A DNA stretch of 64,000 bases from an uncultured Nitrospira sp. (lineage in GTDB: Bacteria > Nitrospirota > Nitrospiria > Nitrospirales > Nitrospiraceae), in the NCBI GenBank assembly GCA_902500745.1, contig CABVRS010000002.1, positions 1-64,000 on the forward strand, given 5' to 3'. A program made the translations under genes and the position numbers. The notes beneath the pieces were generated by a model. The model did not search any database and had not been told where the DNA came from. It saw nothing but the letters and a program-made list of their open reading frames with translations. Below are positions 1 to 64,000 of the stretch, one piece after another; within the stretch, counting starts at the first letter, position 1; each line of letters begins with the position of its first letter.

Positions 1-360
1 GATTGCAAATCGGGCAGGCTCCATCGAAGAATATTGTGAGCGGGTATGATGCCATATGATCGATCTCTCCTCGTTAGCCGCGAGATACGGTTTGCCTCAT
101 CAATCGATCCAACCTGTGATCCAACTCAGCAATGTTCTCCAGAACCCGAGCACATATTCTTACGGTAGTTGATCAATAACTCACGCATAGCGAGCGCGCC
201 ATCTTCCTCTCCACAGTTTCGATATCGATTCACCCCCTTGTCAGTTTCATAAGGCCAACTCGACGTCCCCAGGCTTAAATGCCATCTCTCGATATGCTCA
301 CGAGATTCATAACTATATAATTTATTTAAATATCTATTTTTATAAATCCATTCTATTTTT
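1..360. other. Stretch with no supported gene
   Basis: I see no convincing gene here. An 80-codon open frame on the - strand (368 down to 126) lacks a ribosome binding site and resembles no family I know. The right part, from about 300, is AT-rich and leads into the promoter region of the zinc-ribbon gene. The stretch may hold the end of a gene lying to the left, but no frame gives a recognisable protein. Confidence 0.5.
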
Positions 361-456
361 ATGTCCATTGTTTGTCAAATATATTCAATAATAACACTTG
401 ACACATTGGACATATTGCTTTATACATTAGACATACTTTTGACATACATTGAACTT
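361..456. repeat. Cluster of TTGACA/CATTGGACAT-type repeats over a promoter
   Basis: Several related short elements sit immediately upstream of the zinc-ribbon gene. An inverted copy at 361-378 (ATGTCC...TTGTCAA) faces a direct copy at 398-413 (TTGACACATTGGACAT). Partial direct copies follow: CATTAGACATAC around 424-435 and TTGACATACATTGAAC at 439-454. The second element contains the -35 box of the promoter at 398-426. A row of similar sites in both orientations over a promoter is typical of operators for a dimeric regulator, but no regulator gene can be assigned from the window. Confidence 0.55.
398..426 (+). promoter_or_regulatory. Sigma-70-type promoter for zinc-ribbon gene
   Basis: TTGACA at 398-403 is a perfect -35 box. 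After a 17-base spacer comes TATACA at 421-426, a good -10 box. The predicted start of transcription, near 433, would leave a leader of about 40 bases before the gene at 475. The -35 box lies inside a repeated element, so control by a DNA-binding protein is likely. Confidence 0.6.
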
Positions 457-474
457 CATGCAATGGAGGTCACT

Positions 475-750
475 ATGGCGAGAGCGGGGCAGAAAACAAA
501 CATCGGTCAAATTCGGAATCAATCAGATTGGTCTTCGGCACTGCTTCGGTCAATCTGCCTGAGGTGTGGCGGTCTTATGGTGAAGGAATTCTCCTTGGAC
601 CTGATGAACAGCAGTAGCGAACTGGAATGTGCCACAAGACGATGCGTGCAGTGTGGCGACATCCTCGATCCTGTCATCTTGCGGAACCGTGGCACTCGTC
701 AAGAGTCGATGACTGTCCAGCGTGCAACACAATACTTTGCCGAGCAATAA
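475..750 (+). CDS. Small zinc-ribbon protein
   Basis: A 91-residue soluble protein with two CxxC pairs, C28-x2-C31 and C57-x2-C60, spaced as in a zinc ribbon; the second pair is followed by GDILDP. An additional Cys lies at 52. Such proteins usually bind a structural zinc ion and often contact nucleic acid or a partner protein, but nothing here fixes the role. ATG at 475 is chosen because GGAGGT (465-470) sits four bases upstream; longer readings of the frame run into the promoter repeats. It is transcribed from the TTGACA/TATACA promoter at 398-426. No gene overlaps it and no operon partner is obvious. Function unknown. Confidence 0.7.
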   Translation: MARAGQKTNIGQIRNQSDWSSALLRSICLRCGGLMVKEFSLDLMNSSSELECATRRCVQCGDILDPVILRNRGTRQESMTVQRATQYFAEQ

Positions 751-779
751 GGCGATGCACCTTCGATAGATATTTTGTC

Positions 780-838
780 ATCGGTGATTGATAAGTTTGA
801 ATTTCGCTAATACGTCATGTGTAACTTATCAAACCGAT
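780..838. promoter_or_regulatory. Long inverted repeat before the cupredoxin gene
   Basis: ATCGGTGATTGATAAGTT (780-797) pairs with AACTTATCAAACCGAT (823-838). The arms match over 16 bases, with a two-base GA bulge on the left arm, around a 25-base centre. It lies 30 bases after the zinc-ribbon stop and 36 bases before the cupredoxin start. It could be a factor-binding palindrome, a transcript hairpin ending the upstream gene, or both; there is no T-tract to prove a terminator. Confidence 0.5.
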
Positions 839-873
839 TTATTCTTAAACGATCTAACCACAGGGAGGGCGTG

Positions 874-1353
874 ATGAAGAACAACATGCATGTACGAAAT
901 AGGTTACTAGTTCCACTAGTTATGGGGGCCATCGTGCTGACGGTCATAGCGTTGGGTGGGCGATCCGTGGTCCAGGCTACAGACCAGGGTGAAATGCACG
1001 TCGATGTGACGATCACAGACCAGGGGTACAGCATAAAAGGCCACACGATGACCGACCAAATGACAGCCATCACGTTCCGCAACAATGGCACCATGCCCCA
1101 TGGGATCACTTCTCCAGCATTCAAAACGGGGGTAATCAAGAAGGAGGGCGATGGTGTTGAGGTGAAAGACGTGAAAGGCAAAGGGCACACGGGCTATACA
1201 CTTCAACCTGGGAAGACCATGACTTTGCACTTCTACAAGGCAGCTAATGCAGATCAGTCAACAATACAGGTTCCCTTCTGGTGTCATCTGCACCCTCAGC
1301 ATAAGGGGGAATTCCTGGTCGTGGAGACGAGGGGGGAGCTCGGCGGTGGCTGA
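874..1353 (+). CDS. Exported cupredoxin-like copper protein
   Basis: A 159-residue protein with an N-terminal hydrophobic segment (about residues 11-28) that is either a signal peptide or a membrane anchor, followed by a cupredoxin-like beta domain. Candidate type-1 copper ligands are H76 in TMPHGI and C137, H140 and H143 in PFWCHLHPQHKGEF, followed by the FLVV strand usual after the ligand loop. No methionine stands in the usual axial position, so the site may be atypical. It probably acts in the periplasm as an electron carrier or copper-binding protein. ATG at 874 is preferred over an upstream frame start because GGGAGGG lies at 863-869. A long inverted repeat sits just upstream. The redox partner cannot be told from the sequence. 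Confidence 0.75.
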   Translation: MKNNMHVRNRLLVPLVMGAIVLTVIALGGRSVVQATDQGEMHVDVTITDQGYSIKGHTMTDQMTAITFRNNGTMPHGITSPAFKTGVIKKEGDGVEVKDVKGKGHTGYTLQPGKTMTLHFYKAANADQSTIQVPFWCHLHPQHKGEFLVVETRGELGGG

Positions 1354-1550
1354 GCAACGCTCAGCTCGCATGGTGGAAGTCTTGTCCACGAGTAATTCGG
1401 TGAAATGCTAGCACGAACCATAGAGAAAACAGCCAATCTCTTGTCATACCGGAGAATGCTGGGGAGAGCGCTCGATATTTGACGTTACTATCAGATTCAC
1501 ATTTTCCTGAACCAGGGCGGTCCTGGTGTTCCAAACCAAGGGGGTAACTT

Positions 1551-2516
1551 ATGCGGAGTCAAACGGTGTTTCAGGTGGGAGTGGGGGTGGCATTGATGGT
1601 GGGAGCCGTCACGCTTGCAACAGCAGCGGACGCGCCGAGCAGGGACAAGGATATGGTTCTCATCCCGAAGGGCGAGTTCACCATGGGCAGTAGCGAGCAT
1701 TCGGATGAAGCCCAGCACCAGGTTGTGCTTGATGCCTATCTGATCGACAAGTTCGAAACCTCGAATGCACGCTACAAGGAATTTATGAAGGCAACCAGTC
1801 ACCCAGCACCGGCCTATTGGGATGACCCGCGGCTGAACAAGTCGAACCATCCGGTTGTCGGTGTGAGCTGGACAGATGCCAACGCATTCTGCAAGTGGGA
1901 TGGCAAGCGGCTTCCGACGGAAGCAGAGTGGGAGCGAGCCGCTAAGGGTCCACAAGGCGACAACCACTACCCATGGGGTCACATGCTCGATCCTAAGAAG
2001 GCCAACTATGGGCAGAACGTGGGCCGGACGACACCTGTCGATTCCTATCCGGAAGGTGCGAGCGGCTATGGTGTCCATAACATGGCTGGAAACGTCTTTG
2101 AATGGGTCGAGGATTGGTATGACCTCAGCTACTACAAGACCAGTCCAGCAATGAATCCCCGAGGCGCCGAGAAGGGGTACAACTTCGCCAATCAGGGACC
2201 GGTGAAAGTGCTCCGTGGTGGGTCTTGGCTTGCGCCGGAAACCTCACTCCATACGAGTCACCGCTTCTGGAATCAGCCTGATAATAATTCATACGGAGTC
2301 GGTCTTGGATTTCGTTGCGCAAAGTCCGTACAGACAGTGTCGGACGAAGCCGTGCAAACAGGACGTGACGCCTTCATTCAGGCACTAGTTGCCATGGGTG
2401 CCGAAAAGAATGCGGACGCCATGGCTGCCATTGAGAAAGCGTTGGCCTCGGATCCGGGGAACCAGGAGTATCTGGCAACCCGTGAACTGATCCAGAAGAG
2501 CATGAAGAAGAAATAG
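1551..2516 (+). CDS. Secreted SUMF1/FGE-fold protein 1
   Basis: A 321-residue protein with a signal peptide (about residues 1-25, cut near TAADA). The formylglycine-generating-enzyme (SUMF1, C-type-lectin-like) domain follows, with FTMGS, the RLPTEAEWERAA signature, GNVFEWVEDWYD, LRGGSW and a final GLGFRCAK. In true FGE the GGSW motif leads into a pair of copper-binding cysteines; here the stretch reads GGSWLAPETSLHTSHR and has neither. It is therefore unlikely to make formylglycine. Residues about 265-321 form a short helical, TPR-like tail. It begins at ATG 1551 behind AAGGGGGT. It is one of three paralogues within 5 kb and shares its tail with the second. Periplasmic; substrate unknown. 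Confidence 0.8.
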   Translation: MRSQTVFQVGVGVALMVGAVTLATAADAPSRDKDMVLIPKGEFTMGSSEHSDEAQHQVVLDAYLIDKFETSNARYKEFMKATSHPAPAYWDDPRLNKSNHPVVGVSWTDANAFCKWDGKRLPTEAEWERAAKGPQGDNHYPWGHMLDPKKANYGQNVGRTTPVDSYPEGASGYGVHNMAGNVFEWVEDWYDLSYYKTSPAMNPRGAEKGYNFANQGPVKVLRGGSWLAPETSLHTSHRFWNQPDNNSYGVGLGFRCAKSVQTVSDEAVQTGRDAFIQALVAMGAEKNADAMAAIEKALASDPGNQEYLATRELIQKSMKKK

Positions 2517-2529
2517 TCGAATTCTGGGA

Positions 2530-2555
2530 GGAGGGGGGGAGATATCGCCCCCTCC
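2530..2555. terminator. GC-rich hairpin after SUMF1-like gene 1
   Basis: GGAGGGGG (2530-2537) pairs with CCCCCTCC (2548-2555) across a 10-base loop, 14 bases after the stop codon at 2516. No T-run follows, so it may only slow or protect the transcript rather than end it. Confidence 0.35.
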
Positions 2556-2585
2556 CCTGGCCCAAGTCGTGATGAGAGGTCTCAA

Positions 2586-4139
2586 GTGAATAAGTCTGAC
2601 ACCGGTCCAAGTACATCGACAGCGAACCCTGCAGCAACCCCTGGGACCTCACTCATCCTTCTCACTGGCGCGAGTGGGTACATTGGCGGCCGTCTTCTGC
2701 CGTCGTTGGAGAATCAGGGTTACCGCTTGCGCTGTGTAGCCAGACATCCAGAGATTCTTATGCAAAAGATCCATCCCTCAACGGAAGTTGTCGCGGGTGA
2801 TGTTCTTGATCGAGCGAGTCTCGACAACGTATTGCGTGGGGTCGATGTGGCCTACTACATGGTCCACTCCATGAGTTCGACCGGCTCGTTTGAGCAGGCG
2901 GACCGGCAAGCCGCCCGGAACTTTAGCGAAGCAGCCAAGGCAGCTGGCGTGAAGGGACTGGTCTACGTGGGAGGTTTGGGCAGCGACGAAGAAGAACTCT
3001 CGGCACATTTGCGCAGTCGGCACGAGGTCGGTGACATCTTGAGGCAGTCGGGCCTGCCGGTCTGTGAGTTCCGCGCCTCGGCCGTGATTGGCTCCGGCAG
3101 TGCCTCGTTTGAGCTCGTTCGTGCGCTCGTAGAACGCTTGCCGATTATGCTTACACCGAGATGGGTCAAGGGAAAGGCACAGCCAATCGGAATCGACGAC
3201 TTGCTGGACTATCTGATTGAGGCGCTTCAGATTCCCCTCTCCAAATACCGTATCTATGAAGTCGGTGGGGCAGACAAAGTCTCCTACGCGGATATGATGC
3301 GGGCATACGGGCGACAACGTGGGCTGAAGCCTCTTATCATCCCAGTGCCGGTCCTCACCCCCTGGCTGTCTGCTCTGTGGTTGGGGTTGATCACGCCGCT
3401 CTACGCTCGCATCGGCCGAGCGATTATTGAGAGCATCGTCCATGTCACGGTGGTACGGGACAATGCTGCGCTGACGACCTTCTCTGTACGTCCGATGGGA
3501 ATCGATGAATCGATTCACCGGGCCCTTGTCCGTGAGGAGCGACATTTCTCCGCCACGCGCTGGTCCGACTCGCTCTCTTCTTCTGGCAGGCAGCGATCAT
3601 GGGGAGGCGTCCGGTTCGGCACACGCATCGTCGATTCACGGACGTTGACAGTTGAAGCGCCGGCTGACGTTGTCTTCAGATGTATTGAGAGGATTGGCGG
3701 TGACCATGGCTGGTATGCCTGCGACTGGTTGTGGCGGGTGCGCGGCTTCATCGACCTCCTTCAAGGGGGTGTCGGCATGGGACGGGGACGGCGTTCTTCC
3801 ACGACCCTCCGCGTCGGCGACACGGTCGACTCATTTCGCGTCGAAGCGATTGAGCCGAATCGGCGCCTGCGGCTCAAGTCCGAGATGAATTTGCCCGGGC
3901 GGGCGTGGCTCGAGTTCGAGGTGACGGAGATCGGCTCTTCAACGCAGATACGTCAGACGGCGATCTTTGATCCGGTGGGACTGAAAGGCCAACTGTACTG
4001 GTATTCCCTCTACGTGCCGCACGAGCTTGTATTCAATGGGATGTTACGGGGAATCGCGCAAGCAGCGTTGCAAGAAATGAAGGACCTCGATATGTCGAAA
4101 ATACCAAATGGGCAGACGGCGACGCAGCACCGCCGCTGA
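2586..4139 (+). CDS. SDR-type NAD(P)-binding protein with DUF2867 C-terminus
   Basis: A 517-residue two-part protein. Residues about 20-330 are an extended/atypical short-chain dehydrogenase domain with the dinucleotide motif TGASGYIGGRLL. The usual catalytic YxxxK is not evident, as in NmrA/YbjT-like members. Residues about 345-495 match DUF2867, a helix-grip/SRPBCC-like domain that often follows such an SDR. Its role is unknown; members often lie near photolyase and stress genes, as here. The start is GTG 2586 behind AGAGGT at 2575-2580. No signal peptide is seen, so it is probably cytoplasmic, unlike its SUMF1-like neighbours. Confidence 0.75.
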   Translation: MNKSDTGPSTSTANPAATPGTSLILLTGASGYIGGRLLPSLENQGYRLRCVARHPEILMQKIHPSTEVVAGDVLDRASLDNVLRGVDVAYYMVHSMSSTGSFEQADRQAARNFSEAAKAAGVKGLVYVGGLGSDEEELSAHLRSRHEVGDILRQSGLPVCEFRASAVIGSGSASFELVRALVERLPIMLTPRWVKGKAQPIGIDDLLDYLIEALQIPLSKYRIYEVGGADKVSYADMMRAYGRQRGLKPLIIPVPVLTPWLSALWLGLITPLYARIGRAIIESIVHVTVVRDNAALTTFSVRPMGIDESIHRALVREERHFSATRWSDSLSSSGRQRSWGGVRFGTRIVDSRTLTVEAPADVVFRCIERIGGDHGWYACDWLWRVRGFIDLLQGGVGMGRGRRSSTTLRVGDTVDSFRVEAIEPNRRLRLKSEMNLPGRAWLEFEVTEIGSSTQIRQTAIFDPVGLKGQLYWYSLYVPHELVFNGMLRGIAQAALQEMKDLDMSKIPNGQTATQHRR

Positions 4140-4215
4140 ACCAGGCGTGTCGAGAGAGGCGCGACCGCTCCTATGGATAAACTATGAAGACATCAACTTG
4201 TGATGGAGGTCCGCA

Positions 4216-5274
4216 ATGCAAACAGCAAGAATCATTGTGATCGCGGCGTTGGCAACCGCATTCACAATACTGAACGAGACAGTCCGTGCGGAGGAGCACC
4301 CGACACCAAAGGACATGTCATATATCGGGCAGGGAGGATCGGTGATGGGGCTCGACCGGGAACAACCCGTAGACACGGGCAAAAAGCTCACACTTTACGA
4401 ACGACGGATGAAGACACCCTGGTCTGCCGACGCACTGAACGACGAAAGCCCCGCTCATATGGTGTTCTTGGATCCATACTTCATTGATAAGTACGAAGTC
4501 TCGAACAAAGACTATGGTGATTTCATCAAGGCAAAAGGTCACCCGGCTCCGGCCTACTGGGACGATCCCCGTTTAAATAAGTCCCAACTGCCCGTCGTCG
4601 GGGTGAATTGGGAGGACGCGAGAGCCTTCTGCGAATATCGCGGCAAACGGCTGCCGACGGAAGCAGAGTGGGAAAAGGCCGCCCGAGGGCCAGATGGTAA
4701 TCTCTATCCCTGGGGCAACGCTTTTGATCCGGCGAAAGTCAATTATGGAAAAAAGCACGATGCCACCATGCCCGTTGATTCATACCCAGAAGGAGCCAGT
4801 TATTATGGCCTACACCACATGGCCGGTAATGTCTTCGAGTGGGTCTCAGACTGGTACGACCCCCGCTACTATGGACGGCTTGAAACGAGTGTAAATCCAA
4901 GCGGCCCGGCTCAACCCCTGTGGATGGGCGGAACCGGGACGTACGTGGATCGTCTGACGGTCGGCGAGAAGCGGGTCATACGCGGTGGCTCCTGGATCGC
5001 CCCGGAGAGCACAACTAGGGCGACCCACCGGTTCTGGAATCATCCACTCAATAACAGCTACGGCGTGGGTCTGGGATTCCGCTGCGCGAAAACTGCCCCA
5101 CCAGAAATCGATCAGCGTATCAAGGAGGCCGCCATCTTGACCTACGTCGAAATGGGGCGAGAACACTTCGCAGAGGCCCAGCAGGCCCTTGCTCAGGGAT
5201 TGGCCCTTGACCCCAAGAATACGGAGCTGCTGGAGCTTCGGCAATTAATTGAGCAATCAATGAAGCGACCGTGA
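4216..5274 (+). CDS. Secreted SUMF1/FGE-fold protein 2
   Basis: A 352-residue protein with a signal peptide (about residues 1-25, ending near VRAEE). The SUMF1 domain shows RLPTEAEWEKAARGPDG, GNVFEWVSDWYD, IRGGSW and GLGFRCAK. The catalytic cysteine pair of FGE is absent (GGSWIAPESTTRATHR). Blocks such as KGHPAPAYWDDPRLNKS nearly repeat SUMF1-like protein 1, so the two are recent paralogues. They share a C-terminal helical tail ending in LRQLIEQSMKRP. It carries an extra N-terminal insert (about residues 35-75) before the shared domain. ATG 4216 follows GGAGGT at 4205-4210. Likely periplasmic. The domain family is certain; the function is not. Confidence 0.8.
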   Translation: MQTARIIVIAALATAFTILNETVRAEEHPTPKDMSYIGQGGSVMGLDREQPVDTGKKLTLYERRMKTPWSADALNDESPAHMVFLDPYFIDKYEVSNKDYGDFIKAKGHPAPAYWDDPRLNKSQLPVVGVNWEDARAFCEYRGKRLPTEAEWEKAARGPDGNLYPWGNAFDPAKVNYGKKHDATMPVDSYPEGASYYGLHHMAGNVFEWVSDWYDPRYYGRLETSVNPSGPAQPLWMGGTGTYVDRLTVGEKRVIRGGSWIAPESTTRATHRFWNHPLNNSYGVGLGFRCAKTAPPEIDQRIKEAAILTYVEMGREHFAEAQQALAQGLALDPKNTELLELRQLIEQSMKRP

Positions 5275-5327
5275 AGGAAGATTTCACGGATTCCTGACTA
5301 TGGTTTGATCGTGACGGAGGCGCACCG

Positions 5328-5696
5328 ATGATACACAACAAGATGCTTTATCGAGGGATGGTCCTCATCGCCCTCCTGGGAGCCTCATCCCTCCACGCTG
5401 GTCCCATCGATTCACCCGGGCACCCGCATGAGGATAAGGCCCAGCTGGTCCATGAGGCCAATCATGAAGTGGACCAGGCATGGGAGGTCTACCATCGAGC
5501 CGCGTTGGGGGGAACAGTGGCCTCACCTGCTCTTCAGGCGGAAATCGAGCAACACCTGCACGAAGCCCGAACCCTCGTGACCCAGGCGCAAGAGGCAGCG
5601 GAGCGGGGAGACGATCGGCAAGTGGAGGAACTATGCAAGCAAGTGAGACTCCATACCACCCAAGCCATTAGGGGTAGCAAGGAGCAGAAGAAATGA
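5328..5696 (+). CDS. Small secreted helical protein
   Basis: A 122-residue protein with a clear signal peptide (about residues 1-24, cut near SLHAG). The mature part is charged and almost wholly helical, with several His in the first third (GHPHEDK, HEANHEVD) and many Glu, Gln and Arg later. I do not recognise the family; helical periplasmic metal-binding or chaperone-like proteins look similar. ATG 5328 has GGAGG at 5316-5320. Its stop overlaps the start of the third SUMF1-like gene (ATGA at 5693), so the two are translationally coupled and probably act in the same process. Confidence 0.6.
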   Translation: MIHNKMLYRGMVLIALLGASSLHAGPIDSPGHPHEDKAQLVHEANHEVDQAWEVYHRAALGGTVASPALQAEIEQHLHEARTLVTQAQEAAERGDDRQVEELCKQVRLHTTQAIRGSKEQKK

Positions 5697-6538
5697 TGAC
5701 CGGACTGTGGCGCAGATCAACTCAGTTCAAGAGGATGACGATCGCGGTTGTCACGGTCCTCGTGCTCATACAGTCGTTCACCGGGGAAGCGTTGCCGGGA
5801 ACGAAAGAGCCTGACCCGGTGCCGATGGTCACGATCCCAGCCGGAGAATTTCTGATGGGCAATCCAGAAGGAACAGGCCGGGACGATGAGCGACCGCAGC
5901 GATCTGTCTACCTCGACGAGTTTGCGATCGATCAAGTCGAAGTGACGAACGAGCGGTATATGGCCTTTGTAAAATCCATTGGCCATCGCACACCACCCAA
6001 TCCCTATGGCACCGGGAGCCTCCAATCTATTAAGGGCATTGAGCAACTCCCGGTGGTCCAGACGACTTGGTACGACGCTAAGGCCTATTGTAGTTGGGCA
6101 AAGAAACGGCTCCCGACAGAAGCAGAATGGGAGAAGGCTGCTCGCGGGACTGATGGCCGCCTCTATCCCTGGGGCAATGAACCGCCCACGGCAAAGCGGG
6201 CGAACTTTGATCGAGAGTGGGAGGATGAGCATACCCTGCACGCTGTCGGATCGCTTCCAGATGGAGATTCACCCTACGGCGTGAAGGATATGGCCGGGAA
6301 CGTCAGGGAGTGGGTCTCCGATTGGTACGACGCGGAGTACTACCAGCATGCTCCCAACCGGAATCCACAAGGTCCCGACAAGAAGGGAGTGGTTCGGTCG
6401 ATTCGTGGCGGGTCCTGGCATAGTCCAACGTCCGATATCACCACATCGGCGCGAGGCCGTGGCGGGTTCGCCTTGCAGACTCATGGAACAGGGTTTCGCT
6501 GTGTCCGTGGTATTGAGCGAAATGCTTCCGGCAAATAG
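5693..6538 (+). CDS. Secreted SUMF1/FGE-fold protein 3
   Basis: A 281-residue protein with an N-terminal signal segment (about residues 15-35), then a SUMF1 domain: MVTIPAGEFLMGNPEG, RLPTEAEWEKAARGTDG, GNVREWVSDWYD, IRGGSWHSP and GTGFRCVRG. It is more distant from the other two and lacks their helical C-terminal tail. As in them, the two cysteines needed for FGE copper chemistry are missing after GGSW. It overlaps the preceding gene by four bases (ATGA), with AAGGAG upstream inside that gene. Probably periplasmic. It may serve as a binding or structural member of a complex rather than as an oxidase, which is inference. Confidence 0.78.
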   Translation: MMTGLWRRSTQFKRMTIAVVTVLVLIQSFTGEALPGTKEPDPVPMVTIPAGEFLMGNPEGTGRDDERPQRSVYLDEFAIDQVEVTNERYMAFVKSIGHRTPPNPYGTGSLQSIKGIEQLPVVQTTWYDAKAYCSWAKKRLPTEAEWEKAARGTDGRLYPWGNEPPTAKRANFDREWEDEHTLHAVGSLPDGDSPYGVKDMAGNVREWVSDWYDAEYYQHAPNRNPQGPDKKGVVRSIRGGSWHSPTSDITTSARGRGGFALQTHGTGFRCVRGIERNASGK

Positions 6539-6604
6539 GAGTTCGGGTGGTACTGGAGTGGACAAACGAGCAACCTTATCGGATGCCGGAAATGGTTCCC
6601 TGGA

Positions 6605-6634
6605 GGCGGCGCCGGAACTCCGCCCGGCGCCGCC
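6605..6634. other. Perfect 11-bp GC hairpin
   Basis: GGCGGCGCCGG (6605-6615) pairs exactly with CCGGCGCCGCC (6624-6634) around an 8-base loop. It lies 66 bases after the third SUMF1-like gene. There is no T-run, so a classic intrinsic terminator is not shown. It could still stop or stabilise transcripts between two transcription units. Confidence 0.45.
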
Positions 6635-6745
6635 CCGCCGATGTGGACAGACCCTCGGTTTTACCGGGGGCTGTCTACTCGGTGGAACACGAGCGTTCTC
6701 ACTGATATGTCTTAACGTGCCTTAGCGATGTGGAGGAGGATGACC

Positions 6746-6874
6746 ATGGATATAAGTTTATTCTTGTTACTCACGATAGGATTGCTGACCAGTGGCATGG
6801 TAATGGGAGTCTCTCAAGCTGTTACCATTGCAGTACGGCATCGCCAAACCAAGGACCGAAGACACCATGAGTAA
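6746..6874 (+). CDS. 42-residue single-span membrane protein
   Basis: A short frame starting at ATG 6746 with two overlapping SD cores (GGAGGAGG, 6732-6739) at ideal distance. The product has one hydrophobic helix at about residues 4-29 (ISLFLLLTIGLLTSG) and a basic, His-rich tail, RHRQTKDRRHHE. The positive tail suggests N-out or periplasmic N-terminus, C-terminus in the cytoplasm. The stop codon lies inside an 11-bp inverted repeat. An ATG six bases upstream (6740) is possible but too close to the SD. No family recognised. It resembles in layout the 33-residue membrane protein at 7926. Confidence 0.55.
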   Translation: MDISLFLLLTIGLLTSGMVMGVSQAVTIAVRHRQTKDRRHHE

Positions 6875-6892
6875 TCGACCATACTCATGGTG
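6863..6892. terminator. 11-bp perfect inverted repeat over the small gene's stop
   Basis: CACCATGAGTA (6863-6873) pairs with TACTCATGGTG (6882-6892) around ATCGACCA. The left arm includes the last codons and stop of the 42-residue protein gene. The right arm is followed by CAATTTCA, a weak T-rich tract, so it may act as a terminator. The ten bases ACTCATGGTG of the right arm recur at 7861-7870. Confidence 0.45.
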
Positions 6893-6912
6893 CAATTTCA
6901 GGAGCTAGTCGT

Positions 6913-7848
6913 ATGAACATCGTAGTGACTGGAGGAACCGGATTCATAGGTGGAGCGCTGTGTCATTCGCTACTAAAAGAAGGGCATGGAGTAAGCATCC
7001 TCACGAGGCACCTACAACAGACTTCCCATGGGGACCAACCTATCAACTGGGTACCCTGGAACGGGCGAGACACGGGACCCTGGGAGCAAGTCCTTGAGGG
7101 GGCCGATGCGGTCATCAATCTCGCTGGAGCGCCGATCGCCGAGGCACGTTGGACCGACGCACGCAAGCAACTCATCACCGACAGTCGCGTACTCACCACC
7201 CGCTTATTGGTCAGAGCCATGTCACGGCACTCTTCTAAACCAGCGACGTTCATCAGCGCGTCCGGCATCGGTTATTACGGCGCGAGCGACGATCGCCATC
7301 TGGATGAAGGAGCGGCGCGAGGCCAGGGTTTCTTAGCCGATTTATGCCTCGCTTGGGAAGCCGAGGCCCTTCGAGCTGCGGAGTTCGGCACGCGTGTCGT
7401 CACCTTACGAACCGGGATGGTTCTGGAAGCAGATGGTGGTGCATTGGCCAAAATGTCGTTGCCCTTCAGGCTTTTCACAGGCGGTCCGATCATGCCGGGA
7501 ACACAGTGGGTGTCCTGGATTCACCGTCGGGACCACATCAGTCTGATCCAATGGGCTCTCACTACGCCGACGGTTTCCGGCCCAATCAATGCCGTCGCGC
7601 CGGAGCCTGTGACGATGAACGTATTCTGTGAAATGCTTGGGCGGGTGCTCCACAGACCATCGTGGCTTCCTGTTCCAAAGCTTGCCTTAAACATACTGCT
7701 GGGTGAATTGGGGACACTGATGACAACCGGTCAGCGAGTGATTCCAGCAAAAGCCATGGCGGAAGGCTATGCCTTTCACTATCCGACGCTGGAACCGGCT
7801 TTGCGAGCCGCGCTCAAGAAGCCGATCGCCCCTGAGAACAGGACATGA
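6913..7848 (+). CDS. TIGR01777-family epimerase-like SDR
   Basis: A 311-residue protein of the TIGR01777 (YfcH-like) family: a nucleotide-sugar epimerase-like Rossmann domain with VVTGGTGFIGGALCHSLL at residues 4-21, then NLAGAPIAEARW, SASGIGYYG and a C-terminal DUF1731 region (about 255-305). The length fits the family. The reaction is not known. Members are often found beside photolyases and other light- or stress-response genes, and a photolyase lies 700 bases downstream. It starts at ATG 6913 after AGGAG at 6900-6904. Cytoplasmic. Confidence 0.82.
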   Translation: MNIVVTGGTGFIGGALCHSLLKEGHGVSILTRHLQQTSHGDQPINWVPWNGRDTGPWEQVLEGADAVINLAGAPIAEARWTDARKQLITDSRVLTTRLLVRAMSRHSSKPATFISASGIGYYGASDDRHLDEGAARGQGFLADLCLAWEAEALRAAEFGTRVVTLRTGMVLEADGGALAKMSLPFRLFTGGPIMPGTQWVSWIHRRDHISLIQWALTTPTVSGPINAVAPEPVTMNVFCEMLGRVLHRPSWLPVPKLALNILLGELGTLMTTGQRVIPAKAMAEGYAFHYPTLEPALRAALKKPIAPENRT

Positions 7849-7905
7849 ACGGCAGTCAAGACTCATGGTGTAACGGTAGCATTCGCCGAGTGATCATTTC
7901 ATATC

Positions 7906-7923
7906 GCCCACGAGGAGGTGGGC
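7906..7923 (+). promoter_or_regulatory. RNA hairpin presenting the SD sequence in its loop
   Basis: GCCCAC (7906-7911) pairs with GTGGGC (7918-7923); the six-base loop GAGGAG is the core of the Shine-Dalgarno sequence for the 33-residue gene at 7926. The start codon follows the stem by two bases. The fold could gate ribosome access. This is seen in the sequence; regulation is inference. Confidence 0.4.
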
Positions 7924-7925
7924 CC

Positions 7926-8027
7926 ATGAGAATTCCCGACAACTATATTCATGTTGCAACAGGATTGTTGGCAGGCTTTCTCGCAGTTGCGGCACTGTCG
8001 TTACTTGGATTGGTAAGTGTTCGGTGA
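7926..8027 (+). CDS. 33-residue single-span membrane protein
   Basis: A very short frame with a strong GAGGAGGTG ribosome site at 7912-7920. The product has a short polar start (MRIPDNYIHVATG) and one hydrophobic helix from about residue 11 to 31, ending VSVR. It lies 31 bases before the PDZ protein gene and may be co-transcribed with it. A longer in-frame reading exists from 7845 but lacks an SD. The strong SD and the membrane helix make it a credible gene of unknown function. Confidence 0.5.
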   Translation: MRIPDNYIHVATGLLAGFLAVAALSLLGLVSVR

Positions 8028-8058
8028 TCAACGGGGTCCTTAAACAGGAGGTGCGTGT

Positions 8059-8508
8059 ATGCGAATTCGTGGCTTCCATATGGCGGCAGGATTGATCATG
8101 GGCCTTCTCATAGCTGGTTCAGCCATGGCTGACCAGCACAAAAGCCAGGTTCCTTATGGGCATCGAGACGACACGACACTCCCTAACGGTGTCATCGGCA
8201 TTTCCCTTCACGTGGGAGCCGAGCGGATCGGCGATCCAGCCATCCTGTATGTCGGTATGGTCCATCCGGAGGGGCCTGCTCACAAAGCAGGACTTCGGCA
8301 TGGGGATGAGGTCGTGAGTGTGGATGGAACCACCGTGACGGGAAAAAGTTACGAGCAAGTGGTCACAATGATACGAGGGGAAGCGGGAACCGTTGTGAAG
8401 CTTGGCGTGAAGGACGAGAAAGGCCTTCATGAACTCTCCGTGGAGCGCGTAGCAGGCGACAAACTCCCAAGAGGGCCGGCGGGATCTCATGGAAAGCAGG
8501 AACGGTAA
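8059..8508 (+). CDS. Secreted PDZ-domain protein
   Basis: A 149-residue protein with a signal peptide (about residues 1-25, ending SAMAD) and one PDZ domain (about 48-132). The domain shows GVIGISLHVG, the GPAHKAGLRHGDEVVSVDG carboxylate-binding and turn region, and VTMIRGEAGT. There is no protease domain, so it probably binds C-terminal tails or acts as a periplasmic adaptor. ATG 8059 has AGGAGGT at 8047-8053. It ends 23 bases before the photolyase gene and may share its transcript. Confidence 0.78.
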   Translation: MRIRGFHMAAGLIMGLLIAGSAMADQHKSQVPYGHRDDTTLPNGVIGISLHVGAERIGDPAILYVGMVHPEGPAHKAGLRHGDEVVSVDGTTVTGKSYEQVVTMIRGEAGTVVKLGVKDEKGLHELSVERVAGDKLPRGPAGSHGKQER

Positions 8509-8531
8509 CCCTTCGGAGCAAAGGTGGGCAT

Positions 8532-9977
8532 ATGCGTGGGATTGTTTGGTTTAGGCGCGATCTTCGGTTGCATGACCAGCCGGCACTTACAGCAGCCAGC
8601 CAAGAATGCGATGAAGTCATTCCGCTCTTTGTGTTCGATGAGCCGTTGCTGCAGTCGCATGAGTTCGGATCAGCTTGCGTAAACTTTATGCTGGGATGCT
8701 TGGATGAGCTCCAAGCCTCCCTCGCCGCCCTCGGACTCACTCTGCAGTGGCGTCGCGGTGAGCCAGTTGAACAAATTGTTCAAACGGCAACTGATTGGAA
8801 GGCCGACGTAGTCTATTGGGGTCGCGACTACGAACCGGGCGCGATAGAGCGGGACCGCCTGGCTCACCAGCGTTTGGCAAAGCTCGGAGTGGCAGTGCGG
8901 ACGTTCAAAGATCATGTTGTGTTTGAAGCGTCTGAAGTGCGGGGAGCAACCGGGGAACCGTTACAACGATACAGCGCGTATCGCGCACGCTGGTGGACCA
9001 AATGGCATGCAACGCGTCCAGCGGTTCAGCCGATCCCGATTGACCTTGCAAAAAAGAAAGCCACCTCCCTGCCCGTCTCGAGTCCCCTCCCCACAGCAGA
9101 AGAGCTGGGGTACAGTTCCATCCCTTTGGCGATTGCCTCTGGTGAACGGAATGCCCAGAAGCGGTTGCGCTGGTTCGTAGAAAAACCGATTCATGCATAT
9201 GCACAGGGCAGAAACCTGCCAGCCATCGATGGGAGTGCAAAGCTTTCCCCACACTTCCGTTTCGGAACATTGTCGCTGCGCATGGCCATTCATGCAGCGC
9301 TGAACGCACTAAGAAAAAGCGGGCGAGTATCCAGGCCTGATGTTCTGACCTGGGTCGATGAATTGATCTGGCGCGAGTTCTTCCAGCAAGTCCTCGTGGC
9401 TTTCCCACACGTCGCCAAAGGGCCATTTAAAGCTGTTACCGTACCACCATCACGAGCCGCGGGGTGTGAGCGGGATCAATTGTTTCGAACCTGGTGTGAA
9501 GGAAAGACCGGCTATCCAATCGTCGACGCCGGTATGAGACAACTCAATCAAACAGGATGGATGCACAACCGTGTCCGGATGGTCGTCGCTTCATTCCTGA
9601 TCAAAGATCTTCGGATCGATTGGCAGAGCGGCGAACGGTATTTCATGCAGCACCTGATCGATGCCGACGTGGCTGCAAACAACGGTAATTGGCAGTGGTG
9701 CGCGTCAACCGGTACAGATGCCATGCAAGGATATCGGATTTTCAATCCTGCCCTCCAAGGCAAGAAGTTCGATCCGGACGGAGCCTATATTCGCCGTTAC
9801 GTGCCTGAACTTCTCGGTGTACCGGCGAGCAAGATTCATGAGCCACATCTGATGTCCCATGACGAACAGGACCGTTATGGTTGTCACATTGGGGCCGATT
9901 ATTCGGCTCCAGTCGTTGATCACCAACGTGCCCGTCAGGAATATCTCTCCCTCGGGAAGCAGGAGTCCACGAGATGA
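8532..9977 (+). CDS. phrB: Deoxyribodipyrimidine photolyase (class I CPD type)
   Basis: A 481-residue photolyase/cryptochrome protein, which repairs cyclobutane pyrimidine dimers using blue light and FADH-. The N-terminal antenna domain starts GIVWFRRDLRLHDQPAL. The C-terminal FAD-binding helical domain carries LSPHFRFGTLS, WREFFQQ, GYPIVDAGMRQL, MHNRVRM and WQWCASTGTDAMQGYRIFNP, including the tryptophans and Asn of the FAD and electron-transfer sites. Length is normal. It overlaps the next gene by four bases (ATGA at 9974), a common pairing with DUF523/DUF1722 proteins. ATG 8532 follows AAGGTGG at 8521-8527. Confidence 0.93.
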   Translation: MRGIVWFRRDLRLHDQPALTAASQECDEVIPLFVFDEPLLQSHEFGSACVNFMLGCLDELQASLAALGLTLQWRRGEPVEQIVQTATDWKADVVYWGRDYEPGAIERDRLAHQRLAKLGVAVRTFKDHVVFEASEVRGATGEPLQRYSAYRARWWTKWHATRPAVQPIPIDLAKKKATSLPVSSPLPTAEELGYSSIPLAIASGERNAQKRLRWFVEKPIHAYAQGRNLPAIDGSAKLSPHFRFGTLSLRMAIHAALNALRKSGRVSRPDVLTWVDELIWREFFQQVLVAFPHVAKGPFKAVTVPPSRAAGCERDQLFRTWCEGKTGYPIVDAGMRQLNQTGWMHNRVRMVVASFLIKDLRIDWQSGERYFMQHLIDADVAANNGNWQWCASTGTDAMQGYRIFNPALQGKKFDPDGAYIRRYVPELLGVPASKIHEPHLMSHDEQDRYGCHIGADYSAPVVDHQRARQEYLSLGKQESTR

Positions 9978-10924
9978 CGACCCCGCTTCGCCTCGGAATC
10001 AGTCGGTGTCTTCTTGGAGATGAGGTTCGCTTCGATGGAGGACACAAGCAGGACCATTTCTTGACCGATGTATTGGGTCGCTACGTCGAATGGGTACCGG
10101 TTTGTCCTGAGGTGGAGACTGGATTAGGCACCCCAAGGGAAGCCATGCGCTTGGTAGGCAATCCGCATCGCCCCCAGCTGATGACGATCACGAGCAAGCA
10201 TGATCACACCAAGGCGATGGAGGCGATGATCGATGTGCGTCTTGAGTCACTCCAAAAACACGACCTCTCAGGGTTTGTCTTCAAGAGAGGCTCACCCAGT
10301 TGCGGACTCGAGCGGGTGCGTGTGTACACCGTACAGGGAATACCGAGCCAGCGCGGGGTCGGGATCTTCGCTAAAGCATTCACGGAACAGTTTCCGTTGA
10401 TTCCCGTCGAGGAGGAAGGCCGGCTCTCCGACCCGGAGCTCAGAGAGAACTTCATCGAGCGGGTGTTCTGCTACCGTCGGTTCCAAGACCTGGTCCAGAA
10501 CAGAGTGACGAAACAGGCTCTGATACGCTTCCACACGATTCACAAATATCTGCTCTTAGCCCATAGCCAGCAGCACTACGAAACAATGGGACGTCTGATC
10601 GGTCAGGCGGAACAGTATCGCCTCAAGGAACTGACGTTGATGTACGGCGAGCACTTCATGAGAGCCCTCACGATGAAGGCGACAGTACGTAAGCATGTGA
10701 ATGTCCTACAGCATATTGTGGGCTACTTCAAAGGTCGATTGACACCGGATGAAAAAGCTGAGCTATTTGGCCTGATCGCGGACTATCATAAAGGACTGAC
10801 ACCGTTGATCGTCCCTCTCACACTGGTCAAGCACTACGTCCAGATCCTCGACATCGGGTACATTCGTGATCAGGTCTATCTTAATCCACATCCCAAAGAG
10901 CTTATGCTGCGGAATCATGTATAG
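9974..10924 (+). CDS. DUF523 and DUF1722 protein (YbgA-like)
   Basis: A 316-residue protein of two known domains without assigned chemistry. DUF523 (about residues 5-150) has the conserved cysteines in GISRCLLG and KRGSPSCGL, and CPEVETGLGTPRE. DUF1722 (about 190-305) is helical, including LMYGEHFMRAL and HVNVLQHIVGYFKG. The same fusion is E. coli YbgA, encoded next to phrB. Here too it overlaps the photolyase gene by four bases, which points to a shared role in light or DNA-damage response; that link is inferred from neighbourhood. Confidence 0.88.
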   Translation: MTTPLRLGISRCLLGDEVRFDGGHKQDHFLTDVLGRYVEWVPVCPEVETGLGTPREAMRLVGNPHRPQLMTITSKHDHTKAMEAMIDVRLESLQKHDLSGFVFKRGSPSCGLERVRVYTVQGIPSQRGVGIFAKAFTEQFPLIPVEEEGRLSDPELRENFIERVFCYRRFQDLVQNRVTKQALIRFHTIHKYLLLAHSQQHYETMGRLIGQAEQYRLKELTLMYGEHFMRALTMKATVRKHVNVLQHIVGYFKGRLTPDEKAELFGLIADYHKGLTPLIVPLTLVKHYVQILDIGYIRDQVYLNPHPKELMLRNHV

Positions 10925-10936
10925 AAAGGGGCTGCA

Positions 10937-11308
10937 ATGCCGCATATTGTTGTAGAAAAAGCTGGAGATTTGCAGGGGCTCTATCAGGCATTCACTCCGA
11001 TGGTTCACCGATCCGGTAACGAGATTCTCAAGGTTCAAGAATTCTATTTGTCGCGGAGCGGAAAAGACGCCCTGCTGGAATCCGTGGCGATCGAACAGGG
11101 TGCTGCATGCACATTCTTTATCCAGCTCAAGCTCCACGACCAAGCCATCACCGTTCGGCTGTTGCCTGCCACGGATCCTGAGAAAACCCCTGCTGTGAAA
11201 AAGCTGATGGCACTCGTAGCAGGATTTATTCGAACGGTATACCCGGGAAGTCGCTACGGAAAGACTAATCTTCAGGAATACATAAAGCCAACCACTGATG
11301 CGGTATGA
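10937..11308 (+). CDS. Conserved hypothetical protein
   Basis: A 123-residue soluble protein starting at ATG 10937 behind GAAAGGGG, 12 bases after the YbgA-like gene. It looks like a small alpha/beta domain: an N-terminal helix (GDLQGLYQAF), strands around QEFYLS and TFFIQLKLHDQAITVRLLP, and a C-terminal helix (VKKLMALVAGFIRTVY). I do not recognise the family and see no catalytic motif, signal peptide or membrane segment. Tight spacing suggests co-transcription with phrB and the YbgA-like gene. Confidence 0.6.
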   Translation: MPHIVVEKAGDLQGLYQAFTPMVHRSGNEILKVQEFYLSRSGKDALLESVAIEQGAACTFFIQLKLHDQAITVRLLPATDPEKTPAVKKLMALVAGFIRTVYPGSRYGKTNLQEYIKPTTDAV

Positions 11309-11347
11309 GAGTATATAAGGGACAACCTTCACGAAAGGAAGCTGGAA

Positions 11348-11881
11348 ATGCACGCAAGCGTCCGAGGAGTTATTTTAGTTGGCCATGGCGGAATTCCCAA
11401 GGGATGCCCTCAAGAATTCGTGACAAAACTCAAACGGCTGGAAGCACAAAGGCGTGCGGCAAACGTCCCTCCATCCCCAGAAGAGCTTGAACTCGATGTC
11501 AAGATCCGCCTCTGGCCGAGAACTGCTGAAACAGACCCTTATCAAGCAGGCCTCGAACAAGTTGCGGCACGCCTTCGAGCACAACTCAACGGCCACCTCT
11601 TTGCCGTCGCATACAACGAGTTTTGTGCACCAACGTTGGAGGAATCCGTCGGGTCGTTGATCAAACAAGGCGCCACGTCCATTATCGTCACAACGACGAT
11701 GTTCACACCCGGCGGTTCACATTCGGAGATCGAGATTCCTGAGATTCTGGATCATCTTCGGCCACAGTACCCCAATGTTGAACTTCGTTACGCATGGCCC
11801 TTTGACTTGGATCTCGTCGCCAATACGTTGGCTGAACAAATCCGGAGATTTTCCCCCATCGCAACGAACGTCAGCCGGTGA
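11348..11881 (+). CDS. CbiX/sirohydrochlorin chelatase-like protein
   Basis: A 177-residue protein with a CbiX-like fold. The first metal-ligand region reads LVGHGGIPKGCP (residues 11-22) and the second TMFTPGGSHSEIEIPEIL, both close to the family pattern of His and acidic ligands. Between them is an extra stretch of about 45 residues (RLEAQRRAANVPPSPEELEL...RLWPRTAETDPYQ) not usual in short CbiX/SirB proteins. It probably binds or inserts a divalent metal into a tetrapyrrole, but no cobalamin or siroheme genes are nearby, so the substrate is open. ATG 11348 is preceded by AAAGGAAG. Confidence 0.7.
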   Translation: MHASVRGVILVGHGGIPKGCPQEFVTKLKRLEAQRRAANVPPSPEELELDVKIRLWPRTAETDPYQAGLEQVAARLRAQLNGHLFAVAYNEFCAPTLEESVGSLIKQGATSIIVTTTMFTPGGSHSEIEIPEILDHLRPQYPNVELRYAWPFDLDLVANTLAEQIRRFSPIATNVSR

Positions 11882-11955
11882 AAACTCTGTCATGAATCGA
11901 TCTGGCAGTGTACAATGCCCTGCGGTCTGGGTTGCAGTCCCACGGAGAACGACGA

Positions 11956-12531
11956 GTGGCGCTTCAAGAGCAACTGGCAAACGCGTTCCATGACACGCAA
12001 TCCTTTAAATGGGATCGCGAGAAAGGATTCAAGCTCGCATCAGGCGAGATCAGTCCTTTCTATGTCGATTGCCGTGCCCTTCTGGCTCATCCCGAAGCTC
12101 GCCGCGTGGTGGCAGAACTGGCGTATGAGGCTGTCGCAGGGATACAATTTGACTGCTTGGGCGGGTTGGAACTCGGAGCCATTCCGATCGCTATTACCAT
12201 TTCTGATTTCGGCTGCGCCGCATCGCCTCAACGCCTATGGAGGACCTTTGTCGTTCGTAAACACGCTAAGGATCATGGATTAGGAAGGTTGATTGAGGGG
12301 AGCATCCGTCCAGGTGACCGGGCGCTGATCGTGGACGACGTCTTGACGAGTGGTGGGTCGTTGCTCAAAGCCGTGGGAGTCGCACGGGAAGCCGGCCTTC
12401 GTGTGGAGCATGCATTAGTGATCGTGGACCGACAAGAACAAAACGGCAACGCTCGTCTCGAGAAGGAAGGCATTCATCTTATGAGTCTTCTAACCATTCA
12501 CGATCTCATGCGGACACTGAACCACTCGTAG
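11956..12531 (+). CDS. pyrE: Orotate phosphoribosyltransferase
   Basis: A 191-residue enzyme converting orotate and PRPP to orotidine 5'-phosphate in UMP synthesis. The features are SGEISPFYVDCR, GGLELGAIPIA, VRKHAKDHGLG (catalytic loop) and the PRPP motif ALIVDDVLTSGGSLL. GTG 11956 is preferred because GGAGAACGAC lies just upstream and the length fits; an in-frame GTG at 11908 would add 16 residues with no SD. It converges on the - strand lipoprotein gene 31 bases downstream. Cytoplasmic homodimer by family knowledge. Confidence 0.88.
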   Translation: MALQEQLANAFHDTQSFKWDREKGFKLASGEISPFYVDCRALLAHPEARRVVAELAYEAVAGIQFDCLGGLELGAIPIAITISDFGCAASPQRLWRTFVVRKHAKDHGLGRLIEGSIRPGDRALIVDDVLTSGGSLLKAVGVAREAGLRVEHALVIVDRQEQNGNARLEKEGIHLMSLLTIHDLMRTLNHS

Positions 12532-12562
12532 TGCCATCCCGGCACAGACGACCACCTTCGCT

Positions 12563-12883
12563 TCATTTGCACTCAAACTGAATCCCCCATCGCCGCTCCT
12601 CAACAAGTTCTTGTGCTCCGTCAAGCGGACTCACCACACGACTGCGTCCCTTAGCTTCTCCCTCGCGAACGATGGAGTAAGACTTGTCGCGACATTTCTC
12701 CTTCATGAGGTCAAGAGCATCCTTTCGAAACGAGGAGAGAATGGGCCCCTGTCCCTCTTTGAACGGATGGATGACGACTCCACCTGATTCGTGTTGTTGC
12801 ACAATCTTTGCTCCATCGGCACAACCACCAACGGCGATACACACCGCAACTGAACCGGCTATCCATAACGACTTACTCATCAT
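12563..12883 (-). CDS. Small lipoprotein, unknown function
   Basis: A 106-residue protein whose start, MMSKSLWIAGSVAVCIAVGG, ends in a lipobox-like VGGC with Cys at about residue 21, indicating a lipid-anchored envelope protein. The mature part holds VVIHPFKEGQGPIL, a basic helix (LDLMKEKCRDKSYSIV) and ends WGIQFECK; two further cysteines may pair. The start at 12883 overlaps the stop of the glycosidase gene (ATGA), so the two are coupled. The frame is open further upstream only as a shadow of that gene. Family not recognised. Confidence 0.65.
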   Translation of the reverse strand: MMSKSLWIAGSVAVCIAVGGCADGAKIVQQHESGGVVIHPFKEGQGPILSSFRKDALDLMKEKCRDKSYSIVREGEAKGRSRVVSPLDGAQELVEERRWGIQFECK

Positions 12884-13782
12884 CGAGGACTTACTCCAAT
12901 TACGGTAGGCAGTGGGATATGCGACCCACCTCCACCTGCAAATAAACTTTTCCATGAAATACGTTCCTCGGTGCCTCTCTCTTTCTGCCACAGCGATTCC
13001 AAAATGCGAACATCCGAGGAGGACCCTCCATCCATTGCCATCGCTTGACGCACAGCGGGAAGTGCATCCTTCAAACATTGACCGATGTCGTATAGACGAA
13101 CGGCTCCAAGGCTCTTAAAGAGCAGAATGTGTCCGGTCTCTGCTTCGGCAACGATCGTCTGATAGGCATACTTTCCCATCTCCCGAACACGGACCTTTCC
13201 GGTTCGGTCAAGAAGCATAAGGGCCTGCGCCGCCTCTCGATAGGGTGGTCGCACTTCATCGAAAACCTCAGATGCCAAATCAAGGATCTGGGCCATTGGT
13301 GCCCCAGAGGCAGAGGGTTCTGCTACAAACAATCCCTGCCACGAGGGGTGGCGTCGGCTTCCTAACGAACGGCCGCCTTTATAGAGAAGACCAAGATAGG
13401 CGAAGTTTTCACGGAACAGCCCCGCATTAAAGAGTACGTGGTGGCCTGTTCGTTTCTGCCATTCGTCGATTCTGAGAGGCTCAGGAAGTCCTTCTTGGGC
13501 GTAATAGTGAACCGAGAATTTCGTACGTCCCGGATCCATATCGACAACCAGCATGGTCGGGACGATAGGACATCGATCTCCAGGTTTCCACACCGAAACC
13601 CTAATACCGGCGGAAAGCTGTTCCCACGAGATGTCCATGGACCAGCTTGGACTGGGAAACACGCATACGGCCACAAAAAGATAGGCTGCTCTCGAGATGC
13701 CCCTTCGTGACGAACGACGTCTGCTGATCGTACCTCCTGCACCTGCCCAACCGCGGAAAGATTTTAGGTATCGACTGTTCAT
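12880..13782 (-). CDS. Phosphodiester glycosidase (NAGPA-like) family protein
   Basis: A 300-residue exported protein with a basic N-terminus, a hydrophobic signal segment (about residues 31-47, AAYLFVAVCVFPSPSWS) and a phosphodiester glycosidase domain (DUF2233/NAGPA). Typical motifs are VLFNAGLFRENF (usual pattern NGGxF) and MAMDGGSSSDVRI near the end (usual DGGGSS). The family uncovers phosphodiester-linked sugars or acts on similar bonds; the substrate here is unknown. No clear SD supports ATG 13782, so a later start is possible. It lies three bases after the hybrid kinase gene and overlaps the lipoprotein gene downstream. Confidence 0.72.
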   Translation of the reverse strand: MNSRYLKSFRGWAGAGGTISRRRSSRRGISRAAYLFVAVCVFPSPSWSMDISWEQLSAGIRVSVWKPGDRCPIVPTMLVVDMDPGRTKFSVHYYAQEGLPEPLRIDEWQKRTGHHVLFNAGLFRENFAYLGLLYKGGRSLGSRRHPSWQGLFVAEPSASGAPMAQILDLASEVFDEVRPPYREAAQALMLLDRTGKVRVREMGKYAYQTIVAEAETGHILLFKSLGAVRLYDIGQCLKDALPAVRQAMAMDGGSSSDVRILESLWQKERGTEERISWKSLFAGGGGSHIPLPTVIGVSPR

Positions 13783-13785
13783 GTA

Positions 13786-15414
13786 TCAGGATTGCTTAAG
13801 GATCGATGGCTGCGGTAGCTCCAGTGTTTGCCCTCTTTTCTTCGAATTCGAGAACTGCTGGTCAAGAACCTCCCGTACCTTTCCCGCTAGCACTTCCGGG
13901 GTAAATGGTTTTTGTAGATAGATGCCAGGCGTCTCACCACCACCGACACCCACATCATTCAAATAACCGGAAATGAAGAGGACTTTGAGCTCTGGCTTAA
14001 TCACACGAAGATTCTTGGCAAGCTCCACGCCGCTCATGCCTGGCATGATAATATCGGTGAGCAATAGCTGGAGTTTCCCCATATACGGGGTAGCCACAAG
14101 ACATGCCTCGACACCATTTCTCGCTTCAACAATCCGATATCCACGTTTACGGAGTTCTTCGCCGATTAATCTACGGACATCCTCATCATCCTCTACAAGG
14201 AGAATCGTTTCATGGCCCCCGAGTGATTGCCTTGTTGGATTCTCACCCGACGGAACCGGAACCTCGGTTTCAACACGTGGGAAATAGACATCAAACCGGG
14301 TTCCTTCCCCCGCCTTACTGATCACGTCCAATCCACCACCACTCTGAGTCACAATACCGAATACGGTTGAAAGCCCCAACCCAGTTCCCTTTCCCTCCTC
14401 TTTCGTCGTAAAGAACGGCTCGAATATATGGGCTTGTACTTCTGGAGTCATTCCGCATCCGCTATCGGTTACGGAAAGCTTCACATAGGTCCCAGGTGTG
14501 ATCGGATGAATGTGGTACAACGGCGGATGATCGAGACGTACCCCCATAGTTTCTATCGCGAGCTTACCACCCGTCGGCATCGCATCCCGAGCATTGATGA
14601 CGAGATTCATCACAACCTGCTCGAGCCAGGCCGGGTCGGTCTTGACTTTGAGATCATCGACGCTCGGTTTTAACGAGAGTTGGATATCCTCACCGATCAG
14701 CCTCCTCAGCATAGGCTCAAAATCAACAAGAACAGTATTGAGGCTCAACACTTTAGCCTCAGAGGGCTGTTTTCTGCTGAATGTGAGCAACTGGCGAATG
14801 AGAACTCGTGCGCGGTCACCGGCCTTGTGCATCTCCTCAACTCTACTTCTGAATGGATCTTCCACGTTCATTTCACTGAGCAGCACTTGGCTTTGTCCCA
14901 TGATGACCGTGAGTAAGTTATTGAAATCATGTGCGAGCCCTCCGGCCAGACGACCCACTGCCTCAAGCTTCTGCACCTGCCGAAACTGTACTTCACTTTC
15001 CAAGAGTGCCGCCTCGGCCCGTATTCGCGCTGCACGCTCTTGTCGTTCTCGCAATACCCGTCGGATCGAAGGAAGCAGTCGACCCAACTCACCTTTGAGG
15101 ATACAATCCGTCGCGCCACGATCCAGCTGTTCGAGGCTCTGCGTCCCTTGAAGAGTTGCGGAGACAAAGATCACCGGCACATCAGGAGCCAACCGTTGAG
15201 CCAACTCAAGCGCCGACCGTCCGTCAAACTGCGGAAGATTGAATTCAGCTAGGATGAGATCGATTTGACCGTCAGTAAGAGCCGACGCAAAGGAGGCACG
15301 GCTCTCGACCCGATGTATCACGCATGGAATATCCCCATTCGCCAACATCGTCTCAATTCGGACACTCTCGTGCCGATGAGATTCTAAATGGAGGACTCGT
15401 AGCAGAGTGGTCAT
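13786..15414 (-). CDS. Hybrid REC-histidine kinase-REC protein
   Basis: A 542-residue cytoplasmic protein. REC domain 1 (about residues 5-120) is degenerate: the usual phospho-Asp position reads Glu (ILAEFNLPQFDG) and the acidic pocket is HLES. The HisKA domain has the phospho-His in GGLAHDFNNLLTVI (about 163). HATPase_c (about 265-385) has NLVINARDAMP, DSGCGM and GTGLGLSTVFG. C-terminal REC (about 400-520) is intact, with phospho-Asp in LLLTDIIMPGMSG and Lys in LQKPF. It overlaps the single receiver gene by four bases, so it is part of one relay with the CHASE3 kinase. Confidence 0.88.
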   Translation of the reverse strand: MTTLLRVLHLESHRHESVRIETMLANGDIPCVIHRVESRASFASALTDGQIDLILAEFNLPQFDGRSALELAQRLAPDVPVIFVSATLQGTQSLEQLDRGATDCILKGELGRLLPSIRRVLRERQERAARIRAEAALLESEVQFRQVQKLEAVGRLAGGLAHDFNNLLTVIMGQSQVLLSEMNVEDPFRSRVEEMHKAGDRARVLIRQLLTFSRKQPSEAKVLSLNTVLVDFEPMLRRLIGEDIQLSLKPSVDDLKVKTDPAWLEQVVMNLVINARDAMPTGGKLAIETMGVRLDHPPLYHIHPITPGTYVKLSVTDSGCGMTPEVQAHIFEPFFTTKEEGKGTGLGLSTVFGIVTQSGGGLDVISKAGEGTRFDVYFPRVETEVPVPSGENPTRQSLGGHETILLVEDDEDVRRLIGEELRKRGYRIVEARNGVEACLVATPYMGKLQLLLTDIIMPGMSGVELAKNLRVIKPELKVLFISGYLNDVGVGGGETPGIYLQKPFTPEVLAGKVREVLDQQFSNSKKRGQTLELPQPSILKQS

Positions 15415-15875
15415 GAATGGGGCAGAGTGGGCCGAAGACCTTCGGGAGGGGGTTCGTTAATGACCCCCCAGAACGTACCCAGCTCTTTGACAGCCGACAG
15501 AAATTTGTGAAACTCAACGGGTTTGACCACATAGGCGTTGGCTCCCAACGCATAGCTCTCAGCCAAATCCCGTTCTTCTCGTGATGACGTCAGCATCACG
15601 ACCGGAATCGGACGAAGGTTCATGTCCGCTTTGATGGTACGCAAGACTTCGAGGCCGTTCACCTTCGGCATTTTAAGGTCCAGAAACACTACAGCGGGGT
15701 TCCCTTTCAGACGTGACTTGAACTGCCCCCGACAATACAGATAGTCCAACACTTCAGCACCATCACGACAGAGGATAACTTTGTCTGATATATGCTCTTC
15801 TTCCATCGCCGCAAGAGCAAGCTCCGCATCACGAGGATTATCTTCGGCGAGAAGAATCGGTTTCGCCGCATTCAT
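15411..15875 (-). CDS. Single-domain response regulator (Rcp1-like)
   Basis: A 154-residue stand-alone receiver. ILLAEDNPRDAEL gives the acidic pocket, the phospho-Asp is in VFLDLKMPKVNG, Thr in VVMLTSS and Lys in YVVKPVEF. The long loop with YLYCRGQFKSRLKGNP is typical of the Rcp1/CheY-like regulators that accept phosphate from phytochrome-type or CHASE kinases. There is no output domain, so it must relay phosphate or act by binding a partner. It overlaps both neighbours by ATGA (15872-15875 and 15411-15414), tying kinase, receiver and hybrid kinase into one operon. Confidence 0.9.
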   Translation of the reverse strand: MNAAKPILLAEDNPRDAELALAAMEEEHISDKVILCRDGAEVLDYLYCRGQFKSRLKGNPAVVFLDLKMPKVNGLEVLRTIKADMNLRPIPVVMLTSSREERDLAESYALGANAYVVKPVEFHKFLSAVKELGTFWGVINEPPPEGLRPTLPHS

Positions 15876-17362
15876 GATTCACCACTCCTTGTTGGTAACG
15901 CAACGAAAAACGTCGCTCCCTTGTCTGGGGTCCCTTCGGCCCAGGTCCGACCCCCATGACGATGGACGATCCGACGCACATTCGCGAGACCGATTCCGGT
16001 TCCTTCAAACTCATCTGCGCGGTGCAACCTCTGGAACACTCCAAACAACTTGGACGCATACTCCATATCAAAGCCCACCCCGTTATCACGCACAAAAATG
16101 ACGATCTCGGCAGAGCTGGGACGATCCACACCGATTTCAATCGAAGCCTGTGACCTCGTGCTGGTAAACTTCATCGCATTCGTGATCAAGTTGACAAATA
16201 CCTGTCTCAGCATGGCCGGGTCTCCCTTGACCTCAGGTAACGAAGCGATTGTCCACGATATCTCCCGCCCTTGCAAGTCCAGACGTAAATCCGCAAGAAT
16301 ACTTTTGATCAACTGTTCCAGATTGACGCTGGTGCGAAGCATTTCTTGCCGGCCCATGCGTGAAAACACCAGCAGGTCATCGATCAGCTGTCCCATCTGC
16401 TTGGCGGCATCAGAAATTGTCTGCAAATACCGCGCACCTTTCTCGTTCAGTGACTCCTCAACAGATTTTCGAAGGAGAGCCGCATACCCGTCGATATGCC
16501 GCAAGGGCGCGCGTAAATCATGGGAAACGGAATAGCTGAACGCTTCCAGCTCCTTATTGGCAGCCTCCAAGAGTTCCCCTCGACGTTGCAGCTCCACCGC
16601 AACACGACGACGCTCCGTAATGTCATGCCTAATAAGGTAGTAGACCCATGCCAGCAAAACCAGCTGGAGAAAAGCCCCGATACCTAGTAACACGATCGTA
16701 TTCCTGGTCCCCCCAGCAGAATCCGCCACTCGACCATTCATCGCCTGTCGTTCGTCTGAATCCATCTCGCCAATGAGTTGGTGAATCACGCCCAACTCGC
16801 GGCGGCCAGCTCCTTCAAGAGCCATCTTTTTGACGGATCGGAACCCCCCCTGTTCGAACAGAGCGATTGCCTTAGACTCAGCGCTCAACTGCTTATCCAT
16901 CATCCGATCTAGAACTCGGCCTCGTTGTTCTTGTTCCACTGAACCTCGGGTCAATTCACGAAGATAGGTCGTGAATGTAGGCTTCTGCTTTACCACCTTT
17001 TTATACGATTCGAGATAGGACGTATCACCCGTTACAAGGTATCGTCGATGCGCGTCTTCTGCTTCGTTCATCGCCACGTCAATATTACTGAGAAGCTGCA
17101 GCAGGTCATGGCTGCGACCATCGAGCCGACTATTGGCAAGCAGAATACTGGTATTGTGATACGAGACGGCGGTGATCACCAGAATTCCGACAAACACAAG
17201 GCTGAAACCTGCGAGTACCCTATGCTCAATGCTCAGTTTAGTAAACCAAGCCACAGGGGCATGACTCAAATTCACTGAACCAGGAACAACGTCGGTATGA
17301 GGGTTCAACCCGGTGGTCGCTGAGACCGGAGGCTCCGCCCGGTGTTGTGTGGTTGAGTCCAT
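15872..17362 (-). CDS. CHASE3-domain sensor histidine kinase
   Basis: A 496-residue membrane sensor. TM1 is at about residues 50-68 (LAGFSLVFVGILVITAVSY), a periplasmic CHASE3 domain follows (about 75-215, with MNEAEDAHRRYLVTGDTSYL), then TM2 (about 222-245), a short coiled coil, HisKA with phospho-His in YSVSHDLRAPLRHIDGYA, and HATPase_c (NLITNAMKFT, DNGVGFD, GIGLANV). The kinase core is of the phytochrome/Rcp1-partner type, matching the receiver encoded next. It is the first gene of the operon running down to 12563. ATG 17362 lacks a strong SD. Confidence 0.9.
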   Translation of the reverse strand: MDSTTQHRAEPPVSATTGLNPHTDVVPGSVNLSHAPVAWFTKLSIEHRVLAGFSLVFVGILVITAVSYHNTSILLANSRLDGRSHDLLQLLSNIDVAMNEAEDAHRRYLVTGDTSYLESYKKVVKQKPTFTTYLRELTRGSVEQEQRGRVLDRMMDKQLSAESKAIALFEQGGFRSVKKMALEGAGRRELGVIHQLIGEMDSDERQAMNGRVADSAGGTRNTIVLLGIGAFLQLVLLAWVYYLIRHDITERRRVAVELQRRGELLEAANKELEAFSYSVSHDLRAPLRHIDGYAALLRKSVEESLNEKGARYLQTISDAAKQMGQLIDDLLVFSRMGRQEMLRTSVNLEQLIKSILADLRLDLQGREISWTIASLPEVKGDPAMLRQVFVNLITNAMKFTSTRSQASIEIGVDRPSSAEIVIFVRDNGVGFDMEYASKLFGVFQRLHRADEFEGTGIGLANVRRIVHRHGGRTWAEGTPDKGATFFVALPTRSGES

Positions 17363-17475
17363 GGGTCAGGATGACGAGCCGTCACGGCACTGTGATTGTC
17401 GTGCGGAATCCGAACCAAGCAATATCCCCACTTGGCTTAAGTGTAGCAGAACTCTGGAGAGGAGGAAGCAGAAAA

Positions 17476-18972
17476 CTAGCCGCCGACATGAACAGTTGTG
17501 GGAAGAGCCGTCGCTGCAGGAGTGACAAAGTTGGAAAACATCAGCGTTGCTTCCACGACCCAGTCTGTGAACGGTTGCGGATAAATGCCAATGACTAAAG
17601 TCCCCGCTAAGCCGACGTAGATGACGGTCTTGATCGGTGCAGAAATCCTAATCGGAGACGGATCAATCGGTTCATTGATGTACATTTGCTTCACTACAAT
17701 CAAATAGTAGTACATCGATATGACGATATTGATCAGTCCGACCGTAATTAAGGTATACAGCCCTTCCTTAATCGCAGCGACAAAGATGTAGAGTTTTCCG
17801 ATAAATCCGGCAAGCGGCGGCACCCCTGCCAATGACAAGAGGAACAGCAACATGGCAAAAGCCAAAAACGGGGAGCGCCTGTTTAGTCCCCGATAATCTT
17901 CGATCTCGTCCTTTCCGATCGCCTGGCTGACCGCAATGACAACGGCAAAGGCTCCAAGATTCGCAAAGAGATAGGCAAGGAGATAGAACAGAATGGCGTC
18001 ACTTCCCATCTTGGTTCCGGCCGCCAGTCCAATCAACACATTTCCTATTTGGGCGATCCCAGAGTAGGCAAGCAGCCGCTTGATGTTTCGTTGAGCGATG
18101 GCCACGATGTTTCCGTACGTCATCGACACGATCGAGACCGCGACCAGCAAGTACACCCAAACCGGTTTAAACGACGCCAAGGCGACGAGAAAAATTCTGA
18201 GTAGAATCACTAAAGCAGCACCTTTGGGAGCAATCGACAAAAAGGCTGTCACGGGGGTTGGGGCGCCGTGGTAGGTATCGGGTATCCACGAATGGAAGGG
18301 AACAGCCCCGATTTTAAATCCTAAGGCCGCAAAGATCAGAAGAAACCCGATGATTAAGCCGGGGGTCGCTTGTGCGGACGACATTTCTGAGAACACCAGC
18401 TGACCCGTTTCGCCGTAGACGAGGCTGATACCATAGGCGAAGAGGCCGGCCGCAAATACCCCGAGGATAAAAAATTTCACCCCTGCCTCGTTTGAGGCCA
18501 AGTCATCACGCAAATACGCTACGAGTATATAAAACCCAAGGGTAGAGAACTCCAAGCTGACAAAGACGGAAAGAAGGTCATTGGCCGACGCCATGAACAT
18601 CATGCCAAGGGCCGACATCACCACGAGGACATAATATTCTCCCCGGAATAACGTGAACCGATTCACATATTCAACTGACGAGAGAATCACGAGTATGGTG
18701 GCGCCCAAAATAAAGACCTTGAAAAAGATCGCCATGCGATCCAGCACAAACATGTTGCCAAACAGCGCGCCGGATATGTGATTGACGTCAAACCACGCCA
18801 AACATCCCAGTGTGATCACAAGGCCTGCCACGCTGAGATAGGCCAGCTGTTCCTTAGGCAGGCGAGGAGAGACGAAATCCACAATGAGGACGACGCAAAG
18901 CCAACAAGTGAGAAAGATTTCCGGTAAGAGAAGCAGCAGATCGGAAAAGGAGAGATTCAGCGAAAAGATCAT
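17476..18972 (-). CDS. nuoN: NADH-quinone oxidoreductase subunit N
   Basis: A 498-residue polytopic membrane protein, one of the antiporter-like proton-channel subunits of complex I. Characteristic residues include the Lys-bearing helices in FKIGAVPFHSWIPDTYHGAP and ALSIAPKGAA-like TAFLSIAPKGAALVILL, and RNIKRLLAYSGIAQIGN. Its ATG overlaps the nuoM1 stop (ATGA, 18969-18972). It is the last gene of the nuo operon. The 113 bases after it, before the CHASE3 kinase gene, show no clear terminator. Confidence 0.95.
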   Translation of the reverse strand: MIFSLNLSFSDLLLLLPEIFLTCWLCVVLIVDFVSPRLPKEQLAYLSVAGLVITLGCLAWFDVNHISGALFGNMFVLDRMAIFFKVFILGATILVILSSVEYVNRFTLFRGEYYVLVVMSALGMMFMASANDLLSVFVSLEFSTLGFYILVAYLRDDLASNEAGVKFFILGVFAAGLFAYGISLVYGETGQLVFSEMSSAQATPGLIIGFLLIFAALGFKIGAVPFHSWIPDTYHGAPTPVTAFLSIAPKGAALVILLRIFLVALASFKPVWVYLLVAVSIVSMTYGNIVAIAQRNIKRLLAYSGIAQIGNVLIGLAAGTKMGSDAILFYLLAYLFANLGAFAVVIAVSQAIGKDEIEDYRGLNRRSPFLAFAMLLFLLSLAGVPPLAGFIGKLYIFVAAIKEGLYTLITVGLINIVISMYYYLIVVKQMYINEPIDPSPIRISAPIKTVIYVGLAGTLVIGIYPQPFTDWVVEATLMFSNFVTPAATALPTTVHVGG

Positions 18973-20678
18973 TCGCTCCCTCCTTGTGAAGTCAGTACCG
19001 GACTCGGCAGGATCGGTTTGGCAACGACCGGCGTTGTCATCATGGTTTCAGAGAGGCCTACTGCCCCTGGAGAACCTGCGCCGTCCCCAGATTGCGCAAC
19101 AGGAACAACTTCGGTGATCCTCACGATCAATGGATCCACGCCCGAGCGAACAACATCGTACAGATGCATCGGGAAAATACCGAACCCGATGCTCACCGAA
19201 ATCATGATTAACAACGGCAGACGATCAACCGTAGAAATCGCATCATGGGCGTGACCGTACTTCTGATTCATTGGACCATAGAACAGGCCCCTCATCATCT
19301 TGAAAAGGTAGGCCAGTGTCAGCACGATGCCCAACATGGCAACGATCACCTGTAATGGGTACTTATTCCAACTGCCGACGACAATCATGATCTCCGCAAT
19401 AAAATTCACGGTGCCCGGCATCCCAATCGAAGCCATACACCCCACAATAAAACACCCAGAGATAAACGGCATCTTGTTGGAAAGCCCACCCAGCGATGGG
19501 ATGTCACGGGTATGGGTTTGATCGTAGACCCATCCCGCCATCGCGAAGAGCATGCCCGTGGCCATGGCGTGGGCGAACATATAGATGACGGCTCCGCTCA
19601 AGCTGATGTAGTTGAGGGCGGCCATACCAAGAAACACATAGCCCATGTGACTGGAGCTTGAATAGCCGATGACATACTTCGTGTCCTTGGCATAAAAAGC
19701 GACAAACCCCCCGTAGATGATGCTGAACATGCAAAGAACGGCAGCAATCGGCATCATTTCTCGAGTCGTTTCCGGGAGAATCTCAAAGGCAACTCTGATG
19801 ATGGAAAAATGTCCCAGCTTCATAAGAACACCGGCATGAAGCATGCTCGTCGCAGCCGGCGCTGCCGCATGGCCAACAGGAGACCAGGAGTGCATCGGCC
19901 AGAGTGGCGCAATCGAGGCAAATCCGAAAAAGACCAACACCCATATAATCTTGTCCAATGTCGTACCAAGAACCGGGATATTCATGAGGTTGGCATGCTC
20001 ACGAAGTACCAAGATGTCAAAGGTATTGAGCCCGGAGTATTTATAAATCAGGAGAATGCCCATTAAGGCCATGACGGCGAAGGCGGAGAGAAAAAGCACC
20101 AATTTCATGGCCGCATATTCTTTGCTGTTCGAGCCGAAATTAAAAATAAAGCCGACGGAATCTCGGAGTTTCACCCCCTCAGTATCCGTCATCTCCAAAT
20201 ACTTCTTGGTGTGACTTCCCCACATACCCAGCAGTAAGTACATCGGGATGACGGACATTTCGTAGAAGAAATAGAGGAAAAAGAGATCCAGGGACATGAA
20301 CACACCGATCGTGGCAGCCGCCAGGATCAGCAACCAAATATAGAACTCTTTCGTACGGTCCTTGATATGCCACGACACGAAGATCCCCGCAAATAGGAGA
20401 ATCGTTGAAGCCAATACGAGGGGAGTTCCGATGCCATCGACACCCAGGTGCAGAGAAATACCGAGCTGTCGTGACCACTCGATCTTTTCGACAAACTGAA
20501 ATCCCCCCTTAACCGGATCATAGGCATAGAAGAGATAAATCGAAGCGACTAACGCGACGAAGGCAGAACTCGCGGCGATACCACGGACAAGCAGCGGTTG
20601 TCGATTCGAAACAAAGATCAACCCTAACGCCCCAAGAAATGGAGCGAAGAGGATATACAACAGTGCGTGCTCTCCCAT
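18969..20678 (-). CDS. nuoM: NADH-quinone oxidoreductase subunit M (copy 1)
   Basis: A 569-residue antiporter-like complex I subunit with the core motifs PLWPMHSWSPVGHAAAPAA, YEMSVIPMYLLLGMWG and YVIGYSSSSHMGYV. It has a C-terminal tail of about 45 residues rich in Pro, Gly and Ser after the last helix, longer than in usual NuoM. It lies between nuoN (overlap) and a second nuoM (9 bases). The two NuoM proteins are clearly different in sequence, so they are old paralogues and not a recent tandem copy. Confidence 0.93.
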   Translation of the reverse strand: MGEHALLYILFAPFLGALGLIFVSNRQPLLVRGIAASSAFVALVASIYLFYAYDPVKGGFQFVEKIEWSRQLGISLHLGVDGIGTPLVLASTILLFAGIFVSWHIKDRTKEFYIWLLILAAATIGVFMSLDLFFLYFFYEMSVIPMYLLLGMWGSHTKKYLEMTDTEGVKLRDSVGFIFNFGSNSKEYAAMKLVLFLSAFAVMALMGILLIYKYSGLNTFDILVLREHANLMNIPVLGTTLDKIIWVLVFFGFASIAPLWPMHSWSPVGHAAAPAATSMLHAGVLMKLGHFSIIRVAFEILPETTREMMPIAAVLCMFSIIYGGFVAFYAKDTKYVIGYSSSSHMGYVFLGMAALNYISLSGAVIYMFAHAMATGMLFAMAGWVYDQTHTRDIPSLGGLSNKMPFISGCFIVGCMASIGMPGTVNFIAEIMIVVGSWNKYPLQVIVAMLGIVLTLAYLFKMMRGLFYGPMNQKYGHAHDAISTVDRLPLLIMISVSIGFGIFPMHLYDVVRSGVDPLIVRITEVVPVAQSGDGAGSPGAVGLSETMMTTPVVAKPILPSPVLTSQGGSE

Positions 20679-20687
20679 GACTCGAAC

Positions 20688-22247
20688 CTACTTCCTCTGT
20701 TGGATTTCCGGACCACCAACCGCCGCCGTCTGATCGTGGTGAATCCGCTCAACGAGCGCTTGAACCGATCCATTCATAATGCGTAGAAACGGGGATGGAT
20801 AGAGCCCGATCCAGAGAATCATGACAGATAAAGAAACGGCAATGATCATCTCACGAATCTGCAGATCGCTCATGGTCACTCTCACCGCTGTCCCCAGCGG
20901 CCCAAGCATGGACCGCTCGTAATACCAGAGGAAATAGGCGGCACCAAAAATCACCCCCAAAACGGCAACGGCTCCAAACCACCAGTTCGCCTCGAAAGCC
21001 CCAAGCAGAATGAGAAACTCGCCGACAAAGCCATTCGTACCGGGAAGCCCAATGGACGCCAGTCCGATAATAAGAAAGAACGTGGCGAGCAACGGCACTT
21101 GTTTGGCCATCCCACCGAATGCGGATAATTGAGTCGTCTGTTGTCGTGAGTACAAGAACCCAGCGATGAAAAACAATCCGGCTGTGCTGAATCCTAAATT
21201 GATCATGGTCAGCAAACTGCCTTGCAGACTTTGGTAATTCAAGGCAAACAGCCCCACCACCACGAAACCTAAGTGGCTCACACTGCTGTAAGCGAGCAAA
21301 CGCCTCAAATCAGCTTGCACCAATGCCATCCAGGCCCCATAGAGAATCGCGCAGAGACCGAGCACCACCAGGATAGTGACAACCGTCTCACTTTTTGATG
21401 CGTCTGGAAGCAATGGGATGCTGAAACGCATAAAGCCAAAGGTGCCCAGCTTGAGACCGGCCAACACCACGGACATTCCAATTGGTCCCTCTAAAAGAGC
21501 ATCGGGCAACCACGTATGGAATGGGAACACCGGTGCCTTGAAGGCAAAACCCAAAAACATTAGCCAAAAGATGACCATCTGTTGACTGACTGGAATTGGC
21601 ACGCTCAGAAGGTCGAGGAAATCAAACGAGTACGCTTGATCGGCATGATGCAACGAGGCCCACTCATGGAAATTGATATTCAGTAATGCAATCCCAACCA
21701 GCATGAAGACACTGCCCAAAAGGGTATAGAGGACGAACTTCAATGCGGCGTAGTGCCGTTCGGCTCCGCCTCCCCACAGTTTGATCAAGAAGTAGCTGGG
21801 GATCAGCATCAGTTCCCAGAACACAAAGAACAAGATCAAATCCAACGAGACGAATACGCCCATCGTCGTCGTCTCAAGTGCCAATAGGCACATCATGTAT
21901 AATTTGACCTGATGGCGGATCGTATCCCACGAGTAGATCACGACCAGCACGGTGAGAAACGCCGTGAGCCCCACGAACAGGACACTGATTCCATCAACCG
22001 CCAAGTGATAGCTGATCCCTAGCGCTGGAATCCATGGCACACGCTCCGTGAACTGCATGGCAGCCGATTCGGGTACGAAGCGAAGCAGGACAAATAGACA
22101 CAGAGCAAGCTCGACCAGTGCGATGGTGAGGGCAGCGCTCCTGACCGTATCCTCATCATCAACTACCCACAGGACGGCCGCTCCAACGACGGGGAGAAAG
22201 AGGATACAGGACAGAATTGGAAACCCAGCTGTAAGTTCTTCGAGCAT
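20688..22247 (-). CDS. nuoM: NADH-quinone oxidoreductase subunit M (copy 2)
   Basis: A 519-residue second NuoM-type proton-pumping subunit: VFWELMLIPSYFLIKLWG, APVFPFHTWLPDALLEGP, LRRLLAYSSVSHLGFV and GTNGFVGEFLILLG. This copy is nearer to the classic bacterial NuoM than copy 1. The start is placed at ATG 22247 (MLEELTAGF); an upstream reading to 22286 would overlap nuoL. An operon with nuoL, two nuoM and nuoN marks the '2M' type of complex I described from Nitrospira and some other groups, thought to move more protons per electron pair. Confidence 0.92.
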   Translation of the reverse strand: MLEELTAGFPILSCILFLPVVGAAVLWVVDDEDTVRSAALTIALVELALCLFVLLRFVPESAAMQFTERVPWIPALGISYHLAVDGISVLFVGLTAFLTVLVVIYSWDTIRHQVKLYMMCLLALETTTMGVFVSLDLILFFVFWELMLIPSYFLIKLWGGGAERHYAALKFVLYTLLGSVFMLVGIALLNINFHEWASLHHADQAYSFDFLDLLSVPIPVSQQMVIFWLMFLGFAFKAPVFPFHTWLPDALLEGPIGMSVVLAGLKLGTFGFMRFSIPLLPDASKSETVVTILVVLGLCAILYGAWMALVQADLRRLLAYSSVSHLGFVVVGLFALNYQSLQGSLLTMINLGFSTAGLFFIAGFLYSRQQTTQLSAFGGMAKQVPLLATFFLIIGLASIGLPGTNGFVGEFLILLGAFEANWWFGAVAVLGVIFGAAYFLWYYERSMLGPLGTAVRVTMSDLQIREMIIAVSLSVMILWIGLYPSPFLRIMNGSVQALVERIHHDQTAAVGGPEIQQRK

Positions 22248-22272
22248 AATGACAGCCTGTCTGCTTTCCGAC

Positions 22273-24249
22273 CTACATCTGAACAACTAGTTGCACAACG
22301 ACCGCCAGAAGAAAAAGCCCTGCAATAATGATGGCAGCATAGTGATGGACCAGTCCGCTCTGCATTTTTCTTCCTTCACGGGCTGCGAGATGGTTGCCAT
22401 ATCCGATCACATTCAAACCGGCATAGACGATGTATTTCTCAATCCAGGTCGAACCAAAAGCTCCCAAATCGGCGAGCCGCCCCACCGCACGCACCACACC
22501 ATCGACGACGGTGCGATCAAACCAGTCCAGTAACTTTCCGAGGCGCTTCACCGATTCCACGAAAAGTAGGTCGTACAGTTCGTCGATGTAATATTTGTTC
22601 AAGAGCGTTCGATATAGCCCCGAAAATTTCGTCGCCCAGCCATCAGCCGTGACCGGACTCACGGCATACAGGAAATGAGCAAGTCCCCATCCCATTAAGG
22701 CAATCGCGATGGCCACACCCATCAGCAAAAACACCATCCCGGTACTGGCCTCATGTTCACCTGCCGCGCCAACCACAGGAGCCAAAAAACCATGCAGCCA
22801 TCCGTGCTCAGGGGGGAACCCAAGAATTAATCCTCCCACACCAGAGAGGAAGGCCAAAACCATTAGAGGCGCAACCATGACCATGGGAGATTCGTGCACA
22901 TGCTCCTCGGTATGATGATCCATCCTGGAAGGTCCATAGAACGTGAGATACGTCAGTCGAAACATATAAAAGGACGTCATCAGTGCGCCAACTGCGGCCA
23001 TGCCGTACAGAAGATAATGATGATTCATGAATGCGTGGGCCATGATTTCATCTTTACTCCAGAATCCGGCTAAGGGAGGCAACCCAGCGATCGCAACCGT
23101 ACCAATTAGAAACAGACGGTGCGTCCATGGAATACGCTTGCTCAGTCCGCCCATCTTCCGAATATCTTGTTCCCCGGATAGCGCATGGATGACCGACCCA
23201 GCCGCCAAAAACAACAGCGCCTTGAAGAATGCATGAGTCATGACATGAAACACAGCGGCTGTGTACGCACCAACCCCACAACCCAGGAACATGTATCCCA
23301 ACTGGCTCACCGTTGAATATGCCAACACACGCTTAATATCGGTCTGAACCAGTCCAATGGTCGCGGCAAACAGTGCGGTGCCACCGCCGACAAATGCCAC
23401 GACTGACATGGCGAAAGGCGAAAGGTCAAAAATCGCATGATTACGTACGATCATGTAGACCCCTGCCGTCACCATCGTCGCCGCATGGATGAGGGCGCTG
23501 ACCGGGGTCGGACCTTCCATCGCATCAGGCAACCAAGTGTGGAGTGGTAATTGCGCCGACTTTCCAACAGCGCCCACAAGCAGGCACAGAGCTATCGCGG
23601 TGGCCATCTCCGGAGACAGTTGACCAACCTGCGCAAAGACTTTGGTGTAGTCAAGAGTCCTGAAGTTGACGAAGACGAGAAAGATGGCAACCAAAAAACC
23701 TGCATCCCCAATCCGATTGACAACGAATGCCTTGGTCGCTGCTTGTGCGGCGGATACTTTGTCATAGTAATAGCCGATGAGCAGATACGAACACAGTCCT
23801 ACACCTTCCCAACCGATGAAGAGCACCAGATAATTATTCCCCATGACGAGCAGCAGCATGGAGACCATGAACAAATTCATATAGGTAAAAAATCGTGTAA
23901 ACCCGGCTTCACCATGCATATACCCGACGGAATATACGTGGATCAGGAAACCCACACCGGTGACGACCAGCAACCAGGCGCAGGTAAGAGGATCCACGAG
24001 GTATGCAAGATTAATCGTCAGATCTCCTCCGAAAATCCATTGGTACGCAATGACTTCATGCGTCGTGCCTGTCCGCAACACGTCCGTGAAGACGGCAACC
24101 GTGCAGAGAAACGAAAGTCCCACTGACCCCCAAGCGAGTCGATGAGCCATATCATGGGAATAGCGATTCCCCAGAAGGCCGTTTACGATCACTGCCACCA
24201 GCGGGAAAATGGGAATCAGCTTAATCAGCAGATCAGTGACGTCAGACAC
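22273..24249 (-). CDS. nuoL: NADH-quinone oxidoreductase subunit L
   Basis: A 658-residue antiporter-like subunit with GWEGVGLCSYLLIGYYYD, SAQLPLHTWLPDAMEGPTPV, SALIHAATMVTAGVYM and DIKRVLAYSTVSQLGYMF. The C-terminal part (about 520-650) holds the long lateral helix region that braces the membrane arm, with FVESVKRLGKLLDWFDR-like amphipathic sequence. In a 2M complex this brace has to span an extra NuoM, so its length is worth comparing. A 133-base gap, unusual within this compact operon, separates it from nuoK. Confidence 0.95.
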   Translation of the reverse strand: MSDVTDLLIKLIPIFPLVAVIVNGLLGNRYSHDMAHRLAWGSVGLSFLCTVAVFTDVLRTGTTHEVIAYQWIFGGDLTINLAYLVDPLTCAWLLVVTGVGFLIHVYSVGYMHGEAGFTRFFTYMNLFMVSMLLLVMGNNYLVLFIGWEGVGLCSYLLIGYYYDKVSAAQAATKAFVVNRIGDAGFLVAIFLVFVNFRTLDYTKVFAQVGQLSPEMATAIALCLLVGAVGKSAQLPLHTWLPDAMEGPTPVSALIHAATMVTAGVYMIVRNHAIFDLSPFAMSVVAFVGGGTALFAATIGLVQTDIKRVLAYSTVSQLGYMFLGCGVGAYTAAVFHVMTHAFFKALLFLAAGSVIHALSGEQDIRKMGGLSKRIPWTHRLFLIGTVAIAGLPPLAGFWSKDEIMAHAFMNHHYLLYGMAAVGALMTSFYMFRLTYLTFYGPSRMDHHTEEHVHESPMVMVAPLMVLAFLSGVGGLILGFPPEHGWLHGFLAPVVGAAGEHEASTGMVFLLMGVAIAIALMGWGLAHFLYAVSPVTADGWATKFSGLYRTLLNKYYIDELYDLLFVESVKRLGKLLDWFDRTVVDGVVRAVGRLADLGAFGSTWIEKYIVYAGLNVIGYGNHLAAREGRKMQSGLVHHYAAIIIAGLFLLAVVVQLVVQM

Positions 24250-24382
24250 GATATCCTTTTATGCTCAGCATTTGCGGCTAGTAACGGCCCCCTCTGGAGC
24301 CAGGTCTCGTCGCATCAACGTGGGGACATATTGAAGGCATGACGCACTGCGTACAAAGATCGTCGCCATTCTCAACATCCTG

Positions 24383-24685
24383 CTACCACTTCAAAATATT
24401 CATTTCGTCGACATTGGTTGAAATTTTGCCTCGGAAAACCACAATGATAATTGCCAGACCGACCGCGGCTTCGCCTGCAGCGATCGCAATGACAAAGAGA
24501 GCCACTAGTTGCCCCGACAAAGATTCTAAATAGTGCGAAAAGGCGACGAGATTGATATTGGCGGCATTCAACATCATCTCAACCGACATCAGCACGATGA
24601 TGAAATTTCTCCTGACCAGTACGCCAAGGAGCCCGGTAATAAAAAGCACGGCGCTTACAGCCGTATAGGCGGAGAGCGGGATCAT
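24383..24685 (-). CDS. nuoK: NADH-quinone oxidoreductase subunit K
   Basis: A 100-residue protein with three membrane helices, the MrpC-like subunit of complex I. The conserved Glu of TM2 is in [20 protein letters not shown] and the second Glu in the [11 protein letters not shown] helix. Size is normal. Its start overlaps the nuoJ stop by four bases (24682-24685), which couples translation. Confidence 0.95.
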
Positions 24686-25209
24686 GAACGTTCCTTCTCA
24701 GAATCTAGAGCCTTCGGTGTCTTGGCCAAGACGATGGCCCCGATGATGGCCCCGAGGAGAAATATGCCGACGATCTCGAACTGCAAAATATGGTCACTGA
24801 ACATCTTGATACCGACGGCATACGTATCGCCGTCTTGCAAGACGACACTCGCGGGAGTAGTGCCCTTTGTTCCCTCGAACGGAGACTGCATGAGAAGAAA
24901 AATCACGTAGAAGGCTCCCAAGACCGCAGGCCCTACAAAATAGAGCGCTGATGTGTGGAAATAGCGCTCATCCGTTTTCAGATTCATCAGCATCAACACA
25001 AAAAGATAGAGCACCAGAATGGCCCCTACATAGACGATGACTTGTACCGCCCAGAGGAACTCTGCGTTCAGAAGGATGAAAAGACCCGAGACATGCAAGA
25101 GCAAGGCAAGTAGTGCAATCGCGCAATGAACGGGGTGGCGCAAAGATACCGTGAGAACGCCAGCGGCAATACTGACCAACGCGAAATACGCGAAAAACAC
25201 CAACACCAT
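24682..25209 (-). CDS. nuoJ: NADH-quinone oxidoreductase subunit J
   Basis: A 175-residue protein with about five membrane helices. The TM3 pi-bulge region reads [22 protein letters not shown], the hallmark of NuoJ, which moves during redox-coupled proton pumping. It ends in a short charged cytoplasmic tail ([13 protein letters not shown]). It lies nine bases after nuoI and overlaps nuoK. Confidence 0.95.
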
Positions 25210-25218
25210 GTGTTCGGC

Positions 25219-25806
25219 TCAGCTCAAATGCTTGGGAGGTTGTTGGGTAGCTTTCTGTACCGACTGAGGAAAGTAGTACCGGTATTCCCGGCTCTGTTCC
25301 ACATCCTTTTCTTGATTATGGGCGTAGAGATACTTCTTCCCATCATCAAGATGGCGCTCGCCGATATCATAAAGCCGTTTCTTGTCGAACAGCAGACTCC
25401 GCTTGTCATGCGTCGAATATTCGTACATTTTGGTCATCGCCAAGGCATTCACCGGACAGGCCTCGACACAATAGCCACAGAACACGCATTTCGTAATATC
25501 AATGTAGAATTCGCTTGCGAATCGCTGAAGCGGACGAGTCGTATCCTCTGCACTAATCACCTTAATACAGTGAGATGGGCATGCAACTTCGCATAAATCA
25601 CAGCCGACGCAACGTTCCTGTCCGTCGTCGTATCGGAGCAACCCCAGCGCTCCCCTATGTGTATCCGGGATCACTCGTTGCTCACGCGGATACTGAAACG
25701 TCATCGGCTTATGCAGCATGTGCTTAAAGGTGACTTTCATGGCGTCCCAAATCTCATAGAACAACGCGGCATGAAGGAGTTTCTTCGTCAGCGCAACGAC
25801 ACTCAT
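25219..25806 (-). CDS. nuoI: NADH-quinone oxidoreductase subunit I
   Basis: A 195-residue peripheral subunit carrying two [4Fe-4S] clusters (N6a and N6b): CVGCDLCEVACPSHC and CVFCGYCVEACPVN. It hands electrons on to NuoB near the quinone site. An N-terminal amphipathic helix (about residues 8-32) likely seats it on the membrane. Here it follows nuoG directly, with 40 bases between; in most operons nuoH stands between nuoG and nuoI. Confidence 0.95.
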   Translation of the reverse strand: MSVVALTKKLLHAALFYEIWDAMKVTFKHMLHKPMTFQYPREQRVIPDTHRGALGLLRYDDGQERCVGCDLCEVACPSHCIKVISAEDTTRPLQRFASEFYIDITKCVFCGYCVEACPVNALAMTKMYEYSTHDKRSLLFDKKRLYDIGERHLDDGKKYLYAHNQEKDVEQSREYRYYFPQSVQKATQQPPKHLS

Positions 25807-25846
25807 CGTAGCTCCCTGTCACAGACCGGCCACGGCATACATCCTC

Positions 25847-28540
25847 TTACGCCTGTTCAACACTGACCCAGATCTGCTTGAACGACGGAACACCCGTCGT
25901 GGCATCAACCGAAACCATCATCAAGTCTTTCACCGGAGGCTCATTGAAATGTTCAGGGAAAAAACAGGTTCCGGGTGCAATTGATTGATCGGGTTGCACC
26001 GCAAGCTGAAGCGACCCACGATCAGAAATCAAGCGTACTTTCGTACCATCCTGTAATCCAAGACGTTCCATATCTGGTATGTTCATCCGCAACTTCCCCG
26101 TGTTGGGAGCAATGTTGATCAGTCCGGATGCTTGCGCGGACAGTTTCCCGGAATGCATCAATACCTGCCCCATCACCAGTGCAAACGGACGTGTGTGCGT
26201 TCCAGAAGCATAGTTCGTACGATAACGATCCTTGACCTCCGCTCCATAGCCGTTGGACAGATAATGATCGAGCACAGGTTCGAATTTACGCGGTTGACCA
26301 AGATTGTAATACCCGGGAAGAAGTTTCATGATTTCGCTCTGAATATCGTTAGCTGATTGGTAATCCCACTGACAATCCATGGCATTCGCGAGGGCAGTCA
26401 TAATGTGCCAATCAGGCAAGCTTTCCCCGAGGGAATCCATCGCTTGACGAACCCGCAGGACACGTCCTTCGAGGTTTGTAAATGTGCCGTCCTTTTCCGC
26501 GTAGGTACAAGCAGGAAGCACAAAATGCGCCATCTTGGCCGTCTCAGTCAGGAAAGGATCCTGTACGACCAACAGTTCCAGACGTTCCAGTGCAGCCCGT
26601 ACCTCCATTGACGCGGGGAAGGTTGCCAGGGGATTCTCACCCAGCACATACAACGCTTTAATTTGGCCACTCTTACACCTTTTTAATATCTCAACCAGAT
26701 GCGCCCCTGATGTGCCGGACGGAAGCGGTACACCCCACGCCCTGGCAAAACGATCCCGAGCGGCTGAGTCATCAAACCGGACCTGGCCCGGGAGAAACTC
26801 CGGCGCCACACCCATGTCCACGGCCCCTTGCTCGTTCGGCTCCTCCGTCACAGTATTCACACCACATCCCGGTCGCCCAATCTTCCCGGTGATCCACGCA
26901 AGATCCATCAGCTTTAGGACATTCTGATAGCCGTGTGTTCTCCTGACAATTCCTTCGGCACACACAATGACGGACCTCGGCGACGCGGCGAAAATTGTCG
27001 CGATTTCTTTGAATGCCTCCACCGCAAGTCCTGTCTCAACAGACACCTGTTCAAATGATAGGTCCTCAACCGCACTCTTGAGCGCGGAAAACGCGCTGGG
27101 ATGTTTGCCGACTGCGTCTTCATCCACCAAGTCATAGACAATGGCCGCCTTCACCAAGCCATCAATCACCATTCCCTCGGTCCCGGGCCTGATCAAGAAA
27201 GGATGCGATGCCAGCTTGGCCATATTCGTGATGGCGCTGTCGAGCGTGACCACTTGAGCCTTATAGACCCGTATCGCCTCTTTAATTCGGACGGCGGTCA
27301 GCGGGTTCGTTTCTGTAATATTGGAACCGATGACAATGATGGCCTTCGCCTTCGTCAAATCTTCCCAATCGTTGGACGTTCTTCCCAATCCGATAGCATG
27401 CTGAGAGGCAAGCACAAAGTTCATATGCCCATAGCGCGCGCTGCTGTCGAGCTGGTTGGTACCGAATCCAGTACGCATCAACTTTTGGAACACATAGAGC
27501 TCTTCATTTGTGCAGCGCGCCGTTGCCAGGCCGGCAATGGCATCGCCACCATGCTCACGCTTGATCTGAGCGAAACGGTCCGCGACCATATGCATCGTGT
27601 CCAACCACGGCTTTTCGACCAACCGACCGCTCTCACGAACCAATGGCTGAACCAGCCTGTGCTGACTGTCCAAATACTCGAACCCAAAACGCCCTCGGAC
27701 GCACAGTCCCCCATGACCTTTCGCAGTTTCGGAACGATCCCCCCATTTATTCTTCCACGACAACGGGGACGTGACACGGATCACCTCCGCATCCTTCGTC
27801 TCCAGATACATTTGACACCCATCCCCGCAGTAGTTGCAGGTGGTCGTGGTTTTCTTCATCTGCCAAGGTTTGTAGAGGTACTTGGAGAACTTGTTCGTGA
27901 TGGCACCCACAGGACAGACTGCTAAACAGTCTCCACAGAATTCGCAATCGAGGGCCAGGTCGCCTTTGGGGACCACCTGATTGAACCCACCCTTCTTCAT
28001 GAACTGCAAGGCGTCGATCATCAAGACATCCTTGCAGACATTGATGCATTCTGCGCATGCAATACAACGATTCATGTTGAAATCGAGGACCGGACTACGC
28101 GTGTCTTCTGGGATGAATTTCTGCTTGGCATTGGCCAGGTTTGTCACGCCATGCTGGAAGGCCATGTCTTGCAACTCGCAGTGCCCATCTGCATCGCACA
28201 CCGGGCAGTCGAGGGGATGCACAGACAAATGTTTTTCGACGGCCTTCTTGCGGGCAAGAAACAGATCTTCCCCCTCGGTTCGAATGACCATTCCCGCCGC
28301 CGCCTTAGCTGTACAGGAACGCACAGGGGCTTTTTTCCCTTCTTGCATCACCAGACACATCCCGCAGGAGCCGAACGGGTCGAACGTGTAGTGGTAACAC
28401 ATCGCCGGAATGATTTTGCCCGTCACTGAGATGACGTCATACAAGGACACGCCGTCTTTTGCCGTGACCGATTTCCCGTCGATGCTCAACTCGATCGATG
28501 CGGCTTCAACGTCAGGATTTGTTGCTGGCTTAAGTCCCAT
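25847..28540 (-). CDS. nuoG: NADH-quinone oxidoreductase subunit G
   Basis: An 897-residue iron-sulphur protein of the molybdopterin-oxidoreductase fold. From the N-terminus come a [2Fe-2S] domain (CYHYTFDPFGSCGMC), the His-Cys3 cluster region (HPLDCPVCDADGHCELQD), two [4Fe-4S] motifs (CIACAECINVC and CEFCGDCLAVCP), the Mo-bis-MGD Fe4S4 motif CNYCGDGCQMY, then the large MopB domain. It has the full electron path but is encoded here without the NADH-oxidising NuoE and NuoF. It follows nuoD with an 86-base gap. Confidence 0.95.
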   Translation of the reverse strand: MGLKPATNPDVEAASIELSIDGKSVTAKDGVSLYDVISVTGKIIPAMCYHYTFDPFGSCGMCLVMQEGKKAPVRSCTAKAAAGMVIRTEGEDLFLARKKAVEKHLSVHPLDCPVCDADGHCELQDMAFQHGVTNLANAKQKFIPEDTRSPVLDFNMNRCIACAECINVCKDVLMIDALQFMKKGGFNQVVPKGDLALDCEFCGDCLAVCPVGAITNKFSKYLYKPWQMKKTTTTCNYCGDGCQMYLETKDAEVIRVTSPLSWKNKWGDRSETAKGHGGLCVRGRFGFEYLDSQHRLVQPLVRESGRLVEKPWLDTMHMVADRFAQIKREHGGDAIAGLATARCTNEELYVFQKLMRTGFGTNQLDSSARYGHMNFVLASQHAIGLGRTSNDWEDLTKAKAIIVIGSNITETNPLTAVRIKEAIRVYKAQVVTLDSAITNMAKLASHPFLIRPGTEGMVIDGLVKAAIVYDLVDEDAVGKHPSAFSALKSAVEDLSFEQVSVETGLAVEAFKEIATIFAASPRSVIVCAEGIVRRTHGYQNVLKLMDLAWITGKIGRPGCGVNTVTEEPNEQGAVDMGVAPEFLPGQVRFDDSAARDRFARAWGVPLPSGTSGAHLVEILKRCKSGQIKALYVLGENPLATFPASMEVRAALERLELLVVQDPFLTETAKMAHFVLPACTYAEKDGTFTNLEGRVLRVRQAMDSLGESLPDWHIMTALANAMDCQWDYQSANDIQSEIMKLLPGYYNLGQPRKFEPVLDHYLSNGYGAEVKDRYRTNYASGTHTRPFALVMGQVLMHSGKLSAQASGLINIAPNTGKLRMNIPDMERLGLQDGTKVRLISDRGSLQLAVQPDQSIAPGTCFFPEHFNEPPVKDLMMVSVDATTGVPSFKQIWVSVEQA

Positions 28541-28626
28541 GCTTTAGCACCAGAATTGACTGTCCTTATCCTTTACCTACAACAACGAAACGCTCGGCGA
28601 CCGCTTGCCCGTTCATCACAATGTAT

Positions 28627-29874
28627 TTATCGATCGCATTCCCCCATCACAATATCGTACGTACCGAAAATGGTACAGGCATCCGAGATCATATAACCAC
28701 GGGCCATATGGTCGAAGGCGCCCATATGCACGAATGATGGGGCGCGAATCTTCAACCGATAGGGCTTCCCACCCCCCGTACTGACGATATAAAAGCCCAG
28801 CTCGCCCTTGTGCGCCTCCGTGCCGCAATAGATTTCTCCAGGTGGAGCATCAAACCCCTGCGAAAAGAGCTTGAATTGTTGGATCATCGCTTCTAAATTG
28901 GTGAAGACTCGCTCTTTCGGCGGCAGCGTCACACTCGGAGCATCCGCCATAATGGGCCCTTCCTGCATCTGCTCCAAACATTGTCGAATGATTTTAACGC
29001 TTTCGTAGAGCTCCATCACTCGGATCCAATAACGGTCGTAGGTATCGCCGTTTTTCCCGACCGGCACACTGAACTCACACTTTGGATACGCGCTGTAGGG
29101 TTCGTACTTGCGCAAATCGTAGTCCACACCTGATCCGCGGAGAACCGGTCCGCTCAGCCCAAAACTGACAGCATCTTCGGCAGAAATGACGGCGACCCCC
29201 TTGGTACGTCCGAGCCAAATACGGTTTTTCTCGAGAAATACCTGGTACTCGTCGATCTTCGGTGGGAAGTAGTCAAGAAACTGTTTGAGCTTATCGATCA
29301 AATCCGGCGTCAAGTCCCGCTCAACCCCACCGATTCGATACCAGCTCGTTGTAAGACGTGCTCCGCACAGTTCATCGAACCAATCGAGCAAGATCTCTCG
29401 ATCTCGAAAACAATAGAAAAAGACGGTCATGGCCCCGATGTCCAGTGCCTGAGCACTAAGCCAAAACTGGTGCCCGATAATACGCTGAACTTCTGCTACG
29501 ATGGTCCGTAAATACTCCGCCCGTTCCGGAACCTGCAGGTTCAACAGCTTCTCAACCGCACGACAGTAGGCAAAGTTGTTGTACATCGCGCAGACATAGT
29601 CCAACCGATCCGTATGGGGAATGAATTGATGGTACGTCCCATCTTCCGCAAGCTTTTCGACTCCACGATGGAGATAGCCCATCACCGGCGTGGACTTCAC
29701 CAACCGCTCCCCTTCTAATTCTAGAATAACCTTGAGCACACCGTGGGTGCTGGGATGCTGAGGCCCCATGTTGAGCAAGAGCTCCTCGGTTCGGAGCGTC
29801 GGGAGCGTCTCGCTTTCCGGATGCTCTGGATCAATCTTATAGACAGTGGTTCTTTGGTCTTCGAATGCCATCAC
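28627..29874 (-). CDS. nuoD: NADH-quinone oxidoreductase subunit D (49 kDa)
   Basis: A 415-residue subunit that forms the quinone pocket with NuoB. Features: LLNMGPQHPSTHGVLKVILE, GYLHRGVEKLAE, the Tyr/His quinone-site region, SWYRIGGVERDL and a conserved C-terminus ending TYDIVMGECDR. It is separate from NuoC, not fused as in E. coli. It lies 12 bases after nuoC. Confidence 0.96.
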   Translation of the reverse strand: MMAFEDQRTTVYKIDPEHPESETLPTLRTEELLLNMGPQHPSTHGVLKVILELEGERLVKSTPVMGYLHRGVEKLAEDGTYHQFIPHTDRLDYVCAMYNNFAYCRAVEKLLNLQVPERAEYLRTIVAEVQRIIGHQFWLSAQALDIGAMTVFFYCFRDREILLDWFDELCGARLTTSWYRIGGVERDLTPDLIDKLKQFLDYFPPKIDEYQVFLEKNRIWLGRTKGVAVISAEDAVSFGLSGPVLRGSGVDYDLRKYEPYSAYPKCEFSVPVGKNGDTYDRYWIRVMELYESVKIIRQCLEQMQEGPIMADAPSVTLPPKERVFTNLEAMIQQFKLFSQGFDAPPGEIYCGTEAHKGELGFYIVSTGGGKPYRLKIRAPSFVHMGAFDHMARGYMISDACTIFGTYDIVMGECDR

Positions 29875-29886
29875 GATTTCCGAATT

Positions 29887-30384
29887 CTAACGCGGTGCCT
29901 CATCCAGAAACTCAAATGTGTCTCGCCAGCCTTTGCCTCGCAATGGAAAATCCTTTCGAAGAGGATACCCTTCTGTGTAATCATCCGGCATGAGAATTCG
30001 ACGAAGATCCGGATGATTCCTGAACCGGATGCCCATCATGTCGTACACTTCGCGCTCCATGAAGTCTGCACCTCTCCAAAGATCCGTCAAGGAGTCCACC
30101 ACACAATCCGACTCAGGCACTCGCGTTTTGAGCCTGATCCGCTGCCGCTTTCGAATGGAGTAGAACTCCCACACCACTTCAAATCGTTCCTCATCATCTG
30201 GCCAATCCACGGAACTCACGTGGACAATATAGTCAAAATCCATCCATGGATCGTCGCGCAGGAATTGCGCCACCTCGTGAAGCGTGTTCCGCGAAACCGT
30301 CACGGCCACATCACCTCGCCACTCCGTCAAGCCGATAACTCCGGCTGAAAACGTCTGCTGAATACGGTCAAGCAATGGATGCAT
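29887..30384 (-). CDS. nuoC: NADH-quinone oxidoreductase subunit C (30 kDa)
   Basis: A 165-residue hydrophilic subunit with the family signature ERLVYDMMGIRF-like EREVYDMMGIRFRNHPDLRR and a closing DDYTEGYPLRKDFPLRG. It packs against NuoD and NuoI in the quinone-proximal arm. It sits six bases after nuoB. Confidence 0.95.
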   Translation of the reverse strand: MHPLLDRIQQTFSAGVIGLTEWRGDVAVTVSRNTLHEVAQFLRDDPWMDFDYIVHVSSVDWPDDEERFEVVWEFYSIRKRQRIRLKTRVPESDCVVDSLTDLWRGADFMEREVYDMMGIRFRNHPDLRRILMPDDYTEGYPLRKDFPLRGKGWRDTFEFLDEAPR

Positions 30385-30390
30385 GCGACG

Positions 30391-30918
30391 TCAGACTTTC
30401 AAATTGGCTTTGATCTGATCAGGCTGAGTCACAAACACGCGCTTTTGCATGATGCGCTCTTGCAGCTTCAAGATGCCGTCCAAGAGAGCCTCCGGAGTCG
30501 GAGGGCAGCCTGGCACATAAATATCAACCGGAATAAATCGGTCCACCCCCTGCACGACAGGGTAGCTGTCGTAGATATTCCCCGACGTGGCACAAGAACC
30601 CATCGCAATCACATATTTGGGCTCAGGCATCTGATCATAGATTTTCCTAATCACAGGAGCCATCCGACGACACACCGTACCGGCCACAATCATCAAATCA
30701 GACTGCCGCGGTGAGCCACGAAATACTCCCGCTCCGAACCGGTCCATGTCGTATCGTGAAGAGACGGCAGCCATCATCTCAATGGCACAACAGGCTAGCC
30801 CGAATGTCATAGGCCAGAGGGAACCCTTTCTTGCCCAGTTCACGGCCTTTTCCAGGGATCCTGTGATGACGTCCGGAACACCGTCTTTTTCATGTCGGCC
30901 CAGCTGAATCAGCCCCAT
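30391..30918 (-). CDS. nuoB: NADH-quinone oxidoreductase subunit B
   Basis: A 175-residue subunit that binds the terminal [4Fe-4S] cluster N2. Adjacent cysteines are in [12 protein letters not shown], with further ligands in GTVCRRMAP and [15 protein letters not shown]. The start ATG 30918 ([10 protein letters not shown]) is chosen because it follows the nuoA stop by seven bases and has GAGG upstream; a longer reading to 30978 would run into nuoA. Confidence 0.95.
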
Positions 30919-30925
30919 GTAGTCC

Positions 30926-31309
30926 TCAATCCCACTCCAGCGCGCCTTTTCGCCAAGCATACACGTACGCCACGACAAAGAGTCCGATAAAAATCATCAT
31001 CTCGACCAGCCCAATGACCCCGATCTGCTTGAAGACAACCGCCCACGGATAGAGAAAGATGACCTCAATATCAAAAATGACGAACAGCATTGCAAAAATG
31101 TAATACCTAACAGGGAATGGCATACGTGCATCGGAAAATGGTTCGGATCCACATTCATAAGTCGTTAACTTTTCAGGCTCTGGGTATCGAGGTTGAACAA
31201 AATGGCTGACGAGCAACGTGACTACTCCAAAAGCCAAGGTCACAAAAATAAAGAGAAGAATTGGGAAGAACTTCGTCAAATACGCAAGAAGAATTTCAGC
31301 TCCGTCCAT
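30926..31309 (-). CDS. nuoA: NADH-quinone oxidoreductase subunit A
   Basis: A 127-residue membrane subunit with three helices and the family motif [20 protein letters not shown] in the first loop, then [13 protein letters not shown]. It is the first gene of the operon nuoABCDGIJKLMMN reading leftwards. The promoter should lie in 31310-31435; I could not fix its boxes with confidence. Confidence 0.96.
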
Positions 31310-31435
31310 CCTGGCTTTCTCTCACAAGGCATTGACCTGGAAAGGGTATTCCACACCCAATGCAGAGAATCTTAGTGCCCAACTCTCAGGGATAGCAAGA
31401 GAACAAAGGACCTAATCGCGGTCGACCCGAAAGCC

Positions 31436-31708
31436 CTAGCGATGAAGGACCGTGAGTGGCGTTGTGGTTGATGATGTGACTGATGGATGGGTAGTCGTCT
31501 CTTTGGCAGAGTCAGGCATCTGATGCGCAGTTGCATTCGATGTAGGAATCGACTCGTGACGCTCGGTCTTGGATGGGCATAACCCATCCCATTCGATTTG
31601 TAGAGGAGAAAAGACCTTAATCTTTCGACGCCGGTGGATCTGTGTTTCGATTCTCTCCTTCAGACTGAACTTCTTAGAGAGTTCCTCTGATTTTTCGTAA
31701 CTATTCAT
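31436..31708 (-). CDS. Possible small hypothetical protein
   Basis: A 90-codon frame with a charged, basic N-terminal half (LKERIETQIHRRRKIKVF) and a Thr/Ser-rich tail. No recognised domain. No good SD stands before ATG 31708. It fills part of the 575-base gap between nuoA and the ompA-family gene, so it may be real, but it could equally be chance. The rest of that gap holds the nuo leader to the left and the ompA-family promoter to the right. Confidence 0.3.
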   Translation of the reverse strand: MNSYEKSEELSKKFSLKERIETQIHRRRKIKVFSPLQIEWDGLCPSKTERHESIPTSNATAHQMPDSAKETTTHPSVTSSTTTPLTVLHR

Positions 31709-31822
31709 GGTTTCATCGCTCAGCCAATATCGTCATGTAGAGGGAGCCCGAGACCCGTATGGACCTCAAGCTAGCACTCAGAGGGCGCGTCGGTCAAATG
31801 CGTATCAAACAAGCTCAAATTC

Positions 31823-31850
31823 TTGACAATACAGCGACTTTTGCTATGGT
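31823..31850 (+). promoter_or_regulatory. Promoter of the OmpA-family gene
   Basis: TTGACA (31823-31828), a 16-base spacer and TATGGT (31845-31850) form a good sigma-70-type promoter. Transcription would start near 31857, shortly before the SD at 31871 and the ATG at 31885. This supports the shorter start for the gene. Confidence 0.55.
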
Positions 31851-31884
31851 TTTGCAAGAGACTCTAGCCCAAAAGGAACAACCT

Positions 31885-33468
31885 ATGAAAACCTTGGCAT
31901 GCCTTGTCTTGATCCTATCCATGAATATCGGCGTCTTACTCGATGGGGTACAAGCCCAGGTATTAGACTTCGATTCCGTTCGGTTAGGAGACCGAGCGCT
32001 TGCGTTCGCCAGTGGGTCCATCCAGAAAAGCTCCCCAATCGATGGGACCGTGAACTTGGTAACCGGTGATAATCAGTCCACGGGCAATCGAATGCTTTTG
32101 GGTAAGGGAGATTCTCTCTATCTCAAGCTCAACGCCTCGACAGACGTGGCGGTTGGAGATCTTTTTACCGTGTATCGACGAGTCCGGAAAGTGTTTCACC
32201 CAGTGACTCAGGAATATCTCGGCTTCGTTGTGAATCGAGCAGCAGTTGTGAAGGTAACGGCCGCTCATCATACCCTCACCACAGCAGAGGCTGTTATCAG
32301 CTATGGGCCAATATCACCTGGTGACCCAGTGGCGCGGTTTGTTGCTCCAACTCCGGACGCCGGGCCAAACCCCGTTGAGAATGTTTCCGACCTTGAAGGC
32401 ATGATTATTGAGCTCCAGGCTGACCGATCAATGACACTGGTTGCCCAATCTAATATTGTGTACCTGGATCGAGGGAGAGAGGATGGACTGAAGTCCGGCG
32501 ATCTTCTGGATATCCATCGTCACAGCGCAGGGCTTCCCCCTCGAAAGATCGGACAACTCCAAGTATTGAAGACTGAACCACGCACAGGCGTTGCCAAAGT
32601 CCTTAAAGCTAACACACGGGTTATGAAAGGAGATCGGTTCAAGCTCGTTGCATCTGCTGCTCTCGTGCTGCAGCCCCTAGCAGCACACGAGGAATCTACC
32701 GCAGCGGAGGTTGTTCAGCAGACCAATCACGTGGTTCCAGCCGATCTGGTCGCCAGCAAGCTGAATGTACAGGATGACTCTGGACAAAGCCGCCTCAACC
32801 TTGGTGAGATCGGCAAATTCTTGCGCTATGACTCAGGAGATGCGGCCATTAAACCTGAAAACTACACAGTGCTGGATCAATTGATTGAATACCTGCGCAC
32901 CAGTAGCGACACAAGGCTGATCCGAATCGAAGGTCATACGGACAATGTGGAGATCGGCCCTTCTCTCAAGTCGCGGTATGCCAACAACTTAGAATTGTCT
33001 AAAGTGCGCGCGAATGGCGTCCTTCGGTATCTTCTGGAGAAGGGTGGGGTAGAACCATCCCGTCTCAGCGTCGAGGGACTCGGAGACACCAAGCCAGCCG
33101 CCACGAATTCCATTGAGGAAGGCCGCCAGAAAAATCGACGGGTTGAAATTGTTCTGTACAATCCCAACCACGATACCTCGGCACCTAAACCAGAAGCTGA
33201 GACTCAAGCGCAATCGACGGGTGGCAACCTTTCCACTCTGAATGCGCGCGATAACAGCGACTCCCAGACTCCCGCGAACGCTGCTTTCTCCGATTCAACT
33301 GACTCTCCTCGTCGCGGAACCCTGTCGGTAGGCGATTCCCCACAGACGTCTGGAAGTGGTGATGGCACAAGCGCTGTAAATGGCGCTGACCCGAGCGGCG
33401 CAACGTCGACAGACACGAATAAACAAGATCTGCCTCAACAACCAGCTGCGGGAACACCAACGGATTAA
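31885..33468 (+). CDS. OmpA-family outer-membrane/peptidoglycan-binding protein
   Basis: A 527-residue exported protein. The signal peptide spans about residues 1-23 (ends GVQAQ). Residues about 50-280 hold two beta-rich repeats of SH3- or LysM-like look, each with a 'GDLFTVYR' / 'GDLLDIHR' type strand, as in FlgT-like proteins. The OmpA C-terminal domain (about 325-430) carries IRIEGHTDNVEIG, LSKVRANGVLRYLL, GLGDTKPAATN and QKNRRVEIVL, which bind peptidoglycan diaminopimelate. A Ser/Thr/Pro/Gly-rich tail of about 95 residues follows, probably disordered. ATG 31885 has AAAAGGAA at 31871-31878 and a promoter at 31823; an upstream ATG at 31759 would put the promoter inside the gene. Confidence 0.82.
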   Translation: MKTLACLVLILSMNIGVLLDGVQAQVLDFDSVRLGDRALAFASGSIQKSSPIDGTVNLVTGDNQSTGNRMLLGKGDSLYLKLNASTDVAVGDLFTVYRRVRKVFHPVTQEYLGFVVNRAAVVKVTAAHHTLTTAEAVISYGPISPGDPVARFVAPTPDAGPNPVENVSDLEGMIIELQADRSMTLVAQSNIVYLDRGREDGLKSGDLLDIHRHSAGLPPRKIGQLQVLKTEPRTGVAKVLKANTRVMKGDRFKLVASAALVLQPLAAHEESTAAEVVQQTNHVVPADLVASKLNVQDDSGQSRLNLGEIGKFLRYDSGDAAIKPENYTVLDQLIEYLRTSSDTRLIRIEGHTDNVEIGPSLKSRYANNLELSKVRANGVLRYLLEKGGVEPSRLSVEGLGDTKPAATNSIEEGRQKNRRVEIVLYNPNHDTSAPKPEAETQAQSTGGNLSTLNARDNSDSQTPANAAFSDSTDSPRRGTLSVGDSPQTSGSGDGTSAVNGADPSGATSTDTNKQDLPQQPAAGTPTD

Positions 33469-33478
33469 CCTCGACACT

Positions 33479-33512
33479 ATCCAGGGGTTCAGCAAACGCT
33501 GAGCCCCTGGAT
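33479..33512 (+). terminator. Strong hairpin after the OmpA-family gene
   Basis: ATCCAGGGGTTCAGC (33479-33493) pairs with GCTGAGCCCCTGGAT (33498-33512), a 15-bp stem with one G-T pair and an AAAC loop, ten bases after the stop. No T-tract follows (TGCCCAGG), so it is either an inefficient intrinsic terminator or an mRNA 3'-end protector. Confidence 0.6.
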
Positions 33513-33597
33513 TGCCCAGGTCCATCGACCGACTCTCTTACCCAAGCATACGGGCAAACCCGGTATTCTTCGTGTTTCTCCACTGATAGAATACGGA

Positions 33598-35871
33598 ATG
33601 GCTTTTGATGGAAATTCAACCGCGATTAGCAGAACAGCCACACTCTATGCGGATGTGATTGTTCCTCGTCATATCGAGAAATCGTTCACCTATCTCGTCC
33701 CACCTGTCTTAGCCCAGGCCATTGACGTTGGGAGCCGCGTCCTGGTTCCATTCGGTCGTGTCGCACTCGAAGGAGCGGTCATTTCGTTGACCAATGAGCT
33801 TCCGATAGAGATACAGACCGTTTCTCTTAAAGAGATCTCTGCTCTGGTTCAGAACGGACAAGATCCGTTCCTATCTCCCAAGCTGCTTGAACTCTCCCGC
33901 AAGATCGCCAACTATTACGTCGCACCCTGGGGCCAATGTCTTCGGCTTATATGTTCCTCGTTCGTAACGCGACAGACATCGCGCACTCGATATGTTGTCA
34001 CTCCGCAGGGGCGAGCAGCCTTGGCGACCGGCCGCTGTCCCGACGACTTGCGACCAACTCTTCAGCGAATTGCCCGTCGAACGAAGGGAGTCTTGTCATC
34101 GACTTTGCATCCGACTCGACGAAGCAGCACCTTGCGCATGATCGATATCCTCATCAAGGAGTCGTGGTTAACCCTCGTGCCTTTGGACAACACCAGCGGT
34201 GATCACCAGAGACGGCCCGGAAAGCTCGTTGCGTACGAGCGTGAGGATGGACTGCTGAGGAATACCGTGCTCCCCCCTACGAACCTTCCGGAATCGGATT
34301 TATCTTGGAGAGCGCGCATCATGGAATGCCTCCAAAGCAATCATATGGAGAAACTCGTTCTGCATGCTCCATGGCCACATCGAATCAGAAGGCTTGCCGA
34401 CGCCATTCAACAGGCACATTCACTGAAGCAATCCACCCTTGTGGTTACCGGCGAAAGTGCGAGAGCAGCCTGGCTCAAGCAACTGCTCTCAACCCTCACA
34501 GGACTTCAGATTACTCTCGCACATCCGTCCTCGGAATCCGACCGATTGGAACAGAATCACGGTTCACGACCATCGGTAATTGTAGGAACCCGCTCCGCCA
34601 TTTTTGCACCGATCGAATCGATTGGACTGATCTGGATCGAAGGAGAGGAGGACGCTGCTCTTAAAGAACCGCAGGAGCCTCGCTATCATGCTCGTGAGGT
34701 CGCCGAGCTGAGAGCAGAGAGTGAGCACGCACTCCTGGTGCTTGCTTCCGAACATCCATCTCTTGAGTCACAATTCGACGCCGCAGCCGAGCATCACACG
34801 GTTCAGCAGAATCTGGCGCTTCGGCCGAAGATTGAGCTGGTGGACCTTCGCAAGGAGCCAGGGGGTACTCTATTCAGCCGGAAACTCATCTCGGCAATGC
34901 AGGAAGCCCTTCAGACTCATTCGAAAATACTGCTCTTTCTTAATAGGAAAGGATATGCGAGGACCCTGGTGTGTCGAGATTGCAGCTGGGTTCCTCGCTG
35001 TGCCGCTTGTGCCGTGCCGTTCACCTACTACCGGGAGATCGGCCAACTCACCTGCCGCTACTGTGGGAGCTCGGATCGGTTGCCTGATTCCTGCCCTTCG
35101 TGTCATTCGTCACGTATGAGTCCTCTAGGAGACGGCACGGAACGAGTTGAGGCCGACACTCGACGTTTGTTTCCCCATGCCAAGATTGCGCGGATCGATG
35201 GTGACACGCTCCGGCGACCGGCTTCCGCCCGCCAGCTGTGGGAATCTGCCAGGTCTGGGACCTGGGATATTCTGATTGGGACGCAAGCCCTGTTTCGTCG
35301 AGAGCCTCTGCCCCAACATGATTTGATAGGCATTCTTCAGGCTGATTCTGGGTTGCACGTCTCTGATTTTCGATCCGCCGAGCAGACCTATCACCTGCTG
35401 ATTGATGCCGCAAGCTTAGCTTCCCCGGGATCGGTAGGAGGTCACGTCATCGTGCAGACACGCTTCCCCGCACATCATGCCGTCCAGGCTTTGCTATCGG
35501 GAGACCCCGATCGGTTCTATGAGGAAGAGCATGCCGCACGACGACTGCTTTACTACCCACCTCTGTGCCACCTCGCCGAGCTGTCGGTTATTGGGATGAG
35601 CCCTGAGATTGTGGAAGAAGCCGCAAAGCACTGGGCTATAGAGCTTCGTCGGAATGCCGATAACCAGGAATCCCTCATCGTGTTAGGCCCTGTACCAGCC
35701 ATCAACAGACAACCTCGAAACCACCAGCACCGCATGCTGGTAAAAGCACTTGATTGCCGGGTGCTGAGCCATCGAGTCCATGATTCCGTGCAGAGCTTGG
35801 AACGACGGTACCGAAAAGGGCAGGTCAAGTTTGTCATCGACATAGACCCGGTTGAAACCGGTCAAAGTTAA
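33598..35871 (+). CDS. priA: PriA-type primosomal protein with degenerate helicase motifs
   Basis: A 757-residue PriA homologue. The N-terminal DNA-binding part (about 12-110: YADVIVPRHIEKSFTYLVPP, GSRVLVPFGR) and the zinc module with all eight cysteines (CRDC, CAAC, CRYC, CPSC) are intact. The ATPase core is not. At the Walker A place, where PriA has a GVTGSGKT-type loop, residues 253-263 read LVLHAPWPHRI. The DEEH box reads IEGEED (347-352). Motif VI, usually AGRAGR, reads AASLASPGS. The protein is full length and in one frame, so it is not a broken gene. It probably still binds forks and loads or recruits other factors without helicase action, as proposed for the degenerate PriA of actinobacteria. 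Confidence 0.85.
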   Translation: MAFDGNSTAISRTATLYADVIVPRHIEKSFTYLVPPVLAQAIDVGSRVLVPFGRVALEGAVISLTNELPIEIQTVSLKEISALVQNGQDPFLSPKLLELSRKIANYYVAPWGQCLRLICSSFVTRQTSRTRYVVTPQGRAALATGRCPDDLRPTLQRIARRTKGVLSSTLHPTRRSSTLRMIDILIKESWLTLVPLDNTSGDHQRRPGKLVAYEREDGLLRNTVLPPTNLPESDLSWRARIMECLQSNHMEKLVLHAPWPHRIRRLADAIQQAHSLKQSTLVVTGESARAAWLKQLLSTLTGLQITLAHPSSESDRLEQNHGSRPSVIVGTRSAIFAPIESIGLIWIEGEEDAALKEPQEPRYHAREVAELRAESEHALLVLASEHPSLESQFDAAAEHHTVQQNLALRPKIELVDLRKEPGGTLFSRKLISAMQEALQTHSKILLFLNRKGYARTLVCRDCSWVPRCAACAVPFTYYREIGQLTCRYCGSSDRLPDSCPSCHSSRMSPLGDGTERVEADTRRLFPHAKIARIDGDTLRRPASARQLWESARSGTWDILIGTQALFRREPLPQHDLIGILQADSGLHVSDFRSAEQTYHLLIDAASLASPGSVGGHVIVQTRFPAHHAVQALLSGDPDRFYEEEHAARRLLYYPPLCHLAELSVIGMSPEIVEEAAKHWAIELRRNADNQESLIVLGPVPAINRQPRNHQHRMLVKALDCRVLSHRVHDSVQSLERRYRKGQVKFVIDIDPVETGQS

Positions 35872-36290
35872 ACGACTCTTTTCTTCTTCGTCGCCCGCAA
35901 TCCCGACATCGGAGCAGGTCGTTCTTTGGACGGTGCTGAATCAGCTTTGCGAGCTCGATTGAACAGCCCATAGGAGAATGATACCCAGAATACAGATGAA
36001 AAGAGACCCATGACGACGGCCGATAGAATCGTTCCCATTTCTGCTTCAGGAAGCTCGTCCGATGCGCCTTTGAGTTGCAGCATCAACACGATCGGCCATA
36101 CAAAGCTTTCTATGCCGAGTAACAGCGTAGACCACGCCCATATCTTTGAGATCGAATCCGCCATCACCCATAGGAACAGTCCCACGGCGAAAGCCCATCC
36201 GAGCACGATGAACGGAGAAACGCTTCCCCAAATCAACCAGAACCCAACAGCAGCGACCGTAGTGCCAAGGACAATATTCAGAAGTCTCAT
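35868..36290 (-). CDS. Four-helix membrane protein, unknown function
   Basis: A 140-residue protein with about four hydrophobic helices (residues 4-22, 26-44, 50-72 and 86-108) and a basic C-terminal tail (RKADSAPSKERP...ATKKKRVV), which should lie in the cytoplasm. No motif is recognised. It is convergent with priA, their ends overlapping by four bases. A 136-residue receiver gene lies upstream on the same strand. Confidence 0.62.
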   Translation of the reverse strand: MRLLNIVLGTTVAAVGFWLIWGSVSPFIVLGWAFAVGLFLWVMADSISKIWAWSTLLLGIESFVWPIVLMLQLKGASDELPEAEMGTILSAVVMGLFSSVFWVSFSYGLFNRARKADSAPSKERPAPMSGLRATKKKRVV

Positions 36291-36378
36291 GATGACGATG
36301 GGGCTAACGCGAAAGGGCGGAGTTTGACGGGAGCACGTGGTGATGTCAATGGGGAGAACACGGGAGAGATGACGTCGG

Positions 36379-36789
36379 TTAGCTCATCACTTCCGCCGCG
36401 ACCGTCTCCAGGAGAATCTTGAGCTCGACGGGTTTTTGAAGGGTTTGTCTGGCGCCACGCATTTTGGCGACATCCAAGAAATTGGTGACGCCGATTGTTT
36501 CACATCCTCCTGTCATGGCTATCACACAAGAATTTGGAAATTCCCGTCGGAGCATCATGATTCCTTCTAACCCATCTGGTTCAGGCATCAGGATGTCCAT
36601 GATCACACGATCGGTCGACTTCCTTCGATACCGCTCAAGCCCCTCTTCCTCGTTGCAGGTTTCTTCAACCTCATCGCCCGCTTGTTCGAGAGTCTCTCTG
36701 ATCAGCTGACGAACTTGGTCCTGATCGTCAACTACGAGGACCGACGGAATCCGAGACCTCGTTAGGTAGTGTGGATGGGTCTTGGTCAA
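36379..36789 (-). CDS. Stand-alone response regulator receiver
   Basis: A 136-residue receiver domain. VLVVDDQDQVRQL gives the acidic pocket, phospho-Asp is in VIMDILMPEPDG, Thr in VIAMTGG and Lys in TLQKPVEL. No output domain. The only start that keeps the first strand is TTG 36789, with AGG seven bases upstream, so the gene overlaps the end of the preceding PAS protein by 62 bases in a different frame. The frame is closed by a stop about 40 bases further up, so the two are not one broken gene in an obvious way. Confidence 0.75.
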   Translation of the reverse strand: MTKTHPHYLTRSRIPSVLVVDDQDQVRQLIRETLEQAGDEVEETCNEEEGLERYRRKSTDRVIMDILMPEPDGLEGIMMLRREFPNSCVIAMTGGCETIGVTNFLDVAKMRGARQTLQKPVELKILLETVAAEVMS

Positions 36790-39046
36790 CCGACCTGGAT
36801 ACTGAGTATGACGAAGCCTGGTCTAAGGCGCGGCGAACTCTTTGAGCCACCTCTCGAGCTTTTCGCCCCGCACCGATCACCTGGGTGATATGGCGATGAG
36901 CTTTGGTCTCGGCAGGGATCAACGCCAGTGCCAACTCGCTGAAACCCAGTACCGCGGTGAGACTATTGTTCAGCTCATGGGCAATACCACCGATCAAGGT
37001 TCTCATGGTCTCCATTTCTTCTACGACTCGTACCGCCACCGCGGTATTCGCACGATCAGTAATATCCACAAGCATCCCTATCGTATGTACAGGTTGCCGC
37101 TTACTCCCCTCACCATCAAATCGTGTCAGAGTGCAAAGACTGATGTGCCGAACCGCTCCATTCGGCCGGATGAGTCTGTGCTCAACCGTGTACAGTCCCT
37201 CTTTCCCCGTATCAAGTACACGTAAGGCTGCACAACGCATCCTCTCCCGGTCGCCTGGGTGAACCAGTTCCAAATAGCGTTCGAACGAAGGCAATTCATC
37301 GCCGCTGACCCCATAGATGTCACGCAAAATCGGTGACCAGACCTGAGTGTTCGTCCGATGATCATGCTCAAAGGTCCCAACCTGTCCCGCCAGGACGGCA
37401 AGATCGAATCTCGCCTTGATATCTGTGAGTGCTTCGTCGGTCCGCTCGGGAGCCGTGAGATCGATCATGGTGGTTAAGATGGTCTTCCCTTTGGACGGAT
37501 CAATGGGATGCAGACAGATTTCAACCGGGAATTCTGAGCCGTCCTTGCGAAGTCCATGCACTTTCCGACTGACGCTCATGAGATCTGATGCACCGGGTGA
37601 ACAACAGGTGGCGCGCGCGTTCCGCTGCGGCTCGCGATCTCGTACTGAAAGCAAACACTCGACGGGTCGGCCTAACAACTCGTCCCGAACGTACCCAAAC
37701 ATGCGTTCGACGTGGCTATTGACGAGAGAGATCGTCCCATCTTGGCGAGTCAGGAGCATCCCGTTAGGAACCGCCTCCATGACGGTCTTAAATTGATGAT
37801 CGCGTTCTTCCGCCATGGCCGCGACAAGCTTGTAGTCCGTGATGTCTTCAATCTTCCCAGACATGCGAATTGGCTGATCGGAAGAGCCCTGGATGAGCAC
37901 TCCACGGCAACGGACAAATCGAACATCACCCCCAGGCTGGATAATTCGACATTCGATATCATAGGGACGGTCGGAAGTGAATGTTTCCTCGACCAACGTG
38001 AGCACGCGATCGCGATCCTCTGGATGAAGAGCCTTCTTAAAGGTCTCATACGTCGGTGGAACCGAACCCGGCTCGTATCCAAAAACACGGTATTGCTCTT
38101 CCGACCAAATCTCAGCCCCATGACCGATTGCCCACCCCCAGTGTTCATTGTCCGCGATACTCTGACCTTTCCCCAGCAGATGTCCGGCGTGGAATGATTG
38201 GGTTTCAATTTGCCTCTGCCGAGAAATGTCCGAAAAGCAGATCAGAACGGATTCTTTCCCTTCCCACAGAATTGGAGCAACAGACAGTTCAACAACAACG
38301 CCCTGTCCGTCACATCGTAGGAATTGCGTTTCCAGTCGCTTGGTCGAATGACTCGATCGTATTGTCTGTACAATCCATAGGCGGACGGATTCCTGCAACT
38401 CACCGTACACAATATCGAGGTACGGGTTACCGATGACTTGTTCGGCGGATCCGGCACCGAGGATCTGTAGGCCGGCCTTGTTGACATACACGATCTCCGA
38501 TTCAGCCGTGACAAGCATACCTTCGGAGGCGAGATCGCATAGAAATGTGGGAGACGGCATCTGATGTAGTTCTGCTTGCACTTGTAGGAGGCGGGAGACA
38601 TCTCGCATCACCCAGATGACCGACCGAACCCGTCCTCTCCGATCTTGAATCGGAGACAACGTCACTTCATTCCAAAACGACGTCCCATTTTTCCTGTAGT
38701 GGCGGAGCGATACCCGGCACTCCCGCCCGTCTTGGAGTGCCAATGCAAGTTTCTCAATCGACACGCGATCAGTTGCGGGGCCGTTCAATATCACCGTTGT
38801 TTGTCCGACCACGTCCTGCTCGGCATAGCCGGTCAACGACAGGAACGCGTGATTCACATACAGAACGGGGTGATGTGGGAGCGTCGCATCCGTCACAAGG
38901 ACGCTGCAATTCGTGGCCGCAATAACCCGCGACTTCAGGACGTTCTCTTGGTACTGTCGAATTGCGAACCAGAGGGAGAAACCCACGAGCAGGAGCAACC
39001 CTAGGAAGAGACCAGCAGTCATGCAGGACAGCCTTCCGGTAGGCAC
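36728..39046 (-). CDS. Membrane multi-PAS protein with LOV-like domain and HisKA but no ATPase domain
   Basis: A 772-residue protein. One membrane helix lies at about residues 10-29. PAS 1 (about 40-150) is LOV-like: VLVTDATLPHHPVLYVN, then GQTTVILNGPATD where LOV has GxNCRFLQ, with Thr84 in place of the adduct-forming Cys, and YRKNGTSFWNEVTLSP. Four more PAS domains follow (about 165-280, 290-410, 415-540, 545-670). A HisKA helix pair has its His in GGIAHELNNSLTAVLG. The protein then ends after about 70 residues: no HATPase_c (N, G1, G2 boxes) is present. It cannot phosphorylate itself by known chemistry. It overlaps the receiver gene. It may be a deletion product of a hybrid kinase, or a phosphotransfer/sensory partner. 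Confidence 0.8.
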   Translation of the reverse strand: MPTGRLSCMTAGLFLGLLLLVGFSLWFAIRQYQENVLKSRVIAATNCSVLVTDATLPHHPVLYVNHAFLSLTGYAEQDVVGQTTVILNGPATDRVSIEKLALALQDGRECRVSLRHYRKNGTSFWNEVTLSPIQDRRGRVRSVIWVMRDVSRLLQVQAELHQMPSPTFLCDLASEGMLVTAESEIVYVNKAGLQILGAGSAEQVIGNPYLDIVYGELQESVRLWIVQTIRSSHSTKRLETQFLRCDGQGVVVELSVAPILWEGKESVLICFSDISRQRQIETQSFHAGHLLGKGQSIADNEHWGWAIGHGAEIWSEEQYRVFGYEPGSVPPTYETFKKALHPEDRDRVLTLVEETFTSDRPYDIECRIIQPGGDVRFVRCRGVLIQGSSDQPIRMSGKIEDITDYKLVAAMAEERDHQFKTVMEAVPNGMLLTRQDGTISLVNSHVERMFGYVRDELLGRPVECLLSVRDREPQRNARATCCSPGASDLMSVSRKVHGLRKDGSEFPVEICLHPIDPSKGKTILTTMIDLTAPERTDEALTDIKARFDLAVLAGQVGTFEHDHRTNTQVWSPILRDIYGVSGDELPSFERYLELVHPGDRERMRCAALRVLDTGKEGLYTVEHRLIRPNGAVRHISLCTLTRFDGEGSKRQPVHTIGMLVDITDRANTAVAVRVVEEMETMRTLIGGIAHELNNSLTAVLGFSELALALIPAETKAHRHITQVIGAGRKAREVAQRVRRALDQASSYSVSRSVDQDPSTLPNEVSDSVGPRS

Positions 39047-39173
39047 ACATCGTTACTTGTGACAACAACTACCCAAAGCTAGCCTATGTGAATTGCGAGA
39101 AAATGCCCAGAGATAAAGGTCACAAGGCGAGTGAAATTTTGCCCCTAGAATAGTAGAGCCGAATGTTGTCGCT

Positions 39174-39836
39174 TCAGCCTTGCCGCTTGACGAAGAAGGC
39201 GGCCGCCTGCGCACGACGTGTGATACGAAGCTTCTGAAAAACGTTTGCGAGATAGTTTTTCACGGTCTTGTCGCTGAGCCCAAGCGCCACGGCAATTTCC
39301 TTGTTGGTCTTCCCCTCGGCCACCAAGGCGACGACTCGTTCTTCTTGCGATGAAAGTTGGTCGGTCCCTGGAGTCGATGGTAGATCGTGGAGTCCTCGCA
39401 GCCACCTCAGAGCCCGTTCGGTCACGGTAGAGTCCAAGATGGATTGGCCCTTGGCGACCGAACGGATGGCCTCCAGCAATCCCGGCGAGTCGATTTCCTT
39501 GAGCACATAGCCATGCGCGCCAGCGAGCACCGCGGCCAGCACCGAGTCGTCGTCCGCGTAGGACGTCAGAAAAATGACTCGCGTGCCCGGCAGCGTCCCA
39601 AGAATTTCTCGGCAGGCATCGACACCGGAACCATCCGGAAGACGCACATCCATCAAGACGACGTCTGGTTTCAGCTTCTGGGTCTGCTGAACAGCATCGG
39701 CCATGGTACCGGCTTCGCCTACCACGGTGATGCCCTGGTTTTGTGCCAGGACGGTCCGAAGCCCCACGCGAATCACTTCGTGATCGTCGACAAGCAAGAC
39801 ACGAATGGTTTGAACTTGAGTTTTAGTTGTGAGCAT
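39174..39836 (-). CDS. NarL/FixJ-family response regulator
   Basis: A 220-residue two-domain regulator. The receiver (about 10-125) has VLLVDDHEVIRVGL, phospho-Asp in VLMDVRLPDGSG and Lys in YVLKEID. The LuxR-type helix-turn-helix (about 150-215) shows LSSQEERVVALVAEGKTNKE and LSDKTVKNYLANVFQKL. ATG 39836 is chosen (AAGG upstream); longer readings overlap the giant kinase gene in another frame. It overlaps that gene by 14 bases and is surely its cognate regulator. It may also serve the second kinase at 46900. Confidence 0.9.
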   Translation of the reverse strand: MLTTKTQVQTIRVLLVDDHEVIRVGLRTVLAQNQGITVVGEAGTMADAVQQTQKLKPDVVLMDVRLPDGSGVDACREILGTLPGTRVIFLTSYADDDSVLAAVLAGAHGYVLKEIDSPGLLEAIRSVAKGQSILDSTVTERALRWLRGLHDLPSTPGTDQLSSQEERVVALVAEGKTNKEIAVALGLSDKTVKNYLANVFQKLRITRRAQAAAFFVKRQG

Positions 39837-42800
39837 AGTGACCATCCTTTGGAAGATCGAGTAAGATTTTCGTCCCCTTCCATGGTTTCGATTGAAGGGC
39901 AAACGACCCACGGACCTTTTGAGCCCGTGCCGCCATGTTCCGTAACCCGTGACCAACGCCTTGAGCCGACCGCGCATTAAACCCGATGCCATCGTCTCGA
40001 ATGGTGAGACGAGTCGTGTGGACGAGTTCCCGGAGGGAAACCATAATCCGCGTGGCTCGGCTGTGCCGCAACGCATTACTCAGTCCTTCGCGAACAACAT
40101 TGATAATATGAAGTGCCTGTTCGGTCGACAAGCGGCGTGCTGCCGCATCGTCGATCCGTATCCGACATTTCGCCGAAGAAGAACCGGACATCGTTTGGAC
40201 CATGGTTCGTAGTGCCGTTGGGAAATCCCCACCCTGGATCACCTCAGACTCAAGACCCGCGATAAAATTACGAACCTCTCCCATCACTTGATTGAGCTGC
40301 CCGATCGCATGATCGAGCGTTGACATGAATTTTGCTGCGACCTCTTCTGGTTGTTGCCGGATCATCGGTTTACAACCCTCTAACCCAAGCCCCACGGCGT
40401 ATAGCGATTGGAGAATACCGTCATGGAGATCCTGACTGATGCGCTCTCGCTCTTGGAGCGCGACGCTCAAATCTCGTTCCCGCTGCAGCAACATCTCCTC
40501 CATTCTCTTGCGCTCAGTAATGTCGGTCGCCGCACCGAGCACCATATGAACCTGCCCCTGATCGTCGTAAATCGGTCTTTTGATCGTCTGCAACCAACGA
40601 ATGTTTCCGTTCACATCGGTGAATTTCTCCTCCGGGATAAACCGATCTTGGCCGGAATTCATCACCTCAAGATCGTTTTCTCGGAAAAACTCCACCTCAT
40701 CCGCATTGGGGTTGAAATAAGCGTCTGTTTTCCCGATCAAGTCATCCACAGTCGTCCCATACCAGTCAGCGACAGCCTTGTTCGCGACCGAAAACCGTCC
40801 TTCACGGTCCTTGGCAAAGATAAGGTCTGGGTCCGTATCGATGACTTGTCGCAAAAACGTATGGGAACGTCGCAGCTCCGCTTCGGCTCGTTTGCGTTCT
40901 CCGATGTCCCTCAAGATCGCACAGCCGTACTCTTTCCCGTCGTACTGCAGATAATTGAAGGTGACCTCCATATCCAGTATCTCACCGGTGCGCGACCAAT
41001 ATTTTGCCTCGAATGCCAACGCACCTCGATCCTTCACGTGACCCCAATGCTCCGGCCATCGCTCGACAGGAAAATTGGGGTCAATGTCATGCACCGTCAT
41101 CAATATCAAATCCTGTCGTGAATACCCCAACATTCGGCACGCCGTATCGTTGACATTGAATATCCGAGCGGTCGGATCGAGCCACAAAATCGCTTCCACA
41201 GCCTGATCCACGGAGAACTGGGTCAACCGCAGCGCTTTCCCCATGCGCTTGCCCTCAGTGATGTCATCACCGACCGTGACCGAGCATTGCTTGCCGTTCA
41301 GCATGATCAGTTCAGATGATAAGAGGCACTGTCGGACCTCGCCGCTCTTGCTCCGCAGTTTCACTTCCGCATTCCGGACTGACCCTTCTCGCCTCAACAG
41401 CTCAAGGTACTGGGCCCGTTCTTCCATAGAATCCCAGAGCCCTATTTGTATCGTCGTGTGCTCCACCACCTCTTCTTTACAATACCCAAACAGCTGACAC
41501 GCAGCCTCGTTGATATCGACCACTCGACCGGTGTCCAGCTCGCTGATGACGACCGGATGGGGGCTGGCTTGGAACGCCTTGGCAAAGCGCTCTTCGCTAT
41601 TCCGCAGCGCTTCCTCCGCTTCCTTTCGCTCCGTAATGTCACTCGCAACGGTAACCACACAGAGCGTTCCATTGAGCTCTGCGAGATCAGCGGATGCCAG
41701 AAAGTAACGCAACGCACCTGCTTTGGTCTTCAAAGCAAATTCCATGTTGCGCACCGGCTCCCCGGCTCTGAGGCGCTCGATGACCCGCACTCGATCTTCG
41801 AGATTCGGCCAAATGCCGAGCATCAATGTGGTCTTGCCGATCACTTCCTCTCGACGAAAGCCGAACAGCTCCAGACAAGCATCATTGACCTCGATACAAA
41901 GGCCCGATCCGGCCTCGGTGATCCCAATCGGATGAGGACTTGCTCTGAAGGCTTTTGAGAATCGTTCCTCGCTTTCCCGAAGGCTGTGCTCCGCTCGCTT
42001 GCGCTCGGTGATATCGTCGCACACGATCAGAGCTAATGATTCTCCGTCCTGGCTGCGCAACACACGTGCAACCTCGCGTACCCACAACACCGTCCCATCC
42101 CCTCGCACCTTGCGAAACTCCCATTGCGCGACGCCTTCCGGATGACGGAAGAACGTTTCCATCTCGGCACAAATGCGCGCTCGATCTTCTTCGAAGAAAA
42201 TCGTCTCCACCGACTTCTGGACAAGGTCCTCCACACGGTAGCCCAAGTACTGCGCGCCATATTGGTTGACAGACCTGATGATTCGCGCGCTATCCACAGT
42301 GAAATACATGGAAGGAGTCTCATCATAGAGCGTTCGGTATCGCTCCTCGCTTTGACGCAAATCGTCTAGGGCCGCTTGGCGGTCTCGCTCACCACCGAGC
42401 CACCGTGCCATGAGTTGAATGAAATCTTTCTCGGTTTCGGTAAAATCTCTTGTCCTGGGTTCAACACCCACAAAACACAGGGTCCCGTAGGTGCGCTCTA
42501 GTCCACTAATCACGGTGCCGATGTACGACTCCAACTTTAGTGCGGCATAGGCTGGGTGTCCCTGCCACTCTGGAGAGGCCCCAGCATGTTCGAAGCTCAG
42601 CGGTCCGCCTCGGCGAAGAGTCTCACTACAATATGTCTTGTTCAGGGGCACACGCATGCCCTCGTAGAAAACCGTGCTGGGCGCGTTCAACCGTTTCACC
42701 TCTAACTCTTCTCCTAGGGCAATGGTCTCCATCCCGACTGGTAAGTCGAAGATGCGGCATCCCAGCTGGAGGAGGGCTTCAACCCGATCCTTGAACGACT

Positions 42801-45800
42801 GCCCCTGAGCGGACGAGATATCATGAAGCGCCCGAATTGCTTGTCGACTCTTCCAGAGCGCCTGTTCCGCTTGCCTCCGTTTCGTAATGTCTTTGCTCAG
42901 TGTGATCATGCACGATTTGCCGTGGTACTCGATCCGCTCCGCGGACACAAGGCAATCACGGCGTTCCCCGGCGGCGGTTCGAAGGACGGCTTCAAAATTG
43001 CGGATCGAGCCCTCTCGTTGCACTCTCTCGATGAAGCGGATCTGTTCATCCGGCGTCAACCAATGCTCAATCTCGTCCCCCCTTCGCCCCACTACTTCCT
43101 CTCGTGCATACCCAAGACCGGTAAGACAGGCATCATTGACATCCAGCCATCGGCCGGAGTCTAGCTCCACCAGCATCATCGGGTCCGGGCTGGACCGGAA
43201 CGCTTTCGAAAATAGTTCCTCGCTGGCCCGCAGTGCCTCCTCCGTCGCCTTACGTTCAGTGATGTCAACGGTCGCACCAATCAAGCGGGTCAACCGTCCG
43301 TCCTGGTCACGCACTGCATGACATCGAACATCCGTCCATATTGTGGAGCCATCCTTCTTCACCATGCGAAGCTCGTAGTGGCACTCTTCAGCCGCTCCGC
43401 GTTGCATCAGTTCCCAATGCTTCATGGCGATCGGCCGGTCGTCCGGATGAACCACATTTAACCAGGCAAAGGGATCGGTTGAAAGCTCATCGGGGGCATA
43501 GCCAAACAGAGCTTTCAGATTGGCATCCCCGTGGTAGTGCTCCTTGACAACATCCAAGTCCCATACCCCGACTTTTCCGATCGCGGTAGCACGCGCATAG
43601 CGCTCCTCACTGGCCTGCAATTCTGCGGTACGCTCGACGACCTTGTGCTCCAGTTCATCATGGGCAAGTCGGAGAGCCTGCTCTGCACGTTTGCGTTCCG
43701 TGATGTCTTGAAACGTTCCGTAGGCCCGAACTGCTCGGCCTTCAAGAACATCGACCTTACCGGCAGCCCGCACGGCAATCTGCCGTCCCTTTCCCGTGAT
43801 GAGCTCCACTTCGAGATCCCAGGGCATCCCCTGCGTCATCCCTTGCGCAAGCGCTTCGGCAATACGGGAACGACTCTCGGGTGTGTAGAAATTCAAGGCG
43901 GTTTCCACCGTTGGGCTGTACAACTCCGGCGTTGTGTCGTGCAACTGGTATGTTTCCTCACTCCATCGGAGACGGTTGGTTACAAAATCAAGTTCCCATC
44001 CCCCAATCTTACCGATCGCTTCTGTCTGCTTCATGAGTGCAAACTGTTGCTTGTGAGTTGTAATATCCTCTGCAATACCCGCAATGCGATTCTCCCACCC
44101 AGCCATTCTGACTCGGCGATCGGAAATCCAGCGGATACGGCCGTCTCGTGCCACGATCCGGTATTCGCAATGGAACACTGCGGTCATCCCTCCGCGAAGA
44201 AATCGATCATAAATTGTCTTCACCTGCATACGATCGTCCGGATGGATAGAGTCGAGCCAGAGAAACCAATTTTGGTAGATCTCCTCTCGCTCAATGCCCC
44301 AGATGAAGGTGAATGCCGAATTGACGTACAGCACCTTCCTTTCGTCAGCCGTCACCTCCGCAATCCAGAAAGCCGAACCGACCGACTCGGCAAACTGCTG
44401 GAACCGCGCCTGGCTCTCCCACAACGCCTCCTCAGCGCGCTTCCGCTCTGTAATATCGGTCGCGATGACACCGATGGCAACGAGATGCCCAGCGGCATCA
44501 GTCATAGGGAATTTCACCACGAGACTGGTATGAATCCCATCTTTCTGTTGCGTGACCTCCTCGAACTCCTGTCCTCGTCCACTCGCTAACACCTCTCGAT
44601 CATGCGATTGAAACTGATCAGCTTCTTCGGGTGAAAACAGTTCCTTATCCGTCTTTCCTATGGCCATGCCAGGAGCCAGCCCGAAAACCTCGTCGAATCG
44701 TCGGTTGGTATACACATAGCGACCGTCGTGATCCTTCAGGCATGTGACGTTTGGCGCGTGATCGAAAAATTGACGAAACCGCTCTTCGCTCCGACGTAAC
44801 GCCTCGGTCCGGTCGCACACCTGTTGTTCTAGCGTAGTATTAAGCGCGGCAACGGCTTCTTGCGCCGCCTTGCGCTCGATAATATCGGAAAAGAGCCCCA
44901 GGATAGCGGGCTTGCCGTTCCACATGATCCGTGCTGCTTCCACCTGAACCGGAACCGGTGTTCCATCTAACTTTAGATAGATTCGCTCTGCACTATGAAC
45001 GGACACTCCTCCGCTCAACAGCCGTGTCACATTCTCACGGACTTCCTGATGATAGTCAGGATGGATGAAGTCGAATGTCGGCCGGTCAAGAATTTCCTGC
45101 ACATCCGACGCTCCCATGAGAACGGCGCCTGTGTGATTGACATAGACGGTCCGTCCCTCACAGAAGACGAAGACGCCTGAAGGGGATAGCTCAACCAATT
45201 TTCGGTATCGTTCTTCGCTCTCCCGTACAACCTCCTCCATCATTTTGCGATCGGTGATGTCCGTATGCGAACCAAGGAGACGGATCTGGCGGCCATCGGA
45301 TTCCGCCACAAACGCAGCTCTCGCTTCAATCCATCGATACGTCCCATCCTTGTGCCGCAGACGAAATGCCTGCCGATAGTCTCCCTCACGTTTACATACA
45401 TAGTTCCGTAGGTACGAAATGGCGCGATCATGATCTTCCGGATGGAGCAGCAACTCCCAGGTCTCGAATGAGTCCACGAGCTCCGTCTTTTCATACCCAA
45501 GCTGGCGCTTCCATTCGTCGGAAAAGACCACGGCATTCGTTTCCGTATTCCAATCCCACAAGCCGGTACTTGACGCCTGGAGAGCCTGCCACTGCTTCTC
45601 TTGCGAGGTCCGCAGCGCCTCCTCGGCTTGCTTGCGTTCGGTAATGTCGAGCATGCTACCGGACATGGAAACCGGGCGACCGCTGGTATCACGAAAGACT
45701 TCGCCGCGGCAGTTGAGCACTCGAATCTCACCGTTTGGACGGACCACGCGACATTCCACATCGAAGATAGCCCGGCCTGCCAGCGCATTGTTGATGGCAT

Positions 45801-46620
45801 CTCGCACGTAGCTATAATCGTCCGGATAGAGCGCGCGCAGGAACGTCTCGTGAGTTACTCGAACGGTTCCCGGTTCGTAGCCAAACAGCCGATATTGTTC
45901 ATCCGACCACCACACGTCCCCGCGATCTATATCCCAGTCCCAGCTACCGAGGTGCGCCAGGGCTTGGGATTCAATCAAATGGCGTTGCTGATGATTCAGT
46001 TTGGTTTCCACCTGGCGACGCCGGAGTTCGGCTCCGGCGCGCGATGCAAAAACAGTCATCAGCGATTTCAGTCGTTGGGCATGTGGCAAGGGCTTGGTAT
46101 CCATGACCACGAGAAGCCCGATGACCGTGCCGTCTTTCGCACTGAGCGGCACCCCACAATAGCCCTCGACCTGCAGCTGGTCCAATCGTTCGAAGGTCGG
46201 AAACGAAGCCCGTACGTCTCGCTCGAAGCACGCAAAAGAGTATCTCAATGCTGATTCGCAGGGCGTGCCGACGAGAGGGTAGTCAAAATTCTCGACGAGG
46301 GAGCCTCCTGAAGCGACGGCAATGGTACGAATGGTCTTGGTGGCCTCTCGTTGGACCTCCCCGACGATTGCATATTGCACGCCGAACACCGAGCACAGAT
46401 GGAGCACTAACGTGTGAAAAAAGTCTTCGCCGGTCTCCGCTGCGGTCCCAGCGACGATGGCACGAAACATTTCGGATTGCTCCCGAAGATCTTGTACCTC
46501 GTCGTCCAGCTGTCGATTGTGATGACGAAAGGCCTGGTCTCGTTCTGACAATTCACGCGCTAAGTCGGCGACCTGCTTTCGCAACAGCTCTACTTCAGGA
46601 GGATGACTTATCGGACTCAT
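39823..46620 (-). CDS. Giant cytoplasmic multi-PAS/GAF histidine kinase (NarL-type)
   Basis: A 2265-residue protein without membrane segments. Order: coiled coil (about 1-50), GAF 1 (50-205), PAS 1-8 (about 215-1290), GAF 2 (about 1300-1470), PAS 9-13 (about 1480-2040), then HisKA_3 with phospho-His in ERISQDLHDGILQSLY (about 2066) and HATPase_c (VREGLSNALRHSRATR, IRDDGIGFN, GHGLRNMAARA). Nearly every PAS ends in the DITERK linker. This is far longer than usual kinases of the class and suggests integration of many small-molecule or redox cues. It has an ideal AAGGAG seven bases before ATG 46620 and shares an upstream element with its paralogue at 46900. Its partner is the overlapping NarL regulator. 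Confidence 0.9.
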   Translation of the reverse strand: MSPISHPPEVELLRKQVADLARELSERDQAFRHHNRQLDDEVQDLREQSEMFRAIVAGTAAETGEDFFHTLVLHLCSVFGVQYAIVGEVQREATKTIRTIAVASGGSLVENFDYPLVGTPCESALRYSFACFERDVRASFPTFERLDQLQVEGYCGVPLSAKDGTVIGLLVVMDTKPLPHAQRLKSLMTVFASRAGAELRRRQVETKLNHQQRHLIESQALAHLGSWDWDIDRGDVWWSDEQYRLFGYEPGTVRVTHETFLRALYPDDYSYVRDAINNALAGRAIFDVECRVVRPNGEIRVLNCRGEVFRDTSGRPVSMSGSMLDITERKQAEEALRTSQEKQWQALQASSTGLWDWNTETNAVVFSDEWKRQLGYEKTELVDSFETWELLLHPEDHDRAISYLRNYVCKREGDYRQAFRLRHKDGTYRWIEARAAFVAESDGRQIRLLGSHTDITDRKMMEEVVRESEERYRKLVELSPSGVFVFCEGRTVYVNHTGAVLMGASDVQEILDRPTFDFIHPDYHQEVRENVTRLLSGGVSVHSAERIYLKLDGTPVPVQVEAARIMWNGKPAILGLFSDIIERKAAQEAVAALNTTLEQQVCDRTEALRRSEERFRQFFDHAPNVTCLKDHDGRYVYTNRRFDEVFGLAPGMAIGKTDKELFSPEEADQFQSHDREVLASGRGQEFEEVTQQKDGIHTSLVVKFPMTDAAGHLVAIGVIATDITERKRAEEALWESQARFQQFAESVGSAFWIAEVTADERKVLYVNSAFTFIWGIEREEIYQNWFLWLDSIHPDDRMQVKTIYDRFLRGGMTAVFHCEYRIVARDGRIRWISDRRVRMAGWENRIAGIAEDITTHKQQFALMKQTEAIGKIGGWELDFVTNRLRWSEETYQLHDTTPELYSPTVETALNFYTPESRSRIAEALAQGMTQGMPWDLEVELITGKGRQIAVRAAGKVDVLEGRAVRAYGTFQDITERKRAEQALRLAHDELEHKVVERTAELQASEERYARATAIGKVGVWDLDVVKEHYHGDANLKALFGYAPDELSTDPFAWLNVVHPDDRPIAMKHWELMQRGAAEECHYELRMVKKDGSTIWTDVRCHAVRDQDGRLTRLIGATVDITERKATEEALRASEELFSKAFRSSPDPMMLVELDSGRWLDVNDACLTGLGYAREEVVGRRGDEIEHWLTPDEQIRFIERVQREGSIRNFEAVLRTAAGERRDCLVSAERIEYHGKSCMITLSKDITKRRQAEQALWKSRQAIRALHDISSAQGQSFKDRVEALLQLGCRIFDLPVGMETIALGEELEVKRLNAPSTVFYEGMRVPLNKTYCSETLRRGGPLSFEHAGASPEWQGHPAYAALKLESYIGTVISGLERTYGTLCFVGVEPRTRDFTETEKDFIQLMARWLGGERDRQAALDDLRQSEERYRTLYDETPSMYFTVDSARIIRSVNQYGAQYLGYRVEDLVQKSVETIFFEEDRARICAEMETFFRHPEGVAQWEFRKVRGDGTVLWVREVARVLRSQDGESLALIVCDDITERKRAEHSLRESEERFSKAFRASPHPIGITEAGSGLCIEVNDACLELFGFRREEVIGKTTLMLGIWPNLEDRVRVIERLRAGEPVRNMEFALKTKAGALRYFLASADLAELNGTLCVVTVASDITERKEAEEALRNSEERFAKAFQASPHPVVISELDTGRVVDINEAACQLFGYCKEEVVEHTTIQIGLWDSMEERAQYLELLRREGSVRNAEVKLRSKSGEVRQCLLSSELIMLNGKQCSVTVGDDITEGKRMGKALRLTQFSVDQAVEAILWLDPTARIFNVNDTACRMLGYSRQDLILMTVHDIDPNFPVERWPEHWGHVKDRGALAFEAKYWSRTGEILDMEVTFNYLQYDGKEYGCAILRDIGERKRAEAELRRSHTFLRQVIDTDPDLIFAKDREGRFSVANKAVADWYGTTVDDLIGKTDAYFNPNADEVEFFRENDLEVMNSGQDRFIPEEKFTDVNGNIRWLQTIKRPIYDDQGQVHMVLGAATDITERKRMEEMLLQRERDLSVALQERERISQDLHDGILQSLYAVGLGLEGCKPMIRQQPEEVAAKFMSTLDHAIGQLNQVMGEVRNFIAGLESEVIQGGDFPTALRTMVQTMSGSSSAKCRIRIDDAAARRLSTEQALHIINVVREGLSNALRHSRATRIMVSLRELVHTTRLTIRDDGIGFNARSAQGVGHGLRNMAARAQKVRGSFALQSKPWKGTKILLDLPKDGHYAHN

Positions 46621-46789
46621 GATCAGGCTCCTTGCTGCGCAACATCGACAATAGGGCGAGAATGGCTTGGCTCACGAAAGTGGCCTGGCGTACGCCTCGC
46701 AACACTGAATGAGAGTGGCTTTCGCCAAGAAAAACTCTTCGCCCAACGTCCAGCTACTGGTTCCTAAGAAAAGGTCCCAATGAGGTGAG

Positions 46790-46830
46790 CAGTGTCCTAT
46801 GAGAGTGGATGAAAGTCTAGATCCGAATGG
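46790..46830 (-). promoter_or_regulatory. Conserved upstream element, copy A
   Basis: About 170 bases before the giant kinase start lies CAGTGTCCTATGAGA, a 6-base variable part, GAAAGTCTAG, then ATCC and TGG (+ strand reading). The same blocks in the same order precede the paralogous kinase (49339-49380). Sequence around both differs, so the element is likely held by selection as a promoter or a binding site for a shared regulator. The rest of 46621-46899 shows no gene. Confidence 0.5.
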
Positions 46831-46899
46831 CCTAGGGCCTTCGGGATATGGGATGCGCGAGGCAGGTTGAACCAACGGTGACAGACCGGGGTCTGCCTC

Positions 46900-49176
46900 T
46901 CAGATAGATCCTCTTGTATCCTTTTGAAGGTCGAGCAGAATTCTTGTGCCTTTACCCGGTTCCGATCGTACGGCGAACAACCCACCAACTTTTACAGCCC
47001 GCGCCGCCATGTTTTCTAACCCATGACCGACACCGTGGACCGACTTGGGATTGAATCCGATACCGTTATCAATGATCGTCAGCCGGATAGAACCGACGAG
47101 CCGTCCCAATGACACGGTAATGCGTGTGGCATGACTGTGACGGATGGAATTACTCAACCCTTCCCGCACGATATTGATGAGATGGAGCGCCGACTCGGTT
47201 GAGATATACTCCCCAGCCTCGTCGTCGATCCGCACCCGACATGTGGCCGAAGATACACCGCACATGGTTTGGACCATGGTCCGCAAGGCCGTCGAGATGT
47301 CACCCCCTTGCATGAGGTGGGACTCGAGACCCATAATAAAATTTCGCACCTCTCCCATCACGTCGTTGAGTTGCCCAATTGACTGATCTAATGTCCTGAC
47401 AAGGTCGTCGGTGATGTGTTCTGGTTGTTGTGCGATCAGCAGCTTACACGTCTCTAACCCAAGCCCAGCCGCATAGAGAGATTGGAGAATACCATCGTGG
47501 AGGTCCTGGCTGATCCGTTCCCGCTCCTGAAGTGCGGCGCTCAGATCTCGTTCCCGTTGTAGGAGCATCTCTTCCATCTGCTTGCGCTCCGTAATATCGG
47601 TCGCCGTACCAAGCACCATGTGGGCCTGTCCATCTTCATCGACAATCGGTCGCCTGATCGTCTGCAGCCAGCGCGTCTTTCCAGACCAATCGGTGATCTT
47701 TTCCTCAGCGACAAAGCAGTCCTGCAGAGAATCCAAGACCTGGAGATCCTTCTGGCGAATGAACTCCACCTCTTCCACATTGGGGTTAAAGTCAGCGTCC
47801 GACTGACTGATGAGATTCTCTACCGTGCTTCCGTAACAATCGGCAACCGCTTTGTTGACCATCGTAAACCGCCCTTCCCGATCCTTCGCGAAGATAAAGT
47901 TCGGATCGCTGTCGATCACCTGCCGCAAGAAAGTGTGAGATCGGCGCAACTCGTCTTCAGCCCGTTTCCGATCGGTGATATCATCTCCAACCGTCACACT
48001 ACATTGCTTGCCGTTCAATTCGATCAGTTCCGAGGATAGAAGAGACTGGCGGATTTCACCGTTTTTCCTCCGCAGTTTTACTTCCATGTTGCGGACTGAT
48101 CCCGTACGATTCAATCCATCAACAAATTGTGCTCGCTCCTCGGCAGAATGCCAAATCCCCATCTCTAGCAGGGTGGTGGGTGTCTCAATCTCTTCCCTGC
48201 GATACCCCAACAGCGTCAGTGCAGCATCGTTGACATCCACCAGCCGACCAGTCTCCATCTCGCTGATGACAATAGGATGGGGGCTCGTTCTGAACGCCTT
48301 GGCAAACCGTTCCTCGCTGGCACGCAGGGCCTCCTCAGTCTGCTGCCGATCAGTGATATCCGACACCAGGGCGATGACGGCAGGCGTGCCGTTCCACGTG
48401 ATCCGCGCCGCCTCAACTTGAACCGGAACCGGTGTTCCGTCTTTTTTGAGATAGATCCGTTCCGCGCTATGGACGGACGCTCTCCCGACAAGTAAGCGCT
48501 CCACGTTCTCACGGACCTCTTGGTGAAAATCTGGATGGATAAATTCGAACATCGGTCGCTCGAGAATTTCATGGGGGTCATTCGCTCCCATGAGAATGGC
48601 GCCTCTGTGGTTGACATACACGGTCCGGCCTTCACAGAAGACGAAGACCCCAGAAGGTGATAGTTCGACCAACGTTCGGTACCGGTCTTCACTCTCTCGC
48701 ACCGCCTCCTCCATCCGTTTCCGTTCGGTGATGTCCTGAACGGACCCGGACATGCGACATGGTGTTCCCTTATCGTCGCGGAGGACCTCGCCACAGCAAT
48801 GGATCATCCGCACGTCACCGCTTGGACGAACGATCTTGTACTCCAGATCCAACGGCGCCTTTCCCCCCAGCGCATCATTGATTGCCGCGACGACCCGATC
48901 ATGATCCTCCGGTAAAAGTGCCGATACCAAGACCTCAAAGGTCGTGTGGTACGACCCAGGTTCGCGACCGAATATGCGATGGACCTCATTCGAGCATCGA
49001 ATCTCGCCGCTCTCGATCTCCCAATCCCAGCTACCCAGATGGGCCAGAGACTGCGCAACACGGAGGTGGCGCGATCGCTCGTGCAACACACTGTCCCGTT
49101 CGGCCAGCTCGCGCGAGAGATCGACGATCCGCCTGCGCAGCAGATCCAACACAGAAAGGTTGCTGGTAGAGATCAT
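46900..49176 (-). CDS. Four-PAS NarL-type histidine kinase, paralogue of the giant kinase
   Basis: A 758-residue cytoplasmic kinase: PAS 1 (about 45-165), PAS 2 (175-290), PAS 3 (300-420), PAS 4 (425-545), HisKA_3 (phospho-His in ERISQDLHDGILQSLYAAGL) and HATPase_c (VREGLSNSIRHSHATR, IDNGIGFNPKS, GHGLENMAARA). Its four PAS domains match PAS 1, 3, 11 and 13 of the giant kinase, in order, so one gene arose from the other by tandem duplication with loss or gain of internal domains. AAGGAG precedes ATG 49176. No regulator gene follows it; it likely shares the NarL protein at 39174. Confidence 0.9.
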   Translation of the reverse strand: MISTSNLSVLDLLRRRIVDLSRELAERDSVLHERSRHLRVAQSLAHLGSWDWEIESGEIRCSNEVHRIFGREPGSYHTTFEVLVSALLPEDHDRVVAAINDALGGKAPLDLEYKIVRPSGDVRMIHCCGEVLRDDKGTPCRMSGSVQDITERKRMEEAVRESEDRYRTLVELSPSGVFVFCEGRTVYVNHRGAILMGANDPHEILERPMFEFIHPDFHQEVRENVERLLVGRASVHSAERIYLKKDGTPVPVQVEAARITWNGTPAVIALVSDITDRQQTEEALRASEERFAKAFRTSPHPIVISEMETGRLVDVNDAALTLLGYRREEIETPTTLLEMGIWHSAEERAQFVDGLNRTGSVRNMEVKLRRKNGEIRQSLLSSELIELNGKQCSVTVGDDITDRKRAEDELRRSHTFLRQVIDSDPNFIFAKDREGRFTMVNKAVADCYGSTVENLISQSDADFNPNVEEVEFIRQKDLQVLDSLQDCFVAEEKITDWSGKTRWLQTIRRPIVDEDGQAHMVLGTATDITERKQMEEMLLQRERDLSAALQERERISQDLHDGILQSLYAAGLGLETCKLLIAQQPEHITDDLVRTLDQSIGQLNDVMGEVRNFIMGLESHLMQGGDISTALRTMVQTMCGVSSATCRVRIDDEAGEYISTESALHLINIVREGLSNSIRHSHATRITVSLGRLVGSIRLTIIDNGIGFNPKSVHGVGHGLENMAARAVKVGGLFAVRSEPGKGTRILLDLQKDTRGSI

Positions 49177-49338
49177 ACAAGGCTCCTTACTGAGTGAATG
49201 GGGACCCCTGATCGAAGAAAAGTTGGGGTGAGATACGCAACTGCTTCATGCCGTAACAACAGGCTGGGAGGTGGCTTGGGATAAGGCGATCTCATCGCTT
49301 GTCACTCAGAGATGCAAAAATAGGCACACGGCGGGCAC

Positions 49339-49380
49339 CAGTGTCCTATGAGATAGGGCCGAAAGTCTAGGTCCAAGTGG
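49339..49380 (-). promoter_or_regulatory. Conserved upstream element, copy B
   Basis: Second copy of the element found upstream of the giant kinase, about 163 bases before the start of the four-PAS kinase: CAGTGTCCTATGAGA, seven variable bases, GAAAGTCTAG, GTCCAA and GTGG. In this copy CCTAT and ATAGG form an inverted pair. On the - strand TTGGAC and TATCTC could serve as weak -35 and -10 boxes 15 bases apart. Confidence 0.5.
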
Positions 49381-49424
49381 ACCGGTGGGGTTTTGAGGGA
49401 GTCTACTGACGGAGTTCAAACCGA

Positions 49425-49508
49425 TGGTGCCGAAGGCGGGACTTGAACCCGCACGGCTTTCGCCACACGCCCCTCAAACGTGCGTGTCTGCCATTCCACC
49501 ACTTCGGC
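49425..49508 (-). tRNA. tRNA-Leu (anticodon GAG)
   Basis: Read on the - strand, the gene starts GCCGAAG and ends CTTCGGC plus A, with CCA encoded in the DNA (49425-49427). The 84-base length includes the long variable arm of a class II tRNA. The anticodon stem CACGT/GCGTG encloses TTGAGGG, giving anticodon GAG, which reads CUC/CUU leucine codons. The T-loop GGTTCAAGTCC is canonical. The start of the gene lies about 160 bases after its promoter at 49678-49707. Confidence 0.93.
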
Positions 49509-49677
49509 ACTCAGCAGGATATCGATACGATGCCTACCACTGTATCCTTGCATCGTTGAAACCCGCAACGTACTCGGGAGTACGCCTCAGGATTTCGCTC
49601 GCTGCGGCCTTGTCGCAGGCTTGTTTGAGCATCCTGCACAGAGACCTGCATCAGCGATGAGGGAGAAATGAGTGCGC

Positions 49678-49707
49678 ATTATATGAGTAGGGTAAAATTG
49701 TTGTCAA
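49678..49707 (-). promoter_or_regulatory. Consensus promoter upstream of tRNA-Leu
   Basis: On the - strand TTGACA (49707-49702), an 18-base spacer and TATAAT (49683-49678) match both consensus boxes exactly. It should drive the tRNA with a leader of about 160 bases (49509-49670). That leader holds no gene; a short GTACT/AGTAC hairpin lies near 49570-49583. Confidence 0.75.
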
Positions 49708-49764
49708 TCAACCGAACCTCCGGTAGAATCAGCACCTGATTTTTTGTGCCTGAGTCGCACTTCC

Positions 49765-50445
49765 ATGATACGGACGGATCAACGAGGGCTCTCCTCCTCC
49801 ATTGCCGCATTCTTCGATGTCGACAATACCATTCTGCCCGGCGAAGCCAGCGAAGTCAGGTTTTTCCGTTGGCTGTGGCAACGCGGTGTCGTCGGCTGGC
49901 CTGAAGCCCGAGAGAGTGTCTCGTGGCTGCTGCGACATCTACCGACTCTCTCGCTGCATCCACTCCGATCGCGCAAGCTGTACCTGGCCGGAAAACCTTC
50001 GCAAGTCATCCAACCGTTGGGCGAAGAATTCTGTCGGGAAGAATTATGCCCTCGCGTCTCAGCCTCCGCCATGCGGAAACTTGAAGAGCATCGACGAGCC
50101 GGCCATGCCATCATTTTCGTGACGGGGTCCATCGATTTCTTGATCGCTCCCGTCGCAGATGCTCTTCGAGCCGATCGATGCTTTGCCAGTCGGTTGGAGC
50201 AGATGAACGGCCTCTATACCGGTTTTCTCATCCCCCCGCTTCCATACGGACAAGGGAAACGCCAACTGATCGATCGATTGACCCATGAACTGACGTTGGA
50301 TCTCTCCCAATGCTATGCGTACGGAGACAGTCCTGGTGATCTGGACTTGCTGCGAGCCGTGGGTCACCCGACCGTCGTGAATCCAATTCGTGGAATGGCC
50401 TCCATCGCTCGACGCAAGAACTGGCCAGTTGTGAAATGGCGATGA
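49765..50445 (+). CDS. HAD-superfamily (SerB-like, HAD-IB) phosphatase
   Basis: A 226-residue HAD hydrolase. Motif I is AAFFDVDNTILPG with the nucleophile and acid Asp, motif II is IIFVTGSIDFL, Lys lies in PPLPYGQGKRQ, and motif III is CYAYGDSPGDLDLLRAVG. HAD-IB proteins dephosphorylate phosphoserine, phospholipid head groups or similar small substrates; this one is not SerB-specific by sequence. ATG 49765 is used; an in-frame TTG at 49744 is the alternative, and neither has a good SD. It is 72 bases upstream of queE. Confidence 0.82.
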   Translation: MIRTDQRGLSSSIAAFFDVDNTILPGEASEVRFFRWLWQRGVVGWPEARESVSWLLRHLPTLSLHPLRSRKLYLAGKPSQVIQPLGEEFCREELCPRVSASAMRKLEEHRRAGHAIIFVTGSIDFLIAPVADALRADRCFASRLEQMNGLYTGFLIPPLPYGQGKRQLIDRLTHELTLDLSQCYAYGDSPGDLDLLRAVGHPTVVNPIRGMASIARRKNWPVVKWR

Positions 50446-50517
50446 GCGTCAGCCAGGGCACTCTGTTTCCTCAGCTGGTCATCCGATCAACACACCGATG
50501 AGCAGGGCATCTTTTTC

Positions 50518-51153
50518 ATGCGCGTGACGGAAATTTTTCACAGCGTGCAGGGTGAATCGACCTTTGTCGGGCGGCCTTGCGTATTTGTGAGGCTGACCGG
50601 GTGCCCACTTCGCTGTACGTGGTGTGACACGGAATATGCCTTCTTCGGAGGATCTGAGCAATCCGTCGATGATATTCTTGCAAAGATACGATCATACGAT
50701 TGTCCGTTGGTAGAGATCACGGGTGGTGAACCCTTGGCCCAGACGGATTCCAATATTTTACTCCGCCGCTTGTGCCAAGAAGGATTCACCGTTCTCCTTG
50801 AAACAAGCGGGGCCGTGGATACCGCTTTGATTGATCCATCGGTTCGGATCATCTTGGATGTGAAGTGTCCGGGAAGCGGTATGACGGATCGGATGCACTG
50901 GCCCAATGTCGAGCGCCTGAGGTCGCAGGACGAAGTGAAATTCGTCATCCAAGACCGGATCGACTATGACTGGGCCAAAAGCATCCTGGATCGATTCCGG
51001 CTGACTGAGCGCTGTCCGGTCCTTTTTAGTCCGGTGTTCGACGTGCTGGATCCTCGTCACCTGACCGAGTGGATATTGGCAGATCGACTACCGGTCCGCC
51101 TTCAGTTGCAAATGCATAAGCACATCTGGGCACCCGACATGAGGGGAGTATGA
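50518..51153 (+). CDS. queE: 7-carboxy-7-deazaguanine synthase
   Basis: A 211-residue radical SAM enzyme of queuosine biosynthesis, converting 6-carboxy-tetrahydropterin to CDG. MRVTEIFHSVQGESTFVG is the family start, and the cluster motif is CPLRCTWC with the shortened spacing typical of QueE; VEITGGEPLAQ binds SAM. Length is normal. Other que genes are not in the window. Confidence 0.93.
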   Translation: MRVTEIFHSVQGESTFVGRPCVFVRLTGCPLRCTWCDTEYAFFGGSEQSVDDILAKIRSYDCPLVEITGGEPLAQTDSNILLRRLCQEGFTVLLETSGAVDTALIDPSVRIILDVKCPGSGMTDRMHWPNVERLRSQDEVKFVIQDRIDYDWAKSILDRFRLTERCPVLFSPVFDVLDPRHLTEWILADRLPVRLQLQMHKHIWAPDMRGV

Positions 51154-51215
51154 AGGTAACCATCCGCGAGTGACAGAGGCTGGTTGTTGATTGACGCATC
51201 ACGAAGGAGAACTGA

Positions 51216-52736
51216 ATGGACATCATGCGGGTCAAACCCAAACAAGGACGAGTCGATACAGAGACCACGGATGCGCTTGTTCTCTTGCATTGCGAGGGGG
51301 AGGGACTCTCGAAGGAAGACGCGGCGTTGCTGGATCGGGCTCTCGGCGGGGCACTTCACGGACTCCTCCAATCGAAGGAATTCGAGGGGAAGGCCAACGA
51401 AGTCGTCCTATTTCATACACACGGGAAAATTCCCGCGAAACGGCTGGTTCTTGTAGGACTGGGTAAGAAAAGCACTTTGGGCCTTGATCAGTTTCGCCAG
51501 GCCATGGGTCATGCCGTCAAACGGGTACGCAGTGCAAAGTCCCGCGCCTTTGCAGTCGCGCTTCCTAACCTCACACCTCGCGACTGTTCGTCATTAGATG
51601 TGGCACAGGCGATGGCCGAAGGGGCCATCTTGGGGAGCTATCAGTTCACCACGTATCGGAGTGATGCGCCGACGAACAAAGAATTAACGGCGATGACAGT
51701 CTTGACCCCACACACACGTGAGCTGGATCAGATCTCGGAGGGCATTCGTCGTGGGGTGGCCACTGCCGAAGCCACGGTGTTTGTCAGAGATCTATCCAAC
51801 CATCCCTCCAATGTGATGACGCCGACGAGGATCGCTCAGGAAGCAAAGGCCGTCGCGAAAGAGACCGGCATCAAGGTGAAAATCCTCGAGCAGAAGGATA
51901 TGGAAATTCTTGGCATGGGCGCCTTGCTGGGAGTCGCCAAAGGCAGCCACGAGCCGCCGAAGTTCATTATTCTTCAGTACGACGGAGCCAAAAAGAAAGA
52001 TGAACGGCCGGTGGTCCTTGTCGGAAAGACCATCACCTTCGACACTGGGGGCATCTCGCTCAAACCGTCGGAGAATATGGAGCAGATGAAAGCTGATATG
52101 ACCGGCGGGGCAGAGGTGCTGGCCACCATCCGGGCGGCTGCTCGCTTGAAGCTTCCGCTGAATCTGATCAGCATTCTTCCCGTCGCCGAGAACATGCCCG
52201 GGGGTCGGGCAATGAGACCCGGTGACGTCGTCAAGACCCTCTCCGGCAAAACGGTGGAAGTCCAAAACACCGATGCCGAGGGTCGATTGATCTTATCCGA
52301 CGGCCTTGCCTATGCCACCCGGTTTAAGCCGGCTGCTCTCATCGACATTGCCACGCTGACCGGAGCCTGTGTTGTCGCATTAGGCCAATTCGCCATCGGG
52401 ATGTTTGGCACTGAGACACGATTAAAGGAAGCGATCCGGCAGGCAGGCCTTCGGGCCGGGGAGCGTGTTTGGGAGATGCCGCTGTGGGAAGACTATTTCG
52501 AACAATTACGCAGCGATGTGGCCGACATGCGCAATATCGGCGGACGTGGGGGTGGCATGATCACTGCTGCGCTGTTCCTCAGCAAGTTTGTCGGCGATTG
52601 CCCATGGGTACATCTGGACATCGCGAGCACGGACTGGAGCGAACGGGAACGAGCGTATATCCCCAAGGGACCCACCGGCATCGGAACGAGGCTCTTGATC
52701 CAGTTCCTGGTCAATCGTTCGCTACTAAAGGCATGA
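51216..52736 (+). CDS. pepA: Leucyl aminopeptidase (M17)
   Basis: A 506-residue cytosolic aminopeptidase with two metal ions. Active-site blocks: VGKTITFDTGGISLKPS (Lys and Asp ligands), MKADMTGGAEV, and VQNTDAEGRLILSDGLAYA (Asp, Glu and catalytic Arg). The N-terminal regulatory domain (about 1-180) is present. ATG 51216 has AAGGAGAA nine bases upstream. Its stop overlaps the nagZ start (ATGA, 52733-52736). It releases N-terminal residues from peptides and, in some bacteria, also binds DNA. Confidence 0.94.
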   Translation: MDIMRVKPKQGRVDTETTDALVLLHCEGEGLSKEDAALLDRALGGALHGLLQSKEFEGKANEVVLFHTHGKIPAKRLVLVGLGKKSTLGLDQFRQAMGHAVKRVRSAKSRAFAVALPNLTPRDCSSLDVAQAMAEGAILGSYQFTTYRSDAPTNKELTAMTVLTPHTRELDQISEGIRRGVATAEATVFVRDLSNHPSNVMTPTRIAQEAKAVAKETGIKVKILEQKDMEILGMGALLGVAKGSHEPPKFIILQYDGAKKKDERPVVLVGKTITFDTGGISLKPSENMEQMKADMTGGAEVLATIRAAARLKLPLNLISILPVAENMPGGRAMRPGDVVKTLSGKTVEVQNTDAEGRLILSDGLAYATRFKPAALIDIATLTGACVVALGQFAIGMFGTETRLKEAIRQAGLRAGERVWEMPLWEDYFEQLRSDVADMRNIGGRGGGMITAALFLSKFVGDCPWVHLDIASTDWSERERAYIPKGPTGIGTRLLIQFLVNRSLLKA

Positions 52737-53836
52737 CGTTCTCTCGCGACCAGATCGGCCAGCTATTCATGATAGGGTTCGATGGGACAACCGTTTCGTC
52801 GGACCTGGCCGCATTTATCACAGAGTATAAGCCGGGCGGGGTCATCCTCTTCGCAAGAAACCTTGAATCAGCAGCACAGATCGTGGACTTAACGAACGCG
52901 CTGCAACGCTGCAGTCCACACATCCCACTCCTGGTCTCGATCGATCAAGAAGGCGGACGTGTCTCACGGTTGCCGAAAGAATTCACCATCTTTCCCCCGT
53001 GCGCAGTGTTGGGGGAATGCCATTCTTCGGAATTGGCCTATGCGGCGGCGGCCACTACGGCAAAAGAACTCAAAGCCGTCGGCATCAACATGAATATGTC
53101 CCCCGTACTGGATGTGAACAGCAACCCCTTGAATCCGGTGATCGGCGACCGGGCATTCGGCGCAGACCCTCATGTCGTGTCAAAACTGGGATTGGCCACT
53201 GTGGGAGGACTTCAGGACAATGCTGTCGTCGCCTGTGGGAAACACTTTCCTGGACATGGTGACACCAACTCCGACTCGCATAAAGAATTGCCGATCGTGA
53301 CGGCGGATCGTGCACGGCTTGAACACATTGAATTTCCTCCTTTTCGACACGCGGTTGCGAACGGTGTGGCCACATTGATGACCGCCCATGTTGTCTATAG
53401 GGCTCTGGATGAGACTCGTCCAGCGACACTCTCTCCAACGATCATTGGGAGATTTCTTCGTGAGGAGTTATACTACGATGGCGTCGTCCTGACGGACGAT
53501 CTCGAGATGCACGCGATTATCGATCACTTCGGCATCGGGGAGGCGGCGGTGCAAGCCATCCAGGCCGGCTGTGACATGCCATTGATCTGCAAAGATCGCG
53601 ACAGGATCGTCGCGGCCTTCCATGCTGTTGAAAAGGCTGCCACATCGGGCGATCTGTCAGAAGGGCGGCTGGCGCAATCTTTCGCCCGGATTCGACGCTT
53701 AAAAGAGCGGTTTTTGCGTTCCTATCGACCGGTGACGATTTCTGATGCAACACTTGTCGTCGGCTGCCGAAGCCACAAAACTCTTTTGCGTTCCATTCAC
53801 CAAACTCGTGGACGATTCGCGAAGACCGATATCTGA
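52733..53836 (+). CDS. nagZ: Beta-N-acetylhexosaminidase
   Basis: A 367-residue glycoside hydrolase of family GH3. Key blocks: LLVSIDQEGGRVSRLP, CGKHFPGHGDTNSDSHKELP (the His-Asp catalytic dyad loop) and VVLTDDLEMHAI with the nucleophile Asp. It removes GlcNAc from cell-wall muropeptides in peptidoglycan recycling. The C-terminal 35 residues extend past the core. Start ATG 52733 overlaps pepA by four bases; the frame is open further upstream only inside pepA. No signal peptide, so cytoplasmic as usual. Confidence 0.92.
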   Translation: MTFSRDQIGQLFMIGFDGTTVSSDLAAFITEYKPGGVILFARNLESAAQIVDLTNALQRCSPHIPLLVSIDQEGGRVSRLPKEFTIFPPCAVLGECHSSELAYAAAATTAKELKAVGINMNMSPVLDVNSNPLNPVIGDRAFGADPHVVSKLGLATVGGLQDNAVVACGKHFPGHGDTNSDSHKELPIVTADRARLEHIEFPPFRHAVANGVATLMTAHVVYRALDETRPATLSPTIIGRFLREELYYDGVVLTDDLEMHAIIDHFGIGEAAVQAIQAGCDMPLICKDRDRIVAAFHAVEKAATSGDLSEGRLAQSFARIRRLKERFLRSYRPVTISDATLVVGCRSHKTLLRSIHQTRGRFAKTDI

Positions 53837-53978
53837 CTAGGGATACCAGCTTCCTTTTTGTGCTGGTACTTGAGATCAACTGGTAGGATCAGACCACACG
53901 GCGACATCGGCTAGTTCTCCAACAGTCTTGCCCCTTCGTCATCTCTTGTGGCATCATGAGCATTCCTTGGAGGGCCTT

Positions 53979-54443
53979 ATGGCCTCATTGCTCGAGTACG
54001 TCGGATCCGTCCATATTTTTCTTGGCCCCTACCGGGGTAATCCGATCGCATTATATTTACGGCGTACGGATTCCGAGTGTCAGATTGGACCCAAAGTCTA
54101 CCCTTGGAATGATGTCACGGGAGTCGGTGAAACACCGAACAAAGCTGCGGCTGATTTTGAAGAAAAATGGAAAACTAATGGGTTAACGACAGACATGTAT
54201 TCAGGTCCGGCGTGGGAAAAGGGGATTAAGCCAGAAAAACCCGCTCCTCCAAAGCCAGCAGCACCCCCGCCAAAGCCTGCTACACCGGCTACGCCCACAG
54301 CTGTGACGGCATCTGCTGCTCCCGCACCACCGACTCCAGCTGCTTCTGCAACAACTGAAGTGGTGGTACCCACCCCCTCGGTCGCAGAGACGACTAACAC
54401 AGCGGTTCCTTCTGCGACACCGCCGTCCGGAAAGCCCGTCTAG
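53979..54443 (+). CDS. Protein with small N-terminal domain and Pro/Ala-rich tail
   Basis: A 154-residue protein. Residues 1-75 look like a small folded domain (SLLEYVGSVHIFLGPYRGNP, YPWNDVTGVGETPNKAAADF). From residue 80 on it is low-complexity Pro/Ala/Thr (KPAPPKPAAPPPKPATP), probably unfolded. There is no signal peptide. ATG 53979 has TTGGAGGG six bases upstream, better than the longer reading from 53928. Similar N-terminal regions are not known to me by function. It ends 25 bases from the convergent permease gene. Confidence 0.6.
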   Translation: MASLLEYVGSVHIFLGPYRGNPIALYLRRTDSECQIGPKVYPWNDVTGVGETPNKAAADFEEKWKTNGLTTDMYSGPAWEKGIKPEKPAPPKPAAPPPKPATPATPTAVTASAAPAPPTPAASATTEVVVPTPSVAETTNTAVPSATPPSGKPV

Positions 54444-54468
54444 CTTCCTGTCAGAAAGCGTGACTAAC

Positions 54469-55917
54469 TCACCCATTTGTTGAATCAGGGTTAGCAGCCC
54501 GTACAGCCAATTTGCTGTGTTTCATACCATAGCTCACGTAGACCAGAATGCCAATGATGGTCCATACCACAAACCGGATCCATGTCGCCTGCGGCAATCC
54601 AGCCATGAGGTAGAGACACGCCGCGATACTCAAGATCGGAACCAGAGGCATAAACGGAAGACGAAAGGGGCGCGCTTGATCGGGCTTTGTGTAGCGGAGC
54701 AGCATGACACCAAAACTGACCAACACAAAGGCGAAGAAAGTCCCGATGTTGGTCATATCGGCCGCTTCCCCAATTTGGAAGCACGAAGCTAAGACCGCGA
54801 CAGCCACCCCTGTCATGATCGTGGCACGATACGGGGTCCCGAATGTCGGATGAACTTTGGACAGCCCCGGACTCAGAAGTTGGTCACGTGACATCGCAAA
54901 GAACACACGGATTTGTCCAAGCATCATGACGACCAACACACCCGTAATGCCTGCCACGGCCCCAATCGCCACAATGGCCGCACCCCATTTGAACCCCACG
55001 AGACTCAGCGCTTCAGCTACTGGAGCATGAATGTCGATCTGATTCGCAGGAACTAAGCCTATAAGGACGGCGGCGACAGAGATATAAAGCACCGTGCAGA
55101 CAGCCAGCGAGCCAAGGATCCCTAACGGAACATCTCGCTGCGGGTTCCGAGCCTCCTCTGCGGCAGTCGACACGGCGTCGAATCCGATATACGCAAAAAA
55201 GATGATGGCGGCGGCGGCCCGGACTCCTTCAAATCCGTTCGGCATAAAGGGCGTCCAATTCTCAGCACTCACTGCGGGAGCCCCGACGGCGATAAAGAAG
55301 AGGATCACCCCAAGCTTCAAAATGACGATCACACCGGCGGCCCGAGCACTTTCTTTAATTCCTATGACGAGGATGGCGGTGACCAATAACACGATGACCG
55401 CTGCGGGGAAATTCGCGATGCTCCCTTCCGGCCCTCCAGCCCAATGCGGGGGGTTGGTCGCCCAATACGGCAATTCCAGGCCCGCGAGTTTAAGCAATTT
55501 GTTAAAGTAGCCGGACCAGCCAATCGCGACCGCGACGCAGGCCACACCATATTCCAGGACCAGGTTCCATCCCGTCAGCCAGGCAAGAAACTCTCCCAAG
55601 GTGGCATAGGAAAAGGTGTAGGCCGACCCGGCCACCGGAATCATCGCTGAGAATTCAGCGTAGCAGAGGGCGGCTAATGCGCACGTAAATCCGGACAGGA
55701 TGAAGGATAGGATAATGCCAGGCCCCGCTCCTGGACGAAGGGTATCGCCGACTATGGCCGTACCGACCAGAACAAAAATGCCGGTCCCGATAATCGCCCC
55801 GATTCCAAGTGCGGTGAGGTCCCAAGCCGTCAGCGTTTTTTTGAGTCGGTGCTCGGGGCGGTCAGCATCGGCCAGAATTTGATCGATGGATTTCGTCCGA
55901 AGAAGCGGATTGCTCAC
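54469..55917 (-). CDS. APC-family amino acid permease
   Basis: A 482-residue transporter with about 12 membrane helices. The family start reads LLRTKSIDQILADADRPEHRLKKTL, then LTALGIGAIIGTGIFVLVG (the TM1 substrate-binding GxG), YAEFSAMIPVAGSAYTF and FFAYIGFDAVSTAAEEARNPQRD. It resembles the cationic amino acid transporter (CAT) branch. GTG 55917 with GGGGGCG upstream is preferred; a reading to 55977 would add 20 residues. Substrate not certain. Confidence 0.88.
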   Translation of the reverse strand: MSNPLLRTKSIDQILADADRPEHRLKKTLTAWDLTALGIGAIIGTGIFVLVGTAIVGDTLRPGAGPGIILSFILSGFTCALAALCYAEFSAMIPVAGSAYTFSYATLGEFLAWLTGWNLVLEYGVACVAVAIGWSGYFNKLLKLAGLELPYWATNPPHWAGGPEGSIANFPAAVIVLLVTAILVIGIKESARAAGVIVILKLGVILFFIAVGAPAVSAENWTPFMPNGFEGVRAAAAIIFFAYIGFDAVSTAAEEARNPQRDVPLGILGSLAVCTVLYISVAAVLIGLVPANQIDIHAPVAEALSLVGFKWGAAIVAIGAVAGITGVLVVMMLGQIRVFFAMSRDQLLSPGLSKVHPTFGTPYRATIMTGVAVAVLASCFQIGEAADMTNIGTFFAFVLVSFGVMLLRYTKPDQARPFRLPFMPLVPILSIAACLYLMAGLPQATWIRFVVWTIIGILVYVSYGMKHSKLAVRAANPDSTNG

Positions 55918-56050
55918 CGTCGCCCCCAGACCCAAGCTGGTAGATGTCGATCTGACCAAATGAATAGCCGGAGGCAATACATGGGGTTAAGGCATGGCAA
56001 GAGATTCGTCGGACAGATTGGCGACGGTTGTATGAAATGGTCAAGACGGC

Positions 56051-56791
56051 TCATGTGCGAGTCCGACGAGCCGCCCGTAACAAGGCTTCAAATAACCGAC
56101 GATGCGCGACATGTCCCTCGAATAAGAATTCGGGATGCCATTGAACCGCAAGCATAAATCGATGGCCGGATGACTCGATCGCCTCGACGATCCCATCGGA
56201 TGCAAGGGCACTTGCGATAAGCGATGGTGCAACGTTCTTAACCGATTGATGATGTGAGCTATTCACCATAAGGCTGTCACTTCCGACCACCCTTCTCAAC
56301 AGGCTCTTGGGTGCGACCGTGACCGCATGAGCGACATGGATCGCCTTCGTCTTCTGACGATGGTCCATCGCGCTCGGGACTTGTGCGGGAATGTCCTGAA
56401 AAAGGCTTCCCCCACATGCCACATTCATGGTCTGCATTCCTCCACAGATCCCCAAAAGTGGAAGATCCCGTATCCTGGCCTGGGACACCATCTCCAGTTC
56501 GAAATCGGCGCGACGCTCGCTGACTATCGGAAACTTGTAGCGCTTCCTTTCGCCGTAGAGCTTTGGCGAAAGGTCCGGCCCGCTCCCTGTGAGCAGAAGT
56601 CCATCAATGCCATCAAGAAGCCGTCGCCGAGCAGCTGAATCAGCCACTAAAGGTAGGATTAAGGGAATGCCGCCGAGTTCTTCGACGGCACGAATGTAAC
56701 GGGCCCGTAGGAAATAGGTCGGTTCCGGTCCGCCCATATCTTTCCTGTCACCAGCATGGAAGTCTGGCGTCACACCGATGACAGGCTTCAT
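56051..56791 (-). CDS. Class-I glutamine amidotransferase-like peptidase C26
   Basis: A 246-residue protein of the gamma-glutamyl-gamma-aminobutyrate hydrolase (PuuD-like) family. MKPVIGVTPDFHAGD begins the domain; the nucleophile elbow is LLGICGGMQTMNV with the catalytic Cys, and the His-x-Glu is in VQWHPEFLF. It hydrolyses gamma-glutamyl amides; the physiological substrate is open. ATG 56791 is used because the domain starts there and the preceding gene stops at 56793. Confidence 0.85.
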   Translation of the reverse strand: MKPVIGVTPDFHAGDRKDMGGPEPTYFLRARYIRAVEELGGIPLILPLVADSAARRRLLDGIDGLLLTGSGPDLSPKLYGERKRYKFPIVSERRADFELEMVSQARIRDLPLLGICGGMQTMNVACGGSLFQDIPAQVPSAMDHRQKTKAIHVAHAVTVAPKSLLRRVVGSDSLMVNSSHHQSVKNVAPSLIASALASDGIVEAIESSGHRFMLAVQWHPEFLFEGHVAHRRLFEALLRAARRTRT

Positions 56792-56792
56792 A

Positions 56793-57197
56793 TCACTGCA
56801 CAGGTTCGTACGGTGGTTCGTGCGGGGATGAGTGCGTGTTTGACATCCCTTCGTTTTCAGTGGCAACGCCGAGGAAACGAACCGGTCTATCACCGGTCAA
56901 GTGCTCAGGGGTAATGAGATAGGTACCGTACACGCTGGGCACCCAAATATTCATCGCCGTTGGTTCGCTGAAACCCGAAAACACGTACGCAAGGCCACCC
57001 ACAATCCCACCCCCGATGGCAAAGGCAGCCTTAAAGGGAAAGTACAATATGGTGGCGGCCGCAGAAGCCGCTCCCATACCGGCCCCGGTAGCCGTCCCTT
57101 GCTGTTGGTCAGCGGACGAGGACTGACTCCATGCTGGAGCCACGAGCATCGAAGAATAGGTCATGACAACGACAAGAATTAGGATCGCAAGTCTCAC
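56793..57197 (-). CDS. Exported protein with glycine-rich membrane segment
   Basis: A 134-residue protein starting at GTG 57197, with a strong AAGGAGG SD. A signal peptide covers about residues 1-24 (ends APAWSQ). Residues about 40-72 form a Gly/Ala-rich hydrophobic segment (FPFKAAFAIGGGIVGGLAYVF) that could insert in a membrane. The remaining part includes VPSVYGTYLITPEHLTGDRP. The 3' end nearly touches the amidotransferase gene, so the two may be co-transcribed. Family not recognised. Confidence 0.6.
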   Translation of the reverse strand: MRLAILILVVVMTYSSMLVAPAWSQSSSADQQQGTATGAGMGAASAAATILYFPFKAAFAIGGGIVGGLAYVFSGFSEPTAMNIWVPSVYGTYLITPEHLTGDRPVRFLGVATENEGMSNTHSSPHEPPYEPVQ

Positions 57198-57320
57198 GTG
57201 AGGCGCCTCCTTCCGCTTCAAAGACACAAGCCAGTCACTGCATAAACAGTCATACGGTAATACTACCATGCGTTATAACAAATCCCGTTGTGAATGCAAG
57301 CCCCTTATCGATCTGTACAT

Positions 57321-57785
57321 CTAAAGCGCGGATGGATGGCTTGGATTCAGATCCAACTCATCGAATATGGAAGCGAGTATCTCATCCGTACGGGCAAACG
57401 CTTCCTCACGCAACTCATTCGTCAATTCATCGGCTACCATTCGTTGATTGTCTTGAGCGAGACCAGATTGCAATCGCAAACCCAGCTTGCACCGACAGAG
57501 AACTTGCGCGAAGACATCTTCCGCACGTTCCTGATAGTGTGAGATCTCATTCGAGTCAACCGCCATCAAACGTGCCGCGAGCCGATCGTTCAGTTTCATG
57601 ATCCTTCGAAGTGCCCCGAGCTGGCTCGTGCCAATCTCAACGGCGACCTGGATACCTGCTTTCCAGCTCCGCTTCTTGACATTGAATACACAGGCCACCG
57701 CATCGGTGTTCCCCTCGACCGGTTCAGGCCCGAAAAACAATGTCACTCGAAAGGTTTGGACGTCTCGCGTTACCTCTGACATCAT
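57321..57785 (-). CDS. Conserved hypothetical soluble protein
   Basis: A 154-residue protein, N-terminal half with beta strands (TFRVTLFFGPEPV, DAVACVFNVKKRSW), C-terminal half helical and acidic. No known motif or signal peptide. ATG 57785 (MMSEVTRD) is assumed; another ATG lies at 57803, and neither has a clear SD. It is divergent from the M24 peptidase gene, with about 80 bases between starts. Confidence 0.5.
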   Translation of the reverse strand: MMSEVTRDVQTFRVTLFFGPEPVEGNTDAVACVFNVKKRSWKAGIQVAVEIGTSQLGALRRIMKLNDRLAARLMAVDSNEISHYQERAEDVFAQVLCRCKLGLRLQSGLAQDNQRMVADELTNELREEAFARTDEILASIFDELDLNPSHPSAL

Positions 57786-57865
57786 GCACTGTGATTGTAT
57801 CATGATTCATGCGGAGGCCGTCGATTGATTGACGCCTTTCAGCCCTAAGGATAAGATGCGACTTT

Positions 57866-59068
57866 ATGAAGAGCAGTGTGCAGCATAGCCGGATCCTCGC
57901 AATCCAAGAGGCCCTTCGAGACGTGCCGACGGTTGATGGATGGTTGTTCTACGATTTCCGCGGCAGCGACCCGCTCGCGTATCGCGTGCTGCTCCTTGAC
58001 CCAACTCGGCATGTCACCCGTCGCTGGTACTATTGGATACCGACGACTGGAGATCCTGTCAAACTTCTTCATAAGATCGAACCACACGTGCTCGATGAGT
58101 TACCCGGCCGGGCTCAGCAATATGTGTCATGGGAACAGCAACGAATGCTCTTGGCCTCCCTTTTACGCGGACGGCGGCAAATCGCCATGCAGTATTCACC
58201 GTTCAACGCTGTTCCGTATTTGTCCCGAGTTGACGCCGGTACCATCGAGTTGATTCGAAGTTTAGGACTCGACGTAGTAACATCAGCCGATCTCGTGCAA
58301 CGATTTGAGGCAGTTTGGACGGATCAACAACTGGAATCCCACCGGTACGCTGTTGTCGCGCTCAGAAGCATCGTCGATGAAGCATTTTCTTATGTGGCCT
58401 CCTGTATCACTGCCGAACGTCCGCTGACAGAATACGATCTGCAACAATTCATCCTCTCACGCATTCGCAACGCAGGCTTGACGACATCCAGCCCTCCGAT
58501 TGCCGCTGTGGATGCTCATAGCGCCGATCCTCACTACAGCCCTTATGAATCCGGATCGTCCCCTATCACTCGTGAGAATTTGATTCTGATCGATCTGTGG
58601 GCGAAGCAAACTTTCCCAGGATCCGTCTATGGCGACATTACCTGGACCGGCTACAGCGGCAAACACGTGCCCGCCAGGCACCGCATGATCTTTGATTATG
58701 TGCGACGAGGGCGCGACGCAGCACTCTCGTTTGTTCAGGAGAAGGTGCGGGCGGGAGAATTTCCCTGTGGATGGGAAGTCGATGATATCTGTCGAAACAC
58801 CATTCGCGAAACAGGCTACGGTGAATGTTTCATCCATCGAACCGGCCACTCCATCGGTGAGGATGTCCACGGCAACGGGGCCAATATCGACAACCTGGAA
58901 ACTCAGGACAATCGCCGACTCATGCCTCGTACCTGTTTTTCTATTGAGCCGGGCATCTATCTTCCGGGAGAATTTGGCATCAGGAGCGAACTCGATGTAT
59001 ACGTCTCGGATCGAGAGGCTGTGGTGTATGGCTTACCACTCCAATCCGAAGTCGTGTCTCTTCTCTAA
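57866..59068 (+). CDS. M24-family metallopeptidase (Xaa-Pro peptidase type)
   Basis: A 400-residue peptidase. Residues 1-155 are the N-terminal creatinase-like domain (DGWLFYDFRGSDPLAY) and 160-395 the pita-bread domain. Metal ligands are visible: Asp in LILIDLW, Asp in VYGDITWTG, His in IHRTGHSIGEDVHG, Glu in FSIEPGIYLPG and Glu in GIRSELDVYV. All five are present, so it should be active as a two-metal aminopeptidase, probably cutting Xaa-Pro bonds. ATG 57866 has weak SD support (AAGGATAAG). Confidence 0.87.
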   Translation: MKSSVQHSRILAIQEALRDVPTVDGWLFYDFRGSDPLAYRVLLLDPTRHVTRRWYYWIPTTGDPVKLLHKIEPHVLDELPGRAQQYVSWEQQRMLLASLLRGRRQIAMQYSPFNAVPYLSRVDAGTIELIRSLGLDVVTSADLVQRFEAVWTDQQLESHRYAVVALRSIVDEAFSYVASCITAERPLTEYDLQQFILSRIRNAGLTTSSPPIAAVDAHSADPHYSPYESGSSPITRENLILIDLWAKQTFPGSVYGDITWTGYSGKHVPARHRMIFDYVRRGRDAALSFVQEKVRAGEFPCGWEVDDICRNTIRETGYGECFIHRTGHSIGEDVHGNGANIDNLETQDNRRLMPRTCFSIEPGIYLPGEFGIRSELDVYVSDREAVVYGLPLQSEVVSLL

Positions 59069-59097
59069 TATCTGATAGATCTGTACGTTCCTCTTCC

Positions 59098-59127
59098 TTG
59101 ACACTGTCTCTTTGCAGCGGCTAGATT
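59098..59127 (+). promoter_or_regulatory. Promoter before tatA
   Basis: TTGACA (59098-59103), an 18-base spacer and TAGATT (59122-59127), with AT-rich sequence after it. It fits a sigma-70-type promoter for the tatA-like gene 47 bases downstream. Confidence 0.5.
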
Positions 59128-59173
59128 GATTTTTAATTGTTCTTATTAATAGGGTCTCTGCACGAGGGTACAG

Positions 59174-59977
59174 ATGTTCGGGACCATGGGTTTCTCCGAG
59201 CTCATTATCATTCTCATCATTATCCTGATCATTTTTGGCGCCGGCCGTCTACCACAGATCGGCGAGGGGGTCGGTAAAGCATTGAAAGGGTTTCGAAAGG
59301 AGGTCAACGAAGTTCCCCAGCCTTCACCAAACCAGACTCAACAGGAGACCGAACAACCACGATCAGTTGAAGCTCCTCCTATAGCCACAACAACCCGAGC
59401 TCCCTCGGTTCCTCAGGCGTCCTCCACCATAATCAAAGCGAATACGCCCTATGTTCCGGGGCCTGAGTTGACCCCTGGCACCACCGCTTCGTTGCTTTAC
59501 CATACCTCCCCTGACACTCCACAAGTATCGACAACTCCTCGAAATCCAGACTCTGTGTCTTTCTCCGATCAAGTGATTTCGATGGAAGAGCGGGCTGCAA
59601 CTCCTCCTCCAACAACTCGTCCCTCGTATCCTCCATTACCGGCCACGTCTCAAGTGAAACCAAGCACGAAACGCCCATCAGCAATCATCAACAAAGGTGC
59701 TGTCGCCCGTGTGCAAGCACAACAAGCTGCACTCAAAGCTAAAGCAGTCCCATTAGCTGCAGGAATGTCACCCGACGACCTGCAACATCTGGGGGAAGGC
59801 CTCGGGGAAGCGGTACGAACGTTTCGGCAGGCGGTCACCGATGTCCGAAATAGCGTGGACCCTCAGATGCTGACCATTCAGGCCGAAATCGATGCGGCCC
59901 AAAAAGAAATCCAGCAATCTATCGAAGCGGCAAAGGAACCACCGCCGGCACAGGACGAGTCCCCAAAATCCTCGTGA
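59174..59977 (+). CDS. tatA: TatA/TatB-type twin-arginine translocase subunit with long tail
   Basis: A 267-residue protein. The first 45 residues are classic TatA: short periplasmic start, one helix (SELIIILIIILIIFGAGRLP), FGxxxLP hinge and the amphipathic helix IGEGVGKALKGFRKEVNE. The rest is unusual: a Pro/Thr/Ser-rich region (about 50-165), then a second amphipathic, helical part (about 195-267) that repeats the TatA theme, LGEGLGEAVRTFRQAVTDVR. TatA proteins are usually 60-100 residues, so this is more than twice the usual length. No tatC is in the window. It overlaps the next gene by four bases (GTGA). Confidence 0.85.
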   Translation: MFGTMGFSELIIILIIILIIFGAGRLPQIGEGVGKALKGFRKEVNEVPQPSPNQTQQETEQPRSVEAPPIATTTRAPSVPQASSTIIKANTPYVPGPELTPGTTASLLYHTSPDTPQVSTTPRNPDSVSFSDQVISMEERAATPPPTTRPSYPPLPATSQVKPSTKRPSAIINKGAVARVQAQQAALKAKAVPLAAGMSPDDLQHLGEGLGEAVRTFRQAVTDVRNSVDPQMLTIQAEIDAAQKEIQQSIEAAKEPPPAQDESPKSS

Positions 59978-60396
59978 TCCTCTTTTCGCAGTTCTCCATG
60001 CTGTTATCATGTGCCTGCCGAACCAAATGGTTTCTCTTCACCTCCCCATTCTCATTGCTAATTTGCTTCTCCCTGACTGTTGGTTGTTACCAGGATAGTC
60101 CCTCACCGGATCGACAAACGGCAGTTGATCTCCTAATCACGTTGCTAGACGACCGCGACACGTTCGTTCGTCGGAACGCAGCAGAGGCTTTGGGCAAGAT
60201 TGGAGATTTGAAATCCAAACCTTTCCTTCTGGCAAAGCTCGATGATTCAGAGCCAGCCGTGCGGGAAGCCGCCGCTCGAAGTTTGGGCTGGTTACCAGAA
60301 TTGGATTCCGCAGTACGTCTCAAATTGACGCTGCTTTTGCGGGATGCCGATATGTCGGTACAGCGAGCAGCCGCGCAAGCCCTGAGTCGCGACTAG
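59974..60396 (+). CDS. Exported HEAT-repeat protein, possible lipoprotein
   Basis: A 140-residue protein. A hydrophobic export signal runs to about residue 38 and ends in SLTVGC, a weak lipobox with Cys at about 38. The mature part is a HEAT-like repeat fold: DDRDTFVRRNAAEALGKIGD, DSEPAVREAAARSLGWLPE and DADMSVQRAAAQALS, three repeats of about 31 residues. HEAT repeats bind proteins. The GTG start at 59974 overlaps the tatA stop, so translation is coupled; ATG 59998 is an alternative. Its role beside tatA is unknown. Confidence 0.68.
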   Translation: MILFSQFSMLLSCACRTKWFLFTSPFSLLICFSLTVGCYQDSPSPDRQTAVDLLITLLDDRDTFVRRNAAEALGKIGDLKSKPFLLAKLDDSEPAVREAAARSLGWLPELDSAVRLKLTLLLRDADMSVQRAAAQALSRD

Positions 60397-60502
60397 ATAC
60401 TTGTAGGATTTAGCGCCCATCTCGAAGGGAAAGACAGAATCGATGGTGGGATAACGAACTTACGTTACTGCTGATGGAATAGAAAACAGGATCTCAAGAG
60501 CT

Positions 60503-61021
60503 TCAGGACGGATTTCGACTTCGATTCAGCGCATCGACCAACCCAATGAGTTCTTCCTGGACCTTCTTATCCAACTCGATGAATTGAATGCCCATACCCG
60601 GAAAGAGGAGGTATCGTTCAGGCTTGTTGCGAACCCAAGCGACTTTCGCTTTAGTTTTGAGTTTCTCCCACGGTCTGTCTGGAAGAGCAAATTCGACCGT
60701 CAACTCTGTGCCTGGTTTCAGAGGAGCACCGCTTTCAATAAAGAGACCGCCACCGCCGATGCCTCCGGTCAAACTATCAAACTGCTTTCCTTCTGGCGTT
60801 GTGTAACGGACCTTTAGGGCAAGAGGCGCACGGGGTTGGGTGCGGCAATGGGCAAACCGAGCATCTTCACTACTGGCAAGTATGCGTTCGATGATCGCAC
60901 CCCATGATATCGCACCTAACAGGTGGCCCGAAGCATCATGGACGTTGATCGTTTCTAGGTCTGAATCGATAACGAGAGACTTACCTTGATGACCTGCAGT
61001 GGAAACGACAGGAAGTTTCAT
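60503..61021 (-). CDS. PilZ-domain protein, copy 2
   Basis: A 172-residue protein. Residues 1-65 are an N-terminal domain (KSLVIDSDLETINVHD) shared with its neighbour; residues about 66-170 are a PilZ domain of the TIGR02266 type. The first c-di-GMP motif RxxxR is kept (RTQPR), but the DxSxxG part reads GIGGGG in TGGIGGGGLFIE, so the Asp and Ser are lost. ATG 61021 is chosen because it makes the protein exactly as long as its paralogue; a reading to 61048 is open. It follows the paralogue by 44 bases. Confidence 0.78.
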   Translation of the reverse strand: MKLPVVSTAGHQGKSLVIDSDLETINVHDASGHLLGAISWGAIIERILASSEDARFAHCRTQPRAPLALKVRYTTPEGKQFDSLTGGIGGGGLFIESGAPLKPGTELTVEFALPDRPWEKLKTKAKVAWVRNKPERYLLFPGMGIQFIELDKKVQEELIGLVDALNRSRNPS

Positions 61022-61065
61022 ACACCCGACATTCTTCTGAGCAAACAATTCTACAGGAGGTGGAA

Positions 61066-61584
61066 CTAAGCCGCCTGGCTCGTGCTCTGGGAGATTTTCA
61101 CTAACTCATGAATTCGATGTCGAATCTCTTCGGTAATTTCTGTGAACCGTATTCCCATTCCAGGACTGAACGTATATTGATCAGCTTTTGGACAAACCCA
61201 CGCGACACTCCCTATAGCCGGTAGCCATTCTTCTGACTTTTCAGGAAGAGAGAATTCCATGGCTAACTTGGTCCCTACAGGAAGAGGAGATTGGCTTTCA
61301 ATAAACAACCCTCCTCCCCCAATACCTCCGGCGCGACTTTCAAATCGCATTCCTTCCGGGGTGTTGTACCGCACCCGAAACGCCAGGGAGATACGCGGCT
61401 CAGAGCGTACTTCTTTTTGAACAGAAACCTTGTGGTATGCAAGAATCTGGTCGATGACGAAGTCCCACGATAAACCGCCGATTGCATCCCCATTAACCCC
61501 TGACAAGACAACCATTTCACGAACTGCATCAAGTTCAAGGGACTTGCCTTTATGCCGGAGACTTAAGGAAACGGGGTATTTCAC
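61066..61584 (-). CDS. PilZ-domain protein, copy 1
   Basis: A 172-residue paralogue of the gene that follows. The N-terminal domain reads KYPVSLSLRHKGKSLELD and the PilZ domain RSEPRISLAFRVRYNTPEG, AGGIGGGGLFIES, FSPGMGIRF. As in its twin, RxxxR is intact while Asp and Ser of the second motif are Gly. GTG 61584 has GGAGGG four to five bases upstream, the best start; an in-frame GTG at 61608 lacks an SD. The two genes are a tandem duplication. Confidence 0.8.
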   Translation of the reverse strand: MKYPVSLSLRHKGKSLELDAVREMVVLSGVNGDAIGGLSWDFVIDQILAYHKVSVQKEVRSEPRISLAFRVRYNTPEGMRFESRAGGIGGGGLFIESQSPLPVGTKLAMEFSLPEKSEEWLPAIGSVAWVCPKADQYTFSPGMGIRFTEITEEIRHRIHELVKISQSTSQAA

Positions 61585-61704
61585 AGGCCCTCCATCCAAC
61601 GACTGCACACGTGGAAAGTATAGCGCAGCAATTCAGCTTGTCGAGATCTGGATGGAGGTACTATACGGAGGGAAGTATCTAGGCGTAGGCACTCAACTAT
61701 TACC

Positions 61705-61731
61705 GACCCGACTTTTCGTAAAAGTCAGGTC
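61705..61731 (-). terminator. Hairpin after clpX
   Basis: GACCCGACTTTT (61705-61716) pairs with AAAAGTCAGGTC (61720-61731), 12 positions with one mismatch and a CGT loop. It lies 36 bases after the clpX stop on the - strand, between clpX and the PilZ genes. On either strand the inner part of the stem is A/T-rich, but no long T-run follows, so termination is likely rather than proven. Confidence 0.55.
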
Positions 61732-61766
61732 GGCCGGTAACTCACTATCATTATTTTATTCTTTAT

Positions 61767-63023
61767 TTACGCTGTCTTAGCCTCTTTGTCTTGTTCGAAT
61801 ATACGCATCGGTGGGGTTTTGCCATGGATGGCATCCTCTGTAATCACCACCTCGATGATCTGCTTCTGGGAAGGGGCATCATACATGACATCGAGCATAA
61901 CCTCTTCCAAGATCGCTCGAAGCCCCCTGGCACCAGTCTTCTGCGAATATGCCTTTCTTGCAACAGCCCCCAACGCCCCTTCTGTGAATCGTAGCTTGAC
62001 CTTTTCAAACGACAGCAACTTTTCATACTGTTTCGTTAACGCGTTGCGCGGCTCTGTCAGGATACGGATAAGGGCGCGATCGTCTAGTTCTTCTAACGTA
62101 GCCACCACGGGCAACCGTCCGACAAATTCAGGAATCAGACCGTACTTCAAGAAATCTTCAGGCTGCACCTTGACGAGTAAATCGCCCAAGCGAATGTCGC
62201 TCTTCCCACGAATTTCCGCTCCGAATCCCATCGACTTACGATTCAGTCGCTGCTCGATGATTTGCTCCAAACCGACAAAGGCCCCACCGCATATAAACAA
62301 TATATTGCTGGTATTCACCTGAATGAATTCTTGATGTGGATGCTTTCGCCCCCCTTGCGGAGGGACGTTCGCGATCGTGCCCTCAATCAACTTCAAGAGA
62401 GCTTGCTGCACACCTTCACCGGACACATCCCGAGTGATGGATGGGCTGTCACTCTTCCGGCTGATTTTATCGATTTCATCGATGTAGACGATCCCACGCT
62501 CGGCCCGTTCAACATCGTAGTCAGCAGCTTGCAGGAGTTTCAGAATAATATTCTCAACATCTTCACCCACATAACCCGCCTCGGTGAGCGTCGTCGCATC
62601 GGCGAGAGTAAATGGGACGTCCAAATACTTGGCCAGAGTTTGGGCGAGGAGCGTCTTTCCAGTGCCAGTAGGACCCACCATGAGAATGTTGCCCTTCTGG
62701 AGCTCAATATCATCAACCTCTTTTTCCTTTGAAGAAATCCGCTTGTAGTGATTATGAACGGCCACAGACAAGATGCGTTTCGCACGCTCCTGTCCGATGA
62801 CATACTGATCGAGGTGATGCTTAATTTCTGCTGGTTTCTTAAGCTTCGAGGAAATCTCTTCTTTGGCCTCTTCCCAGTCCTCGGCAATGATGTCGTTGCA
62901 GAGATTGACACATTCGTCACAGATATAGACTGTCGGTCCCGCAATCAATTTTCGTACTTCATCGCGGCTTTTGCCACAGAAAGAACATCGCAAGTGCCGG
63001 TCCATCTTTTCCTGCTTGGCCAT
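61767..63023 (-). CDS. clpX: ATP-dependent Clp protease ATP-binding subunit ClpX
   Basis: A 418-residue AAA+ unfoldase. The N-terminal zinc domain has [11 protein letters not shown] and CDECVNLC; Walker A is [12 protein letters not shown], Walker B is [10 protein letters not shown], the pore loop lies in the GYVGEDVEN region, and the IGF-type loop for ClpP docking is in [12 protein letters not shown]-containing sequence. Full length. It lies 13 bases after clpP and feeds substrates to it. Confidence 0.97.
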
Positions 63024-63036
63024 GGATCCTCCTGTG

Positions 63037-63699
63037 TTACTTGCCTTTGGCCCCGTCCTTTGCTCCGTCGTGAGACTCCACTGCTTTCATAAATTTCGGG
63101 GGGCGTGTAATGACCTCGTCGATAAGCCCGTATCGCTTCGCTTCCTCACCGGACATGAAATAGTCCCGTTCAGTATCGTGAGCGATCTTTTCGATCGGTT
63201 GTCCTGTATGCTTAGCCATAATCTCATTGAGGCGTTCACGAATCTTTAGTATTTCTCGGGCATGGATATCGATCTCCGTCGCCTGACCTTGGAATCCACC
63301 TAACGGTTGATGGATCATCACCCGGGCATTTGGCAAAGCAAACCGTTTACCTTTTGTCCCTGCGGTCAACAAGAGTGCGCCCATGCTCGCAGCCTGTCCG
63401 AGGCAAATGGTGTTGATCGGGGGTTTCACATACTGCATCGTGTCATAGATACCTAATCCGGCTGTGACACTGCCCCCTGGAGAATTGACATAGAGATTAA
63501 TATCTTTCTCAGGATCCTCCGCTTCAAGAAAAAGCAATTGTGCGATCACCAGGTTGGCAAATACATCGTCAATCGGGGCGCCAAGGAAAATGATGCGATC
63601 CTTGAGAAGACGTGAGTAGATATCATAGGCACGTTCGCCACGATTGGTTTGCTCCACAACGATCGGGACCAACATATTCCTCAGTTCCTTTCTTCGCAT
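63037..63699 (-). CDS. clpP: ATP-dependent Clp protease proteolytic subunit
   Basis: A 220-residue serine protease that forms a tetradecameric chamber. The catalytic Ser is in [11 protein letters not shown], His in [11 protein letters not shown] and Asp in the [14 protein letters not shown] region. The N-terminal start [20 protein letters not shown] is typical. It ends in an Asp/Lys-rich tail. It lies between tig and clpX in the usual tig-clpP-clpX order. Confidence 0.97.
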
Positions 63700-63741
63700 A
63701 AGCCCCTGACGGTTGAGATCAGGCGCAACGAACGACTGAAT

Positions 63742-64000
63742 TCATCCTTGAATGACCGCTTGGCGATAGACAATATCCAGAGCTTTGTCAGTCAAGATCC
63801 GTGCCCGCAACTCATCGATGGCATCCTGGCCGCCTGCCTGGATCATCTTTACGAGATCAGCCATCGGGACTCTCAGCTCAGTGGCCAATCGAGTGACCTC
63901 GTTGTTCAGATCTTCTTGGCTGACTGACACACCTTCCTTTTCGGCAATAGCTTCCAGTATTAATCCCGCTTTAACACGACGATTCGCCTCATCACGATGT
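63742..64000 (-). CDS. tig: Trigger factor, C-terminal part (cut by window end)
   Basis: The last 85 or so codons of a gene that enters from the right edge; the frame is open to base 64000 and reads HRDEANRRVKAGLILEAIAE, then MADLVKMIQAGG and ILTDKALDIVYRQAVIQ. This is the C-terminal substrate-binding helical domain of the ribosome-associated chaperone and prolyl isomerase trigger factor. Its place directly upstream of clpP-clpX supports the call. The N-terminal and PPIase domains are outside the window. Confidence 0.9.
   Translation of the reverse strand, partial: HRDEANRRVKAGLILEAIAEKEGVSVSQEDLNNEVTRLATELRVPMADLVKMIQAGGQDAIDELRARILTDKALDIVYRQAVIQG

Follow-up and report, generated by a model that had tools for sequence, protein, structure and literature searches.

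The window, that is, the whole stretch of 64,000 nucleotides analysed here, comes from an uncultured Nitrospira sp. and carries at 33598-35871 (+) an ORF of 757 aa, which has an ATG start, is open throughout and encodes a full-length PriA, a protein that in other bacteria spends ATP in helping stalled replication to resume. The window protein matched the Pfam domains PriA_3primeBD (1.8e-21), Zn_ribbon_PriA (2.8e-6) and PriA_C (6.2e-9), scored 351 bits against NCBIfam TIGR00595 (cut-off 230) and resembled the solved E. coli and Klebsiella PriA at an E of about 7e-71; the generic helicase models of Pfam gave no match. The features of the gene are:

33598..35871, +, priA, probable pseudohelicase form, 757 aa (ORF, Pfam, NCBIfam, similarity to solved PriA)
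33652..33951, +, 3'-end (fork) DNA-binding domain, residues 19-118, intact (Pfam PF17764, E=1.8e-21)
34363..34386, +, former motif I (Walker A), residues 256-263, HAPWPHRI for GVTGSGKT (alignment with E. coli and 140 Nitrospirota PriAs)
34585..34593, +, GTR, residues 330-332, retained in nearly all relatives (alignment, residue table)
34639..34650, +, former motif II (DEEH), residues 348-351, EGEE (alignment, residue table)
34972..35103, +, cysteine-rich region with eight zinc cysteines (residues 459-502), all invariant (Pfam PF18319, alignment)
35413..35430, +, former motif VI (GRAGR), residues 606-611, SLASPG, both arginines gone (alignment)
35560..35850, +, PriA C-terminal domain, residues 655-751 (Pfam PF18074, E=6.2e-9)

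The protein has the features that mark a PriA, namely the 3'-DNA-binding domain, the zinc region of four CxxC pairs in the second helicase lobe, the C-terminal domain and the overall fold. In the residue table the Phe, Tyr, Gly and Lys of E. coli PriA that align with its 3'-DNA-binding domain are retained, and the CxxC pairs C459/462, 468/471, 486/489 and 499/502 do not vary among the 64 members of the clade described below. The residue numbers expected for the SSB-tail pocket of PriA did not fit the alignment.

Elsewhere in the window, a gene at 36728-39046 (-) encodes several PAS domains and a weak HisKA match at its end, with no HATPase domain detected. It overlaps a receiver-domain gene (36379-36789) and is either a sensor kinase without catalytic domain or a frameshifted gene. 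Further, the 2265-aa and 758-aa proteins encoded at 39823-46620 and 46900-49176 (-) match the same proteins in relatives, which suggests a domain common to both; next to this pair lies a gene for a response regulator of the LuxR type (39174-40076).

With E. coli PriA (locus L056, NC_000913) as motif reference, motif I was found to change from GVTGSGKT to HAPWPHRI (residues 256-263), motif II from DEEH to EGEE (348-351), motif III from SATP to SEHP, motif V from GTQMLAKG to GTQALFRR and motif VI from GRAGR to SLASP (606-610). The window PriA is thereby without the Walker A, DEEH box and motif VI arginines that characterise PriA as a superfamily 2 helicase. An earlier sequence-only reading of this DNA had given the replacements of Walker A, DEEH and AGRAGR (the last by SLASPG), together with an intact zinc module of four CxxC pairs, an intact DNA-binding N-terminus and a frame open over 757 codons, and the alignment to E. 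coli and Nitrospirota PriAs, the Pfam matches and the ORF bear this out. It had also named in advance, as evidence against itself, a Walker A or DEEH at shifted positions. A pattern search of the whole protein for [AG]xxxxGK[ST], GK[ST], DExH/D/Q and GRxGR returned none of these, hence the motifs have not merely moved.

The alignment of 140 Nitrospirota sequences showed the P-loop to be missing from all 64 PriAs of a clade, here called A, which comprises four families of the window's order and one further family of its class (f9); the six remaining families sampled from that class have it intact. The P-loop pattern occurs in 40 of the 41 helicase-type PriAs of the phylum versus 0 of 64 in clade A, a contrast due neither to chance nor to assembly error. 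Loss of motifs was also seen in at least eight loci named Nitrospira sp. or Nitrospirales bacterium in public records, and their sequence similarity likewise points to a Nitrospira origin of the window. The loss is not uniform, as family f4 is without Walker A and has kept DEEH; in that family, if not elsewhere, the P-loop was thus lost earlier than the DEEH box.

PriA was detected at E below 1e-40 in 185 of 198 genomes drawn over the phylum, exactly one in each, and in none of the 185 do an intact and a degenerate form occur together. The window's own genome also has one; as this genome is only 80% complete, a second copy was ruled out by means of the relatives. The other TIGR00595 match in the genome (C91) was considered as a second PriA and rejected, since it is a brief match of 55 bits within a long frame and covers a section of TIGR00595 at which relatives show Mfd-length proteins (about 1157 aa). 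A second canonical PriA, which the earlier reading had likewise set against itself beforehand, is thus absent from this genome and from beside the degenerate copy in any relative. Three genomes of the same genus (G007, G017 and G159, 90-99% complete by estimate) gave no PriA even with an order-wide profile, which reflects either assembly gaps or real loss. In two loci (L050 of G020 and L024 of G029) the PriA frame lies in several pieces, where assembly errors are likelier than decay.

Outside the class, a second clade (B) of eleven families and 35 sequences has PriA without P-loop, DEEH and motif VI, and its nearest families (f34, f32 and f22) are of the helicase type. Five of the six clade B genomes tested carry dsrA, which fits sulphate reducers such as Thermodesulfovibrionia. 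The rpoB tree nests A within its class and places B elsewhere, each with helicase-type sisters, and hence we find it most likely that the ATP motifs have been lost at least twice within the phylum.

Alternatively, the pseudohelicase form may have arisen only once, one of the two clades having acquired it from the other by gene transfer. The former Walker A often starts with HAP in both A and B, the first PriA gene tree joined them with a support of 89, and on PriA data alone, with the longest rows removed, a joint clade was not formally rejected (p-AU 0.14). The PriA gene tree is, however, hampered by long branches. In the reduced row set a grouping of the Nitrospirales clade with its own class was not rejected (AU p 0.26). 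Once the longest rows were removed B grouped with its own helicase-type sisters at a support of 100, and in the full tree holding B beside these sisters gave a likelihood 31 units higher (p-AU 0.90). After these constraint and reduced-row tests we treated the union of A and B in the first tree as long-branch attraction. As rpoB also rejects A and B as one clade of species (p-AU 6e-48), we regard a single origin with transfer as unlikely.

Purifying selection clearly acts on the degenerate gene. Among 63 pairs from the same genus whose dS was less than 1, the median dN/dS of the whole gene was 0.23; the values come from Nei-Gojobori counts by purpose-written code and are rough, but far from 1. 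By domain, dN/dS was 0.16-0.22, except for the winged helix, which had the highest value (0.41), and the patch around the former Walker A (residues 250-290) gave 0.19. The helicase motifs have thus gone and selection has maintained the other parts of PriA, which is one of the marks of a PriA pseudohelicase of the D. radiodurans type. The sequence-only reading had taken the open frame to point to selection for a non-helicase role, and the motif loss, the order-wide conservation and the low dN/dS together support this.

Among the positions conserved in at least 95% of helicase-type PriAs, 39 are lost in the window clade, mostly clustered in motifs I, Ia, II, III, V and VI, and 42 are kept, including the eight zinc cysteines and the C-terminal G697, P698, D750 and P751. 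At least 80% of clade A sequences keep the zinc cysteines, G302 and R304 of the GTR (E. coli numbering), R338, the GT of motif V, D567, R569, E572 and the C-terminal GP and DP. An AlphaFold model built from nine rows, the window and named-relative sequences (mean pLDDT 71.8, pTM 0.71), is predicted to retain both RecA-like lobes and all PriA domains. Its five best PDB matches were all E. coli or Klebsiella PriA (Z 26-29), with 6dcr at Z 29.2 over 612 residues and 3.7 A, and the next was Mfd (18.8). The window PriA therefore appears to keep the PriA fold in the model, though a common fold does not show function.

It might be argued that an unrecognised nucleotide site still makes the protein an ATPase, and hence a helicase whose motifs are non-canonical. 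The patch of the former Walker A is constrained, HAPWxHR recurs in the genus, and some residues linked to the ATP site (E254, E322 and the GT of motif V) are largely kept in the window clade. On the other hand, there is no GK[ST], no DExH and neither arginine of motif VI, the single change K230R abolishes both ATPase and helicase activity of E. coli PriA (PMC4504706), and the PriA of Deinococcus radiodurans is inactive with milder changes (PMC4504706). We therefore hold a cryptic ATPase to be very improbable.

Instead, we suggest that the window PriA is very probably an ATPase-dead scaffold which would recognise abandoned forks and recruit DnaB to them, probably together with DciA; this draws on the residues lost and kept, the model and the analogy with Deinococcus. 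The 3'-DNA-binding, winged-helix and C-terminal domains would recognise the abandoned fork or D-loop, in line with PriA biology and with the domains and fold that are kept. The RecA-like lobes and the zinc-bound cysteine-rich region would remain as a platform for binding DNA and protein, with no ATP-driven translocation, since a protein without Walker A, DEEH and the two arginines of motif VI should be unable to bind or hydrolyse ATP. PriA, either directly or with the help of DciA, would then return DnaB to the fork but would not clear the lagging-strand arm itself; this step is suggested because D. radiodurans PriA binds forks and DnaB without ATPase and because the DnaB partner DciA was found. 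Finally, the arm might be unwound by another helicase (UvrD/Rep-type or RecG), or only forks that already hold ssDNA might be used. ATPase-deficient mutants of E. coli PriA still assemble primosomes (PMC4504706), and work in Caulobacter suggests that DciA may act with PriA (PMC9825169).

DciA, the DnaB loader or operator, was found in 34 of 39 genomes of the order and in 30 of 30 others, and a UvrD-type helicase in all 33 genomes searched. The sequence-only reading had proposed a check for a DnaD-type loader; none was found in 20 genomes, and DciA is present instead. We rejected DciA as the explanation of the motif loss, as it is equally common beside helicase-type PriA; with UvrD also found there, neither explains why the activity was lost. 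Most of the Nitrospirales genomes tested show just one UvrD/Rep-type protein of about 690 aa together with a long protein of about 1130 aa; missing from them is a UvrD-type protein of about 750-780 aa (925 aa in one case) that scores higher and occurs in helicase-type members of the class. In several clade B genomes (e.g. G105, G120, G161) DciA scores are unusually low (E 1e-7 to 1e-12), which could mean a joint change of PriA and DciA.

We further speculate, with considerable doubt, that after at least two parallel losses the former ATP site (HAPWxHR in the window genus, HAPSxxYE in clade B) was rebuilt into a conserved contact surface for a restart centred on DnaB and DciA. PriA would then be a passive beacon at the fork, which another helicase would prepare.

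Loss of catalysis would also permit a function other than replication restart, and to our knowledge no restart assay exists in this lineage. Yet the parts kept, the 3'-DNA-binding domain, the zinc region and the C-terminal domain, are those for fork binding and restart, and the genomes hold no other PriA, so such repurposing seems highly unlikely. The eroded motifs and the three PriA-less genomes of the genus might suggest a pseudogene in decay that is about to be lost, with restart by a PriA-independent path. This is extremely improbable: the frame is open in nearly all relatives, all domains apart from the winged helix have a dN/dS of about 0.2, the zinc cysteines do not vary, and the gene has persisted throughout the order since before four families diverged.

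Regarding novelty, the sequence-only reading knew of no description of a degenerate PriA in this lineage, and we found no paper in the open-licence literature with Nitrospirota PriA as its subject. It missed that the PriA pseudohelicase as a kind is already known biochemically from Deinococcus-Thermus (D. radiodurans), and also the breadth of the loss, which spans the whole order and a separate second clade of the phylum. New here are the lineage, the breadth of the state, the loss that probably took place in parallel in two clades of a single phylum, and a misleading family name: TIGR00595, 'replication restart helicase PriA', accepts the window protein, so that proteins of this sort will be named helicases. 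A protein kept very long after the probable loss of its activity points to fork recognition and recruitment of DnaB as its conserved job. A phylum with many helicase-type lineages and two likely independent losses offers a natural experiment on the non-unwinding job of PriA, alongside Deinococcus as the one biochemical case.

Compared with the canonical PriA helicases of E. coli and Klebsiella (PDB 4nl4, 6dgd, 8fak, 6dcr), the window PriA has the common domains, zinc cysteines and fold (Z 26-29), but not the Walker A, DEEH and motif VI arginines. The PriAs of other families in the same class and phylum are orthologs, likewise one per genome, and unlike the window PriA they have intact GSGKT, DEEH or DEEQ, and GRxGR. 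Actinobacterial PriA is a divergent PriA, as is that of the window, and is not known to carry the helicase motifs; we take the PRK14873 models to represent this form. Against these models the window PriA scored at best 187 bits (cut-off 812), versus 422 bits with the general PRK05580.1-3 model (below its own cut-off of 813), which places it outside the PRK14873 subfamily. The actinobacterial protein has been described as a smaller, very divergent putative ortholog (PMC1193525), and that of M. tuberculosis (Rv1402) is listed as essential (PMC5694481). Closest in kind is D. radiodurans PriA, a pseudohelicase shown biochemically to have no ATPase or unwinding activity while binding fork DNA and DnaB (Lopper, Boone and Morrow 2015, PMC4504706). 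There, motifs I and II are poor matches and the Walker lysine is an arginine (PMC4504706), whereas the window PriA, which belongs to another phylum, has nothing left of motif I and shows changes in motifs III, V and VI as well. Both proteins combine the full PriA architecture with the loss of working helicase motifs, in D. radiodurans in an organism without clear PriB and DnaT, a further likeness to the present case.
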